Counted from the first letter of the stretch, positions 1 through 64,000 are shown. The stretch: DNA of 64,000 nucleotides from Anabaena sphaerica FACHB-251 (GCF_014696825.1 NZ_JACJQU010000002.1:744001-808000), one strand, 5' to 3'. The notes: a model not told the origin generated them from the letters alone. Made by a program: numbers and translations.

Positions 1-1319
1 AAAGTGTTACGAATTGATTCAGCACTGTCACTGTCACCTTGTTGAGCGACAATATGAGTGGTTTCTAAAGGCTCACCCCAAGGTTGAGAGATAAAGATAT
101 TACGATATCCGGCCTGTTCTAAGGCGGCAATTAAGGGACGAATTTGAGAGCGATCGCCACCTGTACTATCTTGAATTGCTACGCGTAGTCTAGCAGGGTT
201 GATTATTTCGCTGTCAAATGATGCCGATTCTAAACCAAAGTTTTGAACCATTAATTTAGTAATTGCACGCTTATATGGTATCCAATAACTAGCATCATAC
301 TCATTTTTTTCACTAAAACGACCAGGAAGCATTAACATCTGCATATTAGAGCGATTGGTTCGCGCCCCAAAACCGACTAAGGATACAAGCTCCTCAACAG
401 ATAAATTAGTGTCAATATGCTCTTTTACTGTATTGAGAATTTGGGGTAATTCTGTTAGTGTTTTTGGGTTGAGACTTTGTTCAATTAAGGCACGTAATAC
501 CATTTGCTGGCGCTGAATGCGGCCAATATCACCGAGTTCATCATGGCGAAAGCGGAGTAATTGAAGTACTTTATTGCCTTCAAGATGCTGTTTACCCGCC
601 TTTAAATTAATATATAAATGTTGGGAATCATCCTGATATTTCATATCTTTGGGAACGTAGACTGTTACTCCGCCCAAGGCATCAATTAACTTGGCAACTC
701 CCAAGACATTAATGCGGACATAACGATCAATTCCCACACCACCTAAGAGATTGCTGACAGTTTTAGCTGTTAAGGCTGGTCCACCATCGACATTGGTGGC
801 GTTAATTTTTTTGATTCCATGCCCTTCAACTTCTGTACGGGTATCTCTGGGAATGGAAAGCATGACTATTTTTTTTGTCTCTGGATCAAATTTGATCAAG
901 AGCATAACATCGGCAAGACCGTCAAAAGAATTGACCTGGGGTAGATACCTGAGTTCTTTGGTTTCACTAGGTGGGTTTTGGACATCTGAAGACAGTACAC
1001 TCATCCCCATAACCAAGATATTAACAGGGCGAGTTAATTGAGAAAATTGGAATCCATTTCCAGAAATGCGATCGCTATCAAAAACTGCTGCCTCTTTAGC
1101 ACTTAACTCGGCTTGCTGCAAAGGCTTGCTATCCCAGGAAACTGCCAACAACGCCCCTGCCATACCTGACACCATTGCAATCCCGCCCATACCCACCGCA
1201 AACCATAGCCAGCGCCCAGATTTTGACTTGCGAGAGTTTTTGCCTTTGGCTTTGGCTTTGGCTTTAGCTGATTTATTATCTTCTGCTGATGTTCGTTGAA
1301 TAGTCACAGATTCCCTCAC
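1..1319 (-). CDS. LytR/CpsA/Psr (LCP) family cell-wall ligase, 3' end beyond window
   Basis: LCP proteins attach secondary polymers to peptidoglycan at the outer face of the plasma membrane. The frame runs open from a GTG at 1319 to the left edge (about 439 codons). It starts with a Lys/Ala-rich cytoplasmic tail (AKAKAKAKGK), then one membrane segment around residues 40-60, then the LCP core with the typical string SIPRDTRTE followed by INATNVDGGP, and the conserved RFRHDELGDIGRIQRQQ block. The last ~100 residues resemble a LytR C-terminal domain (RLRVAIQDSTGG). Start choice: GTG 1319 is the first in-frame start before the basic tail; no strong ribosome site was seen. Family call is firm; the polymer it handles is unknown. 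Confidence 0.88.
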   Translation of the reverse strand, partial: MRESVTIQRTSAEDNKSAKAKAKAKGKNSRKSKSGRWLWFAVGMGGIAMVSGMAGALLAVSWDSKPLQQAELSAKEAAVFDSDRISGNGFQFSQLTRPVNILVMGMSVLSSDVQNPPSETKELRYLPQVNSFDGLADVMLLIKFDPETKKIVMLSIPRDTRTEVEGHGIKKINATNVDGGPALTAKTVSNLLGGVGIDRYVRINVLGVAKLIDALGGVTVYVPKDMKYQDDSQHLYINLKAGKQHLEGNKVLQLLRFRHDELGDIGRIQRQQMVLRALIEQSLNPKTLTELPQILNTVKEHIDTNLSVEELVSLVGFGARTNRSNMQMLMLPGRFSEKNEYDASYWIPYKRAITKLMVQNFGLESASFDSEIINPARLRVAIQDSTGGDRSQIRPLIAALEQAGYRNIFISQPWGEPLETTHIVAQQGDSDSAESIRNT

Positions 1320-1501
1320 ACTGACTGATAAAATATCGTAGATTTTCCAACTCAATATATATAGACAAATCAGACTATGATAGATAAATCTTAATTAATA
1401 GTGCTGACTTTTTCCTATCGTAGACACGACAAGACCTTTACCCGCATTTCTCTGAATTTTTTGATAATCCGGAGAGGTTGATTGAAGTATGGAAAGATTG
1501 A

Positions 1502-1530
1502 CCTCTCCCCGATCTAAAGGTACGGGGATT
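1502..1530 (-). repeat. Right-end hairpin of decayed IS200/IS605-type element
   Basis: On the minus strand a stem CCCCG/CGGGG (arms 1523-1527 and 1507-1511) is followed by the tail GAGAGGTCAA. This is the usual layout of the right end of tnpB-carrying IS200/IS605 elements, where it also forms the end of the guide-RNA scaffold. It lies immediately downstream of the truncated tnpB below. Confidence 0.55.
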
Positions 1531-1554
1531 CTTAAGCAGCCCAAAAGCGGACTC

Positions 1555-2136
1555 TCAAAGCATAGTAATAGCACCTGGGATATCTAGCCAAAAGTCTTTA
1601 ATCCCCTCAATCAGCTTTAATGCTTGTTTTGGATATGTTACTAGCGCATATCCAGTTTGAGGATATTTTGGTAATCTAGGCTGATCTGTTTGTTCTCCTT
1701 TTCTGTATTTTTTATCCAAAGCCTGAAATGACTTAAATAATTCAGATACAGAAATCAATGTCTGTTGTGCTACCTGTGAATATAAAACCTGGTCATGTTT
1801 ATTGTCTTTATCTTCATCATTGATTAAATTGAACTTACCAACAATTCTCCCTACCTGAAAATATAACTGCCTGGCGTAGTAAATACCGCAATGAGTTAAC
1901 TTATGAGATGACAAACAGATAAATTCTAAAACGGCGTTTAACTGCTGCTTGGGATTAATTAAATTTTGTTGGCAACTGTACAACAATATCACCCCCTTTA
2001 ACCACAAAAAGTTTCCATATATTATCATCAAGTCACTGAGCGGTAAACGGCTCAACTGGCTTCCCCTACGGGAACACTCCGCGTACATCTGTGACCTAAA
2101 GGACTGTGAATCTTTCCGCCAAACTTCAATACTCAA
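1555..2136 (-). pseudogene. tnpB remnant, N-terminal part only (IS200/IS605 family)
   Basis: The readable protein (193 aa) contains the N-terminal region of cyanobacterial TnpB: LTHCGIYYARQLYF, then VAQQTLISVSELFKSFQAL, then PRLPKYPQTG and VTYPKQALKL. A complete TnpB is about 400 residues with RuvC-type DED residues and a zinc finger; none of these is present, because the frame stops about 30 codons after this region and runs straight into the right-end hairpin. The first ~80 residues (MYAECSRRGSQ...) are translation of a dispersed GC-rich palindrome and are not TnpB. The left border probably lies near 2160, where a motif shared with the element at 30.2-30.4 kb occurs. It cannot make an active nuclease. 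Confidence 0.7.
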
Positions 2137-2245
2137 CCTCCAGGGTTTTCAGCCTATTTTCTTATCAACCAGATTTGACCATATTCTTGGGCAGATGATC
2201 TATAAAGTTCTGTATCAATCCTCCAAATCTTACAAACATAAAGAT

Positions 2246-2650
2246 TTAGTATTTACGCAGTATTCGCTCGGCAAAACTACTGAATCCTGGTAATCGGTAA
2301 GATTTTTCTTGGATGACACGGAAAATTAACCAAACACTCACCAAGAAATACCCAGATGTGAGAAAACTATTCAGAATTAACAAACGTAATGTAAAAAAAT
2401 CAGTAGTTGCAGCCCCAGTTGCTAACAACAAGTACCCTAAAATCCATGTCAAACCCAAGGTAGTGGACAGACGACTCACGGCCAGTTGTTCCCGACTACC
2501 CTGACGGCGATAGAGAGTCCAAAGGGAAGGAAAAAAGCCGATTACAGGAATTAAATATAAAAGCAGCAATCGTTTAGAGGTAGCAGTATCTTCAGAATGT
2601 GGGTAATTGTCAATTGGTGGTAGATTTTGCATTGTGGTTGGTCTAATCAT
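2246..2650 (-). CDS. Small conserved-looking membrane protein of unknown function
   Basis: 134 residues. After a polar N-terminus (~25 aa, including PPIDNYPHSEDTAT) there are three clear hydrophobic stretches at about residues 29-45, 66-82 and 88-112, with an amphipathic C-terminus ending SSFAERILRKY. I do not recognise a named family. An internal ATG at 2632 (MQNLPP...) is an alternative start and would remove six residues; neither start has a good ribosome site. It is convergent with the tnpB relic and divergent from the AI-2E-type transporter to its right. Function not assigned. Confidence 0.7.
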   Translation of the reverse strand: MIRPTTMQNLPPIDNYPHSEDTATSKRLLLLYLIPVIGFFPSLWTLYRRQGSREQLAVSRLSTTLGLTWILGYLLLATGAATTDFFTLRLLILNSFLTSGYFLVSVWLIFRVIQEKSYRLPGFSSFAERILRKY

Positions 2651-2750
2651 AAACTAGAGGCAGAACTGAAATTCATATAGTTAGAGATAATAGTCTGTAA
2701 ACAAGAATTTAGCTTAAGTTCTATTTAGTTCTATCCCCAATCAGCTGAAA

Positions 2751-3917
2751 ATGCAGACACGTAAGCTACTTGACTGGTGGCAAACATTTACACCAGTAGC
2801 GCGAATCGGGGCGATCGCGCTATTCGCTCCCCTATTAGTTCTCAATGGTTGGGCGATATCGGCAATTTTCCATTATTTCCACTCTTTGATAGTGATTTTA
2901 GTCGGAGCCTCAGTACTGGCATTTCTGCTCAACTACCCAGTAAGTTGGATGGAAAGGCACGGTGCTAGACGAGAACAAGTTGCTATCTTAGTATTTTTAT
3001 TAGCTTTATCGATTTTACTGGCGCTGGGTGTCACCCTCTTTCCTCTAGCCCTGACCCAAGCCCAGCAACTGGTAGCCCGCTTACCAGAGTTGATTGACTC
3101 TGGGCGATCGCAGTTAATGATTTTAAACGAGAAAGCCGAAATGATGGGCTTACCGATTAATCTCGATGCCATCGTCGTGCAAATTAATGATCGCGTCAAG
3201 GGGCAACTACAAGCTATAGCTGGACAAGTCTTAAATCTCGCTGTCGTCACCTTTACCAGTCTGCTAGACTTTCTGCTGACGATGGTTTTGACCTTCTATC
3301 TATTACAACATGGTGGTGAACTCTGGGAAAGCTTAGTAGAATGGCTACCCACAAAATTTCGTGACCCTTTTTCCAGAACAGTACGCCTGAGTTTTCAAAA
3401 CTTCTTTATCACCCAGTTGATTTTATCTACCTGTATGGCCTCGGCTCTCATTCCCACATTTTTGTGGTTGAAAGTGCCATTTGGGTTGTTGTTTGGCTTA
3501 ACTATCGGCCTGATGGCTCTCATCCCCTTTGGGGGTTCTGTGGGGATAGCTATGACAACTTTATTGGTTTCCCTACAAGATGTTTGGATGGGTGCTAGAG
3601 TATTAGCCGCTGCCGTCATCGTGCAGCAAATTCTTGAAAATATCATTGCACCCCGGATTTTGGGGAATTTTACGGGTTTAAATCCTGTTTGGATACTAAT
3701 TTCTGTCTTGACTGGGGCCAGAATTGGCGGACTTTTGGGCGTGATTGTCGCGGTTCCTTGTGCTGTTGTCATTAAGACAGTTATTAGCGCCATCCGTCCG
3801 CCGATCATTAGAGAAGATACAGAAGATTCCTCATCTGGGGAGTTAGCCGCACCCATGACACCAGAAGAATCTCCTTCATCTGAATCCAAAAATTCCCTCA
3901 GTGTTTCTCAGCCATAG
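2751..3917 (+). CDS. AI-2E family (PerM/YhhT-type) membrane transporter
   Basis: 388 residues, the normal length for the AI-2E exporter/PerM family, which forms multi-pass permeases in the plasma membrane; substrates are mostly unknown (quorum signals or ions have been reported for a few members). The protein has a hydrophobic N-terminal pair (residues 20-60), a soluble helical middle (QLVARLPELIDS to KGQLQAIAGQVLNL, about 105-165), then the C-terminal membrane block with the family signature region LMALIPFGGS and QQILENIIAPRILG, followed by LNPVWILISVLTGARIGG. The last ~45 residues are acidic, Ser/Pro-rich and probably disordered. Monocistronic by spacing. Confidence 0.88.
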   Translation: MQTRKLLDWWQTFTPVARIGAIALFAPLLVLNGWAISAIFHYFHSLIVILVGASVLAFLLNYPVSWMERHGARREQVAILVFLLALSILLALGVTLFPLALTQAQQLVARLPELIDSGRSQLMILNEKAEMMGLPINLDAIVVQINDRVKGQLQAIAGQVLNLAVVTFTSLLDFLLTMVLTFYLLQHGGELWESLVEWLPTKFRDPFSRTVRLSFQNFFITQLILSTCMASALIPTFLWLKVPFGLLFGLTIGLMALIPFGGSVGIAMTTLLVSLQDVWMGARVLAAAVIVQQILENIIAPRILGNFTGLNPVWILISVLTGARIGGLLGVIVAVPCAVVIKTVISAIRPPIIREDTEDSSSGELAAPMTPEESPSSESKNSLSVSQP

Positions 3918-3928
3918 CTGCTTTCAGT

Positions 3929-3949
3929 AAATCGAAAAGTTTTCGATTT
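3929..3949. terminator. Palindrome just downstream of AI-2E-type gene
   Basis: Perfect 10-bp arms AAATCGAAAA and TTTTCGATTT separated by one base, 12 bp after the stop codon at 3917. There is no long T-tract, so it may be a weak or bidirectional terminator between two convergent genes, or just a palindromic repeat. Confidence 0.4.
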
Positions 3950-4049
3950 GCCTCCATTAATCAAAACAATCGGGTCTAAAACCGGACTTCGTCCAAAGTT
4001 TTTGGAGCGGGGTATAAATCCCCGTTACAAAAACGGCCTCCTGCCTCCA

Positions 4050-5246
4050 TTAATCACCTACCTGAACATCTAGGGAGGGGATGGGAGAGTGATCCGCTTC
4101 CCATTTCACCCAAACAAAAAAAGGAATTGCTAGCAGTTGAGTTGTCGCAGCAAAAACCACTAAAAAAGTGATGGAGTGATCATATAAAATCCCCATGAAA
4201 GCACTGCCTAAAAACCAAGATAAACCATAGCCTGTGCTAAAAATTCCATAGGCTGTAGCTCGTTTATTCATAGGAACCATGCCAGCGATCGCTGCTTTGA
4301 GAATTGATTCTTGCGCTCCCATGCCAATCCCCCAAAATGCCATTCCCAAAAGAGCAAGATAAGTGCTTCCAAAAAACACCAATGGCGCAAATAAAGATGA
4401 AATCAAAGCGGCAATTATCAGAATAGAAATACCCACACGATCAAAAAGATATCCAAATATCAGAGCAGCTACAGCATCAACCGCCATCGCTAGAGCATAA
4501 AACAGCGGAATTGTTTGCCCAGAAGCAATTTCTCCCTTTTGAAAATGAAAAGCAATGAGAGGAAAATCTGCATATCCAGCCGCAATAATGCCGACAGCAA
4601 CCAGATAAATCCAAAATATTCGCGGCAATTTTTCTTGTTCATTTGCCACTGTTTCTACTTCAAAATCACTAGGGTTTGGATATAGCTTTTGTAAAACTAA
4701 TAAAACAATTAATCCCAACACCGCTGGAACAATTAAAATTGTGAAAGCATTGCGATACTCTCCTTGAAAATAAACCATTGCGGCTACAGCCAAAGGTCCC
4801 ATCACTGCACCTGTTTGATCCATTGCTTCGTGTAAACCAAATCCAAACCCTCTACCGATTTGACTTGCACCATGAGAAAGCAGGGCATCACGTGGGGGAG
4901 TACGCACCGCTTTACCAGTACGTTCAGCCATCATCAGACCTGCGGCTACTTCCCATCTGCCGGCTAAGGCTAAAAATGGCACAACTGCTGTATTCAAAAT
5001 GTAACCTAAAGTTGTGATTCCCCAGTATTTGCCTGTTTTGTCACTAAGATAACCAATAACTAGGCGGAACCCATGACCTATTAATTCCCCAAAACCAGCT
5101 ACTAGTCCCACCACAGTGCCGCTAGACCCCAAAACTTCTAAGTAAGCTCCCGTAATACTACGCGCTCCTTCATAGGTCGCATCGGCGCAGAGGCTAACAA
5201 AACCAAGCAAAATCACAAACTTCAAAGCGGCGGATTTCTGTGCCAT
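4050..5246 (-). CDS. Major facilitator superfamily transporter
   Basis: 398 residues, 11-12 hydrophobic segments, with the MFS loop signature between helices 2 and 3 (GHGFRLVIGYLSDKTGKYW) and its echo between helices 8 and 9 (IFGYLFDRVG). The conserved ADATYEGARSITGAYLE in helix 1 and RTGKAVRTPPRDALLS after helix 4 place it in a cyanobacterial/bacterial MFS subgroup of unknown substrate. It sits in the plasma membrane and is transcribed convergently to the AI-2E-type gene. Its stop codon lies inside one copy of a 15-bp direct repeat (see findings). Confidence 0.85.
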   Translation of the reverse strand: MAQKSAALKFVILLGFVSLCADATYEGARSITGAYLEVLGSSGTVVGLVAGFGELIGHGFRLVIGYLSDKTGKYWGITTLGYILNTAVVPFLALAGRWEVAAGLMMAERTGKAVRTPPRDALLSHGASQIGRGFGFGLHEAMDQTGAVMGPLAVAAMVYFQGEYRNAFTILIVPAVLGLIVLLVLQKLYPNPSDFEVETVANEQEKLPRIFWIYLVAVGIIAAGYADFPLIAFHFQKGEIASGQTIPLFYALAMAVDAVAALIFGYLFDRVGISILIIAALISSLFAPLVFFGSTYLALLGMAFWGIGMGAQESILKAAIAGMVPMNKRATAYGIFSTGYGLSWFLGSAFMGILYDHSITFLVVFAATTQLLAIPFFVWVKWEADHSPIPSLDVQVGD

Positions 5247-5308
5247 ACCCGATAACCGTTGATTATTACCTCAACAATTAAAACACGGGAATCCACAAAC
5301 AATTGTGC

Positions 5309-5698
5309 TTAATCATCCTCATACTCAGCCCAAGAATTAGGTGTTTCTGATACTGCAACCTTCAGTTTTACATCTGCGGGTAAACGCTTTTTAGTCTCAT
5401 CATAAATATATTTAGCAATCATCTCAGCAGTTGTTTCATATTCAGGTGGTAAAACTTCATTAAGAACACAGTGATCTAGTCCTCCTTGGGTGACATCTTT
5501 TTTAGCCCAACGTAAACTTCTAAAATCAGCAACCATCACAGGATGGGGACAGTATTCTGAAGAATGTAACTGTGATGATTTTGCTTCAATTTTTACCTTA
5601 TAAGTATGACCGTGCATTCTCCCACAAGGTCCGTTATAGTCTTTTATGTAGTGGGCGCTATCAAACGTGAATTCTGTTAATAATTTCCATTTGGGCAT
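5309..5698 (-). CDS. queD: 6-carboxytetrahydropterin synthase QueD (PTPS family)
   Basis: QueD converts 7,8-dihydroneopterin triphosphate to 6-carboxy-tetrahydropterin, an early step to queuosine/preQ0. The zinc-binding histidines are present (FDSAHY and the pair in MHGHTY), with the conserved Cys in GPCGRMHGH, the DFRSLRW segment and the C-terminal VSETPNSWAEY in which the catalytic Glu lies. Length (129 aa from this start) fits the family. An upstream TTG at 5725 would add nine residues; I chose the ATG at 5698 because homologues begin MPKWKL and an AGGAAG lies upstream of it. It is 62 bp from the MFS gene and could be co-transcribed with it. Confidence 0.88.
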   Translation of the reverse strand: MPKWKLLTEFTFDSAHYIKDYNGPCGRMHGHTYKVKIEAKSSQLHSSEYCPHPVMVADFRSLRWAKKDVTQGGLDHCVLNEVLPPEYETTAEMIAKYIYDETKKRLPADVKLKVAVSETPNSWAEYEDD

Positions 5699-6467
5699 CT
5701 TGAGATCACTTCCTAGTTTATGCAATATTTTTGGTAGCCTGCACCTGACAACACCCCACTGCTGGAAGAAAGACTTTCACCACTATGCTATTTTAACATT
5801 CAATCCCCTGGTGCTTTTAGATGGTTTCTGAAGGGCGCTACCATACCTACGGGTAGCAGTACTCCTCTGGTCGTTCTTGCGTAGTGAGTTGGAACCCGGA
5901 TTTATCCGTGGGGTAGTTCAGAGAACTATCTTAAGTAAGTTGGCGTTAAAAATTGTCGTTATGACAAGGCAAAGGCAAAAAGCAAAAGGCAAGAAGGAAG
6001 AGGTTTTTGAGCTACTTTACCTTTTGTTACATACTTTGATTTTTTCAAGTCGTTCTACTTACAGCTGGTCGTAAATAAGAGATAAGTGCAATATTTCCTG
6101 ACCAAAATGTAATATGTTGTGACTCAAAGTAAATAAATTTGCAAAAATTAGATTATATTTTTATTTACAATACAGTCATTTTTGCCGTCCCGCAGGGATA
6201 GTGGGTATAGGTAGAACTATGGCTAATTGAGTTAAAACGATATATTAGGAAATATTAGGAATTTACACAAAAGAAGAAACTTAACCAAAGAACCACTGAT
6301 TCCAGAAGCGCAATCTTCAGAAGATTATACAAGTTAACCTTTTATACATCGGCATCAAAAATTTATGGAGCATCCTTCCGAGATCACAGAATCTAAAAAT
6401 CAAGACCCAGAGGAGCCATATTTTTGCAGTAAAGATCATCACAGATATGAGAATCTCAGGAAAAGGT
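5699..6467. other. Intergenic region with IS-end-like hairpin, no convincing gene
   Basis: Between queD and the cyclic-di-GMP gene there is no convincing coding sequence. Around 5893-5919 a stem (ACCCGGAT with ATCCGTGGGG) is followed by GTAGTTCA, the same tail seen at the tnpB right-end relic near 21.8 kb, so this may be another IS200/IS605 right end on the plus strand. A 38-codon frame starts at 6365 (MEHPSEITESK...) and overlaps the start of the next gene, but it has no ribosome site and I do not call it. The rest is AT-rich. Confidence 0.4.
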
Positions 6468-9122
6468 ATGGCAGCAAATGAGCGGGACAAAATACGTCAC
6501 CTATTGGTTGTCCAAGATCCTGAAGGACAGAGAACTATCCCCCTGTTAGAGGCGACTTACTCTCTAGGACGAGATACCAGAAACGCTATTGTTCTGCGTG
6601 CTAAGTCTGTATCCAGACAACACGCGATTTTGTTGCGTGTAACTATTCCTAATACTGAAAAATATGGCTTTCGCATCGTTGATGGTAACTTCAAGGGCAA
6701 AAGAAGTACGAACGGCTTATTTATTAATGGCACTAAATGTTTTTCTCATAACCTCCAGCATGGGGACATAATTGCTTTTGGCAATCCCCAAGCTCAAGCT
6801 AAATACTATGCTATTTCCAACCTGTCAGAGGAAGCATTCGGAGAATCTTGCACAGCGGCCGACTTGTCTATTTTTCTCTCAGAACAAGGAAATCCCGCTA
6901 ATCCTTTTGACACTCTAATTATTGCTGATACCAACATTGAAGGCGCTAGTGACACTCTTTTGACTCGCCTCGCCTCTTTTCCAGAACTCATCCCCAATCC
7001 AATCATCGAAATGGATTTAGAGGGAAATATTACTTATTTTAATCCAGCAGCAGCGGATAAGTTTCCCAAATTGAGAGAAATTGGCAAGGAACACCCTATT
7101 TTGGCACAGTTGCTAAATGCAGTTGAAAATCAACCGGGTAAATCCTTTGTGCGAGAGGTAGAAGTGAGGGGAGAGATTTTTGAACAATCCGTCCATTATT
7201 TACCAGAAAGTGATTTAATTAGAACTTTTATTGTTAGAGAAATTACTGAACAGAAGCAAGCTGAGGCAGAATTGCGGCAGCGCGATCGCTTGCTTGGGGC
7301 TGTTGCAGAAGCTGCCAATTATTTACTGGCAGAAATGGATTATGACATAGCAATAGAAAAAGCACTGGCTACTTTCGGGGCAGCGGCCAAGGGCGATCGC
7401 GTGTACCTGTTCCATAACCATCCCCATCAAGTGACAGGGGAAATGGCAATGAGCCTAAAGTTTGAATGGACAAAATCTGGGATCAAACCATCCCAGCAAG
7501 ATTGGCACAATCAGACTTATAAAACTTCTGGGCTGGAACGTTGGTACAATCTTCTCTCTATGGGAACTTCAATCAGCGGACTCACCCAAGAATTTCCCAC
7601 TACAGAAAAAGAACTCCTCAATCGAGACTGTATTAAGTCTCTGCTGCTTGTCCCATTGCGGTTAGAAGAAGATTTTTGGGGCTACCTGGGTTTAGCAGAC
7701 TGCACCTCAGAGCGTCATTGGTCAACCCATGAAAAATCTAGCCTGTTGACTATGTCCGCCATTATCAGTGGCGCTCGTCAGCGTCAGCAGGTAGAAGAAA
7801 GAATTCGCTATCAAGCCCTCCATGACTTACTCACCGGCTTGCCCAATCGTTTGCACTTTGGCTATCTACTGGATCAAGCAATAGAAAAAGTAGTTGAGGA
7901 GCAAAGCAGTTTGGCTGTAATGTTCCTGGATCTAGACCGTTTCAAGATGATTAATGATACTCTGGGACATACAATAGGAGATGAATTATTACAAAGCGTA
8001 GCTCAAAGACTGAGGGACTCCCTCAGAACAGGAGATACCATTGCTCGTTGGGGAGGTGATGAATTTACCATCCTGCTGCCCCAGATTACTAGTAATGAAG
8101 AAGCTGCTCAAGTAGCTCCTAGAATTTTACAAACCTTAGAAAATCCCTTTCATCTTCACGGACACGAACTGTATGTGAGTGCCAGCCTTGGTATTGCCCT
8201 ATTCAATGAACATAGTCCTAATGCGGAAACCCTAATTCAGCACGCGGATGTTGCTTTATATTACGCCAAAGACAAGGGTAGAAATAATTACCAGTTTTAT
8301 ACAGTGTCCCTGAGTGCGAAAACTCCCGAACTCTGGAATTTAGAGAAGAGTCTGCGCCATGCCTTAGAAAGACAAGAATTTCTCCTGTATTACCAGCCAC
8401 GAGTCAACATTATCACAGGAGACATTACAGGCATGGAAGCTCTGTTGCGCTGGCATCACCCGGAAATGGGAATAGTTGCCCCTAACATCTTCATTCCCTT
8501 AGCTGAAGGTAGCGGCTTAATTATTCCCATAGGTGAATGGGTATTACGGGAAGCTTGTACTCAAAATAAAGCTTGGCAACAAGCTGGCTTCCCTCCCATG
8601 ACTATTGCGGTGAATCTTTCTCCCAAGCAGTTCCGCCAACCTAAGCTAGTAGAAACAGTATCTGCGATTTTAGAAGCAACAGGACTGGAATCGCAATATT
8701 TAGAGTTAGAAATTACAGAAACAACAGCTATAGAGAATCTCGATTTCACCACAACTGTGCTGAGAAAGCTGGAGCAAATGGGTTTACTCCTCTCCATCGA
8801 TGACTTTGGTACAGGCTATTCTTCTCTTTCCCGCCTCCAGGTGTTACCATTCCACAATCTGAAAATTGATAGGTCTTTTATCCAAGAATTGGCGATAGAT
8901 GAGAAAGTAGGTCATATCATCAAGGCTATAGTTGACTTGGGACGGAGTTTGGGTTTAAGACTGATTGCTGAAGGAGTAGAAAGGTCTGAAGAACTAAATT
9001 TCTTGAAGTCAATTAATTGTGATGATGTGCAAGGATATCTTTTCTATAAACCCCTTTCAGCCCAACAAGCTACAGAATTAATGGGCAGTAAATTGAAGAA
9101 AAATACGGACTTTAACTTGTAG
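6468..9122 (+). CDS. FHA-PAS-GAF-GGDEF-EAL cyclic-di-GMP signalling protein
   Basis: A five-domain cytoplasmic signalling protein. Order (rough residues): FHA about 15-115 (LGRDTRNAIVL, SRQHA), PAS about 175-270, GAF about 285-440, GGDEF about 450-610 and EAL about 625-875. The diguanylate cyclase motif is intact (RWGGDEF) and the product-inhibition I-site RxxD (RTGD) lies five residues before it. The phosphodiesterase signature GMEALLRWHHP and later ITETTAIEN, DDFGTGYSS, IAEGVE are intact, so both activities are possible. FHA suggests binding of phospho-Thr partners, GAF a small ligand or chromophore. ATG at 6468 is preferred over 6447 because AGGAAAAGG lies directly upstream. Confidence 0.92.
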   Translation: MAANERDKIRHLLVVQDPEGQRTIPLLEATYSLGRDTRNAIVLRAKSVSRQHAILLRVTIPNTEKYGFRIVDGNFKGKRSTNGLFINGTKCFSHNLQHGDIIAFGNPQAQAKYYAISNLSEEAFGESCTAADLSIFLSEQGNPANPFDTLIIADTNIEGASDTLLTRLASFPELIPNPIIEMDLEGNITYFNPAAADKFPKLREIGKEHPILAQLLNAVENQPGKSFVREVEVRGEIFEQSVHYLPESDLIRTFIVREITEQKQAEAELRQRDRLLGAVAEAANYLLAEMDYDIAIEKALATFGAAAKGDRVYLFHNHPHQVTGEMAMSLKFEWTKSGIKPSQQDWHNQTYKTSGLERWYNLLSMGTSISGLTQEFPTTEKELLNRDCIKSLLLVPLRLEEDFWGYLGLADCTSERHWSTHEKSSLLTMSAIISGARQRQQVEERIRYQALHDLLTGLPNRLHFGYLLDQAIEKVVEEQSSLAVMFLDLDRFKMINDTLGHTIGDELLQSVAQRLRDSLRTGDTIARWGGDEFTILLPQITSNEEAAQVAPRILQTLENPFHLHGHELYVSASLGIALFNEHSPNAETLIQHADVALYYAKDKGRNNYQFYTVSLSAKTPELWNLEKSLRHALERQEFLLYYQPRVNIITGDITGMEALLRWHHPEMGIVAPNIFIPLAEGSGLIIPIGEWVLREACTQNKAWQQAGFPPMTIAVNLSPKQFRQPKLVETVSAILEATGLESQYLELEITETTAIENLDFTTTVLRKLEQMGLLLSIDDFGTGYSSLSRLQVLPFHNLKIDRSFIQELAIDEKVGHIIKAIVDLGRSLGLRLIAEGVERSEELNFLKSINCDDVQGYLFYKPLSAQQATELMGSKLKKNTDFNL

Positions 9123-9144
9123 TTTTAACTTGTAGGAAATTCTT

Positions 9145-9309
9145 ATGAATCGCTCAAAAATAGTCGCTATTATTACAGGTGCAGTTTCTATACTTTTAGC
9201 TATAGCTTACCTGATTGTCGTGCAGATCCTTGACTACCGCGATATGAAACCTGCCCCCATTAGCCAAATAAACTCATCAGTCACTTTCATTGCAATACTA
9301 CTCAGTTAA
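9145..9309 (+). CDS. Small single-helix membrane protein
   Basis: 54 codons, starting 22 bp after the cyclic-di-GMP gene on the same strand with AGGAAA seven bases before the ATG. The sequence begins MNRSKIVAII and has one strong hydrophobic helix over about residues 6-30 (ending AYLIVVQILD), followed by a short tail rich in Pro and Ser. Coding support is the ribosome site, the spacing and the helix. No known family recognised. It may be a co-transcribed membrane partner of the upstream protein, but that is inference from position only. Confidence 0.6.
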   Translation: MNRSKIVAIITGAVSILLAIAYLIVVQILDYRDMKPAPISQINSSVTFIAILLS

Positions 9310-9434
9310 GCTATTGAATGTGGTTCATGTACTTGAAAATTGCTGTAGTTCCAATGAATTTACTATTGCAAAAAACAGCAATTTGACACTTTCCGGGAAG
9401 ACAGCCACGGAGAGTATCAATGGATTGATTGGCA

Positions 9435-10169
9435 TTAAGTCAACAATGTGACTTTACCACTCGCTAAATCATAACGACCACCAACGATTTTTAGTTTACC
9501 TTCTTTAATCAAACCTCTTAAAATTGTGGAACTTTCCGCCAATTTTTCCGCTTGATATTGGACATTAGCAATAATGGCATTTTCTTCCAGACTACCAGTT
9601 TTATTTCTCACCCTTTCTACCGCCGGTTTAATTTCTTCCACAAATACACCTATTCTTCCCGGTAAAGGATCACCTTTGACCGCTGCTACAACCGCACCAC
9701 ATCTAGCATGACCAACCACAATAATTAATTGTGCGCCTAACACTGCTGTAGCAAATTCTAAACTACCTATAGCTGTCTGACTGGCAACGTTACCCGCAAC
9801 CCTGACTACAAATAAATCTCCTAATCCTTGATCAAAAACTATTTCCGCTGGTACTCTTGAATCTGCACAACCAAGAATTGCCGCAAAAGGATATTGTGCT
9901 ACAGCAGTTTCTTGTAACCTTAATTTAGATTGATTAGGATTAAGACGTTTACCGTCAATAAATCTTTTATTACCTTCCATTAACCTATCTAATGCTGCTT
10001 GAGGGTTAACTGGTTGGGGTCTTGCTTCTGTGGTAGTGGGTTTTTGGGCAACTGCTGGTTCTCCCGACAAAAGTTTGCTACCAATAGCAGTTGCGCCAAT
10101 ACCAGCACCACCTACACCCACCAATTTTAAGAAATTACGTCGGCCAACAAATCCATTAATTTTGCTCAT
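9435..10169 (-). CDS. Tat-exported beta-carbonic anhydrase (EcaB-like)
   Basis: 244 residues. Interconverts CO2 and bicarbonate. The zinc/active-site set of beta-class enzymes is complete: CADSR, then HxxC in GHARCGAVV, with VRVAGN between them. The N-terminus carries a twin-arginine signal (GRRNFLKLVGVGG) and an alanine-rich helix, so it is likely folded in the cytoplasm and exported to thylakoid lumen or periplasm. An upstream start would add ~49 residues; I chose ATG 10169 because AGGAGAATC precedes it and the Tat motif follows. It is divergent from ndhF of a CO2-uptake NDH-1 operon. Synechocystis EcaB, a thylakoid carbonic anhydrase that affects the same complexes, is the likely functional counterpart (inference). 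Confidence 0.9.
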   Translation of the reverse strand: MSKINGFVGRRNFLKLVGVGGAGIGATAIGSKLLSGEPAVAQKPTTTEARPQPVNPQAALDRLMEGNKRFIDGKRLNPNQSKLRLQETAVAQYPFAAILGCADSRVPAEIVFDQGLGDLFVVRVAGNVASQTAIGSLEFATAVLGAQLIIVVGHARCGAVVAAVKGDPLPGRIGVFVEEIKPAVERVRNKTGSLEENAIIANVQYQAEKLAESSTILRGLIKEGKLKIVGGRYDLASGKVTLLT

Positions 10170-10365
10170 GATTCTCCTGTATGCAAATAAAAAACTGCCA
10201 ACAAGTTGTAAAAAAAAAATCATAAAATTATCCTCCAAAATGTTATGATTTTTTTGACATAACATCTTTGGAGCAATAAATATTTTAAGAATTATTGCAA
10301 CTTGGTAAACATTCAATTTTTTGGTTTTCTGGAATATACCAAAATCTAATGTGACAATAAAATAA

Positions 10366-10383
10366 ATTTATCATTTGATAAAT
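10366..10383. promoter_or_regulatory. Palindrome in ecaB-like/ndhF divergent region
   Basis: Arms ATTTATCA and TGATAAAT separated by TT. It contains a T-N11-A arrangement, as bound by LysR-type regulators such as NdhR/CmpR that control low-CO2 genes in cyanobacteria. It lies in the 586-bp divergent spacer; the assignment to a regulator is inference. Confidence 0.35.
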
Positions 10384-10497
10384 CTATGATGAAACAATAG
10401 TTTTATCTATACATTAGATAATTCATGAAACCTAGTAGGCTGATATCCAGCAACAACAGCATCAAAACCTGATATAAATCCAATTATACTGAATTAT

Positions 10498-10516
10498 CTA
10501 TGCTTAATAAGCATAG
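10498..10516. promoter_or_regulatory. Perfect 19-bp palindrome in ecaB-like/ndhF divergent region
   Basis: CTATGCTTA and TAAGCATAG flank a single A. It lies about 240 bp before the ndhF start in the spacer shared with the carbonic anhydrase gene. A LysR-type operator for carbon-limitation control is a plausible reading; a terminator is unlikely as no T-tract follows. The remaining spacer is AT-rich with no gene. Confidence 0.35.
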
Positions 10517-10755
10517 ATTTTACCCGATAGGTTGTATTTTATAAACCAATCCATAGAATTATAAGAATTTATTAGATAATATATCGTGTATTTATCTAGG
10601 CTAGTAATTCCCTTTTGGGACAGATAAAGGTAAGCTATATCTAACAATATTAACCAAAGATTAATTTGCGTTATTTTTCCTGGCTGACATTTTCAGGGAT
10701 CAACCCTTGTTGATGCTCAAACAATAATATTCGCTGCAAATATAGAGGTAAATTC

Positions 10756-12615
10756 ATGTCTCAGTCACTGCTAGAGACCATTTGGCTGGTCCCTTGCTAT
10801 GCTTTAATAGGTGGTGTTTTAGCTTTACCTTGGTCGCCTGGAATAATCAGGAAAACCGGACCTAGACCGGCGGGTTATGTCAATTTAATCATGACATTTT
10901 TGGCCTTTGTGCATTCGGTCTTTGCCTTTTCAGCCACTTGGAATCATCCTGCCAAAGAGGTATTTATTCCTTGGCTATCCACCGCAGGCTTGAACCTGAC
11001 TATTAATTTAGAACTCTCTTCAATTAGTGTGGGGGCATTAATTGTCATCACAGGCTTAAATTTCCTGTCCCAAGTTTATGCTGTGGGTTACATGGAAATG
11101 GACTGGGGGTGGGGACGCTTCTATTCTTTATTAGGTTTATTTGAAGCTGGTTTATGTGCCTTAGCTTTATGTAATAACCTGTTCTTCAGTTATGTAGTTT
11201 TGGAAGTTCTGACTTTAGGAACTTACCTTTTGGTAGGTTTATGGTTTAGTCAACCCTTGGTTGTCACTGGTGCGCGAGATGCCTTTTTAACCAAACGGGT
11301 GGGTGACTTATTCTTGCTGATGGGAGTTTTAGGACTGTGGACTTTAGCCGGGACTTGGGATTATCAAGACTTAGCAATATGGGCGCAAACTGCAAAAGTA
11401 GACCCTACAATTATTACCTTAGTTTGTTTAGCGTTAATTGCCGGTCCAATGGGTAAATGCGCTCAGTTTCCTTTGCATTTGTGGCTAGATGAAGCGATGG
11501 AAGGACCTGTTCCCAGTACCATTTTGCGGAACTCGGTGGTAGTGGCCAGTGGTGCATGGGTGCTGATTAAATTACAACCTGTGTTTAGTTTGTCCCCCGT
11601 GGCTTCTTCAGCTATGGTGGCCATTGGTGCAGTGACAGCTATTGGTGGTTCATTAATAGCGATCGCGCAAATTGACATCAAACGCTGTTTATCTTATTCT
11701 GTCAGTGCTTACATGGGCTTGGTGTTTATCGCCGTAGGCACACAACAAGATGACGCAGCATTATTATTAGTCCTCACTCATGCTATCTCTGCTGCACTTT
11801 TAGTCATGAGTACCGGGGGCATTGTTTGGAACAGCGTCACCCAAGATGTTACCCAACTCGGTGGTTTGTGGTCACGTCGTCCCTTTTCCGGTTTCGCATT
11901 TATTGTGGGTACATTGGGTTTAATTGGGTTCCCACCTTTAGGTAGTTTTTGGGCATTAGTAGAATTAGCTGATGGGTTATGGGGAACACACCCTTGGTTA
12001 GTAGGAATTATTATTGCCGTCAACGCTTTAACCGCCTTTAGTTTAACCAGAGAATTCTGTCTCATCTTTGGTGGTAAACCCAAACAAATGAGCGAACGTT
12101 CCCCCGAAGCTATTTGGTTGATGGTTTTACCAATGATGATTTTATTCGGCTTCGTTTTACATCTGCCTTTGGTGTTGCAAAGTTTATCTTTATTACCCAA
12201 TTGGGCAATCTTAAATAAAGATGTGGCACTGTTATTAATTTGGTCGAGTATCTTCGGTTGCAGTATTAGCGCAGTCATTTATTTAAGTAACATTCCTAAA
12301 CCAGTGCGCTTACCCTGGCAAGGTTTACAAGACTTACTTGCTTATGATTTTTACACCCCTAACCTCTACAAAATCACCATTATTTTTGGAGTAGCCCAAC
12401 TTGCAAAATTAGCTGATATGGTTGACAGATTTGTAATTGACGGGATAGTTAACTTTGTGGGTCTATTCTCCCTGTTAGGTGGTGAAGGTTTGAAATACAG
12501 CACCAATGGACAAACCCAATTTTACGCCTTTACAGTTTTATTAGGAGTCGGTCTTTTAGGTGCTTGGGTGACATGGCCTTTCTGGGGTGTGCAGTTCATA
12601 GATTTAGTTTTTTAA
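10756..12615 (+). CDS. ndhF: NDH-1MS proton-pumping subunit NdhF (F3/F4 type)
   Basis: 619 residues, many transmembrane helices. This is the NuoL/NdhF-like antiporter subunit of the CO2-uptake form of cyanobacterial NDH-1, in the thylakoid membrane. Recognisable blocks are TGPRPAGYVNLIMTF near the N-terminus, ARDAFLTKRVGDLFLLMG, GPMGKCAQFPLHLWLDEAMEGP with its conserved Lys/His, and IAQIDIKRCLSYS. The C-terminus ends WPFWGVQFIDLVF, as in CO2-uptake NdhF proteins and unlike respiratory NdhF1. The gene heads a cluster with ndhD and a cup/chp gene. I cannot decide between the low-CO2-inducible (F3/D3/CupA) and constitutive (F4/D4/CupB) set by eye; no cupS follows in this window. Confidence 0.92.
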   Translation: MSQSLLETIWLVPCYALIGGVLALPWSPGIIRKTGPRPAGYVNLIMTFLAFVHSVFAFSATWNHPAKEVFIPWLSTAGLNLTINLELSSISVGALIVITGLNFLSQVYAVGYMEMDWGWGRFYSLLGLFEAGLCALALCNNLFFSYVVLEVLTLGTYLLVGLWFSQPLVVTGARDAFLTKRVGDLFLLMGVLGLWTLAGTWDYQDLAIWAQTAKVDPTIITLVCLALIAGPMGKCAQFPLHLWLDEAMEGPVPSTILRNSVVVASGAWVLIKLQPVFSLSPVASSAMVAIGAVTAIGGSLIAIAQIDIKRCLSYSVSAYMGLVFIAVGTQQDDAALLLVLTHAISAALLVMSTGGIVWNSVTQDVTQLGGLWSRRPFSGFAFIVGTLGLIGFPPLGSFWALVELADGLWGTHPWLVGIIIAVNALTAFSLTREFCLIFGGKPKQMSERSPEAIWLMVLPMMILFGFVLHLPLVLQSLSLLPNWAILNKDVALLLIWSSIFGCSISAVIYLSNIPKPVRLPWQGLQDLLAYDFYTPNLYKITIIFGVAQLAKLADMVDRFVIDGIVNFVGLFSLLGGEGLKYSTNGQTQFYAFTVLLGVGLLGAWVTWPFWGVQFIDLVF

Positions 12616-12621
12616 ATCTCT

Positions 12622-12792
12622 ATGATTTTGTCTTTTGGTTTAGCTTCTACCTTATTGATACCTGAAGTAGCATCTGCACAAAATATCATGAATCCTGACG
12701 ATTCAGTACAGGCATTACTGGACGCTAATCAACTTAAAATAGTGGGAGGCTATTACGATTTAGATCCTGGTAAAGTTAGCTTAGTTAGTTAA
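12622..12792 (+). pseudogene. Internally deleted carbonic anhydrase ghost between ndhF and ndhD
   Basis: A 56-codon frame starting 6 bp after the ndhF stop. Its N-terminal part looks like the end of an export signal (LLIPEVASAQ), followed by NPDDSVQALLDANQ, which matches the segment after the leader of the neighbouring carbonic anhydrase (NPQAALDRLMEGNK). The next residues, LKIVGGYYDLDPGKVSLVS, match its extreme C-terminus (LKIVGGRYDLASGKVTLLT). The whole catalytic core, including both Cys and the His, is missing between these two points. It is best read as a carbonic anhydrase gene that lost about 160 codons in frame. Whether the peptide is still made is unknown. Confidence 0.7.
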
Positions 12793-12857
12793 TTCACTTT
12801 TATAAATGGGTAAAAGGAAATTTTCATAAAACAATTACCAATCACCAATCACCAATT

Positions 12858-14360
12858 ATGTTAAGTGTTTTAATTTGGTTGCCAATTATTGGCGCTGCGA
12901 TTATCGGGTTTTTACCAGATACAGTTATTTCTAAAACGAGAATTAGACTTGTATCTTTAACTCTGTCATTTTTAGTTCTGCTGTGGAATGTTTTCATCCT
13001 GCTGAAATTTGATATAAACACTCCAGGGATGCAGTTTCAAGAGTATTTACCTTGGAATGAAACCTTGGGTTTAAGTTATCAATTAGGAGTTGATGGGCTA
13101 TCAATACTAATGTTGGTATTAAACAGCTTATTAACGTGGATAGCAATTTACAGCAGTAGTCAAGATACAGAACGCCCTAGACTTTTCTACTCAATGATTT
13201 TATTAATCAGTGGTGGCGTTGCTGGTGCTTTTTTGGCGGAGAATTTACTGCTATTCTTCCTATTCTACGAATTGGAATTAATTCCCTTTTACTTATTAAT
13301 TTCCATTTGGGGAGGAGAAAAACGAGCCTATGCCGGCATGAAATTTCTGATTTATACAGCAGTTTCTGGGGCGTTAATTCTGGCGACATTTTTGGGAATG
13401 GTATGGTTAAGCGGTTCTCATAGTTTTGCCCTAGATGCAGTTTCTACCCAGAATATTTCCGCAGGAATGCAATTGTTATTATTAGCAGGAATAATTTTAG
13501 GTTTTGGCATCAAAATTCCCCTAATTCCATTCCATACTTGGCTACCCGATGCCTACGTTGAAGCTTCTGCACCCATCGCCATTTTACTAGGTGGAATTTT
13601 AGCAAAGTTAGGAACTTATGGACTGTTGCGGTTTGGGTTTGGTTTATTTCCCCAAGCTTGGAACGTAGTGGCACCAACTTTAGCAATTTGGGGTGCTATC
13701 AGTGCAATTTATGGGGCAGTAATAGCGATCGCCCAAAAAGACATCAAGCGCATGGTAGCATATAGTTCTATCGGACACATGGGCTATATTCTCCTAGCCG
13801 CAGCCTCCAGTACCAACCTAGCCTTAGTAGGTGCAGTAGCGCAAATGTTCAGTCATGGTATTATTTTGGCCATCTTGTTCCACCTCGTGGGAGTTGTAGA
13901 AGCCAAAGTTGGCACAAGAGAACTAGACAAACTCAACGGCTTAATGAGTCCCATACGCGGTTTACCTATCATCAGTGCCTTACTCGTTCTTGGGGGCATG
14001 GCCAGCGCAGGTATTCCTGGTTTGACAGGGTTTATCGCTGAATTTATCGTTTTCCAAGGCAGTTTTTCCACCTTCCCCATACCTACATTATTTTGCGTAG
14101 CCTCTTCCGGTTTAACAGCGGTTTACTTCGTCATCCTCCTCAACCGGACTTGTTTTGGCAGACTTAATAACGACTTAGCCTATTATCCTAGAGTTATTTG
14201 GTCTGAGAAAATACCCGCATTAATATTAGCCTCTCTCATTCTTTTCTTAGGAGTACAACCCACCTGGTTAGTGCGTTGGAGTGAAACCACAACTACAGCA
14301 ATGGTAGCCGCTATTCCTACTCCTGAAAAAACCGTAAATTCGCAAGTGGCATTGAAGTAA
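12858..14360 (+). CDS. ndhD: NDH-1MS proton-pumping subunit NdhD (D3/D4 type)
   Basis: 500 residues, NuoM/NdhD-like antiporter subunit of NDH-1 in the thylakoid membrane. Motifs: LGVDGLSILMLVLNSLL, the helix-5 glutamate in LFYELELIPFYLLISIWGG, GFGIKIPLIPFHTWLPDAYVEA with conserved Lys, IAQKDIKRMVAYSSIGHMG, and the broken-helix region MFSHGIILAILFHLVG. Spacing from ndhF is 242 bp, occupied by the carbonic anhydrase ghost. It forms one unit with ndhF and the downstream cup/chp gene, which together make the CO2-hydrating, ferredoxin-driven NDH-1MS complex. Confidence 0.93.
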   Translation: MLSVLIWLPIIGAAIIGFLPDTVISKTRIRLVSLTLSFLVLLWNVFILLKFDINTPGMQFQEYLPWNETLGLSYQLGVDGLSILMLVLNSLLTWIAIYSSSQDTERPRLFYSMILLISGGVAGAFLAENLLLFFLFYELELIPFYLLISIWGGEKRAYAGMKFLIYTAVSGALILATFLGMVWLSGSHSFALDAVSTQNISAGMQLLLLAGIILGFGIKIPLIPFHTWLPDAYVEASAPIAILLGGILAKLGTYGLLRFGFGLFPQAWNVVAPTLAIWGAISAIYGAVIAIAQKDIKRMVAYSSIGHMGYILLAAASSTNLALVGAVAQMFSHGIILAILFHLVGVVEAKVGTRELDKLNGLMSPIRGLPIISALLVLGGMASAGIPGLTGFIAEFIVFQGSFSTFPIPTLFCVASSGLTAVYFVILLNRTCFGRLNNDLAYYPRVIWSEKIPALILASLILFLGVQPTWLVRWSETTTTAMVAAIPTPEKTVNSQVALK

Positions 14361-14377
14361 TTAAAGAAGAAGTTTAC

Positions 14378-14502
14378 CTCGTTACCTCGTTCCCAGTCTC
14401 GGACTGGGAATGCTCTCAAGAGGCTCTGCCTCTACTGTAACTAACTAAAAGGTAGAGCCTTTTAAAACTCATTCCCATACAGAGTATGGGAACGAGAAAC
14501 GA
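14378..14502. repeat. Triple-hairpin dispersed repeat, copy A
   Basis: Three short hairpins in a row: CCCAGTCTCGGACTGGG, AGAGGCTCTGCCTCT and CCCATACAGAGTATGGG, with GTTCC/GGAAC context. The same unit occurs in inverted orientation at 49247-49376, and a fragment at 61316-61347. Here it separates ndhD from the CDP-alcohol phosphatidyltransferase gene and could act as a weak terminator or mRNA processing site in the operon. Confidence 0.7.
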
Positions 14503-14546
14503 GAAAACAAGAAACTACTTATTTAATTACCCATTTAGGAGGAAGA

Positions 14547-15149
14547 ATGAACGCTAAATACATACCCACACTGTTAGTTATTTATCGGTTTGCAGTTGCC
14601 CCCTTCCTCCTGTGGGATGCCCTGGATGGAACTACCACAATTTGGTTTTTAATTGGTTTTATCACTGCCTTTGTTGGCGATATTTTTGATGGCATAATTG
14701 CCAGACGGTTAGGAGTCAGCACAGCAGAATTAAGACAAGCCGATAGTTGGGCAGATGTTTGTTTATTTAGCTGTGTATTTATCAGTGCTTGGCTAGTACA
14801 TCCAGAAGTTTTAATTTCCTATCGTCTCCCCTTACTCACCGTTGTTTTTGCCCAATTAATTTGGTGGATAGTCAACTTAATTAAATATGGCAAACCTGCC
14901 AGTTATCACACCTACTCAGCCAAATTTTGGGGCATTACCTTATTTATCGCTATCGTTTCTTTGTTTGGTTTTAACTATGCCGGAACTGCCTTATGGCTAA
15001 CTTGTGTTGCGGGCTTCATCCACACAGTTGAAGAAATAGCAATGACTCTAATTTTACCAGTGTGGACACATGATGTTTTAAGCATTTTTCACGCTTTAAA
15101 AATTCGCCAAGATTTACAGCAAAATTTACAAAACATTCCTACTTCTTAA
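14547..15149 (+). CDS. CDP-alcohol phosphatidyltransferase family protein
   Basis: 200 residues with about five membrane helices. The catalytic motif DxxDGxxARx8GxxxDxxxD is readable as DIFDGIIARRLGVSTAELRQ-ADSWAD (about residues 46-71): all acidic residues, the Gly and Ala-Arg are in place, while the second Gly is Leu. Family members transfer a phospho-alcohol from a CDP-lipid to an alcohol and make phospholipids. A strong ribosome site (AGGAGGAAGA) precedes the ATG. It lies between ndhD and the cup/chp gene, 10 bp from the latter, so it is probably translated from the NDH-1MS operon transcript. Its own substrate is unknown. Confidence 0.85.
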   Translation: MNAKYIPTLLVIYRFAVAPFLLWDALDGTTTIWFLIGFITAFVGDIFDGIIARRLGVSTAELRQADSWADVCLFSCVFISAWLVHPEVLISYRLPLLTVVFAQLIWWIVNLIKYGKPASYHTYSAKFWGITLFIAIVSLFGFNYAGTALWLTCVAGFIHTVEEIAMTLILPVWTHDVLSIFHALKIRQDLQQNLQNIPTS

Positions 15150-15159
15150 CTTAATCAAA

Positions 15160-16482
15160 ATGGTACAAATTTCAGATAAACCAACCACTAAACTACCACC
15201 CTCAAACCACGAATTTGCCGAAATAATTCATCGTCTAGAAGCTGGTGGTTCAATGCTGCCAGATACACCGGAAAACTTAATGCAAATCATAGGTATTTAT
15301 AAAGCTTACGCTGTACCGATGGATTTTTATTGGCGAGATTTACTTTATATTGCGGAAAGAGTATTTTTAAATCCTCTTCCTGCTTTGAAATACTTCTTAC
15401 CCCAAGAATATTTAGACTTACATAATCATTATGCAGGTGATGATGCTGACTTAAGAATTTGGCGCGGTGTAGCTACTGCTCATCCTGAACTTTTGGCATT
15501 TATGGAAAAAGGCGAAACTCGCAAAATGCCAAAAATATTGCATCATTTATTGCATGACAGAATTAACATGGAATTTGCCGAAGCTTGTATGCAAGCCATG
15601 TTATGGCATCGGAAAATGTATGCCCCTGTTAATCAATTTGATGCCTATTTAGATTCAGAAGAATATAGGGCAAATGCCGATAAAGCAATTAAAGCTTACT
15701 TCAAGAAAAATCCTTTGATGTTGGGACTTTATAAACTGTTTCCAGATATGTTTTTGGAACAGTGCCGAATGATGTCCTATTATTCCAACTTAGGACTTTT
15801 TTGGGAAGTGATGGCACCAGTATTTTTTGAAATGTCGGATATTTACGATGAAGGTGGTTTTAAAGGTGTTCCCGATGCCATGAATTTCTTAGTCAATGGA
15901 ATCTTTGCCATTGCGGGTCGTCCCATCTATCATCATCTTTATGTTGATGGTGAATGTTATGAAATCATCCCCAAGTCAAAAGGCTTTACTTGGTTATATG
16001 AAGCCGCTTTACCTTATGTAGAAGCTGTGTTTTACCGCACTGCACCATTTAGGGGAACAAAATCATATAATGCCCAAGCAAAACAAGTACCAGATGACCA
16101 AAAAGATTTTCATTATGGCATTCTTTATGCTGATGTCTTTCCTGTAGGAACTGCTGGTATTCCTCCTACATTATTAATGCAGGATATGTTGCATTTTCTG
16201 CCGCAATATCTTGTTGATTATTACAAACAATATTGTCGAGGTGAAGATGATATTTTGATTCAGTTGGGTGTGACTTTCCAACGGTCAATGTATAATGTTA
16301 CATCTGCGGTAATTCAAGCTTTAAGAACGGCCCTTTTATATCCGTTAGATGACCCAAATCCTAAGCATTTACAGGCAAATCGTGAGTTTTTTGAAATGCA
16401 ATTGAATCGCTTCACTCGTGCTGATTATGGTATGCGTGATGCGGCAAAGTTGCGTAGTATTCAAAGTCAGGATTATAGATGA
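15160..16482 (+). CDS. CO2 hydration protein (CupA/CupB, ChpY/ChpX family)
   Basis: 440 residues. Cup/Chp proteins bind the distal NdhD/NdhF arm of NDH-1MS on the cytoplasmic side and hydrate CO2 to bicarbonate, driven by the complex. The protein is soluble with the family-specific stretches MPDFYWRDLLYIAERVFLNP-like (residues 54-72), GGSMLPDTPENLMQIIGIYK (29-48) and a His-rich segment HHLLHDR at 128-134, the neighbourhood where the metal site of CupA has been placed. Starts 10 bp after the phosphatidyltransferase gene. No cupS is seen after it; instead a degraded transposon begins 25 bp past the stop. CupA versus CupB is left open. Confidence 0.9.
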   Translation: MVQISDKPTTKLPPSNHEFAEIIHRLEAGGSMLPDTPENLMQIIGIYKAYAVPMDFYWRDLLYIAERVFLNPLPALKYFLPQEYLDLHNHYAGDDADLRIWRGVATAHPELLAFMEKGETRKMPKILHHLLHDRINMEFAEACMQAMLWHRKMYAPVNQFDAYLDSEEYRANADKAIKAYFKKNPLMLGLYKLFPDMFLEQCRMMSYYSNLGLFWEVMAPVFFEMSDIYDEGGFKGVPDAMNFLVNGIFAIAGRPIYHHLYVDGECYEIIPKSKGFTWLYEAALPYVEAVFYRTAPFRGTKSYNAQAKQVPDDQKDFHYGILYADVFPVGTAGIPPTLLMQDMLHFLPQYLVDYYKQYCRGEDDILIQLGVTFQRSMYNVTSAVIQALRTALLYPLDDPNPKHLQANREFFEMQLNRFTRADYGMRDAAKLRSIQSQDYR

Positions 16483-16506
16483 TCCCCCCAATCCCCCTTG
16501 ATCAGG

Positions 16507-17052
16507 CAGGGCTGTTTCATTCCATAAGGAGAAGGAGTTTGTCAATATCATGGGAGAGAAATCTTTGAGCGATCGTAATGGAAGCATGACCATTTCACCG
16601 GAGTATGTTGAGAGCAATCGCTCTCAAGACAGAGAGATTTGCAGGGGCATGACCCAGACGTATTTTTGAATCATCCTCTTTGAAAACTACGTCTTTAACC
16701 CAGTGAAGGCGATTTTCGATACACCAATGACCGCGAATACCACGAGCGAATTCTTGTGCTGACTACCCGTCTGATCGTTGAGTATGAGGGAACACCATGT
16801 TTTTGGATTTCAAACTTTTTGATCAATACTTGACGATGGCGTTTAACTCTCATCCCCCCATGCTCGATACCCGACATATCCACTCATTGTTCCCATTATT
16901 ACAAACAGCAATACCAGCCAGAGTGGATGTCTTCGACCATCAGTCGTTCTGAAGTCTTCCACTTGCCGCAGATGTTCCATCAGAGAAGCACCCATAATTT
17001 TACCCCCTCAACACTTGCTATTTTACCTGTTTTAGGGAATGAAACAGCCCTG
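16507..17052 (-). mobile_element. Degenerate ISAs1-family element with perfect 17-bp terminal inverted repeats
   Basis: CAGGGCTGTTTCATTCC at 16507-16523 is exactly inverted at 17036-17052. Inside, on the minus strand, are two pieces of an ISAs1-type transposase: an N-terminal fragment (VPSYSTIRRV, about 16780-16870) and the C-terminal region (IRGHWCIENRLHWVKDVVF, then FKEDDSKIRLGHAPANLSVLR), which has an in-frame TGA near 16598 and a proper end at DKLLLLME. The central catalytic part is missing. It is therefore a non-autonomous, dead element whose ends could still be recognised by a related transposase. Confidence 0.8.
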
Positions 17053-17218
17053 GACTTGAGGGGGCGACAAAGAAGCTAAAGAGGTTGCTGGATAAGTATC
17101 ACAGCCCTCATACCCTGCTGATAAAATGGCATCTTATTGCGATAGCTTGCGTGGCGTAGCCATACTAAAGCCATCATCTCCAAGACCAATTCTTGACACT
17201 CATTCATAGAAACTATCT

Positions 17219-17432
17219 AGGGTTTGCTGAAAAATTTGTCTGTGAGGGGAGGGAACAGGGAACAGGGAACAGGGAACAGTTTCAGCTATCTAGATATCTT
17301 CAATTTCCCATATCCGACAAGGAAAATTGCACCTGTTTTGAGACACCATAAACCAAAACCTTGCACTTTCTTGTGATAAAAATCCGCGAAACCCTTATTA
17401 ATAAACGGTTTTATCTTTATTCAGCAAGCCCT
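17219..17432. mobile_element. MITE-like element with AGGGYTTGCTGAA terminal repeats
   Basis: Left end AGGGTTTGCTGAAAAA and right end TTTATTCAGCAAGCCCT form imperfect inverted repeats; ATCT lies directly outside both ends and may be the target duplication. No ORF inside. It has a four-fold GGGAACA heptamer run at 17251-17278. A related single end (AGGGCTTGCTGAATAAA) lies near 30475. Confidence 0.6.
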
Positions 17433-17454
17433 ATCTAACTAGAACCATACAAAC

Positions 17455-18132
17455 CTATCCAAAAAGCACTATGTCTTCTTCTAGTTCTTTGATTTTCACA
17501 AGGACGACAAACATAAAATCTGCTTTTTCAACATTTGCTAATTGATAGCGGTTAATTAGTTGTTTGCAAATGCTGTCTAGAAATAACTCAGGATGGTTAC
17601 GACCATCTACCAAGACGTTGAAATAACAAATTGCTTTATGTTCAAAGACGTATTTAGCCGCGATGGTACTTTTACCTATTCCCGCATCACTGATAACTAT
17701 AAAATAGCCTTTGGTATTGGTGTTGATGAATTTTGCCAAGGCTTAAAATACGAATTTGCGACCGCAGAAGGATTGTATTTTTTCGGTGATTAGTGATTGA
17801 AATTCTGATGATATAGATTTATCTGGAATAGGATTTTTTAATGTTGCTTCTGATTGAGGTTGATGATATTTCTGTTTTAAATAAGTTCGTAATTTTTCAA
17901 ATTTACCTGCTCCTTCTTTTTCTCTAAGTTCAGGACAGACATTTTCAAACTTTTTATAAATCTTTTGTAGACGACTTTTAACAATAGCTTCGGTAATGCT
18001 TAATTTTACACTGAGTTGTATTTGATTAATTTGTGCATCTGGGTCAGGTAGTGCAGTTAATAAAGTTGTTTTCTCTTCAACAGATAAATGTTGAATATCT
18101 GCTTGTTGGTTAAGAAATTCTTGCCAAGTCAT
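17455..18132 (-). pseudogene. Truncated STAND/NACHT-type NTPase with premature stop
   Basis: Reading from 18132: an N-terminal helical region (MTWQEFLNQQADIQ... IYKKFENVCPELREK... LEKLRTYLKQKYH) of the kind found before NTPase modules of cyanobacterial WD40/TPR STAND proteins, then FCGRKFVF, an in-frame TAA at 17740-17742, then ALAKFINTNTKGYFIVISDAGIGKSTIAAKYV. The P-loop is recognisable (AGIGKST) but its first Gly is replaced. After DGRNHPELFLDSICKQLINR the frame decays and ends next to the MITE; Walker B and the whole sensor part are missing. A complete gene would be several times longer. Its loss was probably caused by the adjacent mobile elements. Confidence 0.75.
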
Positions 18133-18531
18133 GGATGTTGTTTAGATTTTAGTAAAAATTATAACTGATTTTTGGAAAATCTCACTTTGTTAATGTTTTT
18201 TAACCGTCATTTTTCGATTAGCATCATAAACAGCCTGGGAATCAATTCCCAGTCTCAGAGCGAAAGTCCACTAAAGTGGACTCAAAGATTGTTTCGGTGG
18301 TTGCAGAATAAATTGTACTCTAGAAATGCCATAATTGAGATTGGTTAATTAGATAAAATCAAATATCTATACTTTTAATATACCTTGAATACACTTTGCA
18401 TATACTTCACTTATATCTACTTCTAATATACCTATCTCTATACCTTGGCTCAACTTCATTCCCTCAAATTGGTGACAAGATAAAGATATAGAAACGAGAG
18501 AGAAATTCAAAAATAAAAGGCAGTAAAAACC
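18133..18531. other. Repeat-rich spacer upstream of small membrane protein
   Basis: No gene. It contains a palindrome-rich dispersed repeat (GGGAATCAATTCCC, AGTCCACTAAAGTGGACT, about 18236-18275). A run at about 18364-18450 has repeated ATACYT and TATACTT words. The bases before the next ATG carry AAAGGCAG as a possible ribosome site. Confidence 0.5.
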
Positions 18532-18774
18532 ATGAACCAACAAATTAAGGAAGAATTACTCCGTCAAGCAAAGCTAACTTTTAATGTCGCTTTGTGTGTT
18601 TCCGCAGCTTCAGCTATGATGACATTATTTGGCGTAGGTTTAATCTATTTCAACAAAGTATCAGAAGCTAGTTTAACCGCAGGTGGTGGCGCTTTGGCAA
18701 CTATGACTAGCCTGAATTTTGCTAAACAAACTAAGGATGAATTATGCGAAATGATTGAGGAGGATGAAGACTAA
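18532..18774 (+). CDS. Small two-helix membrane protein (TRADD-N-associated membrane domain-like)
   Basis: 80 residues: amphipathic N-terminus (NQQIKEELLRQAK), helix 1 about 17-40 (FNVALCVSAASAMMTLFGV), short linker with FNKVSE, helix 2 about 46-64 (LTAGGGALATMTSLNFAK), acidic tail ending EEDED. This pattern resembles the cyanobacterial two-transmembrane domain described next to TRADD-N and other conflict-system domains. Here it stands alone, 400 bp from a ruined STAND NTPase on the other strand. The family call is by pattern and only moderately sure; function in signalling or defence is inference. Confidence 0.6.
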   Translation: MNQQIKEELLRQAKLTFNVALCVSAASAMMTLFGVGLIYFNKVSEASLTAGGGALATMTSLNFAKQTKDELCEMIEEDED

Positions 18775-19099
18775 AATTAGTAGAGGTAAAGTAAAGTCCC
18801 AGAAGCTAGGGAATAAATTAAGAGTCTATAGCTTAAGTCGGGTAAAACCGACTATTTTGGCTTGAAGGATTCTATTTCACGAATAAATTTTGATTTTTAG
18901 TTATAAAGATTGCGTTTTAACGCACTTTAAATATTAGACCGGAAATTGATTTCCGGGCGGGTCTGGAAACAAACAGATAAGACATTTTTGGCTTAATTTG
19001 ATACCAATAAAACCCCTACCCCAAATCAAATTTTTCTGTTAATACTGTAAAAACTCAAATTCCCATCCTGTGAAATCTATTTATCATCGATAAAACATT
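18775..19099. repeat. Palindromic repeat region (AGTCGGG-TAAAACCGACT type)
   Basis: No gene. Around 18825-18860 the run CTTAAGTCGGGTAAAACCGA lies in a unit also seen at about 48098-48128. It is followed by GCGTTTTAACGC and GGAAATTGATTTCC palindromes, which are further members of the same dispersed repeat class. Confidence 0.55.
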
Positions 19100-19945
19100 A
19101 TGTCTCACAATTCCAATTCCACAAACAACCACAACAAAACAATAAAAATAATTGCTGTCACCAGCATAGCATTATCTCTCACCGCTTGTACCAACAACCA
19201 AAATACACCCCAATTAAAAACTAACAGCGAAGCCGTGGGTGTTTCCATTCCAGAAAATCAAACTAATCCAAAATCACAACCACCTGCTAAAATCGAAAAC
19301 TTTAATTTTACCGTCCCAGCTAAATTTCAAGGGAAGACAGTTTATAAAGTCGAACCCAAAAACAACGAAAAAGTCATTGCTTTAACCATTGATGATGGTC
19401 CCTGGCCAAAAACCACGGTAGAAATGTTAGATATCCTCAAACAAAATGATGTAAAAGCCACATTCTTTTGGGTAGGAAGTTCCTTAAAAAATTATCCCGA
19501 AATAGCCAAACGAGTAGTAGCCGAAGGTCACGCTATTGGTAATCATACATGGAATCATTTATATAAACGCATGGATGCAGCCACAGCTAAAAATGAAATT
19601 GAAAAAACAAATGAATTAATCTATAAAACAACAGGTGTAAAAACATCTTTTTTCCGTCCACCTGGAGGCTATTTAAACAATGGATTAGCCGCTTATGCTA
19701 AAAGTCAAAAAAACTCTGTTGTCATGTGGTCAGTGACCTCAGCAGACACCGATCCTCGTGCAAAATATCAAGTATTTGTTAAAAATATTCTCAGAGATGC
19801 TAAACCCGGCGCAATTGTTTTAATGCACGATGGTGGCGGGAATCGTCAACGAACCGTCCAAGCCTTACCAGAAATCATCACTGGACTAAAACAACAAGGT
19901 TATAGATTTGTCACAATTCCCGAATTATTAGAAATGGAAAAATAA
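19100..19945 (+). CDS. NodB-family polysaccharide deacetylase lipoprotein
   Basis: 281 residues. Removes N- or O-acetyl groups from cell-wall or extracellular polysaccharide. The N-terminus has a short basic region, a hydrophobic stretch and a lipobox (LSLTAC), so it should be a membrane-anchored lipoprotein. NodB motifs: TIDDGP (metal Asp), HxxxH in HAIGNHTWNH, RPPGG, and LMHDGGG. The linker from residue 35 to 75 is polar and probably flexible. It stands alone between repeat regions. Peptidoglycan deacetylase is the most likely role, but chitooligosaccharide or exopolysaccharide substrates cannot be excluded. Confidence 0.88.
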   Translation: MSHNSNSTNNHNKTIKIIAVTSIALSLTACTNNQNTPQLKTNSEAVGVSIPENQTNPKSQPPAKIENFNFTVPAKFQGKTVYKVEPKNNEKVIALTIDDGPWPKTTVEMLDILKQNDVKATFFWVGSSLKNYPEIAKRVVAEGHAIGNHTWNHLYKRMDAATAKNEIEKTNELIYKTTGVKTSFFRPPGGYLNNGLAAYAKSQKNSVVMWSVTSADTDPRAKYQVFVKNILRDAKPGAIVLMHDGGGNRQRTVQALPEIITGLKQQGYRFVTIPELLEMEK

Positions 19946-19972
19946 AAGAGGCAGAAGTCTGGAATCTCTTTT

Positions 19973-20009
19973 TCCTCCTGCCTCCTGCCTTCTGCCTTCT
20001 GCCTTCTTC
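19973..20009. repeat. Short tandem heptamer repeat (CCTTCTG)
   Basis: Run of 7-base units of the form CCTCCTG/CCTTCTG just after the deacetylase gene, reaching the stop codon of the next gene. Typical STRR of heterocystous cyanobacteria. Confidence 0.8.
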
Positions 20010-20397
20010 ACTCACTCACAACAGAAGCACAAACCTGAGCTTCTTGCCAAAGTTTGTGTAAAAAGAACTCGGTGCGATCGCTCATCGTCGTCACAAACAC
20101 ACCCACAGCATCCTCAGAACCATCTGATAACCAGGAACCCCGCAGGGTGACTTCCAGATATTCAGCATCGCTCTTGGACAGGGCTATGATTTCACCATCA
20201 TTTCGTCGCGCTTCAGCCTTCAGCCTTTCTACTCCCGGTAAATCAACAGGAAGCAAAAAGGAAGCCGTGCTAGGTTCAAAATGTAAAGTTTGACCAACCC
20301 GCAGTGCCAAAATCACTCTCTGCGCCACCCATTCTTCTAGTGACAGCGTGAGACACTCTAAATAAAAGCTTCCTTCAGTGTAAGTTAATTTCAGCAT
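20008..20397 (-). CDS. Cyanobacterial protein of unknown function
   Basis: 129 residues, soluble, acidic. Begins MLKLTYTEGSFYLECL and ends at the edge of a heptamer repeat. There is no membrane segment or recognisable catalytic motif. It lies 16 bp downstream of the HNH endonuclease gene on the same strand, so the two are almost certainly co-transcribed. I do not recognise a domain; the position with the HNH gene is the only functional hint. Confidence 0.75.
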   Translation of the reverse strand: MLKLTYTEGSFYLECLTLSLEEWVAQRVILALRVGQTLHFEPSTASFLLPVDLPGVERLKAEARRNDGEIIALSKSDAEYLEVTLRGSWLSDGSEDAVGVFVTTMSDRTEFFLHKLWQEAQVCASVVSE

Positions 20398-20413
20398 TCC
20401 TTATGCTCTCCTG

Positions 20414-20932
20414 TTATTCCAGGTCTGCTTGCAAATCCACCCAAAATTTTTCTGCAAAAGAAACAGCAGGGTGAACTGGCGCTTTTGGTTTGGTACGTAG
20501 CTGCATCCCAACTTCAGCCAGACTTTTATCGCCTTTACGAGAGTTACATCTAGAGCAGGCTGTGACTACGTTATCCCAGGTATGAAGTCCCCCTTTAGAT
20601 CGAGGAATCACATGATCCAAGGTCAGATGTTTGTTTGTCCCACAATATTGACAACTGTGATGGTCTCGCCGCAGCACTTCCCGCCGATTCACTGGGGGAA
20701 CTTTCCACATCCTTTCAGCCGCTGCAATTTTCAAGCGGATGTGTTTTGGCACAGATAATACCAAGCTAGGCGAGTGAACTAACCATCCCGGTTCTGCGGA
20801 AAAGTCTAGTGGCTCGGCTTTATTAGTTACCAACAACACAATGGCTCGCTTGATATTTACCCGACACAGTGGCAAGTAATTTTGAGAAAACACCACCACG
20901 GATTGCTCTAACACTTGCATGGCGATCATCAC
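20414..20932 (-). CDS. HNH endonuclease family protein
   Basis: 172 residues. The C-terminal half has a complete HNH fold: RRDHHSCQYCG (first CxxC), LTLDHVIPRSKGG with the DH pair, TWDNVVTACSRCN (Asn and second CxxC). The N-terminal half (VLEQSVVVFSQNYLPLCRVN) is the conserved extension of a widespread bacterial HNH group. Such proteins cut DNA or act in repair; the target is unknown. An internal ATG at 20920 (MQVLEQ) is an alternative start. First gene of a two-gene unit with the 129-residue protein. Confidence 0.85.
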   Translation of the reverse strand: MMIAMQVLEQSVVVFSQNYLPLCRVNIKRAIVLLVTNKAEPLDFSAEPGWLVHSPSLVLSVPKHIRLKIAAAERMWKVPPVNRREVLRRDHHSCQYCGTNKHLTLDHVIPRSKGGLHTWDNVVTACSRCNSRKGDKSLAEVGMQLRTKPKAPVHPAVSFAEKFWVDLQADLE

Positions 20933-21029
20933 AGCCTGACTCCTTATTAACAGCTATCAGGGAATAGGTAAAGAATTTTCTCCCCATCTCCCCAGTCCCC
21001 AGTTACCTACCTGTTCACTGATATAAAAA

Positions 21030-21063
21030 ACCCCCGCTTCACCTAAATCAGAAGCGGGGGTTA
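21030..21063 (-). terminator. Strong intrinsic terminator (minus strand)
   Basis: Stem AACCCCCGCTTC / GAAGCGGGGGTT with a short AT-rich loop, followed on the minus strand by TTTTTTAT. It is placed to end leftward transcription coming from about 21.1-21.3 kb. Confidence 0.75.
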
Positions 21064-21088
21064 AAATTGACCTGATACTTTTCTGGTC

Positions 21089-21334
21089 TTATTTTGGTAC
21101 AGCATTTTCTTTGTACCTCCCGCTATTTGTATCTAAATGTGGTTTACCATTCAGCCAATCAAAACTGATATATCTAAAATCATTATTACCCTCTGTGTTT
21201 TGCCTTTGATGCTGGCTACCATCGGCCATAAATAAATACTTCACTCCCACAGCAGCAAATTCCCAACTGGCTTGGCTGTTGGTGGGATGGGAGAGAGTTG
21301 AAATGGGGTAAATGGATTTCACAGAAAATTTCAC
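21089..21334 (-). CDS. Possible small protein of unknown function
   Basis: 81-codon frame whose stop lies 26 bp before the strong minus-strand terminator, which is the main reason to consider it real. The C-terminal half (MADGSQHQRQNTEG, DWLNGKPHLDTNSGRYKEN) is polar and looks protein-like; the N-terminal half overlaps the promoter region of the divergent ribbon-helix-helix gene, so the true start may be the internal ATG near 21229. No family recognised. Confidence 0.35.
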   Translation of the reverse strand: MKFSVKSIYPISTLSHPTNSQASWEFAAVGVKYLFMADGSQHQRQNTEGNNDFRYISFDWLNGKPHLDTNSGRYKENAVPK

Positions 21335-21405
21335 CTATTGAACATTCCTTTAAACATACTACACTTGTATTACTATCCTGTCTATATCTATAAGGAGAAA
21401 AAATC

Positions 21406-21741
21406 ATGCATACCATCACACGCACCTCAACCACCGATATGGAAGTTACCAGCATCCGTTTGGAACGCGAACTGAAGGATAAACTTAAAGAGATAGCTGG
21501 CAATCAGGGATATCAAGCTCTGATTCGAGATGTTCTCTGGAATTATGTGCAGCAAAAATCAGGTGAGTGGAAACCTCGATTTTCACGCGCTGACATTCGA
21601 GCTAGTATAGCGGCAACAGCCCAGCAAGATGAACGCTGTGTCCTCACAGGTAAATTAATTGAAGCTCAACAGCCAATGTTATTAGGACTGACGAGGAATG
21701 GCGACATGGTTCCTCTAAGTGTCGAGAGTTTGGCTCTCTAG
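21406..21741 (+). CDS. Ribbon-helix-helix (CopG-like) DNA-binding protein
   Basis: 111 residues. Residues about 12-50 (MEVTSIRLERELKDKLKEIA then ALIRDVLWNYVQQ) have the strand-helix-helix pattern of a CopG/Arc-type dimeric DNA-binding domain. The C-terminal part (about 60-111) includes DERCVLTGKLIEAQQPMLLG and may be a ligand or partner domain. A clear ribosome site AAGGAG precedes the ATG. No toxin gene is next to it on the same strand, so a toxin-antitoxin role is not supported here. Confidence 0.78.
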   Translation: MHTITRTSTTDMEVTSIRLERELKDKLKEIAGNQGYQALIRDVLWNYVQQKSGEWKPRFSRADIRASIAATAQQDERCVLTGKLIEAQQPMLLGLTRNGDMVPLSVESLAL

Positions 21742-21771
21742 TGTATTATTGCTTAGGTTTCCAGTGGTCAT

Positions 21772-21930
21772 GATAGTAGTGGTGAACTACCTACACTGAC
21801 TCTTCGAGTACAGTGTAGGCTTCCTGTCCAACAAAAAGCGCAGTAGTAGATTTGTTGCGTCCTCTATTACTGCGACTTACATCTGGGCGACAAGCTTTAT
21901 CCCCCGTTCCAGAGGTCAAACCTTCGGCTT
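21772..21930 (-). mobile_element. tnpB 3'-end and right-end hairpin relic (IS200/IS605 type)
   Basis: On the minus strand a frame reading SGTGDKACRPDVSRSNRGRN, STTALFVGQEAYTVLEESV and stop resembles the variable C-terminal tail of TnpB. It is followed at once by a stem (CTACACTG with CAGTGTAG, 21790-21818) and GTAGTTCA. The catalytic part is absent. Family call is moderate. Confidence 0.45.
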
Positions 21931-21994
21931 CGCTCAGGTTAAAAACTTGTACTGAGCGTAGTCGAAGTATCCGTAGTCCCTCATCTCTGAGGTT

Positions 21995-22083
21995 ACAGCA
22001 GATTGCAGATCAATGAGGTACAGAATCTAAATTGAAACTTATACACAAAGTCAGTTTTACTCCTGACTCCTGACTCCTGCTGT
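21995..22083. repeat. Dispersed ACAGCAG...CTGCTGT repeat, copy 1 (short form)
   Basis: Starts ACAGCAGATTGCAGATCAAT and ends with TCCTGACTCCTGACTCCTGC plus TGT. Copies with extra inserts lie at 28.2 and 43.1 kb. The rest of the spacer 21742-22476 holds the tnpB relic, a CTTCGGCTTCGCTCAG/CTGAGCGTAGTCGAAG inverted repeat and AT-rich sequence, with no gene. Confidence 0.7.
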
Positions 22084-22476
22084 ATTTAACGTTAAGTTTA
22101 ATGTAAATTCATAGACCTAAGTAAAAACCCACTATACCTTGTCACTACCATATTCAGTGTTAATGCGTAAGCTATTTATGATATTTTTTATGTAATTACA
22201 GAGAAATTACGGTTTATGTAGAGTTACAAACAAGATATCCTAGATTGATGATAATAGACTTACTCAATCTCCAAACCTTGAAAATCCTGTAAAGCAGGCA
22301 TTGAGATTGATAAAATTATCATAACCTAGATAACTCAAATTAGTTCATAAATCCAAATAGAGGTAATTAATATTTGTATACCTGAAAGGGTAAAAAAATT
22401 TTAGCACATTCTTCATAAATTACTTGTAATTTATCAGGGAGAAGCAAGATAATTAAAGATCAAAAACGTAAAAATA

Positions 22477-24507
22477 ATGAAAAAACGTTTATTATCACTG
22501 CCACAATATATAAATAATGATGTAGATCAACTACAACCATATAGAGCCAAGCTGATGCAGCAACAGGAAAAAACAGCCCATACGTTGGTGCATAAAATTA
22601 ATCATATAGTTGCCAATAGTCAAGCTACATCCTTGATATTGCAAGAAATTTCTCACTTGCTAGGAGTAGCATTGAAAGCAGATTGCTGCTGTTTAGTGAC
22701 AACTATCAGTGATGAATCTGGTGAAGTATCTGCGGCTAATTGGTGTAGTGAACAATTTTTGGACGTGTCACAATCTAGCGAAATATTATCAAGGCAGCAA
22801 TTGTTGATGAGTTCACCATCTATACAATGCGCTACTGAACAATTAACTATTGAAGATATTTCCACAATTCAAAAAACGCTAGCAATTAGTTGTCAATCTT
22901 GGGCAATACCGATGCAATCGGTTTTAGCAATTCCCACGCGATTTAGTGGTAAAAATAACGGGGTAATTTGCCTGATAAAATTCCACGCATATCAATGGAA
23001 TGAATCAGAAAAAAATTTACTGCAAGCAATAGCGCCATCTTGTGCGATCGCTTTAGCTCAAGTAGCCCAAACACAGATACTCGCTAATCAAAAGCATGAT
23101 CTGCACAAAGGCAACCAGCATCAAATTTTAATTAAGCGATTAACTACTTTAAGTCTTAGTAACTTGGAGTTAAATCAAATGCTCCAGTTAGTTATTTCAT
23201 CGACGGCCGAATCTTTAGAAGCAGATCGAGGATTACTGATTTTATTAAAATATACAGATCCAATGTTTAGGAATCGTCAAAAAAAGCAAATTCCTAAAGC
23301 CAAAGCCACTGTAGTTGGAGAATGGACTAAAACTCAAAACCCTGCTGAAACCAGGTTAGATAAATTAGATCAGTCTTTTTGGTTGTCAGAGTGTGGATTA
23401 TGCCAACGTGTATTTGTAGAATCGGGGAAACCGATCATGATTGATAATTGTCCAGAGCAAAAAGAGAATTGGAAACCAAATCCATTGTTTGCCATTGAAG
23501 AGTTTCCTGCCACATTATTAATGCCATTAGAAAATCAAGGCAATGTTTTAGGATTTGTGGTTTTACAACAACAAGTTGCTCGCAGTTGGCAACCCACAGA
23601 GTTAAATATTGTGGAAATGGTCTGCGCTCAATTGAGTAATGCCATAATTCAATCACAAACACTGCGACAAGTACAAAATTTAGTAGATGAAAGAACAGAG
23701 CAACTCAAGCGCAGTTTGGAAGTACAAGCAAAATTGTACGAAAGAACAAAGCAGTATGTTGAGCAGTTGCAAGAACTCAATGAACTTAAAGATGAATTTG
23801 TCAGCAACATCAGCGATCGCTTGCGTTATCCTCTGACAAATATGCGGATGTCAATTCGTAATTTACGTTTACCAGGAATTTCACCAGAACGTCAAGCCCG
23901 ATACCTAGATATTCTAGAGTCAGAATGCACCAAGGAAATTAACTTGATTAATGACCTCCTCACGCTCCAGAAACTAGAATCCCACCAGGAAGCACCGCAA
24001 TTTGAAACTATAAACTTAAATACTAAAATTAATGACTTGGTAGCTACTGTAGAAAAGCCCTTCTTAGATCAGGCATTATCTGTAGCCGTAGATTTACCTA
24101 AAGAACCATTAAAACTCCAAACTGAAATCGAGAGTTTTGACCGCATTTTGCAAGAACTGTTAAACAATGTCAGTAAATACTCGGAGCGTGATACTATCGT
24201 CCATTTACAGGCGACTCACAGAGTCGAACAAGAAGTGGATCAAGTTATGATTAAAGTGACTAATACAGGACGTGGCATCTCGCAAGAGGAAGCAGCCTAT
24301 ATCTTTGATAAGTTCCGACGTGGTAAAGGACGTTGGACTCCTGGTACTGGCTTAGGATTGGCTTTAGTCAAGTCTCTGGTACAGCATTTGCATGGAGCGA
24401 TCGCTGTTGAGAGTACCCCCATTGAGAACTCTCATTTAAGCGAAATTTGTTTTACCCTCACCCTACCTCAGTTTTCCTCAGCAAATCATCCACATTCTCA
24501 ACAGTGA
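22477..24507 (+). CDS. GAF-GAF histidine-kinase-like protein lacking the phospho-acceptor His
   Basis: 676 residues, no membrane segment. Two GAF domains (about 45-200 and 215-395), coiled-coil linker (VDERTEQLKRSLEVQ), then a HisKA-like and HATPase_c pair. Where sensor kinases have SHELRTPL the protein has ISDRLRYPLTNMRMS (about 448-462), so the acceptor His is Asp. The ATP domain keeps the N box (ELLNNVSKYS), F box (IFDKFRRGKG) and G2 (GTGLGLALVKSL), but the G1 Asp is Asn (TNTGRGIS). It may be a pseudokinase, or a kinase for another partner in trans. Its stop overlaps the GTG of the next gene, implying translational coupling. Confidence 0.88.
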   Translation: MKKRLLSLPQYINNDVDQLQPYRAKLMQQQEKTAHTLVHKINHIVANSQATSLILQEISHLLGVALKADCCCLVTTISDESGEVSAANWCSEQFLDVSQSSEILSRQQLLMSSPSIQCATEQLTIEDISTIQKTLAISCQSWAIPMQSVLAIPTRFSGKNNGVICLIKFHAYQWNESEKNLLQAIAPSCAIALAQVAQTQILANQKHDLHKGNQHQILIKRLTTLSLSNLELNQMLQLVISSTAESLEADRGLLILLKYTDPMFRNRQKKQIPKAKATVVGEWTKTQNPAETRLDKLDQSFWLSECGLCQRVFVESGKPIMIDNCPEQKENWKPNPLFAIEEFPATLLMPLENQGNVLGFVVLQQQVARSWQPTELNIVEMVCAQLSNAIIQSQTLRQVQNLVDERTEQLKRSLEVQAKLYERTKQYVEQLQELNELKDEFVSNISDRLRYPLTNMRMSIRNLRLPGISPERQARYLDILESECTKEINLINDLLTLQKLESHQEAPQFETINLNTKINDLVATVEKPFLDQALSVAVDLPKEPLKLQTEIESFDRILQELLNNVSKYSERDTIVHLQATHRVEQEVDQVMIKVTNTGRGISQEEAAYIFDKFRRGKGRWTPGTGLGLALVKSLVQHLHGAIAVESTPIENSHLSEICFTLTLPQFSSANHPHSQQ

Positions 24508-25079
24508 CTACAGAAAACAACTCAACGGGACTTGATTCCCCCACCCCCATTGATGACAATGCTCTAGAAGCTAATTTGGATGTTGATTCAGTTAGCATCC
24601 AAGTGGAGAAATTATCCGATAGACAGCGGCAAATTACCGCCAAAGTCCAAATTCCCCACCCCATCGAAAAAGTCTGGAAGATTCTCACAGACTATGAAGC
24701 CTTGCCTCAATTCATTCCTAATCTAGCCAAAAGCTGTCTGTTAGACCATCCCAATGGAGGCATACGTCTTGAACAGATAGGCTCTCAGCGATTGTTAAAT
24801 TTCAAATTTTGTGCGCGTGTAGTTCTGGATCTCGAAGAAATCTTCCCCAAACTCATCAACTTTCAAATGGTAGAAGGAGATTTTAAAGGATTTGCTGGTA
24901 GTTGGTGCTTAGAGCCTTATTCTCTTGGTGCAAACCAAGGAACAATTCTCTGCTACACAATCCAAGTTTGGCCTAAGCTCACAATGCCAATAGCAATCAT
25001 TGAGAACCGCCTCAGCAAAGACCTGCAACTAAACCTTCTGGCAATTCGCCAACGGGCAAATGAGTTAAGCATCGTGTAA
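24504..25079 (+). CDS. START-like (SRPBCC) lipid/ligand-binding protein
   Basis: 191 residues from the GTG that overlaps the kinase-like gene stop (GTGA). After a polar leader of ~45 residues the START/polyketide-cyclase fold begins: KVQIPHPIEKVWKILTDYEA, LPQFIPNLAKS, then strands to the last helix IAIIENRLSKDLQLNLLAIR. The family binds hydrophobic ligands such as lipids, quinones or tetrapyrroles. An ATG at 24447 is in frame but would lie deep in the upstream gene; the overlap start is more likely. Coupling suggests its level is tied to that of the GAF-GAF protein. Confidence 0.82.
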   Translation: MTTENNSTGLDSPTPIDDNALEANLDVDSVSIQVEKLSDRQRQITAKVQIPHPIEKVWKILTDYEALPQFIPNLAKSCLLDHPNGGIRLEQIGSQRLLNFKFCARVVLDLEEIFPKLINFQMVEGDFKGFAGSWCLEPYSLGANQGTILCYTIQVWPKLTMPIAIIENRLSKDLQLNLLAIRQRANELSIV

Positions 25080-25167
25080 GCTGCTGGTTATCAAATCAGC
25101 ATAGCTAAATTGAATAGGTAGAAAAGAAGTTGTTTTCCATTCTCTTCTACCTTTCTAGTTTTTTTAA

Positions 25168-25240
25168 TACCCCCAGGGGAATTCGAATCCCCGTTACCTC
25201 CGTGAAAGGGAGGTGTCCTAGGCCTCTAGACGATGGGGGC
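25168..25240 (-). tRNA. tRNA-Glu (anticodon UUC)
   Basis: 73 nt, reads GCCCCCATCGTCTAGAGGCC at its 5' end; seven-pair acceptor stem GCCCCCA/TGGGGGT, anticodon loop CTTTCAC with TTC, T-arm GGGGATTCGAATTCCCC, discriminator A. No encoded CCA. In cyanobacteria this tRNA also feeds tetrapyrrole synthesis. Confidence 0.96.
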
Positions 25241-25567
25241 ATCGGACTTCAGACTTTTAATAATCTACCTGATTTTTCAGAAGATGTCAACACCTTTTTC
25301 TAAAAAATTTTTCACGGCATCCAAATCTTCTAAATTCAGCAGATTACAAGGTGATCACAGATGAAGAGAAATCAATTCAAAATTCAAAAACTCCCAACCC
25401 TACACCCTCTTCCGGTCGCCAAATAGCTAAAAAAGATGTACTATAGATAACTAAGCATAACAAAATCTCTTATTTTTTCAAAGATGGGTGTGCGGTTGTA
25501 CGCTGTAGAGTTAGTATTTATGATTCTTTACAGAGGATTTTGAAATCAATCGCTCAAAATCTACAAC

Positions 25568-27496
25568 ATGGAAGCATCTTTTCAAATTACCCTACAGATG
25601 GTGTTCACAGTCCTGGCAGGCATCAGCGCCCAGGTGATGGCGGCATACTTCAAGCTGCCCAGCATCGTCTTATTACTCTTGTTAGGCATCATCTTGGGTG
25701 CTGATGGGATTGGACTACTGCATCCCCATCTGCTAGGAACAGGATTAGAAGTAATTGTCTCCCTAGCAACGGCAATTATCTTGTTTGAAGGCGGGCTGAA
25801 ATTGGATCTACGGGAGATGGGCAGAGTTTCACTCAGTTTACAATTGCTTGTCACCCTGGGAACCTTAATAACGCTGCTAGGGGGCAGTATGGCGGCTCAC
25901 TGGCTGGGAGAATTTCCCTGGAGTATAGCTTTTCTCTATGCTTCCATAGTCGTTGTCACCGGACCAACAGTGGTTGGACCACTGCTCAAACAAATTAACG
26001 TAGATAGACAAGTAGCAACCCTGTTGGAAGGCGAAGGTGTTTTAATCGACCCAGTGGGAGCTATTCTGGCTTATGTTGTCTTGGATACGATTTTGAATGG
26101 CGATGCTGACCCGGTTAACGCCATCATGGGTTTAATATTGCGTTTGGGTGTGGGATCAATGATTGGGGGTGTTGGCGGTTATCTGATGAGTTGGATTTTC
26201 AAACGCGCCAATTTTCTCTCTTTTGAACTGAAAAACCTGGTGGTTTTAGCGGTGCTGTGGGGTTTGTTTACCCTAGCGCAAACTATTCGCAGCGAGTCAG
26301 GAATTATGACTACAGTCGTTGCCGGTGCAGTATTTGCTAACTCATCAGTTCCTGAAGAACGTCTGTTGCGAAGCTTTAAGAATCAGCTGACAATTCTGAG
26401 TGTTTCTGTACTGTTTATCCTCCTAGCAGCTGATTTATCCATAGCCAGTGTGTTGGCCTTGGGTTGGGGTAGTTTATTTACTGTTTTGGTATTGATGTTC
26501 GTGGTTCGCCCGATTAACATTCTGTTGTGTACTTGGAACAGTAATCTTAATTGGCGACAAAAACTTTTTTTAAGTTGGGTAGCACCTAGAGGAATAGTTT
26601 CTGCCTCTGTGGCTTCTTTATTTGCAATTTCCCTAACACAAAGGGGCGTTAATGGTGGCGATGCTATTAAAGCTCTGGTGTTTCTGACCATTATCATGAC
26701 TGTTTTTTGTCAAGGGTTAACAGCAGGCTGGCTAGTTAAGTGGTTACGAATCACTTCTAAAGATGCCACTGGAGCGGTGATAGTGGGTTGTAATCCCTTG
26801 AGTTTATTGATTTCCCGCTTTTTTCAAGAACGGGGGGAAAGCGTGGTCATGATTGACACTGACTCCCAGTATTTTGCTCAAGCTGAAGCTCAAAATCTGC
26901 GGGTGATTGCTAGTAGTGCGCTGGATGCAGAGGTTTTGGAGGAGGCAGGAATTGCTTCTATGGGTACTTTTTTGGCTATGACTAATAATGGCGAAGTCAA
27001 TTTTGTGTTAGCACAACGGGCAGCGGAGGAATTTAACCCACCCCGTGTTTTAGCAGTATTTCCCCGTGATCCTCAAGCTTCTACCTCAGTCAATAGTAGC
27101 AATAGTAGAGTTAATCAAGCTTTTGTCTCTGACTTACCCATTAAAACCTGGAATGAATATTTAAATGACGGCCGGGTGAAGTTGGGGACAACGACTTTAA
27201 ATGAGGCAGAATTTGCTGTTCAGCAGGAGCATATACAGGAAAAGATTCGGACTGGTGTGTTAGTACCCCTCTTGCTAGAAAGAGAAGAACGCCTACAGGT
27301 AATGTCAGTGAATCAAGATTGGGAAGTAGGCGATCGCATTATCTACCTGTTGTACGATTCCAGACCAAATCTTTTAAAACGTTTATCTGGTGCTAGTCAA
27401 TCTACAGTCTTGGCTTTAGAAACTTTACCAGAAGTAGAAGAAGTACCTACTGCTAAATTTTCTCAACTTTCTGCTACTGAAGCATCTGGCAATTGA
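25568..27496 (+). CDS. CPA1-type Na+(K+)/H+ antiporter with RCK/TrkA-N domain
   Basis: 642 residues. The first ~385 form about 12 helices of the monovalent cation:proton antiporter-1 family, with LPSIVLLLLLGIILG, FEGGLKLDLREM, and the ion-binding region GEGVLIDPVGAILAY plus WVAPRGIVSASVASLF. Residues about 395-515 resemble a TrkA-N/RCK domain (AVIVGCNPLSLLISRFFQER, then VVMIDTDSQY), although the dinucleotide Gly motif is weak. A TrkA-C-like tail follows. Located in plasma or thylakoid membrane; exchanges Na+ or K+ for H+. Its 3' end overlaps the convergent PetB-like gene by 34 bp. Confidence 0.9.
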   Translation: MEASFQITLQMVFTVLAGISAQVMAAYFKLPSIVLLLLLGIILGADGIGLLHPHLLGTGLEVIVSLATAIILFEGGLKLDLREMGRVSLSLQLLVTLGTLITLLGGSMAAHWLGEFPWSIAFLYASIVVVTGPTVVGPLLKQINVDRQVATLLEGEGVLIDPVGAILAYVVLDTILNGDADPVNAIMGLILRLGVGSMIGGVGGYLMSWIFKRANFLSFELKNLVVLAVLWGLFTLAQTIRSESGIMTTVVAGAVFANSSVPEERLLRSFKNQLTILSVSVLFILLAADLSIASVLALGWGSLFTVLVLMFVVRPINILLCTWNSNLNWRQKLFLSWVAPRGIVSASVASLFAISLTQRGVNGGDAIKALVFLTIIMTVFCQGLTAGWLVKWLRITSKDATGAVIVGCNPLSLLISRFFQERGESVVMIDTDSQYFAQAEAQNLRVIASSALDAEVLEEAGIASMGTFLAMTNNGEVNFVLAQRAAEEFNPPRVLAVFPRDPQASTSVNSSNSRVNQAFVSDLPIKTWNEYLNDGRVKLGTTTLNEAEFAVQQEHIQEKIRTGVLVPLLLEREERLQVMSVNQDWEVGDRIIYLLYDSRPNLLKRLSGASQSTVLALETLPEVEEVPTAKFSQLSATEASGN

Positions 27497-28098
27497 AAGT
27501 CAATATTTTCTTGATACATTTCTTTCTCTTGCCATAGCAAAGCAGATAAATGCACTATTGCCAAAATCAGGGTAGTAAAAGCAATCACGTAGCTGTTGAT
27601 AGCATACAGGTGTTGTACTGTTAATGTATTAATAGCTCCACCACCCGTTAATATATCTCGCAGTTGTCCACCAATGACAGGGATGGCTTCGATGGTTCCT
27701 AACTCAATTTGAAATCGCCAGTATCCTTCTTGATTCCAGCCCAGGAGCATAGCTGTCCAATCTAAACCAATAGCACACAGGGTAAATAAAATGCCGCTAA
27801 TCCAAGCTGTCAGCCAACTCTGACGAAATTGCCGACCGAGAAACATGACAACGATATCAATGAGTGCGATCGCAATCATGGCATTACCAGCAATCTCATG
27901 CGCTCTGTAAAATAACCAACCATAAGCTACTTGAGTATTGATCATCTCCAATGAATGATAAGCACCTCCGGCTGTTGGTTCGTAGTAAAAAGACAGTAAA
28001 ACCCCCGTCGAAGCGTAAATGAGGTACAGGGTAAAAATTACGACGGCTAATAGCGTCGCTACTCGTCGCCAAATCCAATCCAACTGGGTAGTTTGCAT
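27463..28098 (-). CDS. PetB-like cytochrome b6 paralogue with missing heme ligands
   Basis: 211 residues, four helices, aligning end to end with cytochrome b6 (PetB): TGVLLSFYYEPT matches TGFAMTFYYKPT, then YGWLFYRAHEIAG, EGYWRFQIELGTIEAIPVIG, and TLTVQHLYAINSYV. Of the four His that hold the two b hemes in PetB, the first (RAH) and last (AIVHLSA) are kept, but the second is Asp (LIDIVV) and the third is Asn (AINSYV). Each heme pair thus loses one ligand. It is a paralogue of the cytochrome bf subunit with unknown, possibly non-redox or altered heme-binding, role. Alignment was made by hand from memory of PetB. Confidence 0.82.
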   Translation of the reverse strand: MQTTQLDWIWRRVATLLAVVIFTLYLIYASTGVLLSFYYEPTAGGAYHSLEMINTQVAYGWLFYRAHEIAGNAMIAIALIDIVVMFLGRQFRQSWLTAWISGILFTLCAIGLDWTAMLLGWNQEGYWRFQIELGTIEAIPVIGGQLRDILTGGGAINTLTVQHLYAINSYVIAFTTLILAIVHLSALLWQEKEMYQENIDFQLPDASVAES

Positions 28099-28173
28099 GG
28101 ACGAACCCTCTTTAGTTGATCAATTGTGTCTTTATATTAAAATCTTAACATTTTTTAAGAATATATACTTATT

Positions 28174-28307
28174 GCCAGATCAAGGAGGCTTCGCCGTGAG
28201 CGTCAGCCGATAGCTTGCGTGGCGTAGCCATACGGTACAGAATCTAAATTGAAACCTATACACAAAGACAGTTTTACTCCTGACTCCTGACTTCTGACTA
28301 CTGCTGT
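28174..28307. repeat. Dispersed repeat, copy 2 (with nested insert)
   Basis: Same unit as 21995-22083 but with a nested palindromic sequence (GCTTCGCCGTGAGCG... GCGTGGCGTAGCCATACG) before GTACAGAATC. The rest of the spacer 28099-28775 is AT-rich; a weak copy of CCGGGAGCCGGAGGCATACCG lies at about 28384-28405. No gene seen. Confidence 0.7.
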
Positions 28308-28775
28308 ATATAATACCTATTGCCAGATCTATACCCTACCCCAATCCTGCAATTTACTGAGAGTCACGGAATATCGTATGCCTTCCGGGAGCCGGAGGCA
28401 TACCGCAGAGGACACAGAGGAATAAGAGTTGGGAAGAGTGTTTGCAAAAAATCAACGCTGAAGATAATTTAAATATTCCTGTTTTAAATGCCAATATTAG
28501 GAAGTTATTATTTGTTAGTTAGAGACACCATTCTCTATAATGGCAATATAATTTAAGATATAAAATCCTTAGTACAGTAAGGCAGAAATGGCCTTATCTA
28601 GCCATAGACATCTCCGACAAATATTGTGGAGAGGTTCCATGTAACTTTTCTACAAAACGCATATTTGATTTTCACAAGATGTCTAATAGATAAAAAAGTA
28701 GATTCTATGAGTTTTACAGCCTTCTGCCTGATTGGACTAGTTAACTGCAACCGAGCCGAGTGAACGATAACAGCT

Positions 28776-30185
28776 ATGTCTTACGTCTCCCTGCTGAAAA
28801 ATGTACCAGAAATATTAAGCCAACCAACTGGGATAGCAGCTATAGCCTCTCTTGGCATCCACGGTGCTATTGCTTTGATTGTGCCATTAATGCCTGTTGA
28901 TTCCAGTAAATCCCCGCAAACTGATTCCACAAAAGCAGTAGGATTAATGGAATTGAGTTCGGCTGACCAAAACAGATTGCCACAAACTGCCGATACATCC
29001 CAAGTTGCTTTACAACAACCCCTACTACCGCTACAACCACAAATTCCTCTACCGAACTTTGGCAACGAACCAGCAATCATCCCACCTTTAGAACCAGCTT
29101 TACCTAGCCAGCAGGTATTGCCACCCATCCCTACATCATCGGCGAACTATAATTCTCCTTACTTGCCTAGAAGGCAGCCTACCCAAAGATATACTAAAAA
29201 CGATTTTAGAACCCAAGTTTCTAATTACCGTCTCAGAAGTACATTCTCTCCCACAGCTTCTCCTTTTGTTGATGATATAGATGCCAAAATTAGAGAAACC
29301 CAACCACTGAATATAAACAGGTTGCCACAAGTTCAAGCAGATAATAAATTACCTGCTGAACCGCTAATTAACCCATCTCCCGATGCTATTGACATTGGCT
29401 CTACGACAGCACCACAAGGAGTTACTGAACCACAAAAAATTCAGTTAGGAGATAGCCCAGTTCAAATTGCGGCAAATTCTCCATCTGATCTCCCTGCTGA
29501 ACTATCTGTACAAGGTAAAGGTCAATTATTATCAGCAGCACCGATTGTACTACCATCACCAGAAACTTCAGCACAGCCACAAGGGGAAGTTCCAACTTTC
29601 AGCCAGGCTGACTCTCAAGGTAAGAAAAGCGAACAGTTACTGGCCAACCTGAACTCTTATAACACCCTGAGAAAAACAATTCGGGAAGAATACCCCAACG
29701 TCAAGGAACAAGCAGTCATTCGTGAAACTATCTCTACAAATAAACGAGATATGGAAGGTACTGTTTTGGGTCGATTAGTTGTAGATCCTGACGGTAAGGT
29801 CGTGGATATCAAGTTCCAAGATAGGTCAGTAGCTCCTGAACTGCAATCCAAAACCAGGGAATTTTTTAACGCCAATCCACCTAAAGCTGAGAAACGAATT
29901 AGCTCTTATCCTTTCCAACTCAGGTTTAAAAATAATAGCGATAATAATATTCCCCAAAAAACTCAAGAGCTAAAACCTTCACAAAATCCAAATGCTCAAA
30001 AAGTATCTGAGCCACAAGAAAGAAAAAATCAGCCGAATAATCAAGCTGTGATTATTCCCAACTCTTCTGCGACACCTCTAGTCAGTGAGGATAAACCTAC
30101 TTTCTCAACTGAATCTGCTCAAAAGCTAATAAAACAGTTACGTCAAGTCAAAGAAGAAAGACAAGACTCAAATCAAGAAAAATAA
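28776..30185 (+). CDS. TonB-like energy-transducer protein
   Basis: 469 residues. A single hydrophobic segment at about 20-42 (AAIASLGIHGAIALIVPLMP) follows a short cytoplasmic start, then a long Pro/Gln-rich stretch (about 45-290), and a C-terminal domain at about 300-390 with the TonB-C pattern GTVLGRLVVDPDGKVVDIKF followed by EFFNANPP. A charged low-complexity tail (about 395-469) follows. This architecture fits a TonB-type protein that spans the periplasm to power outer-membrane receptors. No ExbB/ExbD or receptor gene lies next to it. The long tail after the TonB-like domain is unusual. Confidence 0.72.
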   Translation: MSYVSLLKNVPEILSQPTGIAAIASLGIHGAIALIVPLMPVDSSKSPQTDSTKAVGLMELSSADQNRLPQTADTSQVALQQPLLPLQPQIPLPNFGNEPAIIPPLEPALPSQQVLPPIPTSSANYNSPYLPRRQPTQRYTKNDFRTQVSNYRLRSTFSPTASPFVDDIDAKIRETQPLNINRLPQVQADNKLPAEPLINPSPDAIDIGSTTAPQGVTEPQKIQLGDSPVQIAANSPSDLPAELSVQGKGQLLSAAPIVLPSPETSAQPQGEVPTFSQADSQGKKSEQLLANLNSYNTLRKTIREEYPNVKEQAVIRETISTNKRDMEGTVLGRLVVDPDGKVVDIKFQDRSVAPELQSKTREFFNANPPKAEKRISSYPFQLRFKNNSDNNIPQKTQELKPSQNPNAQKVSEPQERKNQPNNQAVIIPNSSATPLVSEDKPTFSTESAQKLIKQLRQVKEERQDSNQEK

Positions 30186-30200
30186 CATCATCAAATTTTG

Positions 30201-30383
30201 ACATTCTCCCCACCTTACTTCGTAAAAGGTGGGGACTCTAAAGATCGCTCTTTAGGTTTTCTCTTTCCACGAGTTGACTTGCGTAAACGCCTCAATTAGC
30301 TTTCATCCCCGGCTTAAAAGACATCAACCCCTAAAAATTTCTGGGGTTTTTAAGAGTTGATTTTGGGGTTTTCAGCCTATTTT
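30201..30383 (-). mobile_element. ORF-less IS200/IS605-type MITE
   Basis: On the minus strand it begins AAAATAGGCTGAAAACCCC, a left-end motif shared with the tnpB relic near 2145-2160, and ends with a strong stem (AAGGTGGGG/CCCCACCTT arms, 30208-30216 and 30226-30234) followed by GAATGTCAA, matching the 1502-1530 right end in layout. There is no coding capacity. Its hairpin lies 22 bp after the TonB-like gene and may serve as that gene's terminator. A further IS-end fragment (AGGGCTTGCTGAATAAA) lies at about 30475-30491; no gene is seen from 30186 to 30640. Confidence 0.55.
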
Positions 30384-30640
30384 ATGATAAGTACCTGAGC
30401 AAAATTAATTTAGCATTTTGGGAACAGATCAAAATCTCTATATTGCTGATCTGTTCCCTGTTAAGAGTTGCAAATAGGGCTTGCTGAATAAATTGCAAAA
30501 CTTTACAGGTAAAAGGTTTGAGGCATTTTGACTTTCAAAAAGTGTAAAATTTTATGGCGTGGGAACTTGAAAACCTTACATTTCAGTTTGAGTAGATATG
30601 AGTAGATTTGGATAGTTATTTTTATTCAGTTACCATGATA

Positions 30641-30994
30641 TTACCAGCCTGTTTCAGATTTCTGGAAAACATAAGCGGCCACCTCCAGAATTTCCTGCTC
30701 GCTTAATTTATTTTTGAAGGCGGGCATAGCACTTTTACCCTTCTGAACTTGGTTGATAATAGTTTGGATAGGGTCAGTATCATAATTTTCTAAATATTTT
30801 GATAGTGCTGATTTTTGTAAAGTTTTATGTTCAACGAGGATATTAGCGCCTCCTATATGGCAAGAAGCGCAGTTAGCATTAAAAATTACGCTGCCGGTAG
30901 ATATTTCTGCGGCTAAGGCTTGGTCAATGAATTTGAAGTTAAACAACAGGAACAGGGCGATCGCCAACAATATTTTTAATAAAAGTATTCTCAA
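30641..30994 (-). CDS. Cytochrome c6-like soluble electron carrier
   Basis: Heme c protein carrying electrons in the thylakoid lumen from cytochrome bf to photosystem I or oxidase. Signal peptide of ~30 residues with hydrophobic core LLLKILLAIALFLLFN and cleavage near ALA-AEI, then mature ~87 residues with CASCH, the distal Met in SAMPAF and the C-terminal AAYVFQKSETGW, all as in PetJ. I chose the TTG at 30994 (GAGGAAAA eight bases upstream); the longer ATG frame from 31084 adds a Cys-rich leader unlike the family. Lies downstream of petE on the same strand, 380 bp away. Confidence 0.85.
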   Translation of the reverse strand: MRILLLKILLAIALFLLFNFKFIDQALAAEISTGSVIFNANCASCHIGGANILVEHKTLQKSALSKYLENYDTDPIQTIINQVQKGKSAMPAFKNKLSEQEILEVAAYVFQKSETGW

Positions 30995-31255
30995 GAGATT
31001 TTCCTCGCAACAAGCACACCACAACTGAAAAATATTGGCTAGTAAGCAGTAAATATACGCAAGTATATTGATGGCAGATAGCAATCTGAGATATTTAATA
31101 ACATTTCCAGCTATCGGATCTCTTGTATATTATATAGCCATGGACAGGGTGGTTAGGACATCAATTGATCATAAAACTCCCACTACAAAAGGGTTTTACT
31201 CCTGACCCCTGACTCCTGCTATAATACGGAATTTTAGCAACCTGGATAAAAATTA

Positions 31256-31308
31256 GCGGTAACTAGTTTAACCCTCTATTTTTACCCAGAGATCAAACTT
31301 GTTACCGC
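31256..31308 (-). terminator. Large stem-loop downstream of petE
   Basis: GCGGTAACTAGTTT (31256-31269) pairs with AAACTTGTTACCGC (31295-31308) with one mismatch. On the minus strand it lies 67 bp past the petE stop and is followed by TAATTTTTA, so it is a likely petE terminator. Confidence 0.5.
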
Positions 31309-31375
31309 ACCTGATCAGTAGTTTGCGCCACCTAATGAGCAAGAAAAATCATTTGGTGTGAAATTAGCAAGATTA

Positions 31376-31795
31376 TTAGCCTGCAACAGTGATTTTACCA
31401 ACCATACCAGCACCACGGTGAGGTTGACAGTAGAAAACGTAATCACCAGCAGGTGCATCTGCGGGAAAGGTTGTTGTTACCTTCTGTCCAGGATTCAACA
31501 GTAATTTAGTGTGAGACAAAGATGTGGCCAAAGCAGCATCCTTGGCAGGGTTTTTAGCAGCATCAAACACAACGTTATGGGGAGGAACTTTGTTGTTAAG
31601 CCATTCAACTGTGTCACCTGCTTTAATAGTCAACTGTTTAGGCTCAAATACCAAAAGTCCTTTGTCACTACCCAACTTGACCTGATATGTTTCAGCAGAT
31701 GCTGTGGGAGTAAAAATAGCAAAGCTGCTAACAACTAAAAGAACAGTCAACACAGCTAAGGTCAAGCGTCTCCAACTGGTGGCAATTAATTTCAT
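31376..31795 (-). CDS. petE: Plastocyanin
   Basis: 139 residues. Small blue-copper protein in the thylakoid lumen that shuttles electrons between cytochrome bf and photosystem I, replacing cytochrome c6 when copper is available. A 34-residue signal peptide (hydrophobic [18 protein letters not shown], cleavage at ASA-ETY) precedes the mature protein. All copper ligands are present: His in VPPHNVVF, then Cys, His and Met in [12 protein letters not shown]. Ribosome site GGAGAGAGCC-like before ATG. Clustered with a cytochrome c6-like gene and psbV. Confidence 0.97.
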
Positions 31796-31858
31796 GGCTC
31801 TCTCCTGAGATATAGTTTTATTTTCCTGTTCTTATTTTAAATACAATTAACACCAAAT

Positions 31859-31873
31859 ATGACAATCTGTCAT
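31859..31873. promoter_or_regulatory. Palindrome upstream of petE
   Basis: ATGACA-ATC-TGTCAT, centred 71 bp before the petE start. Its ACA-N3-TGT core resembles operators of BlaI/CopY-type repressors, the family of the cyanobacterial copper regulator PetR. Binding is inference. Confidence 0.4.
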
Positions 31874-32111
31874 AGATGAAATTTTTTTTTTAAGAATTGG
31901 CGGTTATCAATAGCAAAGTACGGACTAAAATACAAAGTTCCCAATCCTGCTTCCAGAGAGCAAATTCAAGTAGAAGCAGTAAGCATAAGCAACCAAAGAT
32001 GACAATTCAAGCAAATGCACGTAAGGATTCAGGACTAGGAACTGAGATTTTTCCACAGTAAGGGCAAGATTGCCCCTACTTCACTGAGTAAGAAGGCTTA
32101 TTAGCAGATGT

Positions 32112-32603
32112 TTAGTAATGAATCTTACCACCACCCCATCTAATACCAACAATTTTTGGTTGAACGAGAATGTGACCTGCGATCGCACTCAAGTCATCAT
32201 CTGTCAGGTTTCTCATTTCTGTAAAGATATCCGCGCTCTTAATGCTGGGATGTAATTCAGAAATCTCCACTTCACCGTCATAAGTTGTGGGATTTTTCAT
32301 GTAGTCTACCAACCCTTCAATGTTGTCACGTTTGGGTGTAGCTAAAGCCAAAGCTTCTGGTTCCAGTCCCACGTTTTGGTTAGTTTTGGTTACACCCCCA
32401 GCATGACATTGAGCGCAGGTGTCATTAAATAATCTTTTACCTTTTGCCAGTTGTGACAGGCTAATGACAACAGTATCACCCTTGTCATTCAATGGTACGG
32501 TTCTGACAGTTTCACTCAGTTCCACCGCTGTTGCACTACCAATGAATAGCTGAAACGTCAGCAAAACAGTAGCAACAACAACGCCAATCAGTCTTCTAAA
32601 CAT
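32112..32603 (-). CDS. psbV: Cytochrome c550, photosystem II extrinsic protein
   Basis: 163 residues. Lumenal protein that binds the oxygen-evolving side of photosystem II and stabilises the Mn cluster. Signal peptide about 1-26 (cleavage after ATA-VEL), mature protein with heme site CAQCH and the second axial His in EISELHPSIKSADIF; it ends GIRWGGGKIHY as in PsbV. Not to be confused with PsbV2, which has a different tail. Promoter region to the right is AT-rich. The spacer between it and petE holds a GTAAGGGCAA/TTGCCCCTAC stem (about 32058-32080), a likely terminator for psbV. Confidence 0.97.
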   Translation of the reverse strand: MFRRLIGVVVATVLLTFQLFIGSATAVELSETVRTVPLNDKGDTVVISLSQLAKGKRLFNDTCAQCHAGGVTKTNQNVGLEPEALALATPKRDNIEGLVDYMKNPTTYDGEVEISELHPSIKSADIFTEMRNLTDDDLSAIAGHILVQPKIVGIRWGGGKIHY

Positions 32604-32940
32604 ATTTCCCCTTCAAGTTTGTAATGCTCAACACAGCTAAGACACCAATAGTTCCAAAAAGCATAGATATTTATCTGATGCTAAAAGTTTGCCGGGTATA
32701 ACGCCGACTGGGAGAACTACAACGCCCCTGATCCTGCGGCTAAAAGCTATCAGGATTACTGTAAGTAAAATATTCTCGCTATCATTAACATCAGCATGAA
32801 TCAGTTTACCATTAGCTGCTCTTCACAGCTGCTGACTCTGAGTTTGTCCATAACTGGCAATGGGATCAGCACTAGCTATGAGAATTGAGACATTTGAAAT
32901 TTTGATACAAAACTTTATAAATATTTTACAAATTGAAAAG
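32604..32940. other. Spacer between psbV and sugar permease with a GC-rich frame
   Basis: Mostly AT-rich and without an evident gene. A 27-codon open stretch at 32685-32768 (plus strand, KFAGYNADWENYNAPDPAAK then SYQDYCK and stop) is more GC-rich than its surroundings and reads like the C-terminus of a protein, but has no start. See findings. Confidence 0.4.
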
Positions 32941-33777
32941 TTAACCTTTTCCACCTGTAAAAGTTACACCTTGAATAAAATAGCGGTTGAAAAAAGCGTA
33001 AATTCCCAAAGCTGGGAGAGTGAAGACCATAGAAGCAGCCATGATGTAATTCCAATAGCTGATATATTGACCTTTAAAACTGTTCAAACCTAGAGGTAGG
33101 GTAAACATCTCCGGGTCAAATAAGATAACCAAAGGTAGTATAAAATTATTCCAACTACCCATAAATACAAAAACTGCCTGTGCTGCTAGTGCTGGTTTAG
33201 CTAGGGGTAAAACAACATCTCGGAAAATCTCCCAGGTGTTAAAACCATCTAATTGGGCTGCTTCTTCTAATTCTTTGGGAAAATTGACGAAAAACTGCCG
33301 CATCATAAAGATAAAGGTGGCGTTTACCATGCTGGGTACAATCATCCCTTGATAGGAATTTAGCCAACCAATGGCTTTTAAAATCAAAAATGTGGGAATT
33401 AAGGTAATTTGTGCGGGTACTGCCAGTACAGCTAAAATCAGGAAAAACCAAAAACGTTTACCCACAAAGCGCAGTCTAGCTAAGGCATAACCAGCCATTG
33501 AATTGAGAAGTAGGTTTAAAAGCGTGGTGGTGAGAGCGATCGCGATACTGTTGAATAACCAACGGAAAAATAGCGGTTCTTGGAAAAAGATTTGTTTGTA
33601 GTTATCGAGAGTAAAATTTTGGGGGATGAAATTTGGCTCACCGTTGATAATTTCTGAGAGCGGCTTAAATGATGCTGAAAGCGCCCACAGGAAAGGAATC
33701 AGGGTAATTATGGCATAAATCGTCAAAAAGAGGTATAAGAGGACTTTGAGATAGGGAAAGCGAGAGATATGAGTCAA
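32941..33777 (-). CDS. Sugar ABC transporter permease, MalG type
   Basis: 278 residues, six helices. Inner-membrane subunit of a CUT1-type carbohydrate importer. The EAA loop that contacts the ATPase is readable as EELEEAAQLDGFNTWEIFRDVVLPLAKPAL. C-terminus ends YFIQGVTFTGGKG, typical of the MalG branch. It overlaps the upstream permease gene by 4 bp, so both are made from one message. No ATP-binding subunit gene lies in the window; CUT1 systems often borrow a shared MsmK/UgpC-type ATPase encoded elsewhere. Confidence 0.9.
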   Translation of the reverse strand: MTHISRFPYLKVLLYLFLTIYAIITLIPFLWALSASFKPLSEIINGEPNFIPQNFTLDNYKQIFFQEPLFFRWLFNSIAIALTTTLLNLLLNSMAGYALARLRFVGKRFWFFLILAVLAVPAQITLIPTFLILKAIGWLNSYQGMIVPSMVNATFIFMMRQFFVNFPKELEEAAQLDGFNTWEIFRDVVLPLAKPALAAQAVFVFMGSWNNFILPLVILFDPEMFTLPLGLNSFKGQYISYWNYIMAASMVFTLPALGIYAFFNRYFIQGVTFTGGKG

Positions 33778-34682
33778 ATCCTGTCACCTCCAAAGACCTT
33801 CCGTTGAATCACAGTGAGGATAATAATGACCGCTGCGAGTAAAAATGCGATCGCTGCTGCATATCCTAATTGTAAATTTCTAAATACAGCTTGATAAATC
33901 AGCAATACCACTGTCAATGTAGCGTTGTTAGGGCCACCAGTCCCACCAGAGAAAATGTAAGATTGGTCAAAGAGTTGAAAAGTGCCAATTATCCCTACTG
34001 TAACTACAAAAAACGTTACAGGTTGCAGCCAGGGAAGAGTAATGAAAAGAAATCTTTCCCACCAATTTGCACCATCTAATTCTGCTGCTTCATAAAGTGT
34101 TTGGGGGATATCTTGTAAAGCTGCTAAATAAATCACCATATAAAAAGGCGCAGTTGACCAAATATTCATAATCATGATGCCTTTGAGTGCAACTGCTGGA
34201 TCTCCTAACCAGTTATACTTAGGTAATCCGATAAAGGCGAGAAAATCATTTAGTAATCCATCGGTGTTATAAATCCACATAAAAATGAGTGTTAGCACAG
34301 CAGAAGATGTGACTGTCGGTAAAAAATAAAGAATACGCCACCAGCTTTTACCACGAATACCAGAATTTAAAGTTACGGCTAAAATTAAAGCCAAAATAGT
34401 TTGACTAGGTACAACAATAGCAACATATTCTGCTGTGTTTCTTAACGCAATCCAAACCTGTTCATCTTCTAGTAAACGGGAGAAATTGCGAAAACCAATA
34501 AACTTATATTCAATACCGCCTAAAAGTTGGACTTTGTGGAGGGAAAGAAATACAGCGTAGAGAATTGGTAAAATTACAAAAGCGCCTAAAACGAGAATTG
34601 TGGGCATCATGAAAAGATACCCTGTTAGGTTTTCTGTAATTTTCCAGCGTTGGTTTCTGCGTTGTCTGTTGAGTGGAAACAT
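33774..34682 (-). CDS. Sugar ABC transporter permease, MalF type
   Basis: 302 residues, six helices. Partner permease of the preceding gene. EAA loop: PQTLYEAAELDGANWWERFLFITLPWL. N-terminus NLTGYLFMMPTILVLGAFVI is typical of the MalF/UgpA branch. Good ribosome site (AGGAGGTTAAGCT) before the ATG. Upstream, where the binding protein would normally be next, lies a 3.7-kb protease/ATPase pair; the binding protein gene is on the far side of it in the same orientation. Confidence 0.9.
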   Translation of the reverse strand: MFPLNRQRRNQRWKITENLTGYLFMMPTILVLGAFVILPILYAVFLSLHKVQLLGGIEYKFIGFRNFSRLLEDEQVWIALRNTAEYVAIVVPSQTILALILAVTLNSGIRGKSWWRILYFLPTVTSSAVLTLIFMWIYNTDGLLNDFLAFIGLPKYNWLGDPAVALKGIMIMNIWSTAPFYMVIYLAALQDIPQTLYEAAELDGANWWERFLFITLPWLQPVTFFVVTVGIIGTFQLFDQSYIFSGGTGGPNNATLTVVLLIYQAVFRNLQLGYAAAIAFLLAAVIIILTVIQRKVFGGDRI

Positions 34683-34740
34683 AGCTTAACCTCCTGCTGT
34701 ATTGAGGTTGAGACATTGAGAGTGCGATCGCTTCAGCTAT

Positions 34741-37356
34741 CTACAAAGATTGAATTTCTATTTCTGCCTGGACTTCTGTTTCAATTTGAGCCTCAACCAT
34801 TGGCGTATAAATAGGAATATCAGCTTGTACTGCTTCAAAGCTAACAACTAAAGAGTACGGAACACTAGCTTCTGGGTCATTATTCCAACCCTCATGTCCG
34901 ACAACTGCAATAGAAAATGCTTCTGTGAGTTCAAATGAATTAACGATAGCCCAATCTTTCTGAAGAGTTCCGGCACTTCTGGATACATCTTTAATTATTC
35001 CGTGATTATTTTGTTTACCCAGCGTCCATTTAAAAGGTTCCTCTCCTTTTTCAGAATCTTCTGGAGCCTCACTCTCTTTTAAAACTCTACCTAAAAAACG
35101 TTCTGGATCTTCTCCTTTTTTACTGCATTCCCAATCGAGCCAAGTTGAAAGATATTTTCTGCGATTTCTGCGGGTTCTGCGTGGTTGTGCTTTGTACGAT
35201 AAAGTAACTTCTACAAGAATCTTAAAATTCTCTCCTGGAGAACGTAATGTTTCTGGCAGTTTTACTTGGTAAACATGAGCTTGTTTAGCTACTATTCGGC
35301 GTTCTCCCGTTGTCATCAAAGTGATGCGATGAGGAGCATTACCCAAAGCGCGATCAACATCGGGAAGACCATAACCAATTTGACGCAGGACGTGTAATTT
35401 AGTCACATCATCTGCACTTGTCCATTCTGGCCATCTTGCTGATTGCACTATTAATGCACGGTAAAGAAGGCAACTCTCATTAGGTAACTCAGCAGCGAGA
35501 CGCGCAGCAATATGACTTACTTTTGGTACTGCAAATGATGTGCCAACATTGTCAGCAGCAAACGCTGGACCACCATTTAATGTTGACCTTACTAATTCAG
35601 GACAAACATTGTGAGGATATGTAATGTTAGGTGGTGTACCTTCGTCTATGACAAAATCCCCACCATATTCAACTACTTCGGGTTTAATCGTTTTCCAAAT
35701 TCCCAATCCAGAGCATGAAAAAGCTGAGGGTTTATCTTTCTGTGAGATAGAAGAATAGGGAAATTGATGGTAATAACTTAGTGCAATTGAACCAACTGTT
35801 AAAGCTTGAAAGCTTTGTGCAGGGTTAGCAATTCTACATGAGTTTTCTAATAGATAATCTGGATATGGTCGATTGGCTGCTAGATGTTCTTTCACAGATA
35901 ATCTTGTAGAGCCTATTTTTCTACCTTCAGAAGGTAAATTACCCGCTGCAACAATAAACAGAATATCCTTTGTCCATGTTAGATTATCAATTGTTGCTGC
36001 CCAAGAACTCATAGACTGGGTTTGGCAAGGAACAGACCCAGAAATACAATGATTAAAAATTCTTGTTTTTGTTTGCTTGTGGTAGAATTCTAAGATTTTA
36101 CCTAAAAAAATAGGGGGAAATAGCTGTTTAGGTAGTTCACAATTAGCATCCAGCACTCTTGCATTTTGAATCCAGCAAACGGATTTTTCTTTGCCACTAC
36201 GAGGTATAGTCCTGGGGTAAAGAATCGCACCAGCTACTCTAGTTCCATGTCCACCATTGCCATAATAGTCAGCAGATATATCGGTTTCTTCTGGAACCCA
36301 AGACCTTGAGCTTTGTAAATCAATTGCTGCCTTCAAAAGAGAATGACTTTCTTGAATACCACTATCTATAACGCATACTTTAGGAGCATTTAATTCTGGT
36401 GGTTCTAGTTGAAAATCAATGTTATCAACATCTGCTGAAGCTTCTGTTCCTAAAAATTCAGCTATATCATCAGGTAAACTGACATCAAAAATATACGGAA
36501 AATTTAAGACTAAATCTTTTAATCCCTTGCCAGAAATTTGAATTTTGCAAGAAAAGCTATCTGGTAGTTGAGCAGAATCAGGAATACGTCCATCAATAAT
36601 ATCGAAAATTTCTCCCTGATATTCTTGAACAAAATCCGTAAAATCATCTTCTCTTTTTAACTTTATAAGATCCCATTCCTGGTATGTTAAATCACGTTTA
36701 TTTATCCATTCCCTAACTCGTCTAGTATATTTTTCATCTGTGTCACTTTGCTTTTGTTCTGGATAATCAGAAAATTGAGATCTACTGCCTATACAGGCAA
36801 TTCCCACATCTACGATAAAAAGGTTATTATCAGTAATATTTTCCCATTCATTAAGTAGTTCTGGTGATAGGATATATTCTGGTCTTCTTGTTCCATCCAA
36901 AATTTCCCATATTTCAGAAACTTTATTAACACCTCTTTCTGCCTTAATAAATTTTTCTATCTTTTTTTGTAATTCACTAAATTCTGGGTCATTGGCAGAA
37001 GCTCCTATAATATAACCATTTTCTAATTCAGCTATGACTTCAATACCATATTTTCTTAAATCTTCTGAATCAAAGGCAATAGGGTCAATCTGTAAAATGA
37101 TTGGTTTAGCATTCTCAGGTAGTCGTGGTTTTCCTTTTTTGTCTCGTTCTTCTTGAGTTTCTTGCCAAGAAAATATTAAAGATTCTACCGAAGCCTGGAG
37201 TTTATTTCCATGCCCCTGCCGATTATTGCCTAAATTAGCAACTGTTAAGGGATTCTTTTTTCCTCCTCCGGGTGGCGATACAGCACGTCCTTCTATTGGT
37301 ACTCTAAGCTTGATGTGCGGAAAACCCTGATAACCTTCAACCATTTTTTTCTCCAA
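34741..37356 (-). CDS. ietS: IetS-like subtilisin-family serine protease (S8)
   Basis: 871 residues, no signal peptide or membrane segment, so cytoplasmic. The S8 catalytic triad is complete: Asp in KVCVIDSGIQ (about 332), His in GGHGTRVAGAI (about 369) and Ser in GTSFAVPKVSHIAA (about 605). The first ~320 residues are a family-specific region with no known fold and the last ~180 are a beta-rich tail. It starts 26 bp after an AAA ATPase gene. A subtilase plus AAA ATPase pair of these sizes is the IetAS system, known for plasmid stability in Agrobacterium and anti-phage defence. Assigned by architecture, not by search. Confidence 0.82.
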   Translation of the reverse strand: MEKKMVEGYQGFPHIKLRVPIEGRAVSPPGGGKKNPLTVANLGNNRQGHGNKLQASVESLIFSWQETQEERDKKGKPRLPENAKPIILQIDPIAFDSEDLRKYGIEVIAELENGYIIGASANDPEFSELQKKIEKFIKAERGVNKVSEIWEILDGTRRPEYILSPELLNEWENITDNNLFIVDVGIACIGSRSQFSDYPEQKQSDTDEKYTRRVREWINKRDLTYQEWDLIKLKREDDFTDFVQEYQGEIFDIIDGRIPDSAQLPDSFSCKIQISGKGLKDLVLNFPYIFDVSLPDDIAEFLGTEASADVDNIDFQLEPPELNAPKVCVIDSGIQESHSLLKAAIDLQSSRSWVPEETDISADYYGNGGHGTRVAGAILYPRTIPRSGKEKSVCWIQNARVLDANCELPKQLFPPIFLGKILEFYHKQTKTRIFNHCISGSVPCQTQSMSSWAATIDNLTWTKDILFIVAAGNLPSEGRKIGSTRLSVKEHLAANRPYPDYLLENSCRIANPAQSFQALTVGSIALSYYHQFPYSSISQKDKPSAFSCSGLGIWKTIKPEVVEYGGDFVIDEGTPPNITYPHNVCPELVRSTLNGGPAFAADNVGTSFAVPKVSHIAARLAAELPNESCLLYRALIVQSARWPEWTSADDVTKLHVLRQIGYGLPDVDRALGNAPHRITLMTTGERRIVAKQAHVYQVKLPETLRSPGENFKILVEVTLSYKAQPRRTRRNRRKYLSTWLDWECSKKGEDPERFLGRVLKESEAPEDSEKGEEPFKWTLGKQNNHGIIKDVSRSAGTLQKDWAIVNSFELTEAFSIAVVGHEGWNNDPEASVPYSLVVSFEAVQADIPIYTPMVEAQIETEVQAEIEIQSL

Positions 37357-37382
37357 ACACCAAAAATTTAATGCTCAAAAAA

Positions 37383-38405
37383 CTAGGAAACCTTAATTTC
37401 TGCGATCGCTTCTTCTAAGTGTTCCTGAATCACTAACCCCTCTCGCTCAAGGATTGCTCGTTTAGCCGCATCTTGTGCAACTCTCACAGCTTGAGCCGCA
37501 GAAAAATCTTTCATCTGCTCAATAATTCTTGGCCAGTTGATAGATCCCACTTCAATAGCAGATAGTGTTTCCTTTAGTATAAATTCTAGCTCTTGTTCTC
37601 CGGGTTTGGGTACTGCAATCAAGTCATCAAATCTTCTCCAAAGGGCAGTATCCAAAGATTTATTCAAATTCGTAGCCGCTACCATCAGCCCAGAAGAAGG
37701 TTGAAACTCATCCAAAATTTGCAAAAATGTATTTACTACTCGCTTTATTTCTCCTACTTCTTGAGAATCTTCTCGTGTTTTAGCAATCGAGTCACATTCA
37801 TCAAGAAACAACAAACATGGACTTTTTGAAGCATCCTCAAATACAAGTCTCAAATTACTTGCAGTTTCGCCTAAAAAAGACGAAACCATTGCATCAAACC
37901 GAACTTTCAAAAGTGGTAAACCTGTATTCCAAGCTAAACGCTCTGCTCCTAGCGTCTTTCCACAGCCTGGAGGTCCATACAGAAGAATTTTTTGCCTGTA
38001 ACGCAGACCATGATGAGCCAGTCTATCTCTTGCTGCATACTCACGCTCAATTCGGCAGAAACGTTTCTCAATATTTTCCGGCAATATCATGTGATGCCGC
38101 AATTTATCCCTTGGTATGATTGTCACCAAGGGAAGATTAAACCGCTTACTGGTTGGTAATTCAGTTAAAGCTTGTAAGTTTTCTGGTGCTGTTCGCGTAG
38201 CGTCTTGTAGAGAAGAAACTGGTTTATCAAGCTTGGTAGACCTTTCTTTTTGGCTCTTTTTAGTAATATTCTCTAATTGGTCAGCTAGGAGTGTATGTCC
38301 CCTACTGCGTTCTTCCTCTATAACTACGTATGTGAGTTTATCAATCGCTTCTTGGTCTGAACTAGCGATCGCCCTAAAAAACCTTTTGAGAAGCTCTGCT
38401 TTCAT
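37383..38405 (-). CDS. ietA: IetA-like AAA ATPase
   Basis: 340 residues. AAA+ domain at about 110-290: Walker A YGPPGCGKTLGAERLA (about 147), Walker B LLFLDECDSIAKT (about 200), sensor 1 MVAATNLNKSLD, and arginine finger region ALWRRFDDLIAVPKP (about 253). The first ~100 residues are helical and charged, likely a partner- or substrate-binding part. It lies directly before the subtilase gene. In IetAS the ATPase is thought to hold back or activate the protease. The pair has its own upstream spacer (172 bp) so it need not depend on the sugar operon promoter. Confidence 0.82.
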   Translation of the reverse strand: MKAELLKRFFRAIASSDQEAIDKLTYVVIEEERSRGHTLLADQLENITKKSQKERSTKLDKPVSSLQDATRTAPENLQALTELPTSKRFNLPLVTIIPRDKLRHHMILPENIEKRFCRIEREYAARDRLAHHGLRYRQKILLYGPPGCGKTLGAERLAWNTGLPLLKVRFDAMVSSFLGETASNLRLVFEDASKSPCLLFLDECDSIAKTREDSQEVGEIKRVVNTFLQILDEFQPSSGLMVAATNLNKSLDTALWRRFDDLIAVPKPGEQELEFILKETLSAIEVGSINWPRIIEQMKDFSAAQAVRVAQDAAKRAILEREGLVIQEHLEEAIAEIKVS

Positions 38406-38443
38406 AATGCCTCTCAGTAAAAATAGTAATTTTTTATCAATTT

Positions 38444-38462
38444 AGTATAAGTGTACTATACT
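38444..38462. promoter_or_regulatory. Inverted repeat upstream of ietA
   Basis: AGTATA and TATACT arms 7 bp apart, about 40-57 bp before the ietA start. It could be an operator or promoter of the protease/ATPase pair; evidence is the symmetry and position only. Confidence 0.25.
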
Positions 38463-38577
38463 ATTGGAGTTTATTGCAAATTATAACGCGATCCTCCTCT
38501 ACCAAATCATTATATTAAGTTTTCTAAATGAGTATTTATTAACACGCTTGTTTTATGAAATTTTCCATCATTGAGTA

Positions 38578-39819
38578 TTACTCCATCATCTTGATCTGCT
38601 GATTTGCGTTATTCTGCGCCCTTAACATCGCCTGATTTAACGGCTGTTCCCCCAACAAAGCACTTAAAAATTGATTATCAAAATTATTCACAATTGCGGC
38701 TGGATACTCCCCTACTTGCCAAGGTGTAGCATAATCAACTCCTGCTACTAAAGCAGACCTTAAATCATCTTGATCGTAACCTAATTTCTCAGCTACAGAT
38801 TTACGAGTTGGTAAAGCGAAACCCTTTCCTGTCCATTTTTCCATTCCTTCTTTACTGGTGAGGTAAGAAATTAACTCCCAAGCTGCTTTTTTATGTTTTG
38901 TTTGTTTATTCATCACATAGGCGACAGTATAAACCATCGTGCCTTTTTTATTATTAATTTTTGGAACTTCTGCTGTTGCAAAATCTATCTGCGGGAAAGT
39001 TTCTTGAAGATAAGGAATAGCCCAGTTACCTTCTATCACCATTGATACTTTACCTTGACCAAACATATCACTACCAGAACTAGCACCGACATCAGATTTA
39101 AGGGCTGAGGTTTTGTCTTGTCGATATTGATCTATTACCAAATTTAATCCCTGTAAACTTGCTTCACTTGCAAAAGCAGCATAATCATTTTTATCAATTA
39201 ATTCTCCATCAAAAGCTTTGATTTTGTAAGACTGACGCGCCAATTCTGGGCTTTCGCCAAAGCCGTATTTGTTGAGTTTCCCTGTTAACTTTTGAGAAAA
39301 AAGGCGTAGTTCATCCCAAGTAGTTGGCGGATTAGTTATACCTGCCTTAGTGAATGCTTTTTTGTTATAAAATAAAGCTAGTGTGGAATAGTCTTTAGGA
39401 AAACCGTAAATATGATTTTTGTATTTAAAGCTGTTAAGTAAATTTTCTTCAAAATCGGCTAAATCAAATTGTGGTTTAATGTAAATATCCAGAGGTTCTA
39501 ACACATTTTGACTCATCAAAAAAGGAGCTTCTAACGCATCTAGATAAAATACATCGGGGGCTGCTTCTCCAATTAAGCGGGTTTTAATGACATCCATGTA
39601 TTGGTCAGAAATTACCTCATATTTAACTTTAATAGTTGGATGTTTTGCTTCAAAGTCTTGTAATACCTGTTTGAGAAGTTTTTGTTCTACAGGAGAACCG
39701 CCCCAACCACTGAGTTTAATGGTGACTAATGATGTATTCGGTGGTAGTGACCTGTAGCAAATAATCAAAATAATTGCTATTACTAATCCCCAAAAATATA
39801 ACCACTTGTGTTTGCTCAC
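38578..39819 (-). CDS. Sugar ABC transporter substrate-binding protein
   Basis: 413 residues, extracellular solute-binding protein family 1 (MalE/UgpB-like). N-terminal hydrophobic stretch about 5-24 (WLYFWGLVIAIILIICY) directs export; the Cys there is not in a canonical lipobox. Family motifs: TIKLSGWGG, VKYEVISDQYMDVIKTRL, APDVFYLDALEAPFL, GFPKDYSTLALFYNKKAF and the late GKGFALPTRKSV. It belongs functionally with the two permease genes 3.9 kb to the left, from which it is separated by the IetAS-like pair. The sugar is unknown; compatible-solute or disaccharide import is common for such cyanobacterial systems. Confidence 0.88.
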   Translation of the reverse strand: MSKHKWLYFWGLVIAIILIICYRSLPPNTSLVTIKLSGWGGSPVEQKLLKQVLQDFEAKHPTIKVKYEVISDQYMDVIKTRLIGEAAPDVFYLDALEAPFLMSQNVLEPLDIYIKPQFDLADFEENLLNSFKYKNHIYGFPKDYSTLALFYNKKAFTKAGITNPPTTWDELRLFSQKLTGKLNKYGFGESPELARQSYKIKAFDGELIDKNDYAAFASEASLQGLNLVIDQYRQDKTSALKSDVGASSGSDMFGQGKVSMVIEGNWAIPYLQETFPQIDFATAEVPKINNKKGTMVYTVAYVMNKQTKHKKAAWELISYLTSKEGMEKWTGKGFALPTRKSVAEKLGYDQDDLRSALVAGVDYATPWQVGEYPAAIVNNFDNQFLSALLGEQPLNQAMLRAQNNANQQIKMME

Positions 39820-39977
39820 AGATAGATAAAATCCTTTCTTTTCTCTCTTATAGCTGCTGTAACTCAGGACTGATATTTCAGAAATCTAAATTTTTGTTGA
39901 GAAATAATAGATAAAATAACAAATAGTTGTTATTTACTCAATTTATGCTATGTTGCGTCATCTGTAGACCATAACTT

Positions 39978-41396
39978 ATGGACTCTGTTCAAGTTGAAAC
40001 AGTTGCATCTTTAAATCTGGAAATTCCTCACATTGATTCATTGACAACAGTCATATCTTCTGAATCTAAATGTAGCCCCCATTTTCCCAAAAATGCTATT
40101 CGTACCAGTTTACAAGCATCTACTTTAGATGCTATTTTCGCGACAATTTTTTCTATTACTACTGGGGGGATTTTACTTAGTAACTTTTTGGTAGAATTGG
40201 ATGCTAGTCCGGTGGTTTTTGGGATGCTCTCCTCGATTCCCATGCTAGTAAATTTAATTCAGCCCTTGGGTGCTTATATTTCCGAACGCACTACTAGCCG
40301 TTTTCAGTACTCCGCGCTTGTTTATGGGATTTCTCGGCTATTGTGGCTGATTTTAGTAATAGGTATTGTTGGCGCTGGTTGGGGAGTTATCAATTCTCAA
40401 CAGTTGGTGATATTAACTCTGTTAATCGTTTTTTTTAGTCATCTTTCAGGTGGACTGGGAAGTGCATCATGGATGAGTTGGTTAGCAATCATTGTTCCCC
40501 GTCGGTTGCGTGGGAGGTATTTTGGTATACGCAATAGTGCTACCAGTTTGACTAATTTGTTGTGTGTTCCTCTAGCTGGGTTAGCTGTTTCTCATTGGTA
40601 TGGGGGAATTCTCCAAGGTTATGGGGTGGTTTTGTTTGTAGGTATTTTGTTTGGGTTGATTAGTTTAGGATGTCAGTATTTCAAAATTGATGTTAATCCC
40701 CAATTACAAAACACTTATATAGTTGATTCTCCAAACAGCAAAAATGATACGGTATCAATTCCCGAAAAGCAATGGCATGAGAATATCTGGAAAAACTCTA
40801 ATTTTTGGATATTTATACTGTATTTCAGTTTATGGATGCTGGCTTTTAATCTCTGCGCCCCTTTTGTTAATCTCTATCTGCTAGAAAATTTAAATGTAGA
40901 TGTGGGTTGGGTGACAGTTTACAGCAGTCTGCAAGCGGGAGCAAATTTGCTGATGGTTGTGCTGTGGGGTAAGTTAGCCGATAAGGTGGGAAACCGCCCA
41001 ATTTTGATATTTGCAGGGATGATTGTTGCGGTTACGCCTTTGCTGTGGTTTGGAATTGGTAATAATAGCTTAGATATTTGGCTATGGCTACCACTATTAC
41101 ATATTTTTATCGGTGGTACTGGGGCAGCAGTGGATTTATGTAACAACAATATGCAAATTGGCATTACCCCAGTCAGAAATCAATCAATCTATTTTGCGAT
41201 CGCTGCTGCTATTGCCGGTGTAACTGGTGCGTTAGGGACAACCATTGGTGGTTTTATCGCCCAATCTCCCCACTTTGGCGGTTTATTAGGTTTATTTGCC
41301 CTTTCTAGTATTTGCCGACTGGCAGCACTTATCCCGCTGATTTTTGTCAAAGAACAGGGAAGAAGTGACAGATGGAAAAAGGCAAAAGAAACATAA
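39978..41396 (+). CDS. Major facilitator superfamily transporter
   Basis: 472 residues. A 40-residue polar N-terminus precedes about 12 helices. Signature-like loops: PLGAYISERTTSRFQYS after helix 2 and WGKLADKVGNRPIL after helix 8; the segment SWMSWLAIIVPRRLRGRYFGIRNS after helix 4 is characteristic of a bacterial MFS subgroup. Divergent from the sugar-binding protein gene (158-bp spacer), which hints at, but does not prove, a carbohydrate-related role. It ends 46 bp before accD on the opposite strand, with a CTCCCCTG tandem repeat between. Confidence 0.85.
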   Translation: MDSVQVETVASLNLEIPHIDSLTTVISSESKCSPHFPKNAIRTSLQASTLDAIFATIFSITTGGILLSNFLVELDASPVVFGMLSSIPMLVNLIQPLGAYISERTTSRFQYSALVYGISRLLWLILVIGIVGAGWGVINSQQLVILTLLIVFFSHLSGGLGSASWMSWLAIIVPRRLRGRYFGIRNSATSLTNLLCVPLAGLAVSHWYGGILQGYGVVLFVGILFGLISLGCQYFKIDVNPQLQNTYIVDSPNSKNDTVSIPEKQWHENIWKNSNFWIFILYFSLWMLAFNLCAPFVNLYLLENLNVDVGWVTVYSSLQAGANLLMVVLWGKLADKVGNRPILIFAGMIVAVTPLLWFGIGNNSLDIWLWLPLLHIFIGGTGAAVDLCNNNMQIGITPVRNQSIYFAIAAAIAGVTGALGTTIGGFIAQSPHFGGLLGLFALSSICRLAALIPLIFVKEQGRSDRWKKAKET

Positions 41397-41400
41397 ATAT

Positions 41401-41447
41401 TACTCCTCTGCTCCCCTGCTCCCCTGCTCCCCTGCCTCCTGCCTACT
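41401..41447. repeat. Short tandem repeat (CTCCCCTG type)
   Basis: Repeated CTGCTCCC-like units between convergent MFS and accD genes; it reaches into the accD stop region. Confidence 0.75.
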
Positions 41448-42393
41448 CGACACCAGTAGAACTTAAACTCATGGTTTCCCACAAAACCATATTGGGTGTA
41501 GTTGGCATCGGCTGGTGTAAAGCTATTAGCTGTGCTAAGGTGTTCTTTAGCTGGGTACGGGGGACGATATCATCCACAAAACCATGCTTGAGCAAATCTT
41601 CAGCGGTTTGAAAATCTTCGGGTAGTTTTTCCCGCAGGGTTTGTTCAATAACTCGTCTACCGGCAAAACCAATGGTGGCTTTTGGTTCCGCGATGATCAG
41701 GTCGCCCAACATGGCAAAACTGGCGGTAACGCCTCCTGTGGTGGGATTTGTTAAAACGGGAATGTACAATAAACGGGCATCTTGATGGCGTTGTAAGGCG
41801 GCGGAGATTTTTGCCATTTGCATTAAGGAAAGCATTCCTTCTTGCATTCTCGCACCACCAGAAGTGCAGATGATAACCACAGGATAACGGCGTTGTGTAG
41901 CTTGTTCTATTAAGCGGGTGAGTTTTTCGCCAACCACAGAACCCATGCTACCACCCATAAAGCGGAAGTCCATGACTCCTAAAGCGATGGGTAAACCGTT
42001 AATTTGACCTAAGCCGGTTTTTACTGCGTCTATTAAACCTATTTTTTCCTGGGTTTCCCGCAAGCGATCGCTGTAGAGTTTGCGATCGCGGAATCCTAAA
42101 GGATCTGTAGGTCGCAAATGTTCATCTAAGGGTTTCCAGGTATTTGCATCTATCAACTGACGGATACGCTCATCACTATCTACCCGATTATGATGGCCGC
42201 ATTCCACACAAACCATTTGATTTGCTTTCAGGTCTTTGGCATAAGTTAAAACACCACATTTAGGGCATTTGTGCCACAACCCGTCCGCAATTTCCCGTTC
42301 TTGGCGTTCTAAACTGGTAGATCCTGATTTACGACGATTTGCAAACCAATCAAATAGAGACTTTAAACCGCGTGATTCTTCGTTGTTTGCCAT
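41443..42393 (-). CDS. accD: Acetyl-CoA carboxylase carboxyltransferase subunit beta
   Basis: 316 residues from the chosen start. Forms the carboxyltransferase with AccA and makes malonyl-CoA for fatty acid synthesis in the cytoplasm. The N-terminal four-Cys zinc ribbon is intact (CPKCGVLTY and VCVECGHH), followed by the crotonase-like core with [29 protein letters not shown] and [17 protein letters not shown]. An upstream ATG at 42435 would add 14 residues; I prefer ATG 42393 (MANNEESRG), where homologues begin. Confidence 0.96.
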
Positions 42394-43186
42394 TTTTATC
42401 TTATTTAAGTAGGTATGAGGTTCAAAACAGGTCAATCAATTTGGGATGTTAAATTTTGGATTGACCTTACCCACTTATTTAGCGGGTATTGAGAATTGTT
42501 GATATGAGAATGATGTTTTCGATTGTTGACTACATCATCAAATTATGCTTATAACCAATTTCGGACTTGATCTTGTATTTTTTGGTTGATAGCTTAATAA
42601 AAATGCTGATGCCAATACAACTTTTTCCAGCTGTGTCAGGGGACTTCATTATATCAATATATTGGGTATTGGCAAAGGTTTTAAAATACCAAACCCCCAT
42701 GAAAATGACTTTTTCTCCCAATTCATCATGCTTATTACTCAGTTGTAAACAGTTAGCATTTATGGCATTAGTTGTATGTGCCAACTGCTATAAGTTTTGC
42801 ATGGGGGTGATACAAGTCACAGGTTAATCTTACCAAAATATGAAGTTCAAATGAAGTAATCGTGGTTACAGTCATGGATGATGTAGGTTGGTGAGGATGA
42901 GAATAAAAGACATTTAAATTGAATATTCAAGAAATTAGATTTTCAAGTTGGTATTTGATGAGAATAGGGAACAGGGAATAGAGTTTAGGGTGTAGGATCA
43001 TAGATGAGAAAAATGTATTATTTATTGCCTTTTCCCTTTTCCTGCTCATACAGCAGATTGCAGATCAATGAGGCTTCCGTGAGCGTTAGCCATACGGTAC
43101 AGAATCTAAATTGAAACTTATACACATTCGCCTGTTTTATTCCTGACTCCTGACTCCTGCTGATAACTGACAACCGCTTTATTATT
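42394..43186. other. Spacer between accD and prepilin peptidase with dispersed repeat copy 3
   Basis: No gene called. CCCCCATG/CATGGGGG inverted words lie near 42692 and 42802. Short tandem GGGAACA-like units lie at about 42965-42980. At 43050-43162 is the third, 113-bp copy of the ACAGCAG...CTGCTG dispersed repeat, with the nested insert GCTTCCGTGAGCGTTAGCC. Two overlapping frames of ~85 codons at 42530-42827 on both strands look like chance openings in AT-rich DNA. Confidence 0.6.
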
Positions 43187-44008
43187 TCAAGATACTGGTA
43201 GCACTAGTCGCAGATAGTACGACAACATAGCTTCACCGCTAAAAACAGCAATTACGGCTCCCAACGCTAAGAAAGGACCAAAAGGCATCTTTTGTCCCAT
43301 TTTATGACGTGACAGAACAATTGCGCCTCCACCTATTAATACTCCCAAAAAGCAGGCCATAAAACTGGCTATCAGCAAATATTTCCAACCTAACCAAGCG
43401 CCCATCATCGCTGCTAATTTCGCGTCACCTGCACCCATGACAGCTTTACCAAAGGCCAGAGAACCCAAAATTGAGATGCTATCAAATAGCCATAAACCAG
43501 CGACTGCACCAGCTATACCGAAAATGAGGTGCTTTACCAAACCTACCCAGCCGCTTTCTGTTAAAAAACCCAAACTCATTTGAAATACTAAGCCCAATAC
43601 TAAACCCGACTTAGTGAGTGGACCAGGTAAGGTCATTGTATCCCAGTCTATGAGAGATAAGGCTAATAACCAACTACAAAAAGCCCAATAGCCGATTGTT
43701 AAAATGGAGAATTGAAATACCCAAAATACTATTAAAAATATAATCCCCGTTATTCCCTCTACCACGGGATAACGAAGAGAAATTTTACTGTGGCAAAAAC
43801 GACAGCGTCCTTTTAACCACAACCACCCGAAAACCGGCACATTATCATAAGCTTTTAATCTGTTTAAGCAATGAGGGCAACGAGAAGGCGGCCAAAGTAA
43901 TGATAATCCCGCAGGTAGGCGATAAACTACTACATTGATAAAGCTGCCAATAGCTGCACCCAAAGAGAAGACAATTATACTAGCAGGGACGAAGATAAAA
44001 ATGTCCAT
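43187..44008 (-). CDS. pilD: Prepilin peptidase (type IV leader peptidase)
   Basis: 273 residues, about seven membrane helices. Aspartyl protease that cleaves and N-methylates type IV prepilins and pseudopilins at the cytoplasmic membrane face. Both catalytic Asp are seen: SLIDWDTMTLPG and GAGDAKLAAMMGAW. The N-terminal methylase domain has the four-Cys zinc motif (CPHCLNRLKAYD and CRFCHSKIS). The start MDIFIFVPASIIVF fits the family. Alone on its strand; no other pilus genes nearby. Confidence 0.93.
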   Translation of the reverse strand: MDIFIFVPASIIVFSLGAAIGSFINVVVYRLPAGLSLLWPPSRCPHCLNRLKAYDNVPVFGWLWLKGRCRFCHSKISLRYPVVEGITGIIFLIVFWVFQFSILTIGYWAFCSWLLALSLIDWDTMTLPGPLTKSGLVLGLVFQMSLGFLTESGWVGLVKHLIFGIAGAVAGLWLFDSISILGSLAFGKAVMGAGDAKLAAMMGAWLGWKYLLIASFMACFLGVLIGGGAIVLSRHKMGQKMPFGPFLALGAVIAVFSGEAMLSYYLRLVLPVS

Positions 44009-44009
44009 A

Positions 44010-44149
44010 TTGTCATTAGTCGTTAGTCGTTAGTCATTAGTTATTAGTCATTAGTCATTGGGTTATTAACCTCCCTCTGCTCCCTGCTCCCTGCTCCCTG
44101 CTCCCTGTTCCCTGTTCCCTATTCCCTGTTCCCCGTTCCCTATTCCCTA
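44010..44149. repeat. Two short tandem repeat arrays (GTCATTA and CCCTGTT/CCCTGCT)
   Basis: 44010-44059 repeats the GTCATTA/GTCGTTA heptamer; 44071-44149 repeats CTCCCTG and TTCCCTG heptamers about ten times. Both sit between pilD and the next gene, reaching its stop codon. This is the longest heptamer array in the window. Confidence 0.85.
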
Positions 44150-44407
44150 ATACATATACGATTCAATTTGATTCAAAGGTATAAAACATTCCTGTGGTAG
44201 CAGAATTGGTTGCTGAGTAAAAATCACCTTACCCCGATGAGTTAAGCGACTAATTGCTACTCCTGAAGGTTGCCCCACAATCTCAGGATGTACCTCACAG
44301 TAGGTATAGTAAATTTGCCCAGCGGCTTTGATCACGGCGGGATCTACCAAAGGCGTTTGATTTGGTGGGGCAGTAAAATTTCCCTGTCCTTGTAGTGAAG
44401 CGTACAC
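44147..44407 (-). CDS. Small protein of unknown function
   Basis: 86 residues from a GTG. Soluble; contains QIYYTYCEVHPEIVGQPSGV, ISRLTHRGKVIFTQQP and ILLPQECFIPLNQIES. The residue pattern is protein-like and the frame fills the space between leuB and a heptamer array on the same strand as leuB, 106 bp downstream. I recognise no family. The start is uncertain, because no good ribosome site precedes the GTG. Confidence 0.5.
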   Translation of the reverse strand: MYASLQGQGNFTAPPNQTPLVDPAVIKAAGQIYYTYCEVHPEIVGQPSGVAISRLTHRGKVIFTQQPILLPQECFIPLNQIESYMY

Positions 44408-44513
44408 TATTAGTTTTTATGTTATTGATAGATTTGCTTCTAGTTTATCTGAAACTTTTAGCAAAAAACGCTAAAGTTTTCATTGCTAAAATTTTCATTC
44501 CAGTACATTCAAA

Positions 44514-45602
44514 CTATTTTGCTTCCAGAATTTGCATTAAAGCGTCACCCATAGCACGACAACCTAAAAGATTCATTCCTGGGGACATAATATCTCCTGT
44601 GCGATCGCCTTGTTGTAAAACTTGTAACACTGCATTTTCAATCAAGTCCGCTGCTGCTGGTTGATTTAAGCCATAGCGTAACATCATCGCTGCACTCAAA
44701 ACCTGTGCTAAGGGGTTGGCTTTATCAAGTCCTGCAATATCTGGGGCGGAACCATGAACAGGTTCATAAACACCAGGCCCAGAAGCACCCAAACTGGCAG
44801 AAGGTAACATCCCAATACTACCAGTTAGCATCGCTGCCGCATCCGAGAGAATATCACCAAATAAGTTACCAGTAACAATAGTATCAAACTGCTTGGGAGC
44901 GCGGACTAACTGCATGGCTGCATTATCTACATATAAATGAGATAGTTCAACATTTGGATATTCTGAAGCCAGATTAGTGATTTTTTCGCGCCACAGTTGA
45001 GATACATCTAATACATTGGCTTTATCTACAGAACAGAGTTTTCCGCCGCGTTTTTGCGCTGTTTCAAAAGCAACTCGTCCAATCCTCTCAATTTCCGATT
45101 CGCTGTAAACCATCGTATTTACACCACGTTTTTCACCTGTTTCTGTAGCGAAAATACCTTTTGGTTTACCGAAATAAATCCCCCCTGTGAGTTCGCGCAC
45201 TACCATAATATCCACTCCTTCCACCACTTCCCGTTTCAAGGTGGAAGCGTCTATTAATTGGGGGATAATTTTTGCAGGTCGTAAATTAGCAAATAGCTCT
45301 AAACCGGCTCTTAATCCTAATAAACCCGCTTCAGGACGCTTATCAGATGGTAAGGAATCCCATTTATAGCCACCAATAGCAGCAAGTAACACAGCATCAC
45401 TGTTGCGACAAGTATCTAAGGTTTCTGATGGTAGAGGTTCACCAGTTGCGTCAATAGCTGCACCACCGATAAGGGCGGTTTCAAAGTCAAATTGAATATC
45501 AAAGCGTTTACCGACGACTTTTAGCACGTCCACCGCTACCGCCATAATTTCAGGTCCGATACCATCGCCAGGAAGTAGGGTAATGCGGTAGTTTGAAGTC
45601 AT
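44514..45602 (-). CDS. leuB: 3-isopropylmalate dehydrogenase
   Basis: 362 residues, full length. Oxidatively decarboxylates 3-isopropylmalate in leucine synthesis, NAD-dependent, cytoplasmic. Motifs: [15 protein letters not shown] at the N-terminus, [40 protein letters not shown], the metal-binding [25 protein letters not shown], and [11 protein letters not shown] with the NAD-selective tail. Start [13 protein letters not shown] is clear. No other leu genes adjacent. Confidence 0.97.
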
Positions 45603-45892
45603 AGTGATCTAATGGGTAATTGTTTGCAGATTAAATATCATACCGAGCAAGATGTACTTTATGAAATTGTGAATTATCTTTCACCTTCATTCTCTCTCCA
45701 GTCCTCCGCGACTCTGCTAGATATAGATCATACATAAGCCAGCAAATTCCAGGAAATTACCTAGTTTTTAGGGAAAATTTACGCAAATACCCGGAAATAT
45801 CACATAATCATATATCAGTATAATCTCACTATCTCACAGCCCATAGCTAATGATAGTTTGACAGCATCAACTATTTTATACAGGCGAAGGTA

Positions 45893-48067
45893 ATGGCTGT
45901 AGGCATCGAAGAACAGGGTAGTAAGTTTATCACAACCGAAGCTATAAAAAATCAAGACGGAGAGCAGAAAGTTTGGGATGCTGTCCGTAGTGGCTTTGCA
46001 GATAGAAACTGCATTGGATATTGGCGTTATCCTATTTTCTCGAAAGTGGGAGAAATTAGAAAAGAACCGGATATTTTAATAATTGATAGAGAATTTGGTG
46101 TAATTGTCATTGCAGTTAAATCCCTTAAAATTGACCAAATTGCTAATATTAATGGTCAACAATGGCAATTACAAAATAGTGATACTACAGAAATCAATCC
46201 CTATCAACAAGCTGAACATCAACTGCGAGCTTTAATATCTTATAGTGATAGAGAACCTGCACTGTGGCGAAAAGTTAATGGTAAAGCGATTGTTGCATTA
46301 CCGGAAATAACTTCCGAAGAATGGCAAGAAAAAGGTTATGATCAATTACCAGAGTTACCGCCTATTATATTTCAAGATCAATTAGGAAAAGTTGGCTTAT
46401 TAGAACGTATTCAACAAGCTAATCTTGTCATTCCCGGTGAAAATATAGAAGATAAAGATTGGGAATTGTTACTATCAGTTATTGGCGGTACTCCTGTACT
46501 GCGTAAACCTCCCCGCGATAAAGTTGCTACCACAGGAAAAAGCCGTTCTAGCATCATTGATAGTTTACGAGAAAAACTCTATGAAATAGATTTACAACAA
46601 GAACATATTGGTAAAGAAATTCCTCCAGGTCCCCAACGTATTCGCGGTATTGCAGGTTCAGGAAAAACGGTGTTGCTTTGCCAAAAAGCCGCACATATGC
46701 ACCTTAAACATCCAGATTGGGATATTGCTTTAGTATTTTTTACTCGTTCTTTATATGATTTAATGATTGGTTTATTGGATCAATGGATACGGCGTTTTAG
46801 TTGTGGTGAAATGCACTATGATCCCAAAACTAACTTTAAATTACAAGTATTTCATGCTTGGGGTGCAAAAGAACAACCAGGTTTATACCGGACAATTTGC
46901 GAATATCATGGTAAAAGACCAGGAACTGTGCAGAATACCAATGAAAGACAGCCAAACCGGGGTTTAATAGATTTAAGTAAACGGCTGTTGGAAGAAATCA
47001 CAATTGAGCCGATGTTCGATGCTATTCTTATAGATGAAGGTCAAGATTTAGTAACTGAAGATGATTTAAAATATGAAGATAAACAAGCGATTTATTGGTT
47101 AGCTTATCAATCTTTACGACCTGTAAATGAAGATAAACCAGAAGAAAGGCGTTTAATCTGGGCTTATGATGAAGCGCAAAGTTTAGATAGTTTGGTAGTA
47201 CCCAAAGCTAAAGAAGTATTCGGTGAAAAATTAAGTAATCTTTTGAATAAACAACCCCAATATCCGGGAGGGATAAAACGTTCTGAAGTCATGCGTCGTT
47301 GTTACCGCACTCCGGGACAAATTCTTACTTCTGCTCATGCTATGGGGATGGGTTTATTACGTCCAGAAGGGATGTTAACAGGAATTACTAATAAAGAAGA
47401 TTGGAATAGAATTGGTTATGAGGTGAAAGGAGATTTTCGCCGAGTTGGTAAACCGATAACTATTCATCGAAAACCAGAATTTTCACCAAACCCTATTCCT
47501 GAACTGTGGGGAAAACCTGTTTTAGAATTTGAAACTTATTCTTCTCGTGAAGCAGAAATGACGGCTTTGTCTGAGAATATTATGCACAATATTGTCCATG
47601 ATGGACTTAACCCCAGTCGTGATATTTTGGTTTTGGTTTTAGGTTCACCTTATGAAGCAATGGAGTTAGAAACTTATGTTGCAAGTTTCTTAATGGAATA
47701 CGACATTGATGTTTTTATTCCCACTGCTTTAAAATTAAATGATTTAGTTCCCCAATACCCACATAATGACCCGGATAAATTTTGGTGTGATGGTGGTGTG
47801 ACGGTTTCTCGCATCACTCGCGCTAAGGGACACGAAGCTGATATGGTGTATGTGGTGGGTTTTGATAATGTTGCACGGAATGAAAGTGATGTCAATTTCC
47901 GCAACCAGTTGTTTGTGGCTTTAACTAGGGCGCGGGGTTGGGCAAATTTAAGTGGGGTTGGTAATTATCCCATGTATGATGAGATGCGAAAGGTGATTGC
48001 TAGTGGGGAGAGTTTTACTTTTACTTATAAGCGGCCACCTAAGCGGGATATTGGGGATGGTGATTAA
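45893..48067 (+). CDS. NERD-domain SF1 (UvrD-like) helicase
   Basis: 724 residues. The N-terminal ~120 residues are a NERD (nuclease-related) domain: GEQKVWDAV, EPDILIIDREFGVIVIAVKS. The usual acidic residue in the VIEVK motif is Ala here, so nuclease activity is doubtful. The rest is a UvrD/Rep-type helicase: Walker A IAGSGKTVLLCQ (about 252), Walker B AILIDEGQDL (about 380), YRTPGQILTSAHAM, and motif VI FVALTRARGW near 670. Likely acts on DNA ends or in repair/defence. ATG is preceded by GCGAAGG. Followed by a pseudogene and repeats, in an accessory-looking stretch. Confidence 0.85.
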   Translation: MAVGIEEQGSKFITTEAIKNQDGEQKVWDAVRSGFADRNCIGYWRYPIFSKVGEIRKEPDILIIDREFGVIVIAVKSLKIDQIANINGQQWQLQNSDTTEINPYQQAEHQLRALISYSDREPALWRKVNGKAIVALPEITSEEWQEKGYDQLPELPPIIFQDQLGKVGLLERIQQANLVIPGENIEDKDWELLLSVIGGTPVLRKPPRDKVATTGKSRSSIIDSLREKLYEIDLQQEHIGKEIPPGPQRIRGIAGSGKTVLLCQKAAHMHLKHPDWDIALVFFTRSLYDLMIGLLDQWIRRFSCGEMHYDPKTNFKLQVFHAWGAKEQPGLYRTICEYHGKRPGTVQNTNERQPNRGLIDLSKRLLEEITIEPMFDAILIDEGQDLVTEDDLKYEDKQAIYWLAYQSLRPVNEDKPEERRLIWAYDEAQSLDSLVVPKAKEVFGEKLSNLLNKQPQYPGGIKRSEVMRRCYRTPGQILTSAHAMGMGLLRPEGMLTGITNKEDWNRIGYEVKGDFRRVGKPITIHRKPEFSPNPIPELWGKPVLEFETYSSREAEMTALSENIMHNIVHDGLNPSRDILVLVLGSPYEAMELETYVASFLMEYDIDVFIPTALKLNDLVPQYPHNDPDKFWCDGGVTVSRITRAKGHEADMVYVVGFDNVARNESDVNFRNQLFVALTRARGWANLSGVGNYPMYDEMRKVIASGESFTFTYKRPPKRDIGDGD

Positions 48068-48097
48068 TATTTTAGAAGTCAGGGAATAAATTCCCTG

Positions 48098-48128
48098 TCT
48101 AATAGCTCAAGTCGGTTAAAACCGACTA
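48098..48128. repeat. Palindromic repeat, related to 18825-18860
   Basis: TAATAGCTCAAGTCGGTTAA then AACCGACTATTTT; the same unit with small changes lies after the small membrane protein at 18.8 kb. Confidence 0.65.
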
Positions 48129-48177
48129 TTTTTATTTTATTTCTTGGACAAATTAATTAATATATGGAGGTTGAACT

Positions 48178-49192
48178 ATGGATAATATAACTGCTCTCGA
48201 AATACTCCAAGACCAACAGAAAGATTTTATTCGGAGAAAACAGAATAAATCAGATTTATTAAATTGTAAGAGAGAAGATTTCAGGACTTACGCAAAACAG
48301 AACGGAAGTAGGGGTAATTCATGAATTACCCCTACGCAAGAATCAGGTTTTGAGTTCAATCTTGCGTAAGTCCTAGATTTGAATAGCGAATTAATTACCA
48401 TATCTGGTAAAGAATTACAAGATAGCCTAAGATTTTGCTGGAATATAATTGCCAAATATCAAGATTCTGATCCTGAAAAAAATTTTAAAAACAACTTGAT
48501 AGGAAAACTAGGGGAATGTGCTGTTAAATCCTTTATTAGAAATTTATCCTGACAGTAAGCATGAATTTTATATAAATATTGGAAATATTTTCAAAACAAT
48601 AAATAAGGAAGAAGAAGTAATAAAAGCATATCAAAAATCTTTGGAAAATCTGGGATCTGCATCTTCTACCCATTATGAATTTTATGAATCTTTTACCGAT
48701 TATAAATTTTATGTATCTTTAGTGGACTTTTATTCAGAAAGAGAAAATTTCATCTCTGTTTGTAATCAACTTGAAAAAATAATTCCTACTGACCCTAGTT
48801 ACCGTATTGAATTTTTATATCAATGTTCCCAACATTTTGAATAAATTAGTAACAGAGAAAAAGCAATAGAAAACTACAGAGAAATAAAGGCAATTTATGA
48901 TCAAAATATTCATTCTATTGACTCATATATTCATGCCTATTACGTATTAATACTTTTTGCTTTACAAGACAAACTTGATAATATTCTACCATATCTTGAA
49001 AAAATTCCTACAGTTGATCGTATGGTTAAAAATAATAAGAATATTTTATACGCAATTAGTAAAGGATTGTTATTTTATAAACAAAATGAGAAAGCGCGGC
49101 AATTTTTTATGCTTGCTTTAAGACGAGAAGAAGATTATGAATTGGACAGTATTATTTTCAAACATATTCAGGAAATTGATAATAGTCTCTAA
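48178..49192 (+). pseudogene. TPR-repeat protein gene broken by MITE, frameshift and stop
   Basis: A strong ribosome site (GGAGG) and ATG start a frame MDNITALEILQDQQKDFIRR that is interrupted after 35 codons by a 92-bp insertion with a stop. The frame resumes (NSELITISGKELQDSLRFCW), shifts near 48515, continues with TPR-like units (HEFYINIGNIFKTI, EEEVIKAYQKSLENL), meets an in-frame TAA at 48842-48844, and goes on (REKAIENYREIKAIYDQN, LLFYKQNEKARQFFMLAL) to a stop at 49192. Without the lesions it would encode roughly 300 residues of TPR-type helical repeats. It follows the NERD-helicase on the same strand by 110 bp and may once have been its partner. Confidence 0.78.
48283..48374. mobile_element. 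92-bp MITE with perfect 13-bp terminal inverted repeats
   Basis: AGGACTTACGCAA at the left and TTGCGTAAGTCCT at the right are exact inverted repeats. The interior has a perfect 28-bp palindrome at 48308-48335 (arms GTAGGGGTAATTCA and its complement). AGATTT occurs just left (one base apart) and directly right of the element, a possible target duplication. It has no coding capacity, so a transposase encoded elsewhere would be needed. Confidence 0.85.
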
Positions 49193-49246
49193 AAATTCAG
49201 GAATCTATAATTTTTTCCCATACACAAAAACCGGAACTCTTTTTCC

Positions 49247-49376
49247 TCGTTTTCCTTGTTCCCATACTTCTGTATGGGAATGAGTTTTAAAGGTTCTACC
49301 TTTTATTTTCAACTAGAGTCAGAGACTGCTAATAACATTCCCAGTCTGTAGACTGGGAACGAGAGAACGAGAGATA
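49247..49376. repeat. Triple-hairpin dispersed repeat, copy B (inverted)
   Basis: CCCATACTTCTGTATGGG, a degenerate central stem (AAGGTTCTACCTTTT), and CCCAGTCTGTAGACTGGG, in the reverse order of copy A at 14378-14502. It lies upstream of the DUF29 gene and inside a segment bounded by an exact 20-bp direct repeat. Confidence 0.7.
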
Positions 49377-49419
49377 TGTGTTATGATCAATTTGTGAATT
49401 ATATTAGAGGCTACTAAAA

Positions 49420-49923
49420 ATGACCCAAGAATTAATAGACCTCAGAAATAGCATTTTACAAGGAAATTACACAGAAGCTTTAGCCATTGTAGATGAATTA
49501 GAAGGAATGAGTAAAAAAGCTAACATCAGACAAATCAAATCATTTTTAAAAATCTTACTCATTCATTTAATTAAGAATCACATAGAAAAGAGACTAACAA
49601 ATTCTTGGATAGCTTCTATTCGTAACTCCATTAGAGAAATTCAAGAAATTAATCTCAAAGAAAACAAAAAATCCTATTATATCAATCAAGATGAATGGGA
49701 AAATTTAATAGAAGAGTCAGTCATAGAAGATGCTATAGCTGATGCTAGTGTAGAAATAATGAACGGTAAATATACTCGTTCTCAACTATCAAACATAGTA
49801 GATAGAAAGCAAATTATCAACACAGCAATTAAATTTCTATCTCTCACTTATACCTATTCAGCGAAAGAATTACCAGCCATTATGGATGATTATTTAAATC
49901 AATTAACAGCAGATGAAATTTAA
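49420..49923 (+). CDS. DUF29 family protein
   Basis: 167 residues, soluble and helical. The segment IVDELEGMSKKANIRQIKSF, LKILLIHLIKNHIEKRL, TNSWIASIRNSIREIQEIN matches DUF29, a family with many copies in cyanobacteria and no settled function; some members neighbour toxin-antitoxin genes. The second half (INQDEWENLIEESVIEDAIA) is the usual continuation, but the family's C-terminal FPxxCPYS region is absent. It lies on a segment bounded by direct repeats, pointing to insertion. Confidence 0.75.
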   Translation: MTQELIDLRNSILQGNYTEALAIVDELEGMSKKANIRQIKSFLKILLIHLIKNHIEKRLTNSWIASIRNSIREIQEINLKENKKSYYINQDEWENLIEESVIEDAIADASVEIMNGKYTRSQLSNIVDRKQIINTAIKFLSLTYTYSAKELPAIMDDYLNQLTADEI

Positions 49924-50031
49924 TAAAAATCTAAACATATATCTTAAACCCTCATTTCCAAACCCTCATTTCTCTGCGTTCTCTGCGCCTCTGCGTGAGA
50001 AATAAAAAGTCTGAAAACTGGAAACGAGATT

Positions 50032-52275
50032 TTATTGATAAACAAAAACCGGAACTCTTTTATATGCAGGTGTCCCACTTTTAGGGTCAATCTCTGCTTT
50101 AAATAACACATTTGCTTCAGGATAAAACATAAAAGCTACACCTTCACGAATTGCACCACAAATAACTTCAATATTCTCTAATTCTCCCGCGTCACCTTTC
50201 ACTGTAACTCGTTGATGTTCTTTAAATCCTGCTTTTTTAATATCCAAACTATTCATTAAAATACAATGACGATGGGGCATATTTCGATATTTATCTTCAC
50301 TGCGATAAACTACTGTATTATGTTGCCCATAACTGCGTCCTGTTCCCAATATAACTACAATTCCCGGCTGATTTTCTGCAAACTCAAAATCTGATTTATC
50401 AGGTAATACTAATTGCGGTAAAGGTGTAACAAACATCTGCGCTTTACCATCAAATGTGGGAAATTTCGGTTCTTCTAAAATCCGCCCTTCAATAATAAAT
50501 TCTTCTTTAGTTTTATCAATTTCTCCTATTTTCTCATAACCAGGAATGGTTTTAGCAATTAATTCTCTGACATAAACTGTATCTTGCAGTTTTCGCCAAT
50601 TTATCGAATTTTCTCCATGTACACGATGGGCAATTTCTGTGATTAATTCTATTTCGGAAATCAAATCAGAATTCTGTGGTTGTAAATGACTTTTACCTTC
50701 ATCATTTAACCTCACAAAATTATTACCTGATTCAGTTGTGGTTTTATGAGGATTTTCAAATCTATTAAAGACTGGTAATATTAAAGTTTGCGTTTTTCCT
50801 AATCCGTGAAAATGTCCTAAGTTCGGTTTAGTAGATACATAAAATATAGTTTCTATTTGCGATAATGCTTGTTTTGCTTGCTGTAAATCTGGGTTAGCTG
50901 CATACAAATTTCCCCCTAAACAAAATAGGGTATCTACTTTACCTTGTTCTGCTGCTTCTATTAAATCACGTGTATGATAACCAGGTGTTTCACTGAGGGT
51001 TTTTCCTAATAGTTTGGATAGTGCTTGTTTGATTTCTTCTCGCAAGTATACAGTCACACCCATTGATCCAAATCCTTGGACATTTGAATGTCCGCGAATG
51101 GGCATTGTTCCTGCACCAATTTTACCAGCGTTACCTGTAATTAAGGCGGTATTTGCTATACTAATTATGTTGTCAACTCCGTTTGCTTGTTGGGTTATAC
51201 CCATAGCCCAAGCAAAAACTACACGCTCTGATTTACCTATTATATAAGCTGTAGCTGTGATTTCTTCTGGAGATAAACCGCAAGTTTTAGTGATATTATC
51301 CCAGGATGTATTATTAGCATAATCTATAATTTGTTGCCAATCTTTGGTGTAGGATTGCAGATACTCTGTTTTGACTAAATTTTGTTCAACTAGGGATTTT
51401 TGTAACCCTACAAATAATGCCACATCACTACCAGGAATTGGTTGCAGATATAAAGACGATATATCTGAACCACCTGTGAGTAAAGATTTGATGGGAAATG
51501 CAGGAGAGGCAAATTTAACTAAGCCTATTTCAATTTGCGGGTTAATAATAATTACTTTACCGCCTCTTGACCGCAATTTGATCAATTCGTTCATCAATCG
51601 CGGATGGTTTGCTGGTGCGTTGGAACCGATTAAAACTACACAATCACTGTGTTTTAGGTTCTCTAAACTTACCATTGATGTGCCTGAACCGAAAACTTTT
51701 TTTAAGCCGACGGTTGAGGGTGCGTGACATAAATCTGAACAATCTGCTAAATTATTACTACCAAGCGATCGCACTAATAATTGCAATAAATAAGCAGCTT
51801 CGTTTGATGAACGTCCAGAACTATAACTAGCAATGCGTTCTGGTGCTAAACTAAAGGCTGATGTAGCGATTTGATAAACTTCTTCCCAGCTAATGCGTTG
51901 ATAATGGGATGAGCCGGATCTGAGAATGAGAGGATATGTTAATCTACCTAAATTGTCGCATTCTTGAGATGTCAGTTTTTGTAATTCACTAATATTATAT
52001 TGTTGGAAAAACTCTTGTTTAATTCCTGGTTGCAATTCGGCTGCGATCGCCTCTACACTTTTAGCACAGCGTTGTAAATATTCCCCCGCTTCATTTACAA
52101 ACCCCCCTTTTTGTCCACCTGTACCCCAAGCACAGGATAAACACGCGCTTTTATGATTGAGAGTTTGCCATAATTTTAACCCCTGTGGTGAGAGAGTTTT
52201 TTCTACCCAATACTGAATTACAGGTAAACCACCCCCTGCGTTGGAGTTAGATTTATTTTCAGGTGAATTATCCAT
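50032..52275 (-). CDS. FdhF/YdeP-family molybdopterin oxidoreductase
   Basis: 747 residues. Member of the formate dehydrogenase-like Mo/W-bisMGD superfamily, YdeP branch. N-terminal CLSCAWG holds two Cys of the cluster region; the molybdopterin domain follows (RISWEEVYQIATSAF, ASYSSGRSSNEAAYLLQLL, SDLCHAPSTVGLKKVFGSGT). GHSNVQGFGSMGVT and the C-terminal molydopterin dinucleotide-binding domain (GIVVILGTGRSYGQHNTVVY, NSLDIKKAGFKEHQ) complete it. The physiological substrate of YdeP proteins is unsettled; E. coli YdeP is tied to acid resistance. It is probably cytoplasmic, since no Tat signal is seen. Its last coding bases are duplicated 818 bp downstream. Confidence 0.9.
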   Translation of the reverse strand: MDNSPENKSNSNAGGGLPVIQYWVEKTLSPQGLKLWQTLNHKSACLSCAWGTGGQKGGFVNEAGEYLQRCAKSVEAIAAELQPGIKQEFFQQYNISELQKLTSQECDNLGRLTYPLILRSGSSHYQRISWEEVYQIATSAFSLAPERIASYSSGRSSNEAAYLLQLLVRSLGSNNLADCSDLCHAPSTVGLKKVFGSGTSMVSLENLKHSDCVVLIGSNAPANHPRLMNELIKLRSRGGKVIIINPQIEIGLVKFASPAFPIKSLLTGGSDISSLYLQPIPGSDVALFVGLQKSLVEQNLVKTEYLQSYTKDWQQIIDYANNTSWDNITKTCGLSPEEITATAYIIGKSERVVFAWAMGITQQANGVDNIISIANTALITGNAGKIGAGTMPIRGHSNVQGFGSMGVTVYLREEIKQALSKLLGKTLSETPGYHTRDLIEAAEQGKVDTLFCLGGNLYAANPDLQQAKQALSQIETIFYVSTKPNLGHFHGLGKTQTLILPVFNRFENPHKTTTESGNNFVRLNDEGKSHLQPQNSDLISEIELITEIAHRVHGENSINWRKLQDTVYVRELIAKTIPGYEKIGEIDKTKEEFIIEGRILEEPKFPTFDGKAQMFVTPLPQLVLPDKSDFEFAENQPGIVVILGTGRSYGQHNTVVYRSEDKYRNMPHRHCILMNSLDIKKAGFKEHQRVTVKGDAGELENIEVICGAIREGVAFMFYPEANVLFKAEIDPKSGTPAYKRVPVFVYQ

Positions 52276-52385
52276 AGTTAGCCAAATCTCAACTCGCTTA
52301 ACTAACTATTATGATGACGAAAAATTATTTTTTCTGCATAAACCCACAGAGACATTATATATAACGTCTCTACTTGACGCGAAAT

Positions 52386-52598
52386 TTACTCTTCTACTAC
52401 TTCCACCAAGTCTTCAATCATTACATCCAAAGCGCGAGCCATCTTCAATATAGATGTAAAGTCTACCATAGCTAGTCCTGGCGCTCTTGCATAGGCTCGC
52501 ACAGAACTATAGGCAACACCAGAACGGTCAGAGACATCTTTCAGCGTCCAACCCTTCTCATCAGCAAATTCTCTAATTCTTAGCTTAATCAGCCCCAT
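52386..52598 (-). CDS. XRE-family helix-turn-helix regulator
   Basis: 70 residues, essentially one Cro/CI-type HTH: IREFADEKGWTLKDVSDRSG (helices 1-2), VAYSSVRAYARAPGLAMVDF (recognition helix and turn), LKMARALDVMIEDLVEVVEE. Lies 110 bp upstream of the YdeP-like gene on the same strand, so it may regulate that gene or itself. It resembles antitoxin-type regulators, but no toxin gene is next to it. Confidence 0.82.
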   Translation of the reverse strand: MGLIKLRIREFADEKGWTLKDVSDRSGVAYSSVRAYARAPGLAMVDFTSILKMARALDVMIEDLVEVVEE

Positions 52599-52742
52599 TG
52601 ACTATTGACAAATGATTGAATTATATCGTTTAATAGATTAAAGCAAATAAAGCGATCGCATTAAAACACTTTGTTAACCAGAATTTACTTTCACCTGCGT
52701 TAACTAACGAAGCAAAAATCTACTCTAGTTACAGATATTTTT

Positions 52743-53240
52743 ATGGTATCATCTCTCAAGCCAAAAACAACACCCATTCGCTCATCAAAAATTGTTCACA
52801 AATCGTCAACTCTCCACCCACAGGCACGATTTGTTAGTGAAGATGCAGTTTGTGTGATGTTTCGCATCAGTTTTGAAGATATTTATACCATAGAATGCTG
52901 GCGCTATATAGTTTATGTCCACGGCAAAGGTTTGAGTAAATTTGTCAGTTATGCGGATTTTACGCCGATTATCGGGGTGGGTTCACCCACAGCCCAAGAC
53001 TGTATCAAATGGCGTAAACGCTGGCGAAAGTCCCATGATTATGCTCACAAAAAGCACGCTCCTCATTGGTGGGCAGAATTTTTTACTTGTCAGTTTGCTG
53101 AAACTGCCTCAGAGTCTGTTTTACAAAGTTGGTGGCAATTAATTGGATTAATTAATTTTGCCTTTTCCCAAGAAACATTACAACAACTCCGCCACAGCTA
53201 TCAACAGGTAAAAGTAGGGGCGAAGCATTCGGGCGATTAA
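52743..53240 (+). CDS. Cyanobacterial protein of unknown function
   Basis: 165 residues, soluble, Trp- and His-rich. After a basic disordered start (about 1-28) comes a compact region with VCVMFRISFEDIYTIECWRY, FVSYADFTPIIG, CIKWRKRWRKSHDYAHKKHA and PHWWAEFFTCQF. Codon use and residue pattern look genuine. No domain recognised. Divergent from the XRE regulator (144-bp spacer). Confidence 0.7.
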   Translation: MVSSLKPKTTPIRSSKIVHKSSTLHPQARFVSEDAVCVMFRISFEDIYTIECWRYIVYVHGKGLSKFVSYADFTPIIGVGSPTAQDCIKWRKRWRKSHDYAHKKHAPHWWAEFFTCQFAETASESVLQSWWQLIGLINFAFSQETLQQLRHSYQQVKVGAKHSGD

Positions 53241-53360
53241 TTATAAATTTTTGTCCAAGGCTATTTTCCGAATGCTAATGCTTCCAGTCCCGTTAGGGAT
53301 ACGCCCGTACAGGAGTCAGGAGGATGAAGAAGTAATTTTATTTTCCTCATTACCTATTTC

Positions 53361-53406
53361 ACCTGTCACCTGTCCCCAGTCCCCAGTCCCCAGTCCCCAG
53401 TCACCT
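53361..53406. repeat. Short tandem repeat (CCCCAGT)
   Basis: ACCTGTC units followed by four CCCCAGT heptamers, ending at the stop codon of the S1-domain gene. Confidence 0.85.
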
Positions 53407-54307
53407 ATTCTGCCGCTTTATTTGCCGCACGGTTAGCACGCGCTTCGGCTGAACTCATTACTTCTGCCATATTTTCCACCACCTCACCGGGGTAGTTTTC
53501 CAAAACTCTGGTAGAAATAGCTACCCGGCCCTTACCTTCATCTAGGTCAATAATCACAGCTTTAATTTGCTGACCAATTTGAAAGACTTTTTCTAAAGAG
53601 TCAATAAATTTTTGGCTGACTTGCTTGATGTGTAGTAGGGCGCTAACACCATCTAAATCGACAAAAACACCAAAAGGCTTGATACCTGTGACTTTTCCTT
53701 CTACCAACTGACCGACTTCTAATAAACTGAAGTTACTGGAACGAGAGGCTAAACGTTGGGAAAGGATGAGTTTGCTAGTGTTGCGATTAACTTCTAAAAA
53801 GCCAGCGGTGAGATTTTGACCTTTGAGTGCTTCTAGGTTATCACGCTCGGTCAGGTGCGATCGCGGAATAAATCCCCGTAAAGAGAGAACATCCACAGTG
53901 ACACCACCTTTGTTCACACCCATTACCCGCACTTGTACAGTCTGGGAATTTTCCTGCATTTCTAGCAGTCTCTCCCAATTGTGCTGAATTTCCAACTGCT
54001 TGCGAGAAAGGGTAACTTGACCTTCCGCATCCTGATCCCGGATAATCAAAAACTCTAGTTCCTCATTCATCGGTAGCACTGCCGATAAATCAGTTACTGC
54101 TCTCAATGAAGCCTCATCGCGGGGAAGAAAAGCAGACGACTTGCCACCAATATCAACATAAGCGCCATCATGGTCAAGTTGAAACACCTTACCATGTACG
54201 ACTTGTCCCTTTTGAAATTGGTAGTCGTGTTTTTCCAGTGCTTTGGCAAAATCGTCCATTGAAAAAGACGAGTTGGCTGTTTGAGAAAGTTTTGATTCGG
54301 AATTCAT
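53405..54307 (-). CDS. S1 RNA-binding-domain protein (ribosomal protein S1 homologue, short form)
   Basis: 300 residues with three S1 domains at about 33-103 (GQVVHGKVFQLDHDGAYVDIG), 120-185 and 200-272 (GQLVEGKVTGIKPFGVFVDL). Cyanobacteria have a short S1 protein of this size (Rps1b type) besides the ribosomal Rps1a; it binds mRNA and helps translation of genes without a Shine-Dalgarno sequence. The first and third domains look well preserved; the second is more divergent. Stands alone between tandem repeats. Confidence 0.88.
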   Translation of the reverse strand: MNSESKLSQTANSSFSMDDFAKALEKHDYQFQKGQVVHGKVFQLDHDGAYVDIGGKSSAFLPRDEASLRAVTDLSAVLPMNEELEFLIIRDQDAEGQVTLSRKQLEIQHNWERLLEMQENSQTVQVRVMGVNKGGVTVDVLSLRGFIPRSHLTERDNLEALKGQNLTAGFLEVNRNTSKLILSQRLASRSSNFSLLEVGQLVEGKVTGIKPFGVFVDLDGVSALLHIKQVSQKFIDSLEKVFQIGQQIKAVIIDLDEGKGRVAISTRVLENYPGEVVENMAEVMSSAEARANRAANKAAE

Positions 54308-54391
54308 GACTTTTGAAGATAAATTGTTATTTGTTAGTTGTCAGTTGTCAGTGGTTTTCTACCAACTACCGACTAAGGACTGGTGAGATGG

Positions 54392-55135
54392 TCAGAGCAG
54401 TTGGCTAAAAAGTTGTTGTACTTGCTGCCAAGCATCAGCCGCAGCTTTAGGATTATAGCTGGCACGACGGTCACAGAAAAATCCGTGATCAGATCCATCG
54501 TAGCGAAACACACGATAGGAAATGTGATATTTTTTGAATTCTGCTTCAATCTCGTTAACCTGTTCTTGGGGAATGCTGGCATCATCCATCCCAAAGAAGG
54601 CGTAAATAGTACCTGAAATCTCGCTGGTGCCAGTAATAGTAGGGTTTCCACCTCCGGGAGTGCGGGTGGTAATCCCAGCACCATAAAAGCACGCAGTGGC
54701 TTGAATATCGGAGAGGGTAGCGGCTAAGTAGGCTACATGACCACCAAAACAGAAGCCGATACAGCCAAAGCCATCTTTTTTGACTTCGGGCAGGGTTTTC
54801 AGGTAGTTTATGGTTGCTTGAATATCGCTCAACAATTCTGAGGCTGTGGTTTGTGACCAGGCGTATTTCCTACCGATTTCAATATCTTCGGGGGTGTAAC
54901 CGGTTTCAAAGCCAGGGGCTTGACGTTGAAAAAGTGCAGGAGCGATCGCCACATACCCCAGTTTAGCAATCCTTTCTGTCACATCTCGAATATGGACGTT
55001 AACCCCAAAGATCTCCTGTAAAACGACAATTCCGGGGTAAGTACCGGGTGCTGTTGGTTTTGCCAGATAAGCATCTATTTGACAATCATCTTGGGAAATA
55101 TTAACTTTTGTAGTGTCTATTTCTCGCTCTGTCAT
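54392..55135 (-). CDS. Dienelactone hydrolase family protein
   Basis: 247 residues, alpha/beta-hydrolase fold. The nucleophile is Cys in GCIGFCFGGHVAYLAA, with the acid in FFGMDDASIP and the catalytic His in GSDHGFFCDRRASYN, the Cys-Asp-His set of dienelactone hydrolases. Preceding strands read GIVVLQEIFGVN. Cytoplasmic; the natural substrate in cyanobacteria is not known. Start: ATG at 55135 (MTEREIDTTKVN) is preferred to an upstream GTG at 55147. Divergent from the GntR regulator, with a 209-bp spacer. Confidence 0.88.
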   Translation of the reverse strand: MTEREIDTTKVNISQDDCQIDAYLAKPTAPGTYPGIVVLQEIFGVNVHIRDVTERIAKLGYVAIAPALFQRQAPGFETGYTPEDIEIGRKYAWSQTTASELLSDIQATINYLKTLPEVKKDGFGCIGFCFGGHVAYLAATLSDIQATACFYGAGITTRTPGGGNPTITGTSEISGTIYAFFGMDDASIPQEQVNEIEAEFKKYHISYRVFRYDGSDHGFFCDRRASYNPKAAADAWQQVQQLFSQLL

Positions 55136-55344
55136 AATAATTTTCACCCAAATTATCTGATTGTTTGATATAACTATGCCAGTGTCTTCAGACTATTTTC
55201 AACCAAATTAACGATTAACAAAAGCGAGTTCATTGACAATTTCCCCCCAGAGCAATTCAAGAAATAAAAGAAATAAATAATATATTTAACAGGCAGCAGA
55301 CACAAACAGTTAAGTGCAGCTACCAATAATCAGGAGAATTGGTA

Positions 55345-56331
55345 ATGATTCAATTCCGTATTCAGCCAGATAGCGAAATTCCCGCATCCAGCCAACTATT
55401 TAATCAAATTCGCTTTGCGATCGCTTCCGGGCAGTATACACCCGGATACAAATTGCCCAGCACACGGGCTTTAGCAATGCAAACTGGTTTACATCGCAAT
55501 ACTGTTAGCAAAGTTTACCGTCAGTTGGAAGAAGAAGGATTTGTCGAAAGTCTGGCAGGTTCAGGAATTTACGTCCGCCCTCAAGGTCATGAAGGTGGTA
55601 GTAGGTTACAGTCGCCAATTCTCAAACAATATCCCGAAGCATACAAGGTAGTTCAAAAAACCCTGGATGATTTGCTAGGTCAAGGTTGTTCTCTCAATCA
55701 AGCGCGGGAGCTATTTCTAGCAGAAGTTGACTGGCGCTTGCGTTGTAGTGCCAGGGTGCTGGTAGTAGTACCATCTCAAGATATGGGGGCTGGGGAATTA
55801 ATGGTTGATGAATTGGAAGAATCCCTGGAAATTCCCGTCCAACTAGTAGCAATGGAAGAATTAGTAGCGGTACTAGACCAAACTACCTCGGCCACATTAG
55901 TCACTAGTCGCTATTTTATCGGAGAAGTGGAAGCGATCGCTGCACCCAAAGCCGTGCGCGTTATTCCCCTTGATATTCATGACTATGGCAAGGAACTCAA
56001 TGTGGTTAAAAGCCTTCCTAAATCTAGTTGTATCGGCATAGTCAGTCTTAGCCCTGGTATTCTCCGAGCCACAGAAGTTATCCTTCACGGTTTACGAGGG
56101 GATGAACTATTGGTCATGACTTCTCAACCCAAGGATGCTTATAAACTAAACGCCATAGTTAAGCGTTCAGAAATTATATTTTGTACAGATCTGGTCAGTT
56201 ATTCAACAGCACAAGCAACAATGCAAATAGTTGTAGACGACCTGATTCGTCCACCTAAACTGATTCGCTGTGAAAACTACATTGGTTCTCTATCAATTAA
56301 TTTACTCAAACGCGAACTCGGTTTAATTTGA
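55345..56331 (+). CDS. GntR-family transcriptional regulator
   Basis: 328 residues. N-terminal winged helix (about 8-75): LFNQIRFAIASGQYTPGYKL, PSTRALAMQTGLHRNTVSKV, YRQLEEEGFVESLAGSGIYV. The C-terminal ~250 residues are not an aminotransferase (MocR) nor a clear FadR/HutC effector domain; they contain ALVTSRYFIGEVEAIA and IGIVSLSPGILRATEVILHG and may be a periplasmic-binding-like sensor region. ATG 55345 follows AGGAG by eight bases; a TTG at 55339 is unlikely. Possibly regulates the divergent hydrolase gene. Confidence 0.85.
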   Translation: MIQFRIQPDSEIPASSQLFNQIRFAIASGQYTPGYKLPSTRALAMQTGLHRNTVSKVYRQLEEEGFVESLAGSGIYVRPQGHEGGSRLQSPILKQYPEAYKVVQKTLDDLLGQGCSLNQARELFLAEVDWRLRCSARVLVVVPSQDMGAGELMVDELEESLEIPVQLVAMEELVAVLDQTTSATLVTSRYFIGEVEAIAAPKAVRVIPLDIHDYGKELNVVKSLPKSSCIGIVSLSPGILRATEVILHGLRGDELLVMTSQPKDAYKLNAIVKRSEIIFCTDLVSYSTAQATMQIVVDDLIRPPKLIRCENYIGSLSINLLKRELGLI

Positions 56332-56368
56332 CTCAGGTAGGGTGGGCAATGCCCATCTTACGGAATAA

Positions 56369-56463
56369 TTAATCAGGTAAATAATTAATATCTAAAACTT
56401 GCTCAAAACTGTAAGGACATTGTGCAGGAAATTTAACAGTAAATCCTGTTTTTTCTTGTACAT
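56369..56463 (-). pseudogene. C-terminal fragment of a DUF29-type gene
   Basis: An open stretch without a start reads YVQEKTGFTVKFPAQCPYSF then EQVLDINYLPD and stop. FPxxCPYSxEQVLDxxxLP is the usual end of DUF29 proteins. The N-terminal part is missing, so this is a relic. Confidence 0.5.
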
Positions 56464-56486
56464 ATAAAATAACACACTATCAATTA

Positions 56487-57380
56487 TCAATTATTCAAAA
56501 ACTCTTTTACTCTTGCTAAATAAGTTTCTGGGTCTTCCAACATGGGAAAATGGGCAGTATTAGGAATCAAAGCAAACTCAACTTTGTCATTTAATGATGC
56601 TGCGTGCCGTCCCATTTCTGCCGGAATAATGATGTCATATTCTCCCGCTACCAACAGCGTGGGTACAGTCAACTTAGCAAACTCATGGGGCATCAATTCC
56701 GCTTGTGCCTTACTCACAGAAGTAAAAATTGTTCCTATTGCTGCATCATAATCAGCATCAATAAAATCTTGTAAAAACGCTTGTCTCTCAGATTTGGGGA
56801 TGGGACTATGCAAAAATCTCGCCATAAACATTCTGTCAGCTAAGGGTATTTTCCCTAACCACTTGGGACGGAATTTAACTACTAGTCCACCAAATTTATA
56901 AAAAGCAGCAAAGGCTTTTTCGTCATATTCAAAAATACCGCTACAAGTTAAAATCCCCTTTTCCACTCGTTCGGGGTAGCGGTTAAAAAATAAAGTAGCA
57001 ACGGAAGCGCCCATTGAATGAGCATTAATATAGACACGTTGAAGCTGCAACCCATCTAACAAAGCTGCCAAATCTTCAGCGTATTCTTCTAATTCATAAC
57101 TTAACTCAGCAATAGCCTCAGTTTTTTCCTCGGTTGACTGCGACTCAACTACAGACTCCGCAGCTTGGGTAATAGTGGGTTTACCACGGGAACGCCCAAA
57201 ACCGCGCATATCATAGAGCAAACAGTCAAATTCTGGTAATAAAGCCTCGGCTGTACTGCGCCAATATCTAGACGAACCAGCCCAACCATGAATGAAAACC
57301 ATCACCGGCTTAACCACATCTGATGGTTGTTTCATCCACTCGTAATAATGCTCAACTCCGCGAACCCTGATATAAGGCAT
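56487..57380 (-). CDS. Alpha/beta hydrolase
   Basis: 297 residues. Core fold with oxyanion region VFIHGWAGSSRYW, nucleophile Ser in NAHSMGASVATLFF, acid in LLVAGEYDIIIP and catalytic His in PNTAHFPMLEDPETY. A Glu-rich insertion at about 75-105 (AAESVVESQSTEEKTEAIAE) lies between strands and the cap domain and is unusual. Cytoplasmic, substrate unknown. The C-terminal VKEFLNN is standard for the family. Confidence 0.88.
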   Translation of the reverse strand: MPYIRVRGVEHYYEWMKQPSDVVKPVMVFIHGWAGSSRYWRSTAEALLPEFDCLLYDMRGFGRSRGKPTITQAAESVVESQSTEEKTEAIAELSYELEEYAEDLAALLDGLQLQRVYINAHSMGASVATLFFNRYPERVEKGILTCSGIFEYDEKAFAAFYKFGGLVVKFRPKWLGKIPLADRMFMARFLHSPIPKSERQAFLQDFIDADYDAAIGTIFTSVSKAQAELMPHEFAKLTVPTLLVAGEYDIIIPAEMGRHAASLNDKVEFALIPNTAHFPMLEDPETYLARVKEFLNN

Positions 57381-57400
57381 TTTTCACAACTAAAAATTCA

Positions 57401-57502
57401 TAACAGGGAACAGGGAACAGGGAACAGGGAATAGGTGTGATATCCAGAAAAATATATTCTGCCTTCTGCCTCCTGCCTTCTGCCTCCCGCCTCCTGCCTC
57501 CT
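57401..57502. repeat. Two short tandem repeat arrays (GGGAACA and CCTTCTG/CCTCCTG)
   Basis: 57401-57434 repeats GGGAACA; 57460-57502 repeats TGCCTTC/TGCCTCC. They fill the spacer between clpX and the hydrolase gene. Confidence 0.85.
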
Positions 57503-57505
57503 AAA

Positions 57506-58846
57506 TTATGCTGATTCTGGTTTGGGTAGCGAAGAGGGATGTACCAACAGTTCCGCAGTAGAACGTTTCTCTACCATTTCCCGCGTCACTGTGCAGCGAG
57601 TTACATCTTTACGGGATGGCAACTCATACATTACATCCAGCATCAATTCTTCCACAATACCCCGTAAAGCCCGCGCCCCAGTTTTGCGGCGGTAGGCTTC
57701 TTGAGCGATCGCTTTTAAGGCTTCTGGTTTAAAATCTAACTGGACATTATCCATCTTCAGCAGTTTTTGATACTGCTTCACCAAGGCGCTACGTGGTTGG
57801 GTGAGAATTGCCATCAGTGCTTCTTCATCCAGGGGATCTACCACGGCTACCATTGGCATCCGCCCTATAAATTCGGGAATCATGCCAAATTTCACCAAAT
57901 CATCCGGTTGGAGATGACGGAGTGTATCAGCAGCCCGTTTTTCTTTAGATTGCCCTTCTCCCGATTGCACAAAACCAATTGACTTTTTACCCACTCGCTG
58001 ATCTACGACTTTTTCCAAACCGACAAAAGCGCCACCACAGATAAATAGGATGTTACTGGTGTCAATCTGGATACAGTCTTGATAAGGGTGCTTGCGTCCG
58101 CCTTGAGGTGGTACATTAGCAATTGTTCCTTCTAACATTTTCAGCAGGGCTTGCTGTACCCCTTCCCCGGAAACATCTCTCGTTATCGAGGTGTTTTCAC
58201 TCTTGCGGGCAATTTTGTCAATTTCATCGATGTAGATAATTCCCCGCTGTGCTTCTTCCACATCCAAATCTGCCACTTGCAAAAGTCGCAGCAAGATATT
58301 TTCTACATCTTCCCCTACATACCCAGCTTCTGTCAGAGTTGTGGCATCAGCGACAGCAAAGGGTACATCCAGGATTTTTGCCAGAGTTTGCGCTAATAGG
58401 GTTTTACCGCAACCTGTTGGCCCCATTAATAAAATATTGGACTTTTGTAGTTCTACGGCATCATCTGCCCCACCTTTGCCATTACCTTTAGACTGAGCAA
58501 TGGACAACCGCTTGTAGTGATTGTAAACAGCAACTGACAAGACTTTCTTTGCTTCATCTTGACCAATTACGTGTTCGTCTAAATATTTTTTAATCTCTCT
58601 AGGTTTGGGTATTTGGTTAAATGAGAGATTGGCAGAATTGGTACGGCGTTTTTGAGGTTGTTCTGACCGTGGTGCTGGTGGGGATGCAGCAGTATTTGTA
58701 TCAAGTAACTCTTCATCTAGGATTTCATTGCACAAGTCAACGCATTCATCGCAGATGTAGACTCCCGGACCTGCGATTAATTTACGCACCTGCTCCTGAG
58801 ACTTGCCACAAAACGAACATTTTAAATGGGAGTCGTACTTAGACAT
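57506..58846 (-). CDS. clpX: ATP-dependent Clp protease ATP-binding subunit ClpX
   Basis: 446 residues. Unfoldase that feeds substrates to ClpP. N-terminal zinc-binding domain with four Cys ([10 protein letters not shown] and [10 protein letters not shown]), then AAA+ core: Walker [16 protein letters not shown], Walker [17 protein letters not shown], the pore loop [15 protein letters not shown], sensor 2 region [15 protein letters not shown] Pro/Ser/Thr-rich linker at about 50-75 follows the zinc domain. Lies 10 bp downstream of clpP on the same strand, part of the tig-clpP-clpX cluster. Confidence 0.97.
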
Positions 58847-58856
58847 ACCAAGCCTC

Positions 58857-59555
58857 TTATTTCAGAATGGTGACGTTTTCCCCTGCTGTGGGGAGGTTTT
58901 GTCTAGAAATAACCTGATCGATCAAACCGTAGTTTTTCGCCTCTTCTGCTGACATGAAAAAATCGCGTTCCGTATCGGCTTCGATCTTTTCTAAAGGTTG
59001 ACCAGTATGCTTGGCCATTAACTGATTCAAGTTACCCTTGATGTAAAGAATTTCTCGCGCTTGAATTTCAATATCAATCGCTTGTCCTTGAGCGCCACCA
59101 AGGGGTTGGTGAATCATAATCCGGGAGTCAGGTAGAGACATACGTTTTCCCGCAGTTCCCGCTGTTAACAAAAATGCACCCATGCTGGCAGCTAGACCAA
59201 AACAGATGGTAACAACATCGGGACGTATTTGTTGGATTGTATCATAGATTGCCATTCCTGCGTAAACAGAGCCGCCAGGAGAATTTATGTAAAGTTGAAT
59301 ATCCTTTTCTGAGTCTTCAGCGTCTAGAAATAGCAATTGAGCCACAATTGAATTGGCTACAACATCATCTATTGGCGTTCCCAAAAAAATAATCCGCTCT
59401 CGCAGTAGGCGGGAGTAGATGTCAAAAGCCCTTTCTCCCATACCGGATTGTTCTACCACCATCGGGACGATGTTATTAGGGCTGCCGTAGTTACAGCTAA
59501 TGCCGATGGGACTTAAGCTACTGATTGGGTAATTTCCCGACTGCGATACAAGCAT
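58857..59555 (-). CDS. clpP: ATP-dependent Clp protease proteolytic subunit ClpP
   Basis: 232 residues from the chosen start. Serine protease with catalytic Ser in [15 protein letters not shown], His in [10 protein letters not shown] and Asp near [18 protein letters not shown]. The core begins at [20 protein letters not shown]; a ~33-residue leader precedes it and is weakly conserved in such cyanobacterial ClpP proteins. A TTG at 59615 would add 20 residues; I prefer the ATG 59555. Partner of the adjacent ClpX; cyanobacteria have several ClpP paralogues and this is the copy linked to clpX. Confidence 0.95.
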
Positions 59556-59680
59556 ACAAGAATATTTAACAATAAGTGGGACAGAGTTTACAGCCGTGAT
59601 GACGGCTTTTTGCAAGAGTTGAATTTGTATTTGAGCTATGTTTTAACCATTATGCCTTATATTAAGTTGTTCCCGCAGAA

Positions 59681-59786
59681 GGCAAGAGGCAAGAGGCAAA
59701 AGGCAAGAGGCAGAAGTTTTCTAATTTTCACTGTTAAGAGTTCCCTGTTCCCTGTCACCTGTCACCTGTCACCTGTCACCTGTCAA
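59681..59786. repeat. Two short tandem repeat arrays (GGCAAGA and CCTGTCA)
   Basis: 59681-59714 repeats GGCAAGA/GGCAAAA; 59741-59786 carries TTCCCTG units then five CCTGTCA heptamers. They lie between tig and clpP. Confidence 0.85.
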
Positions 59787-59792
59787 TTACCT

Positions 59793-61202
59793 TTACTCAG
59801 GACTGGTAGTTGCTGCTTCCGCAGTATCTTCAGTGCTTTGAGCTTCTGAATCGGTTTCCTCTGGGGTGCTTAAAGAACCTGCGGGTAAGAGTTCCACAGA
59901 TGAGTTGGCTAAAAGCCAATCTATGATTTTTTCATTTACCAGTTGTGCTTCCACCACCGATTGCAGTCGAACTGGATCTATATCCTCATCAGCGTACTGT
60001 TCTAACAGTTCTTTGACTTTGGCTGCTACTTCTTCAGTTGTAGCTTGGATAGATTCCCGTTTACCGATTTCTTCTATAGCTAGAGAACGTTTGAGGCGTT
60101 CAATTGCCTCTGGCTGCGATCGCTCGCGCAATTGGGGAATAATATCTTGGGTAAACAGCTTTTTCACGTCTAGTCCTTGCTCTGACAGTTTCATTGCTGT
60201 TTGTGTCAGCATGGCATCAACTTCTTTGTCAATCAAAGTTGCTGGCAAGTCAATTTCTACGTGTTTGAGCAGTTCCGCTAACAAAGCTTCTTGCTGATTA
60301 GCTTTGGTTTGCTCTTGAGCTTCTTTTTGATAACGTTCTTCTAGAGAAGCCCGTAATTCTTCCAAAGTCTCAAATTCACTTACTTCTTGGGCAAAGTCGT
60401 CATTCAATTCCGGTAGTTCTTTTTCCTTGATTTCTTTGAGTGTCACCGTGAACAGTGCCGGTTTACCTGCTAATTCTGGGCTGGCATAAGGATCTGGAAA
60501 TTGAGCCGAAATTTCTCTGGTTTCTCCAGGGTTCATCCCTACCATACCGGAGACAAAACCAGGGATAAACTTATCTTCCTGTAACTCGACTTGAAAATCA
60601 GTTGCTTCTCCACCGGGAATTGGTGTAGGTTCGGTAGATTCGTCTTCACCTTCAGCTTTGGTCAGCACACCTTTAAAATCAACTACGGCAATATCTCCAA
60701 TTTGGGCTGCTCGTCCTTCTACGGGAATCAAGGTGGCCATTTGTTGCCGTTCCTTGTCTAACACCGTATCCACCTTTGTGGGATCGTATTTGATTTCCTC
60801 GGCTTTGACTTGAAAACCCGTATACTGCTTGAGATTGATTTCTGGTTCCACATCGACAGCAGCAGCAATCTTCAAGGGTTGCCCTGGTTCATAATTATTA
60901 ATTAAATCATCAAAAGAAGAGAGTAATCGCGGTTGACCAATGGCGGTAATGGCTTCTTGCTTGACGGCTTCCTCAATACCATCGGGAATTAGTTCTTCCA
61001 GGGCTGCTGCTTTGATCCGACCGGCTCCAAGGCGCTGTAATAATATCTGCCGGGGTACTTTGCCTTTGCGAAACCCAGGAATATTTACAGTACCACTTAA
61101 CTTTTTAATGACCTGTTCGTATTTTTGTTTGGTAATTTCTGCTGTTATCTCTATTTCTAGTCCAATTTGGCTTTTTTGAAGTTTTTCCTGGGTAACTTTC
61201 AT
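59793..61202 (-). CDS. tig: Trigger factor (ribosome-associated chaperone and prolyl isomerase)
   Basis: 469 residues from ATG 61202 (MKVTQEKLQKSQ). Three-domain chaperone at the ribosome exit tunnel. The ribosome-binding loop GFRKGKVPRQILLQ (about 44-57) is intact; the FKBP-type domain spans about 160-250 (DIAVVDFKGVL, FIPGFVSGMVGMNPGE); the C-terminal helical arms follow. The tail of ~35 residues is acidic, Ser/Thr-rich and unlike the chaperone core. An upstream ATG at 61244 would add 14 residues. First gene of the tig-clpP-clpX set. Confidence 0.95.
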   Translation of the reverse strand: MKVTQEKLQKSQIGLEIEITAEITKQKYEQVIKKLSGTVNIPGFRKGKVPRQILLQRLGAGRIKAAALEELIPDGIEEAVKQEAITAIGQPRLLSSFDDLINNYEPGQPLKIAAAVDVEPEINLKQYTGFQVKAEEIKYDPTKVDTVLDKERQQMATLIPVEGRAAQIGDIAVVDFKGVLTKAEGEDESTEPTPIPGGEATDFQVELQEDKFIPGFVSGMVGMNPGETREISAQFPDPYASPELAGKPALFTVTLKEIKEKELPELNDDFAQEVSEFETLEELRASLEERYQKEAQEQTKANQQEALLAELLKHVEIDLPATLIDKEVDAMLTQTAMKLSEQGLDVKKLFTQDIIPQLRERSQPEAIERLKRSLAIEEIGKRESIQATTEEVAAKVKELLEQYADEDIDPVRLQSVVEAQLVNEKIIDWLLANSSVELLPAGSLSTPEETDSEAQSTEDTAEAATTSPE

Positions 61203-61244
61203 GCTTTGTCTCTGTTTTTTGGTGGTTTCATCTTGAGAGTACAC

Positions 61245-62316
61245 ACAAGCAGCGGATCTCTCGCCTTATTAACTTGATGTCTCACGTTTGGGATTGGGTT
61301 ATTACAAATCGCTATATCACATTCCCGGTCAGAGACTGGGAACGCGGAGCATTTTGTTGTTTGCTTCCTTCCTGTTTCTGCCAAGTCCGACGGCGGGTTA
61401 TTGTCCACAGGCGTAAATTCCGCACTTGCCATGCGTACTCTGTCTACAGGTGCTTTTTTTAAATTAATAGCAGCATTACAATGACGTTATTGATCCTACA
61501 ATCGCCACAATTATAGATTCTAGAGGCAGTCCGGTCTTAGGGTTTCCCCAATTCGAGGAACTGCCATGCTGAAAATGGCTTATCTTGAACATGACCACAT
61601 ACTGAACGGGTTTCTGGTGATAGCGTAGCGTGACGACGGAGGAGTCATTGGATAGCATCTATCAACTTTACTGCAATATCTTTACTGATAGCATCTCTAG
61701 AGGCGATTTATCAGGATTGAGTATTATACATTTAATCCTCCAAAACCTGCTTAATTCTCTGCTGTTGGGGTTTGTTGCTCAGAATGAGGCAGTTGGATGC
61801 AAAATACTACTCAGATTGCTTACACTATGATATCCTTTCAACATAGTAGCTCTAGATGGTAGCTCTATTGCCAAGGTTGTACAATTAAGTCTGTAACCTT
61901 GTTGAACAGGCTAATTAATCTTTCCTGTCCACATAGCTCACGTTGTCATTATGATTTGGAACTATCTAAATCATAGTATATTCTTTTGATCAGCAAACTA
62001 ACGTAACAGTTAGTGGATCTAGAAAGTAAAAATACTGAATTATGGCAAATCTATTCATTTTTCCCTTGGTTCAAAGTTTGTTGTATAGTAGTGTATAATT
62101 CAAGGTAATACAGGTTAAACAGTAATTATTGTCAAGTGAAATAAAAATATAATTAAAATATAGATGTTTTAGATATTATAGATATCTACTAAATTTATAG
62201 AAAAGCTCATTCAGTATTCAAAATGCTTTGTTTGCTAAATATTACCGTTATAGATATTTTGAGTTGTACAAAAAAATGTTAATAACCTTAGTAACCTCTT
62301 AAAGGAGGAGTAGAGT
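61245..62316. other. Long spacer between tig and asd
   Basis: No convincing gene over 1.07 kb. A fragment of the triple-hairpin repeat (CATTCCCGGTCAGAGACTGG then GAACG) lies at about 61316-61347. GGCAGTCCGG... GGAACTGCC (about 61522-61565) could form a stem of a small RNA or be a palindromic relic. The last ~350 bp are very AT-rich and hold the asd promoter. Confidence 0.5.
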
Positions 62317-63339
62317 TTGTCTAAATCTTATCGTGTAGCTATTTTGGGTGCGACTGGTGCTGTAGGTACGGAGTTGCTGGAATTACTAGAAAGCCGGAAT
62401 TTTCCCATTGCTGATTTAAAATTGTTAGCATCACAACGGAGTGCGGGAAAGACGCTCAAATTTAAAGGAGAAAATCTCTTAATTGAGGCAGTCAGCGATC
62501 GCTCCTTTGAAAATGTTGATATCGTGTTGGCTAGTGCTGGTGGTGGGACATCCAAAAGGTGGGCTGGTGTAGCTGTCGAAAAAGGCGCAGTTGTAATTGA
62601 TAACTCCAGTGCCTTCAGAATGAACCAAGAAGTTCCCTTGGTAGTACCAGAAGTGAATCCCCAAGCCGCAGCTAGTCATAAAGGCATTATTGCCAATCCC
62701 AACTGCACAACAATTTTAATGACTTTGGCGGTATGGCCGCTGCATCAAGTAAAAGCAGTAAAACGAATTGTAGCTGCAACTTACCAATCCGCTAGTGGCG
62801 CTGGTGCTAAAGCAATGGAGGAAGTCAAAACCCAAACCAGTGCTATATTACAGGGACAGTCACCTGTAGCTGAGGTACTACCTTATCCGTTGGCATTTAA
62901 CTTATTTCCCCATAATTCCCCAATGACCGATGTGGGATATTGTGAGGAAGAACTAAAAATGGTCAACGAAACCAGAAAAATATTTGGTAGTCAAGAAATT
63001 AGAATTACTGCCACTTGTGTACGGGTTCCCGTACTTCGCGCCCATTCAGAAGCCATTAACCTGGAGTTTGAAACACCTTTTGATCCAGATGAGGCGAGAG
63101 CAATTTTAAGTCATTCTCCTGGTGTTAAATTGGTGGAAGATTGGCAAGCAAATTATTTTCCCATGCCCATAGAAGCTAGTGGTCGGGATGAAGTTTTAGT
63201 CGGGAGAATTCGGCAAGATATTTCTCATCCTTGTGGCTTAGAATTATGGCTTTGTGGTGATCAAATCCGCAAAGGTGCAGCCTTAAATGCAGTGCAAATT
63301 GCTGAATTATTAATAGAAAAAAATTGGTTGAGTCACTAG
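62317..63339 (+). CDS. asd: Aspartate-semialdehyde dehydrogenase
   Basis: 340 residues. NADP-dependent reduction of aspartyl phosphate in lysine/threonine/methionine synthesis, cytoplasmic. NADP loop GATGAVGTELLELLE at the N-terminus; active-site Cys at about 130 in NPNCTT; QSASGAGAKAMEE; substrate region VPVLRAHSEA. The start is a TTG directly behind a perfect AGGAGG site, so a rare start codon with strong ribosome binding. Starts a two-gene unit with dapA. Confidence 0.96.
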   Translation: MSKSYRVAILGATGAVGTELLELLESRNFPIADLKLLASQRSAGKTLKFKGENLLIEAVSDRSFENVDIVLASAGGGTSKRWAGVAVEKGAVVIDNSSAFRMNQEVPLVVPEVNPQAAASHKGIIANPNCTTILMTLAVWPLHQVKAVKRIVAATYQSASGAGAKAMEEVKTQTSAILQGQSPVAEVLPYPLAFNLFPHNSPMTDVGYCEEELKMVNETRKIFGSQEIRITATCVRVPVLRAHSEAINLEFETPFDPDEARAILSHSPGVKLVEDWQANYFPMPIEASGRDEVLVGRIRQDISHPCGLELWLCGDQIRKGAALNAVQIAELLIEKNWLSH

Positions 63340-63356
63340 TCATAGTTTTGTGATCA

Positions 63357-63383
63357 TTGACAACTAACAACTGACAACTGAAC
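63357..63383. repeat. Short tandem repeat (ACAACTG/ACAACTA)
   Basis: Three heptamer-like units of the form ACAACTG in the 65-bp gap between asd and dapA, so it is transcribed with the operon. Confidence 0.7.
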
Positions 63384-63404
63384 AAATGGAGGAGTGAAAA
63401 AAGG

Positions 63405-64000
63405 GTGGGAGATTTTGGCACAATTGTAACCGCTATGATTACGCCGTTTAAAGCAGACGGCAGCGTTAACTATGATGTAGCAGCCAAATTAGCAGCACAC
63501 TTAGTTGATAACGGTACAGACACCTTAGTGGTGTGTGGAACCACAGGTGAATCCCCTACGTTAACTTGGGATGAGGAATACCAGTTATTTGTTGAGGTGT
63601 TGCAAGCTGTAGAAGGTAAAGCCAAGGTAATTGCAGGTTGTGGTTCTAATTCCACCACCGAAGCGATCGCCGCAACCCAAAAAGCAGCTAAAATAGGAGT
63701 ACATGGTTCTTTACAAGTTGTTCCCTATTACAACAAACCGCCGCAAGCGGGATTATATCAACACTTTCAGGCGATCGCCCAAGCTTGTCCCGAACTACCG
63801 ATGTTGTTATATAATATTCCTGGTCGGACTGGTCAAAACCTGAGTCCAGAGACAGTTGTGCAGTTAGCACAAATCGACAACATTGTGGGCATCAAAGAAG
63901 CCAGTGGGAACTTAGACCAAGCTAGTGAAATTCGCCGCTTGACACCACAAGAATTTCAGATTTACGCTGGAGATGATTCTTTAACCTTGCCTCTGTTAGC
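63405..64000 (+). CDS. dapA: 4-hydroxy-tetrahydrodipicolinate synthase, 3' end beyond window
   Basis: First 198 codons from a GTG at 63405, running off the right edge. Condenses pyruvate with aspartate semialdehyde, the product of the upstream gene, at the entry to lysine/diaminopimelate synthesis. Motifs: [25 protein letters not shown], the Tyr in [13 protein letters not shown] and the Schiff-base Lys in [10 protein letters not shown]. Ribosome site GGAGGAG lies about 10 bases before the GTG. Operon with asd by spacing and function. Confidence 0.96.

Follow-up and report, generated by a model that had tools for sequence, protein, structure and literature searches.

An ietAS cassette between sugar importer genes of Anabaena sphaerica and the exchange of ietS alleles among related cyanobacteria

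A 64,000-nucleotide window of Anabaena sphaerica FACHB-251 (GCF_014696825.1, NZ_JACJQU010000002.1:744001-808000) carries an ietAS gene pair, encoding an AAA+ ATPase (IetA) and a subtilase (IetS), inserted between two genes of a sugar ABC importer. We favor, with some confidence, the reading that this pair is a self-contained toxin-antitoxin and probable abortive-infection cassette that has relocated to a permissive junction. The pair is ordinary in kind and newly placed. In related genomes, ietS alone has been swapped for a divergent allele while ietA and the flanking DNA stay, which provides a new, testable population pattern in which the presumed toxin gene is exchanged and its partner gene remains. 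Also newly seen are the permissive junction itself, a residence beside transketolase, the loss of ietS beside ietA, and pro-subtilase and PAN/FtsH-like structural models of the two proteins.

The gene pair and its insertion

The open reading frame list gives one gene order on the minus strand: the importer binding-protein gene (SBP, 38578-39819; Pfam SBP_bac_1, 3.3e-42), ietA (37383-38405), ietS (34741-37344), a MalF/UgpA-type permease (33774-34682; Pfam BPD_transp_1, UgpA/GlcT-like by NCBIfam) and a MalG/UgpE-type permease (32941-33777; Pfam BPD_transp_1). IetA is a 340-aa protein with an N-terminal helical part and a PAN/FtsH-like ATPase core (Pfam AAA, 2.3e-31), and IetS is an 867-aa cytoplasmic S8 subtilase (Pfam Peptidase_S8, 5.1e-30). 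The initial annotation had given IetS 871 residues and placed it 26 bp from ietA. A start at the TTG at 37356 is less probable because homologues begin at the ATG four codons later, and this start corrects the values to 867 residues and a gap of 38 bp. All 53 IetS homologues share the triad D327/H366/S603 and the oxyanion residue N469. Across 29 IetA homologues the Walker A GK, Walker B DE, sensor TN, RR and pore-loop [FY][LF]G motifs are kept. Together with the Pfam matches and gene order, these alignments bear out the proposed same-strand pair with intact motifs amid importer genes. The term operon is generous for the importer, since many relatives have its binding-protein and permease genes apart, some of them by a long distance. 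Promoter and terminator scans performed no better than on shuffled sequences.

The limits of the insertion were drawn by blastn against relatives. Homology of the importer type ends at 38576-38579, at the SBP stop, and restarts at 34693/34694, some 11 bp ahead of the permease start; the five members of the nearest genus (g53) and several further genomes show these break-points. Sequence similar to ietAS loci elsewhere, in other genomes, spans 38531 to 34714/34722, and the two types of homology meet without overlap. Their boundaries thus delimit a minus-strand cassette of about 3.8 kb (34714-38531) that includes about 125 bp upstream of ietA. This upstream stretch (38406-38531, minus strand) travels with ietA: it is conserved in 16 ietAS loci at other sites, mostly as 119-126 bp and as 85-86 bp in two of them, and is presumed to hold the cassette's own promoter. 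A 24-nt sequence past the SBP stop (38550-38573) is 83% like the 5' end of the permease gene (34629-34652), a similarity reached by none of 500 shuffles, and may be a trace left by the insertion. Nostocaceae relatives possess the importer without the pair, the four-gene order is not conserved among them, and ietAS was found at the importer junction in no other examined genome, as expected of the insertion that had been proposed. A mobile-element carrier was considered and rejected, since the gaps at the cassette boundaries are too short to hold a transposase gene and no tRNA lies within 28-45 kb.

Profile searches address the identity of the pair. PADLOC names the proteins IetA (2.7e-80) and IetS (7.5e-59), with TRIP13 (8.3e-18) and subtilase (9.4e-5) as runners-up, and both partners are homologous to the pair of pTiC58. 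The AAA gene lies directly upstream of the S8 gene on the same strand in 66 of 67 homologous loci. An unrelated housekeeping protease system is not what the profiles indicate: NCBIfam cut-offs for PAN and FtsH (500-700) were missed (PRK03992, 117.8 of 500; FtsH_fam, 101.9 of 600), and the IetA/IetS profiles rank first. These matches support assignment of the pair, at the level of sequence, as a genuine member of the broad IetAS family, in agreement with the initial annotation. The NCBIfam anti-phage equivalogs IteA/IteS (NF042959, NF042956) score 233.6 and 120.7 bits, below their cut-offs of 510 and 900, and the pair is therefore not filed as a phage-tested equivalog. Thus, in the original proposal of a defence cassette inserted in an importer operon, the insertion is well founded, given its clean boundaries and the relatives that are without the pair, whereas the defence role stays putative: these cut-offs were missed, and the pairs described in the available parts of the literature are toxin-antitoxin systems.

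To describe the proteins further, structural models were compared with known structures. The IetS model, built from 53 sequences, has a pLDDT of 86.6 and a pTM of 0.90. Its best Foldseek matches include pro-forms, namely ProN-Tk-SP (3afg, 3.6e-21), unprocessed pro-subtilisin E (3whi) and PCSK9. In VIA-align, 3afg_B aligns over 461 residues (Z 25.9, rmsd 6.0, model range 156-856) and KP-43 (1wmd) over 393 residues, to residue 836 (Z 28.4, rmsd 3.0); 1wmd and 5fax together give Z 28.4-28.5 at rmsd 3.0. From residue 156 onward, we read the predicted structure as three parts: a pro-peptide-like module (residues 161-300; 36445-36864, minus strand), matched by the pro-subtilases; a subtilisin catalytic domain (residues 319-670; 35335-36390, minus strand), identified by Peptidase_S8 and by structure matches at Z 25-28; and a KP-43-like C-terminal beta domain (residues 671-850; 34795-35334, minus strand), matched by 1wmd/5fax to residue 836. 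The N-terminus, for which no fold could at first be named, thus looks like a pro-region in a confident model. By sequence, Pfam I9 had no match on IetS N-terminal fragments, which counts against the pro-region assignment, and a PDB search with the IetS profile returned subtilisins only, over about 55 residues. The IetA model (pLDDT 82.6) matches proteasomal ATPases (Rpt), PAN and FtsH at Z about 24.

The importer junction and other sites of the pair

Both importer genes could be placed in 141 family genomes, and in 92 of these they are linked, that is, on one strand and within 20 kb. The gap between SBP and permease is at most 500 bp in 23 of the 92 linked genomes and larger in 69. Neighbouring junctions seldom grow, exceeding 500 bp in 2 of 24 cases between the MFS and SBP genes and 3 of 28 between MalF and MalG. 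The importer junction is therefore a permissive site, with varied cargo in 69/92 linked relatives. The cargo, bearing in mind that some of its names are our reading of the sequences, includes an 860-aa AAA protein (29 genomes), PIN-type and other toxin-antitoxin genes, PDC-M36AB, a type IIG restriction enzyme, KAP and patatin-type effectors, and CRISPR arrays with 37-nt repeats (19 and 7 copies seen). Glycosyltransferases, a transporter and a Rubisco activase are present as well. Strong PADLOC matches number about 9 of 61 for the junction cargo, compared with 2-3 of 76 for random regions of the same genomes, a suggestive enrichment to be taken as a lead only because the cargo genes are not independent. 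The insertion into a metabolic operon was thus correctly recognized, but it is less surprising than it first appeared, since foreign cargo at this same junction is common. The junction offers a small, well-bounded place to seek cyanobacterial defence and toxin-antitoxin cargo.

Elsewhere, the pair has a different address. IetS is present in 51 of 218 family genomes, and 13 Nostoc-clade ietAS loci have a common upstream flank over about 2 kb, in which the flanking gene is a transketolase (tested on the G058 copy). Transketolase is the neighbour of the pair in most relatives from the Nostoc clade. The genome of the window and those of its nearest relatives possess transketolase, with no adjacent ietAS found; the window cassette is therefore sited unlike most of its homologues. 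Related pairs are carried on plasmids of Synechocystis and Leptolyngbya.

Exchange and loss of ietS beside ietA

The exchange of ietS is evident in three pairs of sister genomes aligned at one site (G165/G178, G151/G152 and G103/G104). Over the upstream flank and ietA, most bins are about 85-100% identical; identity drops to about 52-80% in ietS and regains about 90-100% in the downstream flank. In fine bins, identity falls roughly where the ietS frame begins and recovers close to where it ends. At the protein level, IetA is 96-99% identical in these pairs and IetS about 40% different. Synonymous divergence (dS, IetA/IetS) is 0.06/1.07, 0.25/1.03 and 0.22/0.90, and because it reaches 0.9-1.07 in IetS against 0.06-0.25 in IetA, fast in-place protein evolution of IetS is excluded. 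G178 IetS shares 95% identity with the IetS of G151, a genome with another genus code, and G165 IetS shares 93% with that of G055. The sister groupings are contained in the IetA tree and rejected by the IetS data (AU p 0.0056, 2.6e-37 and 5.3e-5), p values that are descriptive since the groups were picked after the identity profiles had been seen. Mosaics within the gene also occur: G058 and G211 differ over roughly the first 497 residues, and from there on their identity is 97-100%. Allele groups differ most in the pro-like region (161-310; mean 50%) and least in the C-terminal domain (77%). The N-terminal region, which the original proposal regarded as a possible sensor, includes this most variable part.

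Judged from the two trees, the pair in the window also looks like a mosaic. Its IetA groups with Anabaena/Trichormus neighbours (support 79), its IetS groups with the alleles of G038, G037 and G209 (support 100), and a grouping of its IetA with the holders of its IetS allele is rejected (p 0.011, again descriptive).

Loss, too, falls on ietS. At 11 loci a full-length ietA stands beside a broken or deleted ietS: the gene has nonsense mutations in G058, G030 and G194, is nearly deleted in G034, G221 and G177, partly deleted in G228, G195, G229 and G074 (in G195 the deletion removes residues 342-668, the catalytic domain), and is interrupted in G147. Conversely, a full-length ietA lies upstream of ietS at 66 of 67 full-length ietS loci; the exception, L174, with an intact ietS and two ietA copies that are each frame-shifted, is a doubtful reverse case. 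Weighted by gene length, the chance that all 11 losses strike ietS is (867/1207)^11 = 0.026. An asymmetry with a chance probability of about 0.03 is support for a toxin, not proof of one; the stronger claim was toned down after this weighting, and the decay pattern moderately favours the toxin/antitoxin reading. In the genes tested, ietA beside a broken ietS has a dN/dS of 0.01-0.14 relative to its nearest neighbours, and part of this divergence may predate the loss of ietS.

Interpretation and relation to known systems

In the preferred reading, of a toxin-antitoxin and probable abortive-infection cassette, IetS would be made as a pro-subtilase and kept inactive by its pro-region together with IetA, a putative PAN/FtsH-like ring motor with pore loops. 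If IetA were lost or titrated, or if an invader acted on IetS, the protease would be freed and would cut cellular or viral proteins, and growth would stop. Since lineages exchange only ietS and conserve the ietA next to it, the specificity part, which sets what is sensed or cut, is likely IetS, and IetA would be a general-purpose restrainer. The exchange points to a toxin that faces outside enemies such as viruses; by itself it is evidence of diversification and does not tell which of the two proteins encounters a phage. A fuller version, which we put forward tentatively, is a two-speed immune module: IetA would be a universal motor and antitoxin kept by lineage, and IetS an exchangeable specificity cassette that crosses genera by frame-confined recombination, each allele sensing or cutting different phage proteins, with orphan ietA genes, left where ietS was lost, standing by to accept new alleles or conferring immunity to those that arrive.

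Part of this pattern would also fit a purely selfish addiction module that kills cells losing the pair and has no phage role, its ietS alleles diversifying to escape neutralisation by orphan ietA (anti-addiction). Stabilisation of plasmids and islands is the tested role of close kinds, in the available parts of the sources (PMC5006074; PMC8562856, citing pTiC58), near relatives sit on Synechocystis and Leptolyngbya plasmids, and orphan ietA persists after the loss of ietS, apparently under purifying selection. However, the residence beside transketolase is common to 13 Nostoc-clade genomes and therefore long-lasting, and anti-addiction predicts that IetA diverges with IetS, whereas in the swapped pairs IetA has stayed at 96-99% identity. 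On balance, a pure addiction module is possible but doubtful. It is improbable that the pair is a housekeeping or stress protease in which damaged proteins would be unfolded by IetA and passed on to IetS in the manner of FtsH or the PAN-proteasome: the resemblance of the IetA model to PAN/Rpt/FtsH and its conserved pore-loop aromatics suit such a role, but IetS is patchy among family genomes (51/218), is often lost alone, has exchanged alleles, and the PAN/FtsH cut-offs of 500-700 are far from the best score of 117.8. Regulation or processing of the surrounding sugar importer, which the interposed position on the same strand might suggest, is very improbable and was rejected as a functional link because the pair occupies the junction in this genome alone among those examined; moreover, the junction houses many unrelated cargoes and the cassette brings its own upstream region.

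IetAS is already listed by defence-finding tools, and among the papers available to us none was found to say which of the two proteins sets what the system responds to. Strain pairs that at this locus differ mainly in the ietS frame make this question directly testable, namely Nostoc calcicola FACHB-3891 with Nostoc sp. FACHB-973, and Trichormus NMC-1 with Anabaena catenula FACHB-362.

Among known systems, the window pair resembles two genes of the A. fabrum C58 GV3101 pTi plasmid, one for an ATP-binding protein and, following it, one for an S8 peptidase: in both cases the AAA and S8 genes stand in this order, on the same strand and nearly touching. The IetA proteins are 36% identical over nearly their full length (E 3e-53). 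Residues 312-851 of the window IetS, the catalytic and C-terminal domains, align with pTiC58 IetS (hhalign probability 99.9%, E 1.1e-31), whereas its N-terminal ~310 residues remain unaligned. The pTiC58 pair is plasmid-borne; the window pair is a chromosomal cassette, known here from its DNA. Two further systems, compared by description only, have an AAA antitoxin gene with a cytoplasmic subtilase toxin gene. According to the available parts of the reports, experiments showed sgiAT (S026-S025) of Salmonella Genomic Island 1 to be a toxin-antitoxin system whose antitoxin is the AAA protein (PMC5006074); for TA132/133 of Mycoplasma mycoides capri, removing just the AAA gene is lethal, while loss of the protease, or of both genes, is tolerated (PMC8562856). 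Allele exchange is not among the features described in those parts for either system, whereas ietS of the window type does exchange.

Other cyanobacterial pairs, such as those of Nostoc sp. CCCryo 231-06, Nostoc calcicola FACHB-3891 and plasmid pSyn7338-2, are at most 95% identical to the window pair in IetA and at most 85% in IetS, with the plasmid relatives at 54-56% in IetS; phage-borne ietS copies found were only distant ones, 22-27% identical in IetS. A possible analogy is offered by type I restriction, in which HsdS specificity subunits are swapped by recombination while the partner stays constant. The proteins and their chemistry are unrelated, and IetS, with its putative specificity role, would resemble HsdS in being the exchanged partner.

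The SBP-permease junction in related genomes

The gap between the importer's binding-protein gene and its MalF-type permease gene, where the ietAS cassette sits, holds cargo of varied kinds in 69 of the 92 linked Nostocaceae genomes, and insertion there is recurrent. Among this cargo, in the relatives' junction loci (L098-L114, L294-L301 and L303-L342), are CRISPR arrays, genes of toxin-antitoxin systems and genes that are candidates for a defence role. In 29 genomes, the same junction carries a gene (375-2957 of locus L335, and relatives), on the opposite strand in every case, whose 860-aa product has an AAA domain at its C-terminal end. At locus L105 of genome G058, the binding-protein gene has its 3' end repeated (5711-5881) at a point approximately 1 kb into the junction, which looks as though cargo had entered by recombination in the conserved flank.

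Altered ietS frames and their ietA partners

Two relatives carry rearranged protease frames. The frame at 4952-8146 of L274 (genome G211) encodes a 1068-aa IetS in which the N-terminal region (residues 81-296) is doubled, and at 3589-5358 of L276 (genome G228) a deletion joins ietA in frame to the C-terminal part of IetS (residues 606-864), giving an open frame of 605 aa.

The ietA genes of genomes G177 (L272) and G194 (L263), both next to a broken ietS, differ by ∼19 synonymous changes and a single non-synonymous one; from these substitution counts, the orphan ATPase gene seems to have been retained. In a Hormoscilla MAG (L174, 3241-5973), an intact ietS lies downstream of two tandem ietA copies, both frame-shifted past residue 49, which may be an assembly matter.

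A distant phage-borne pair

In Paenibacillus larvae phages, a distant AAA ATPase and S8 subtilase pair adjoins lysis genes; in Paenibacillus phage Yyerffej (L365), such a pair spans 15431-18843.
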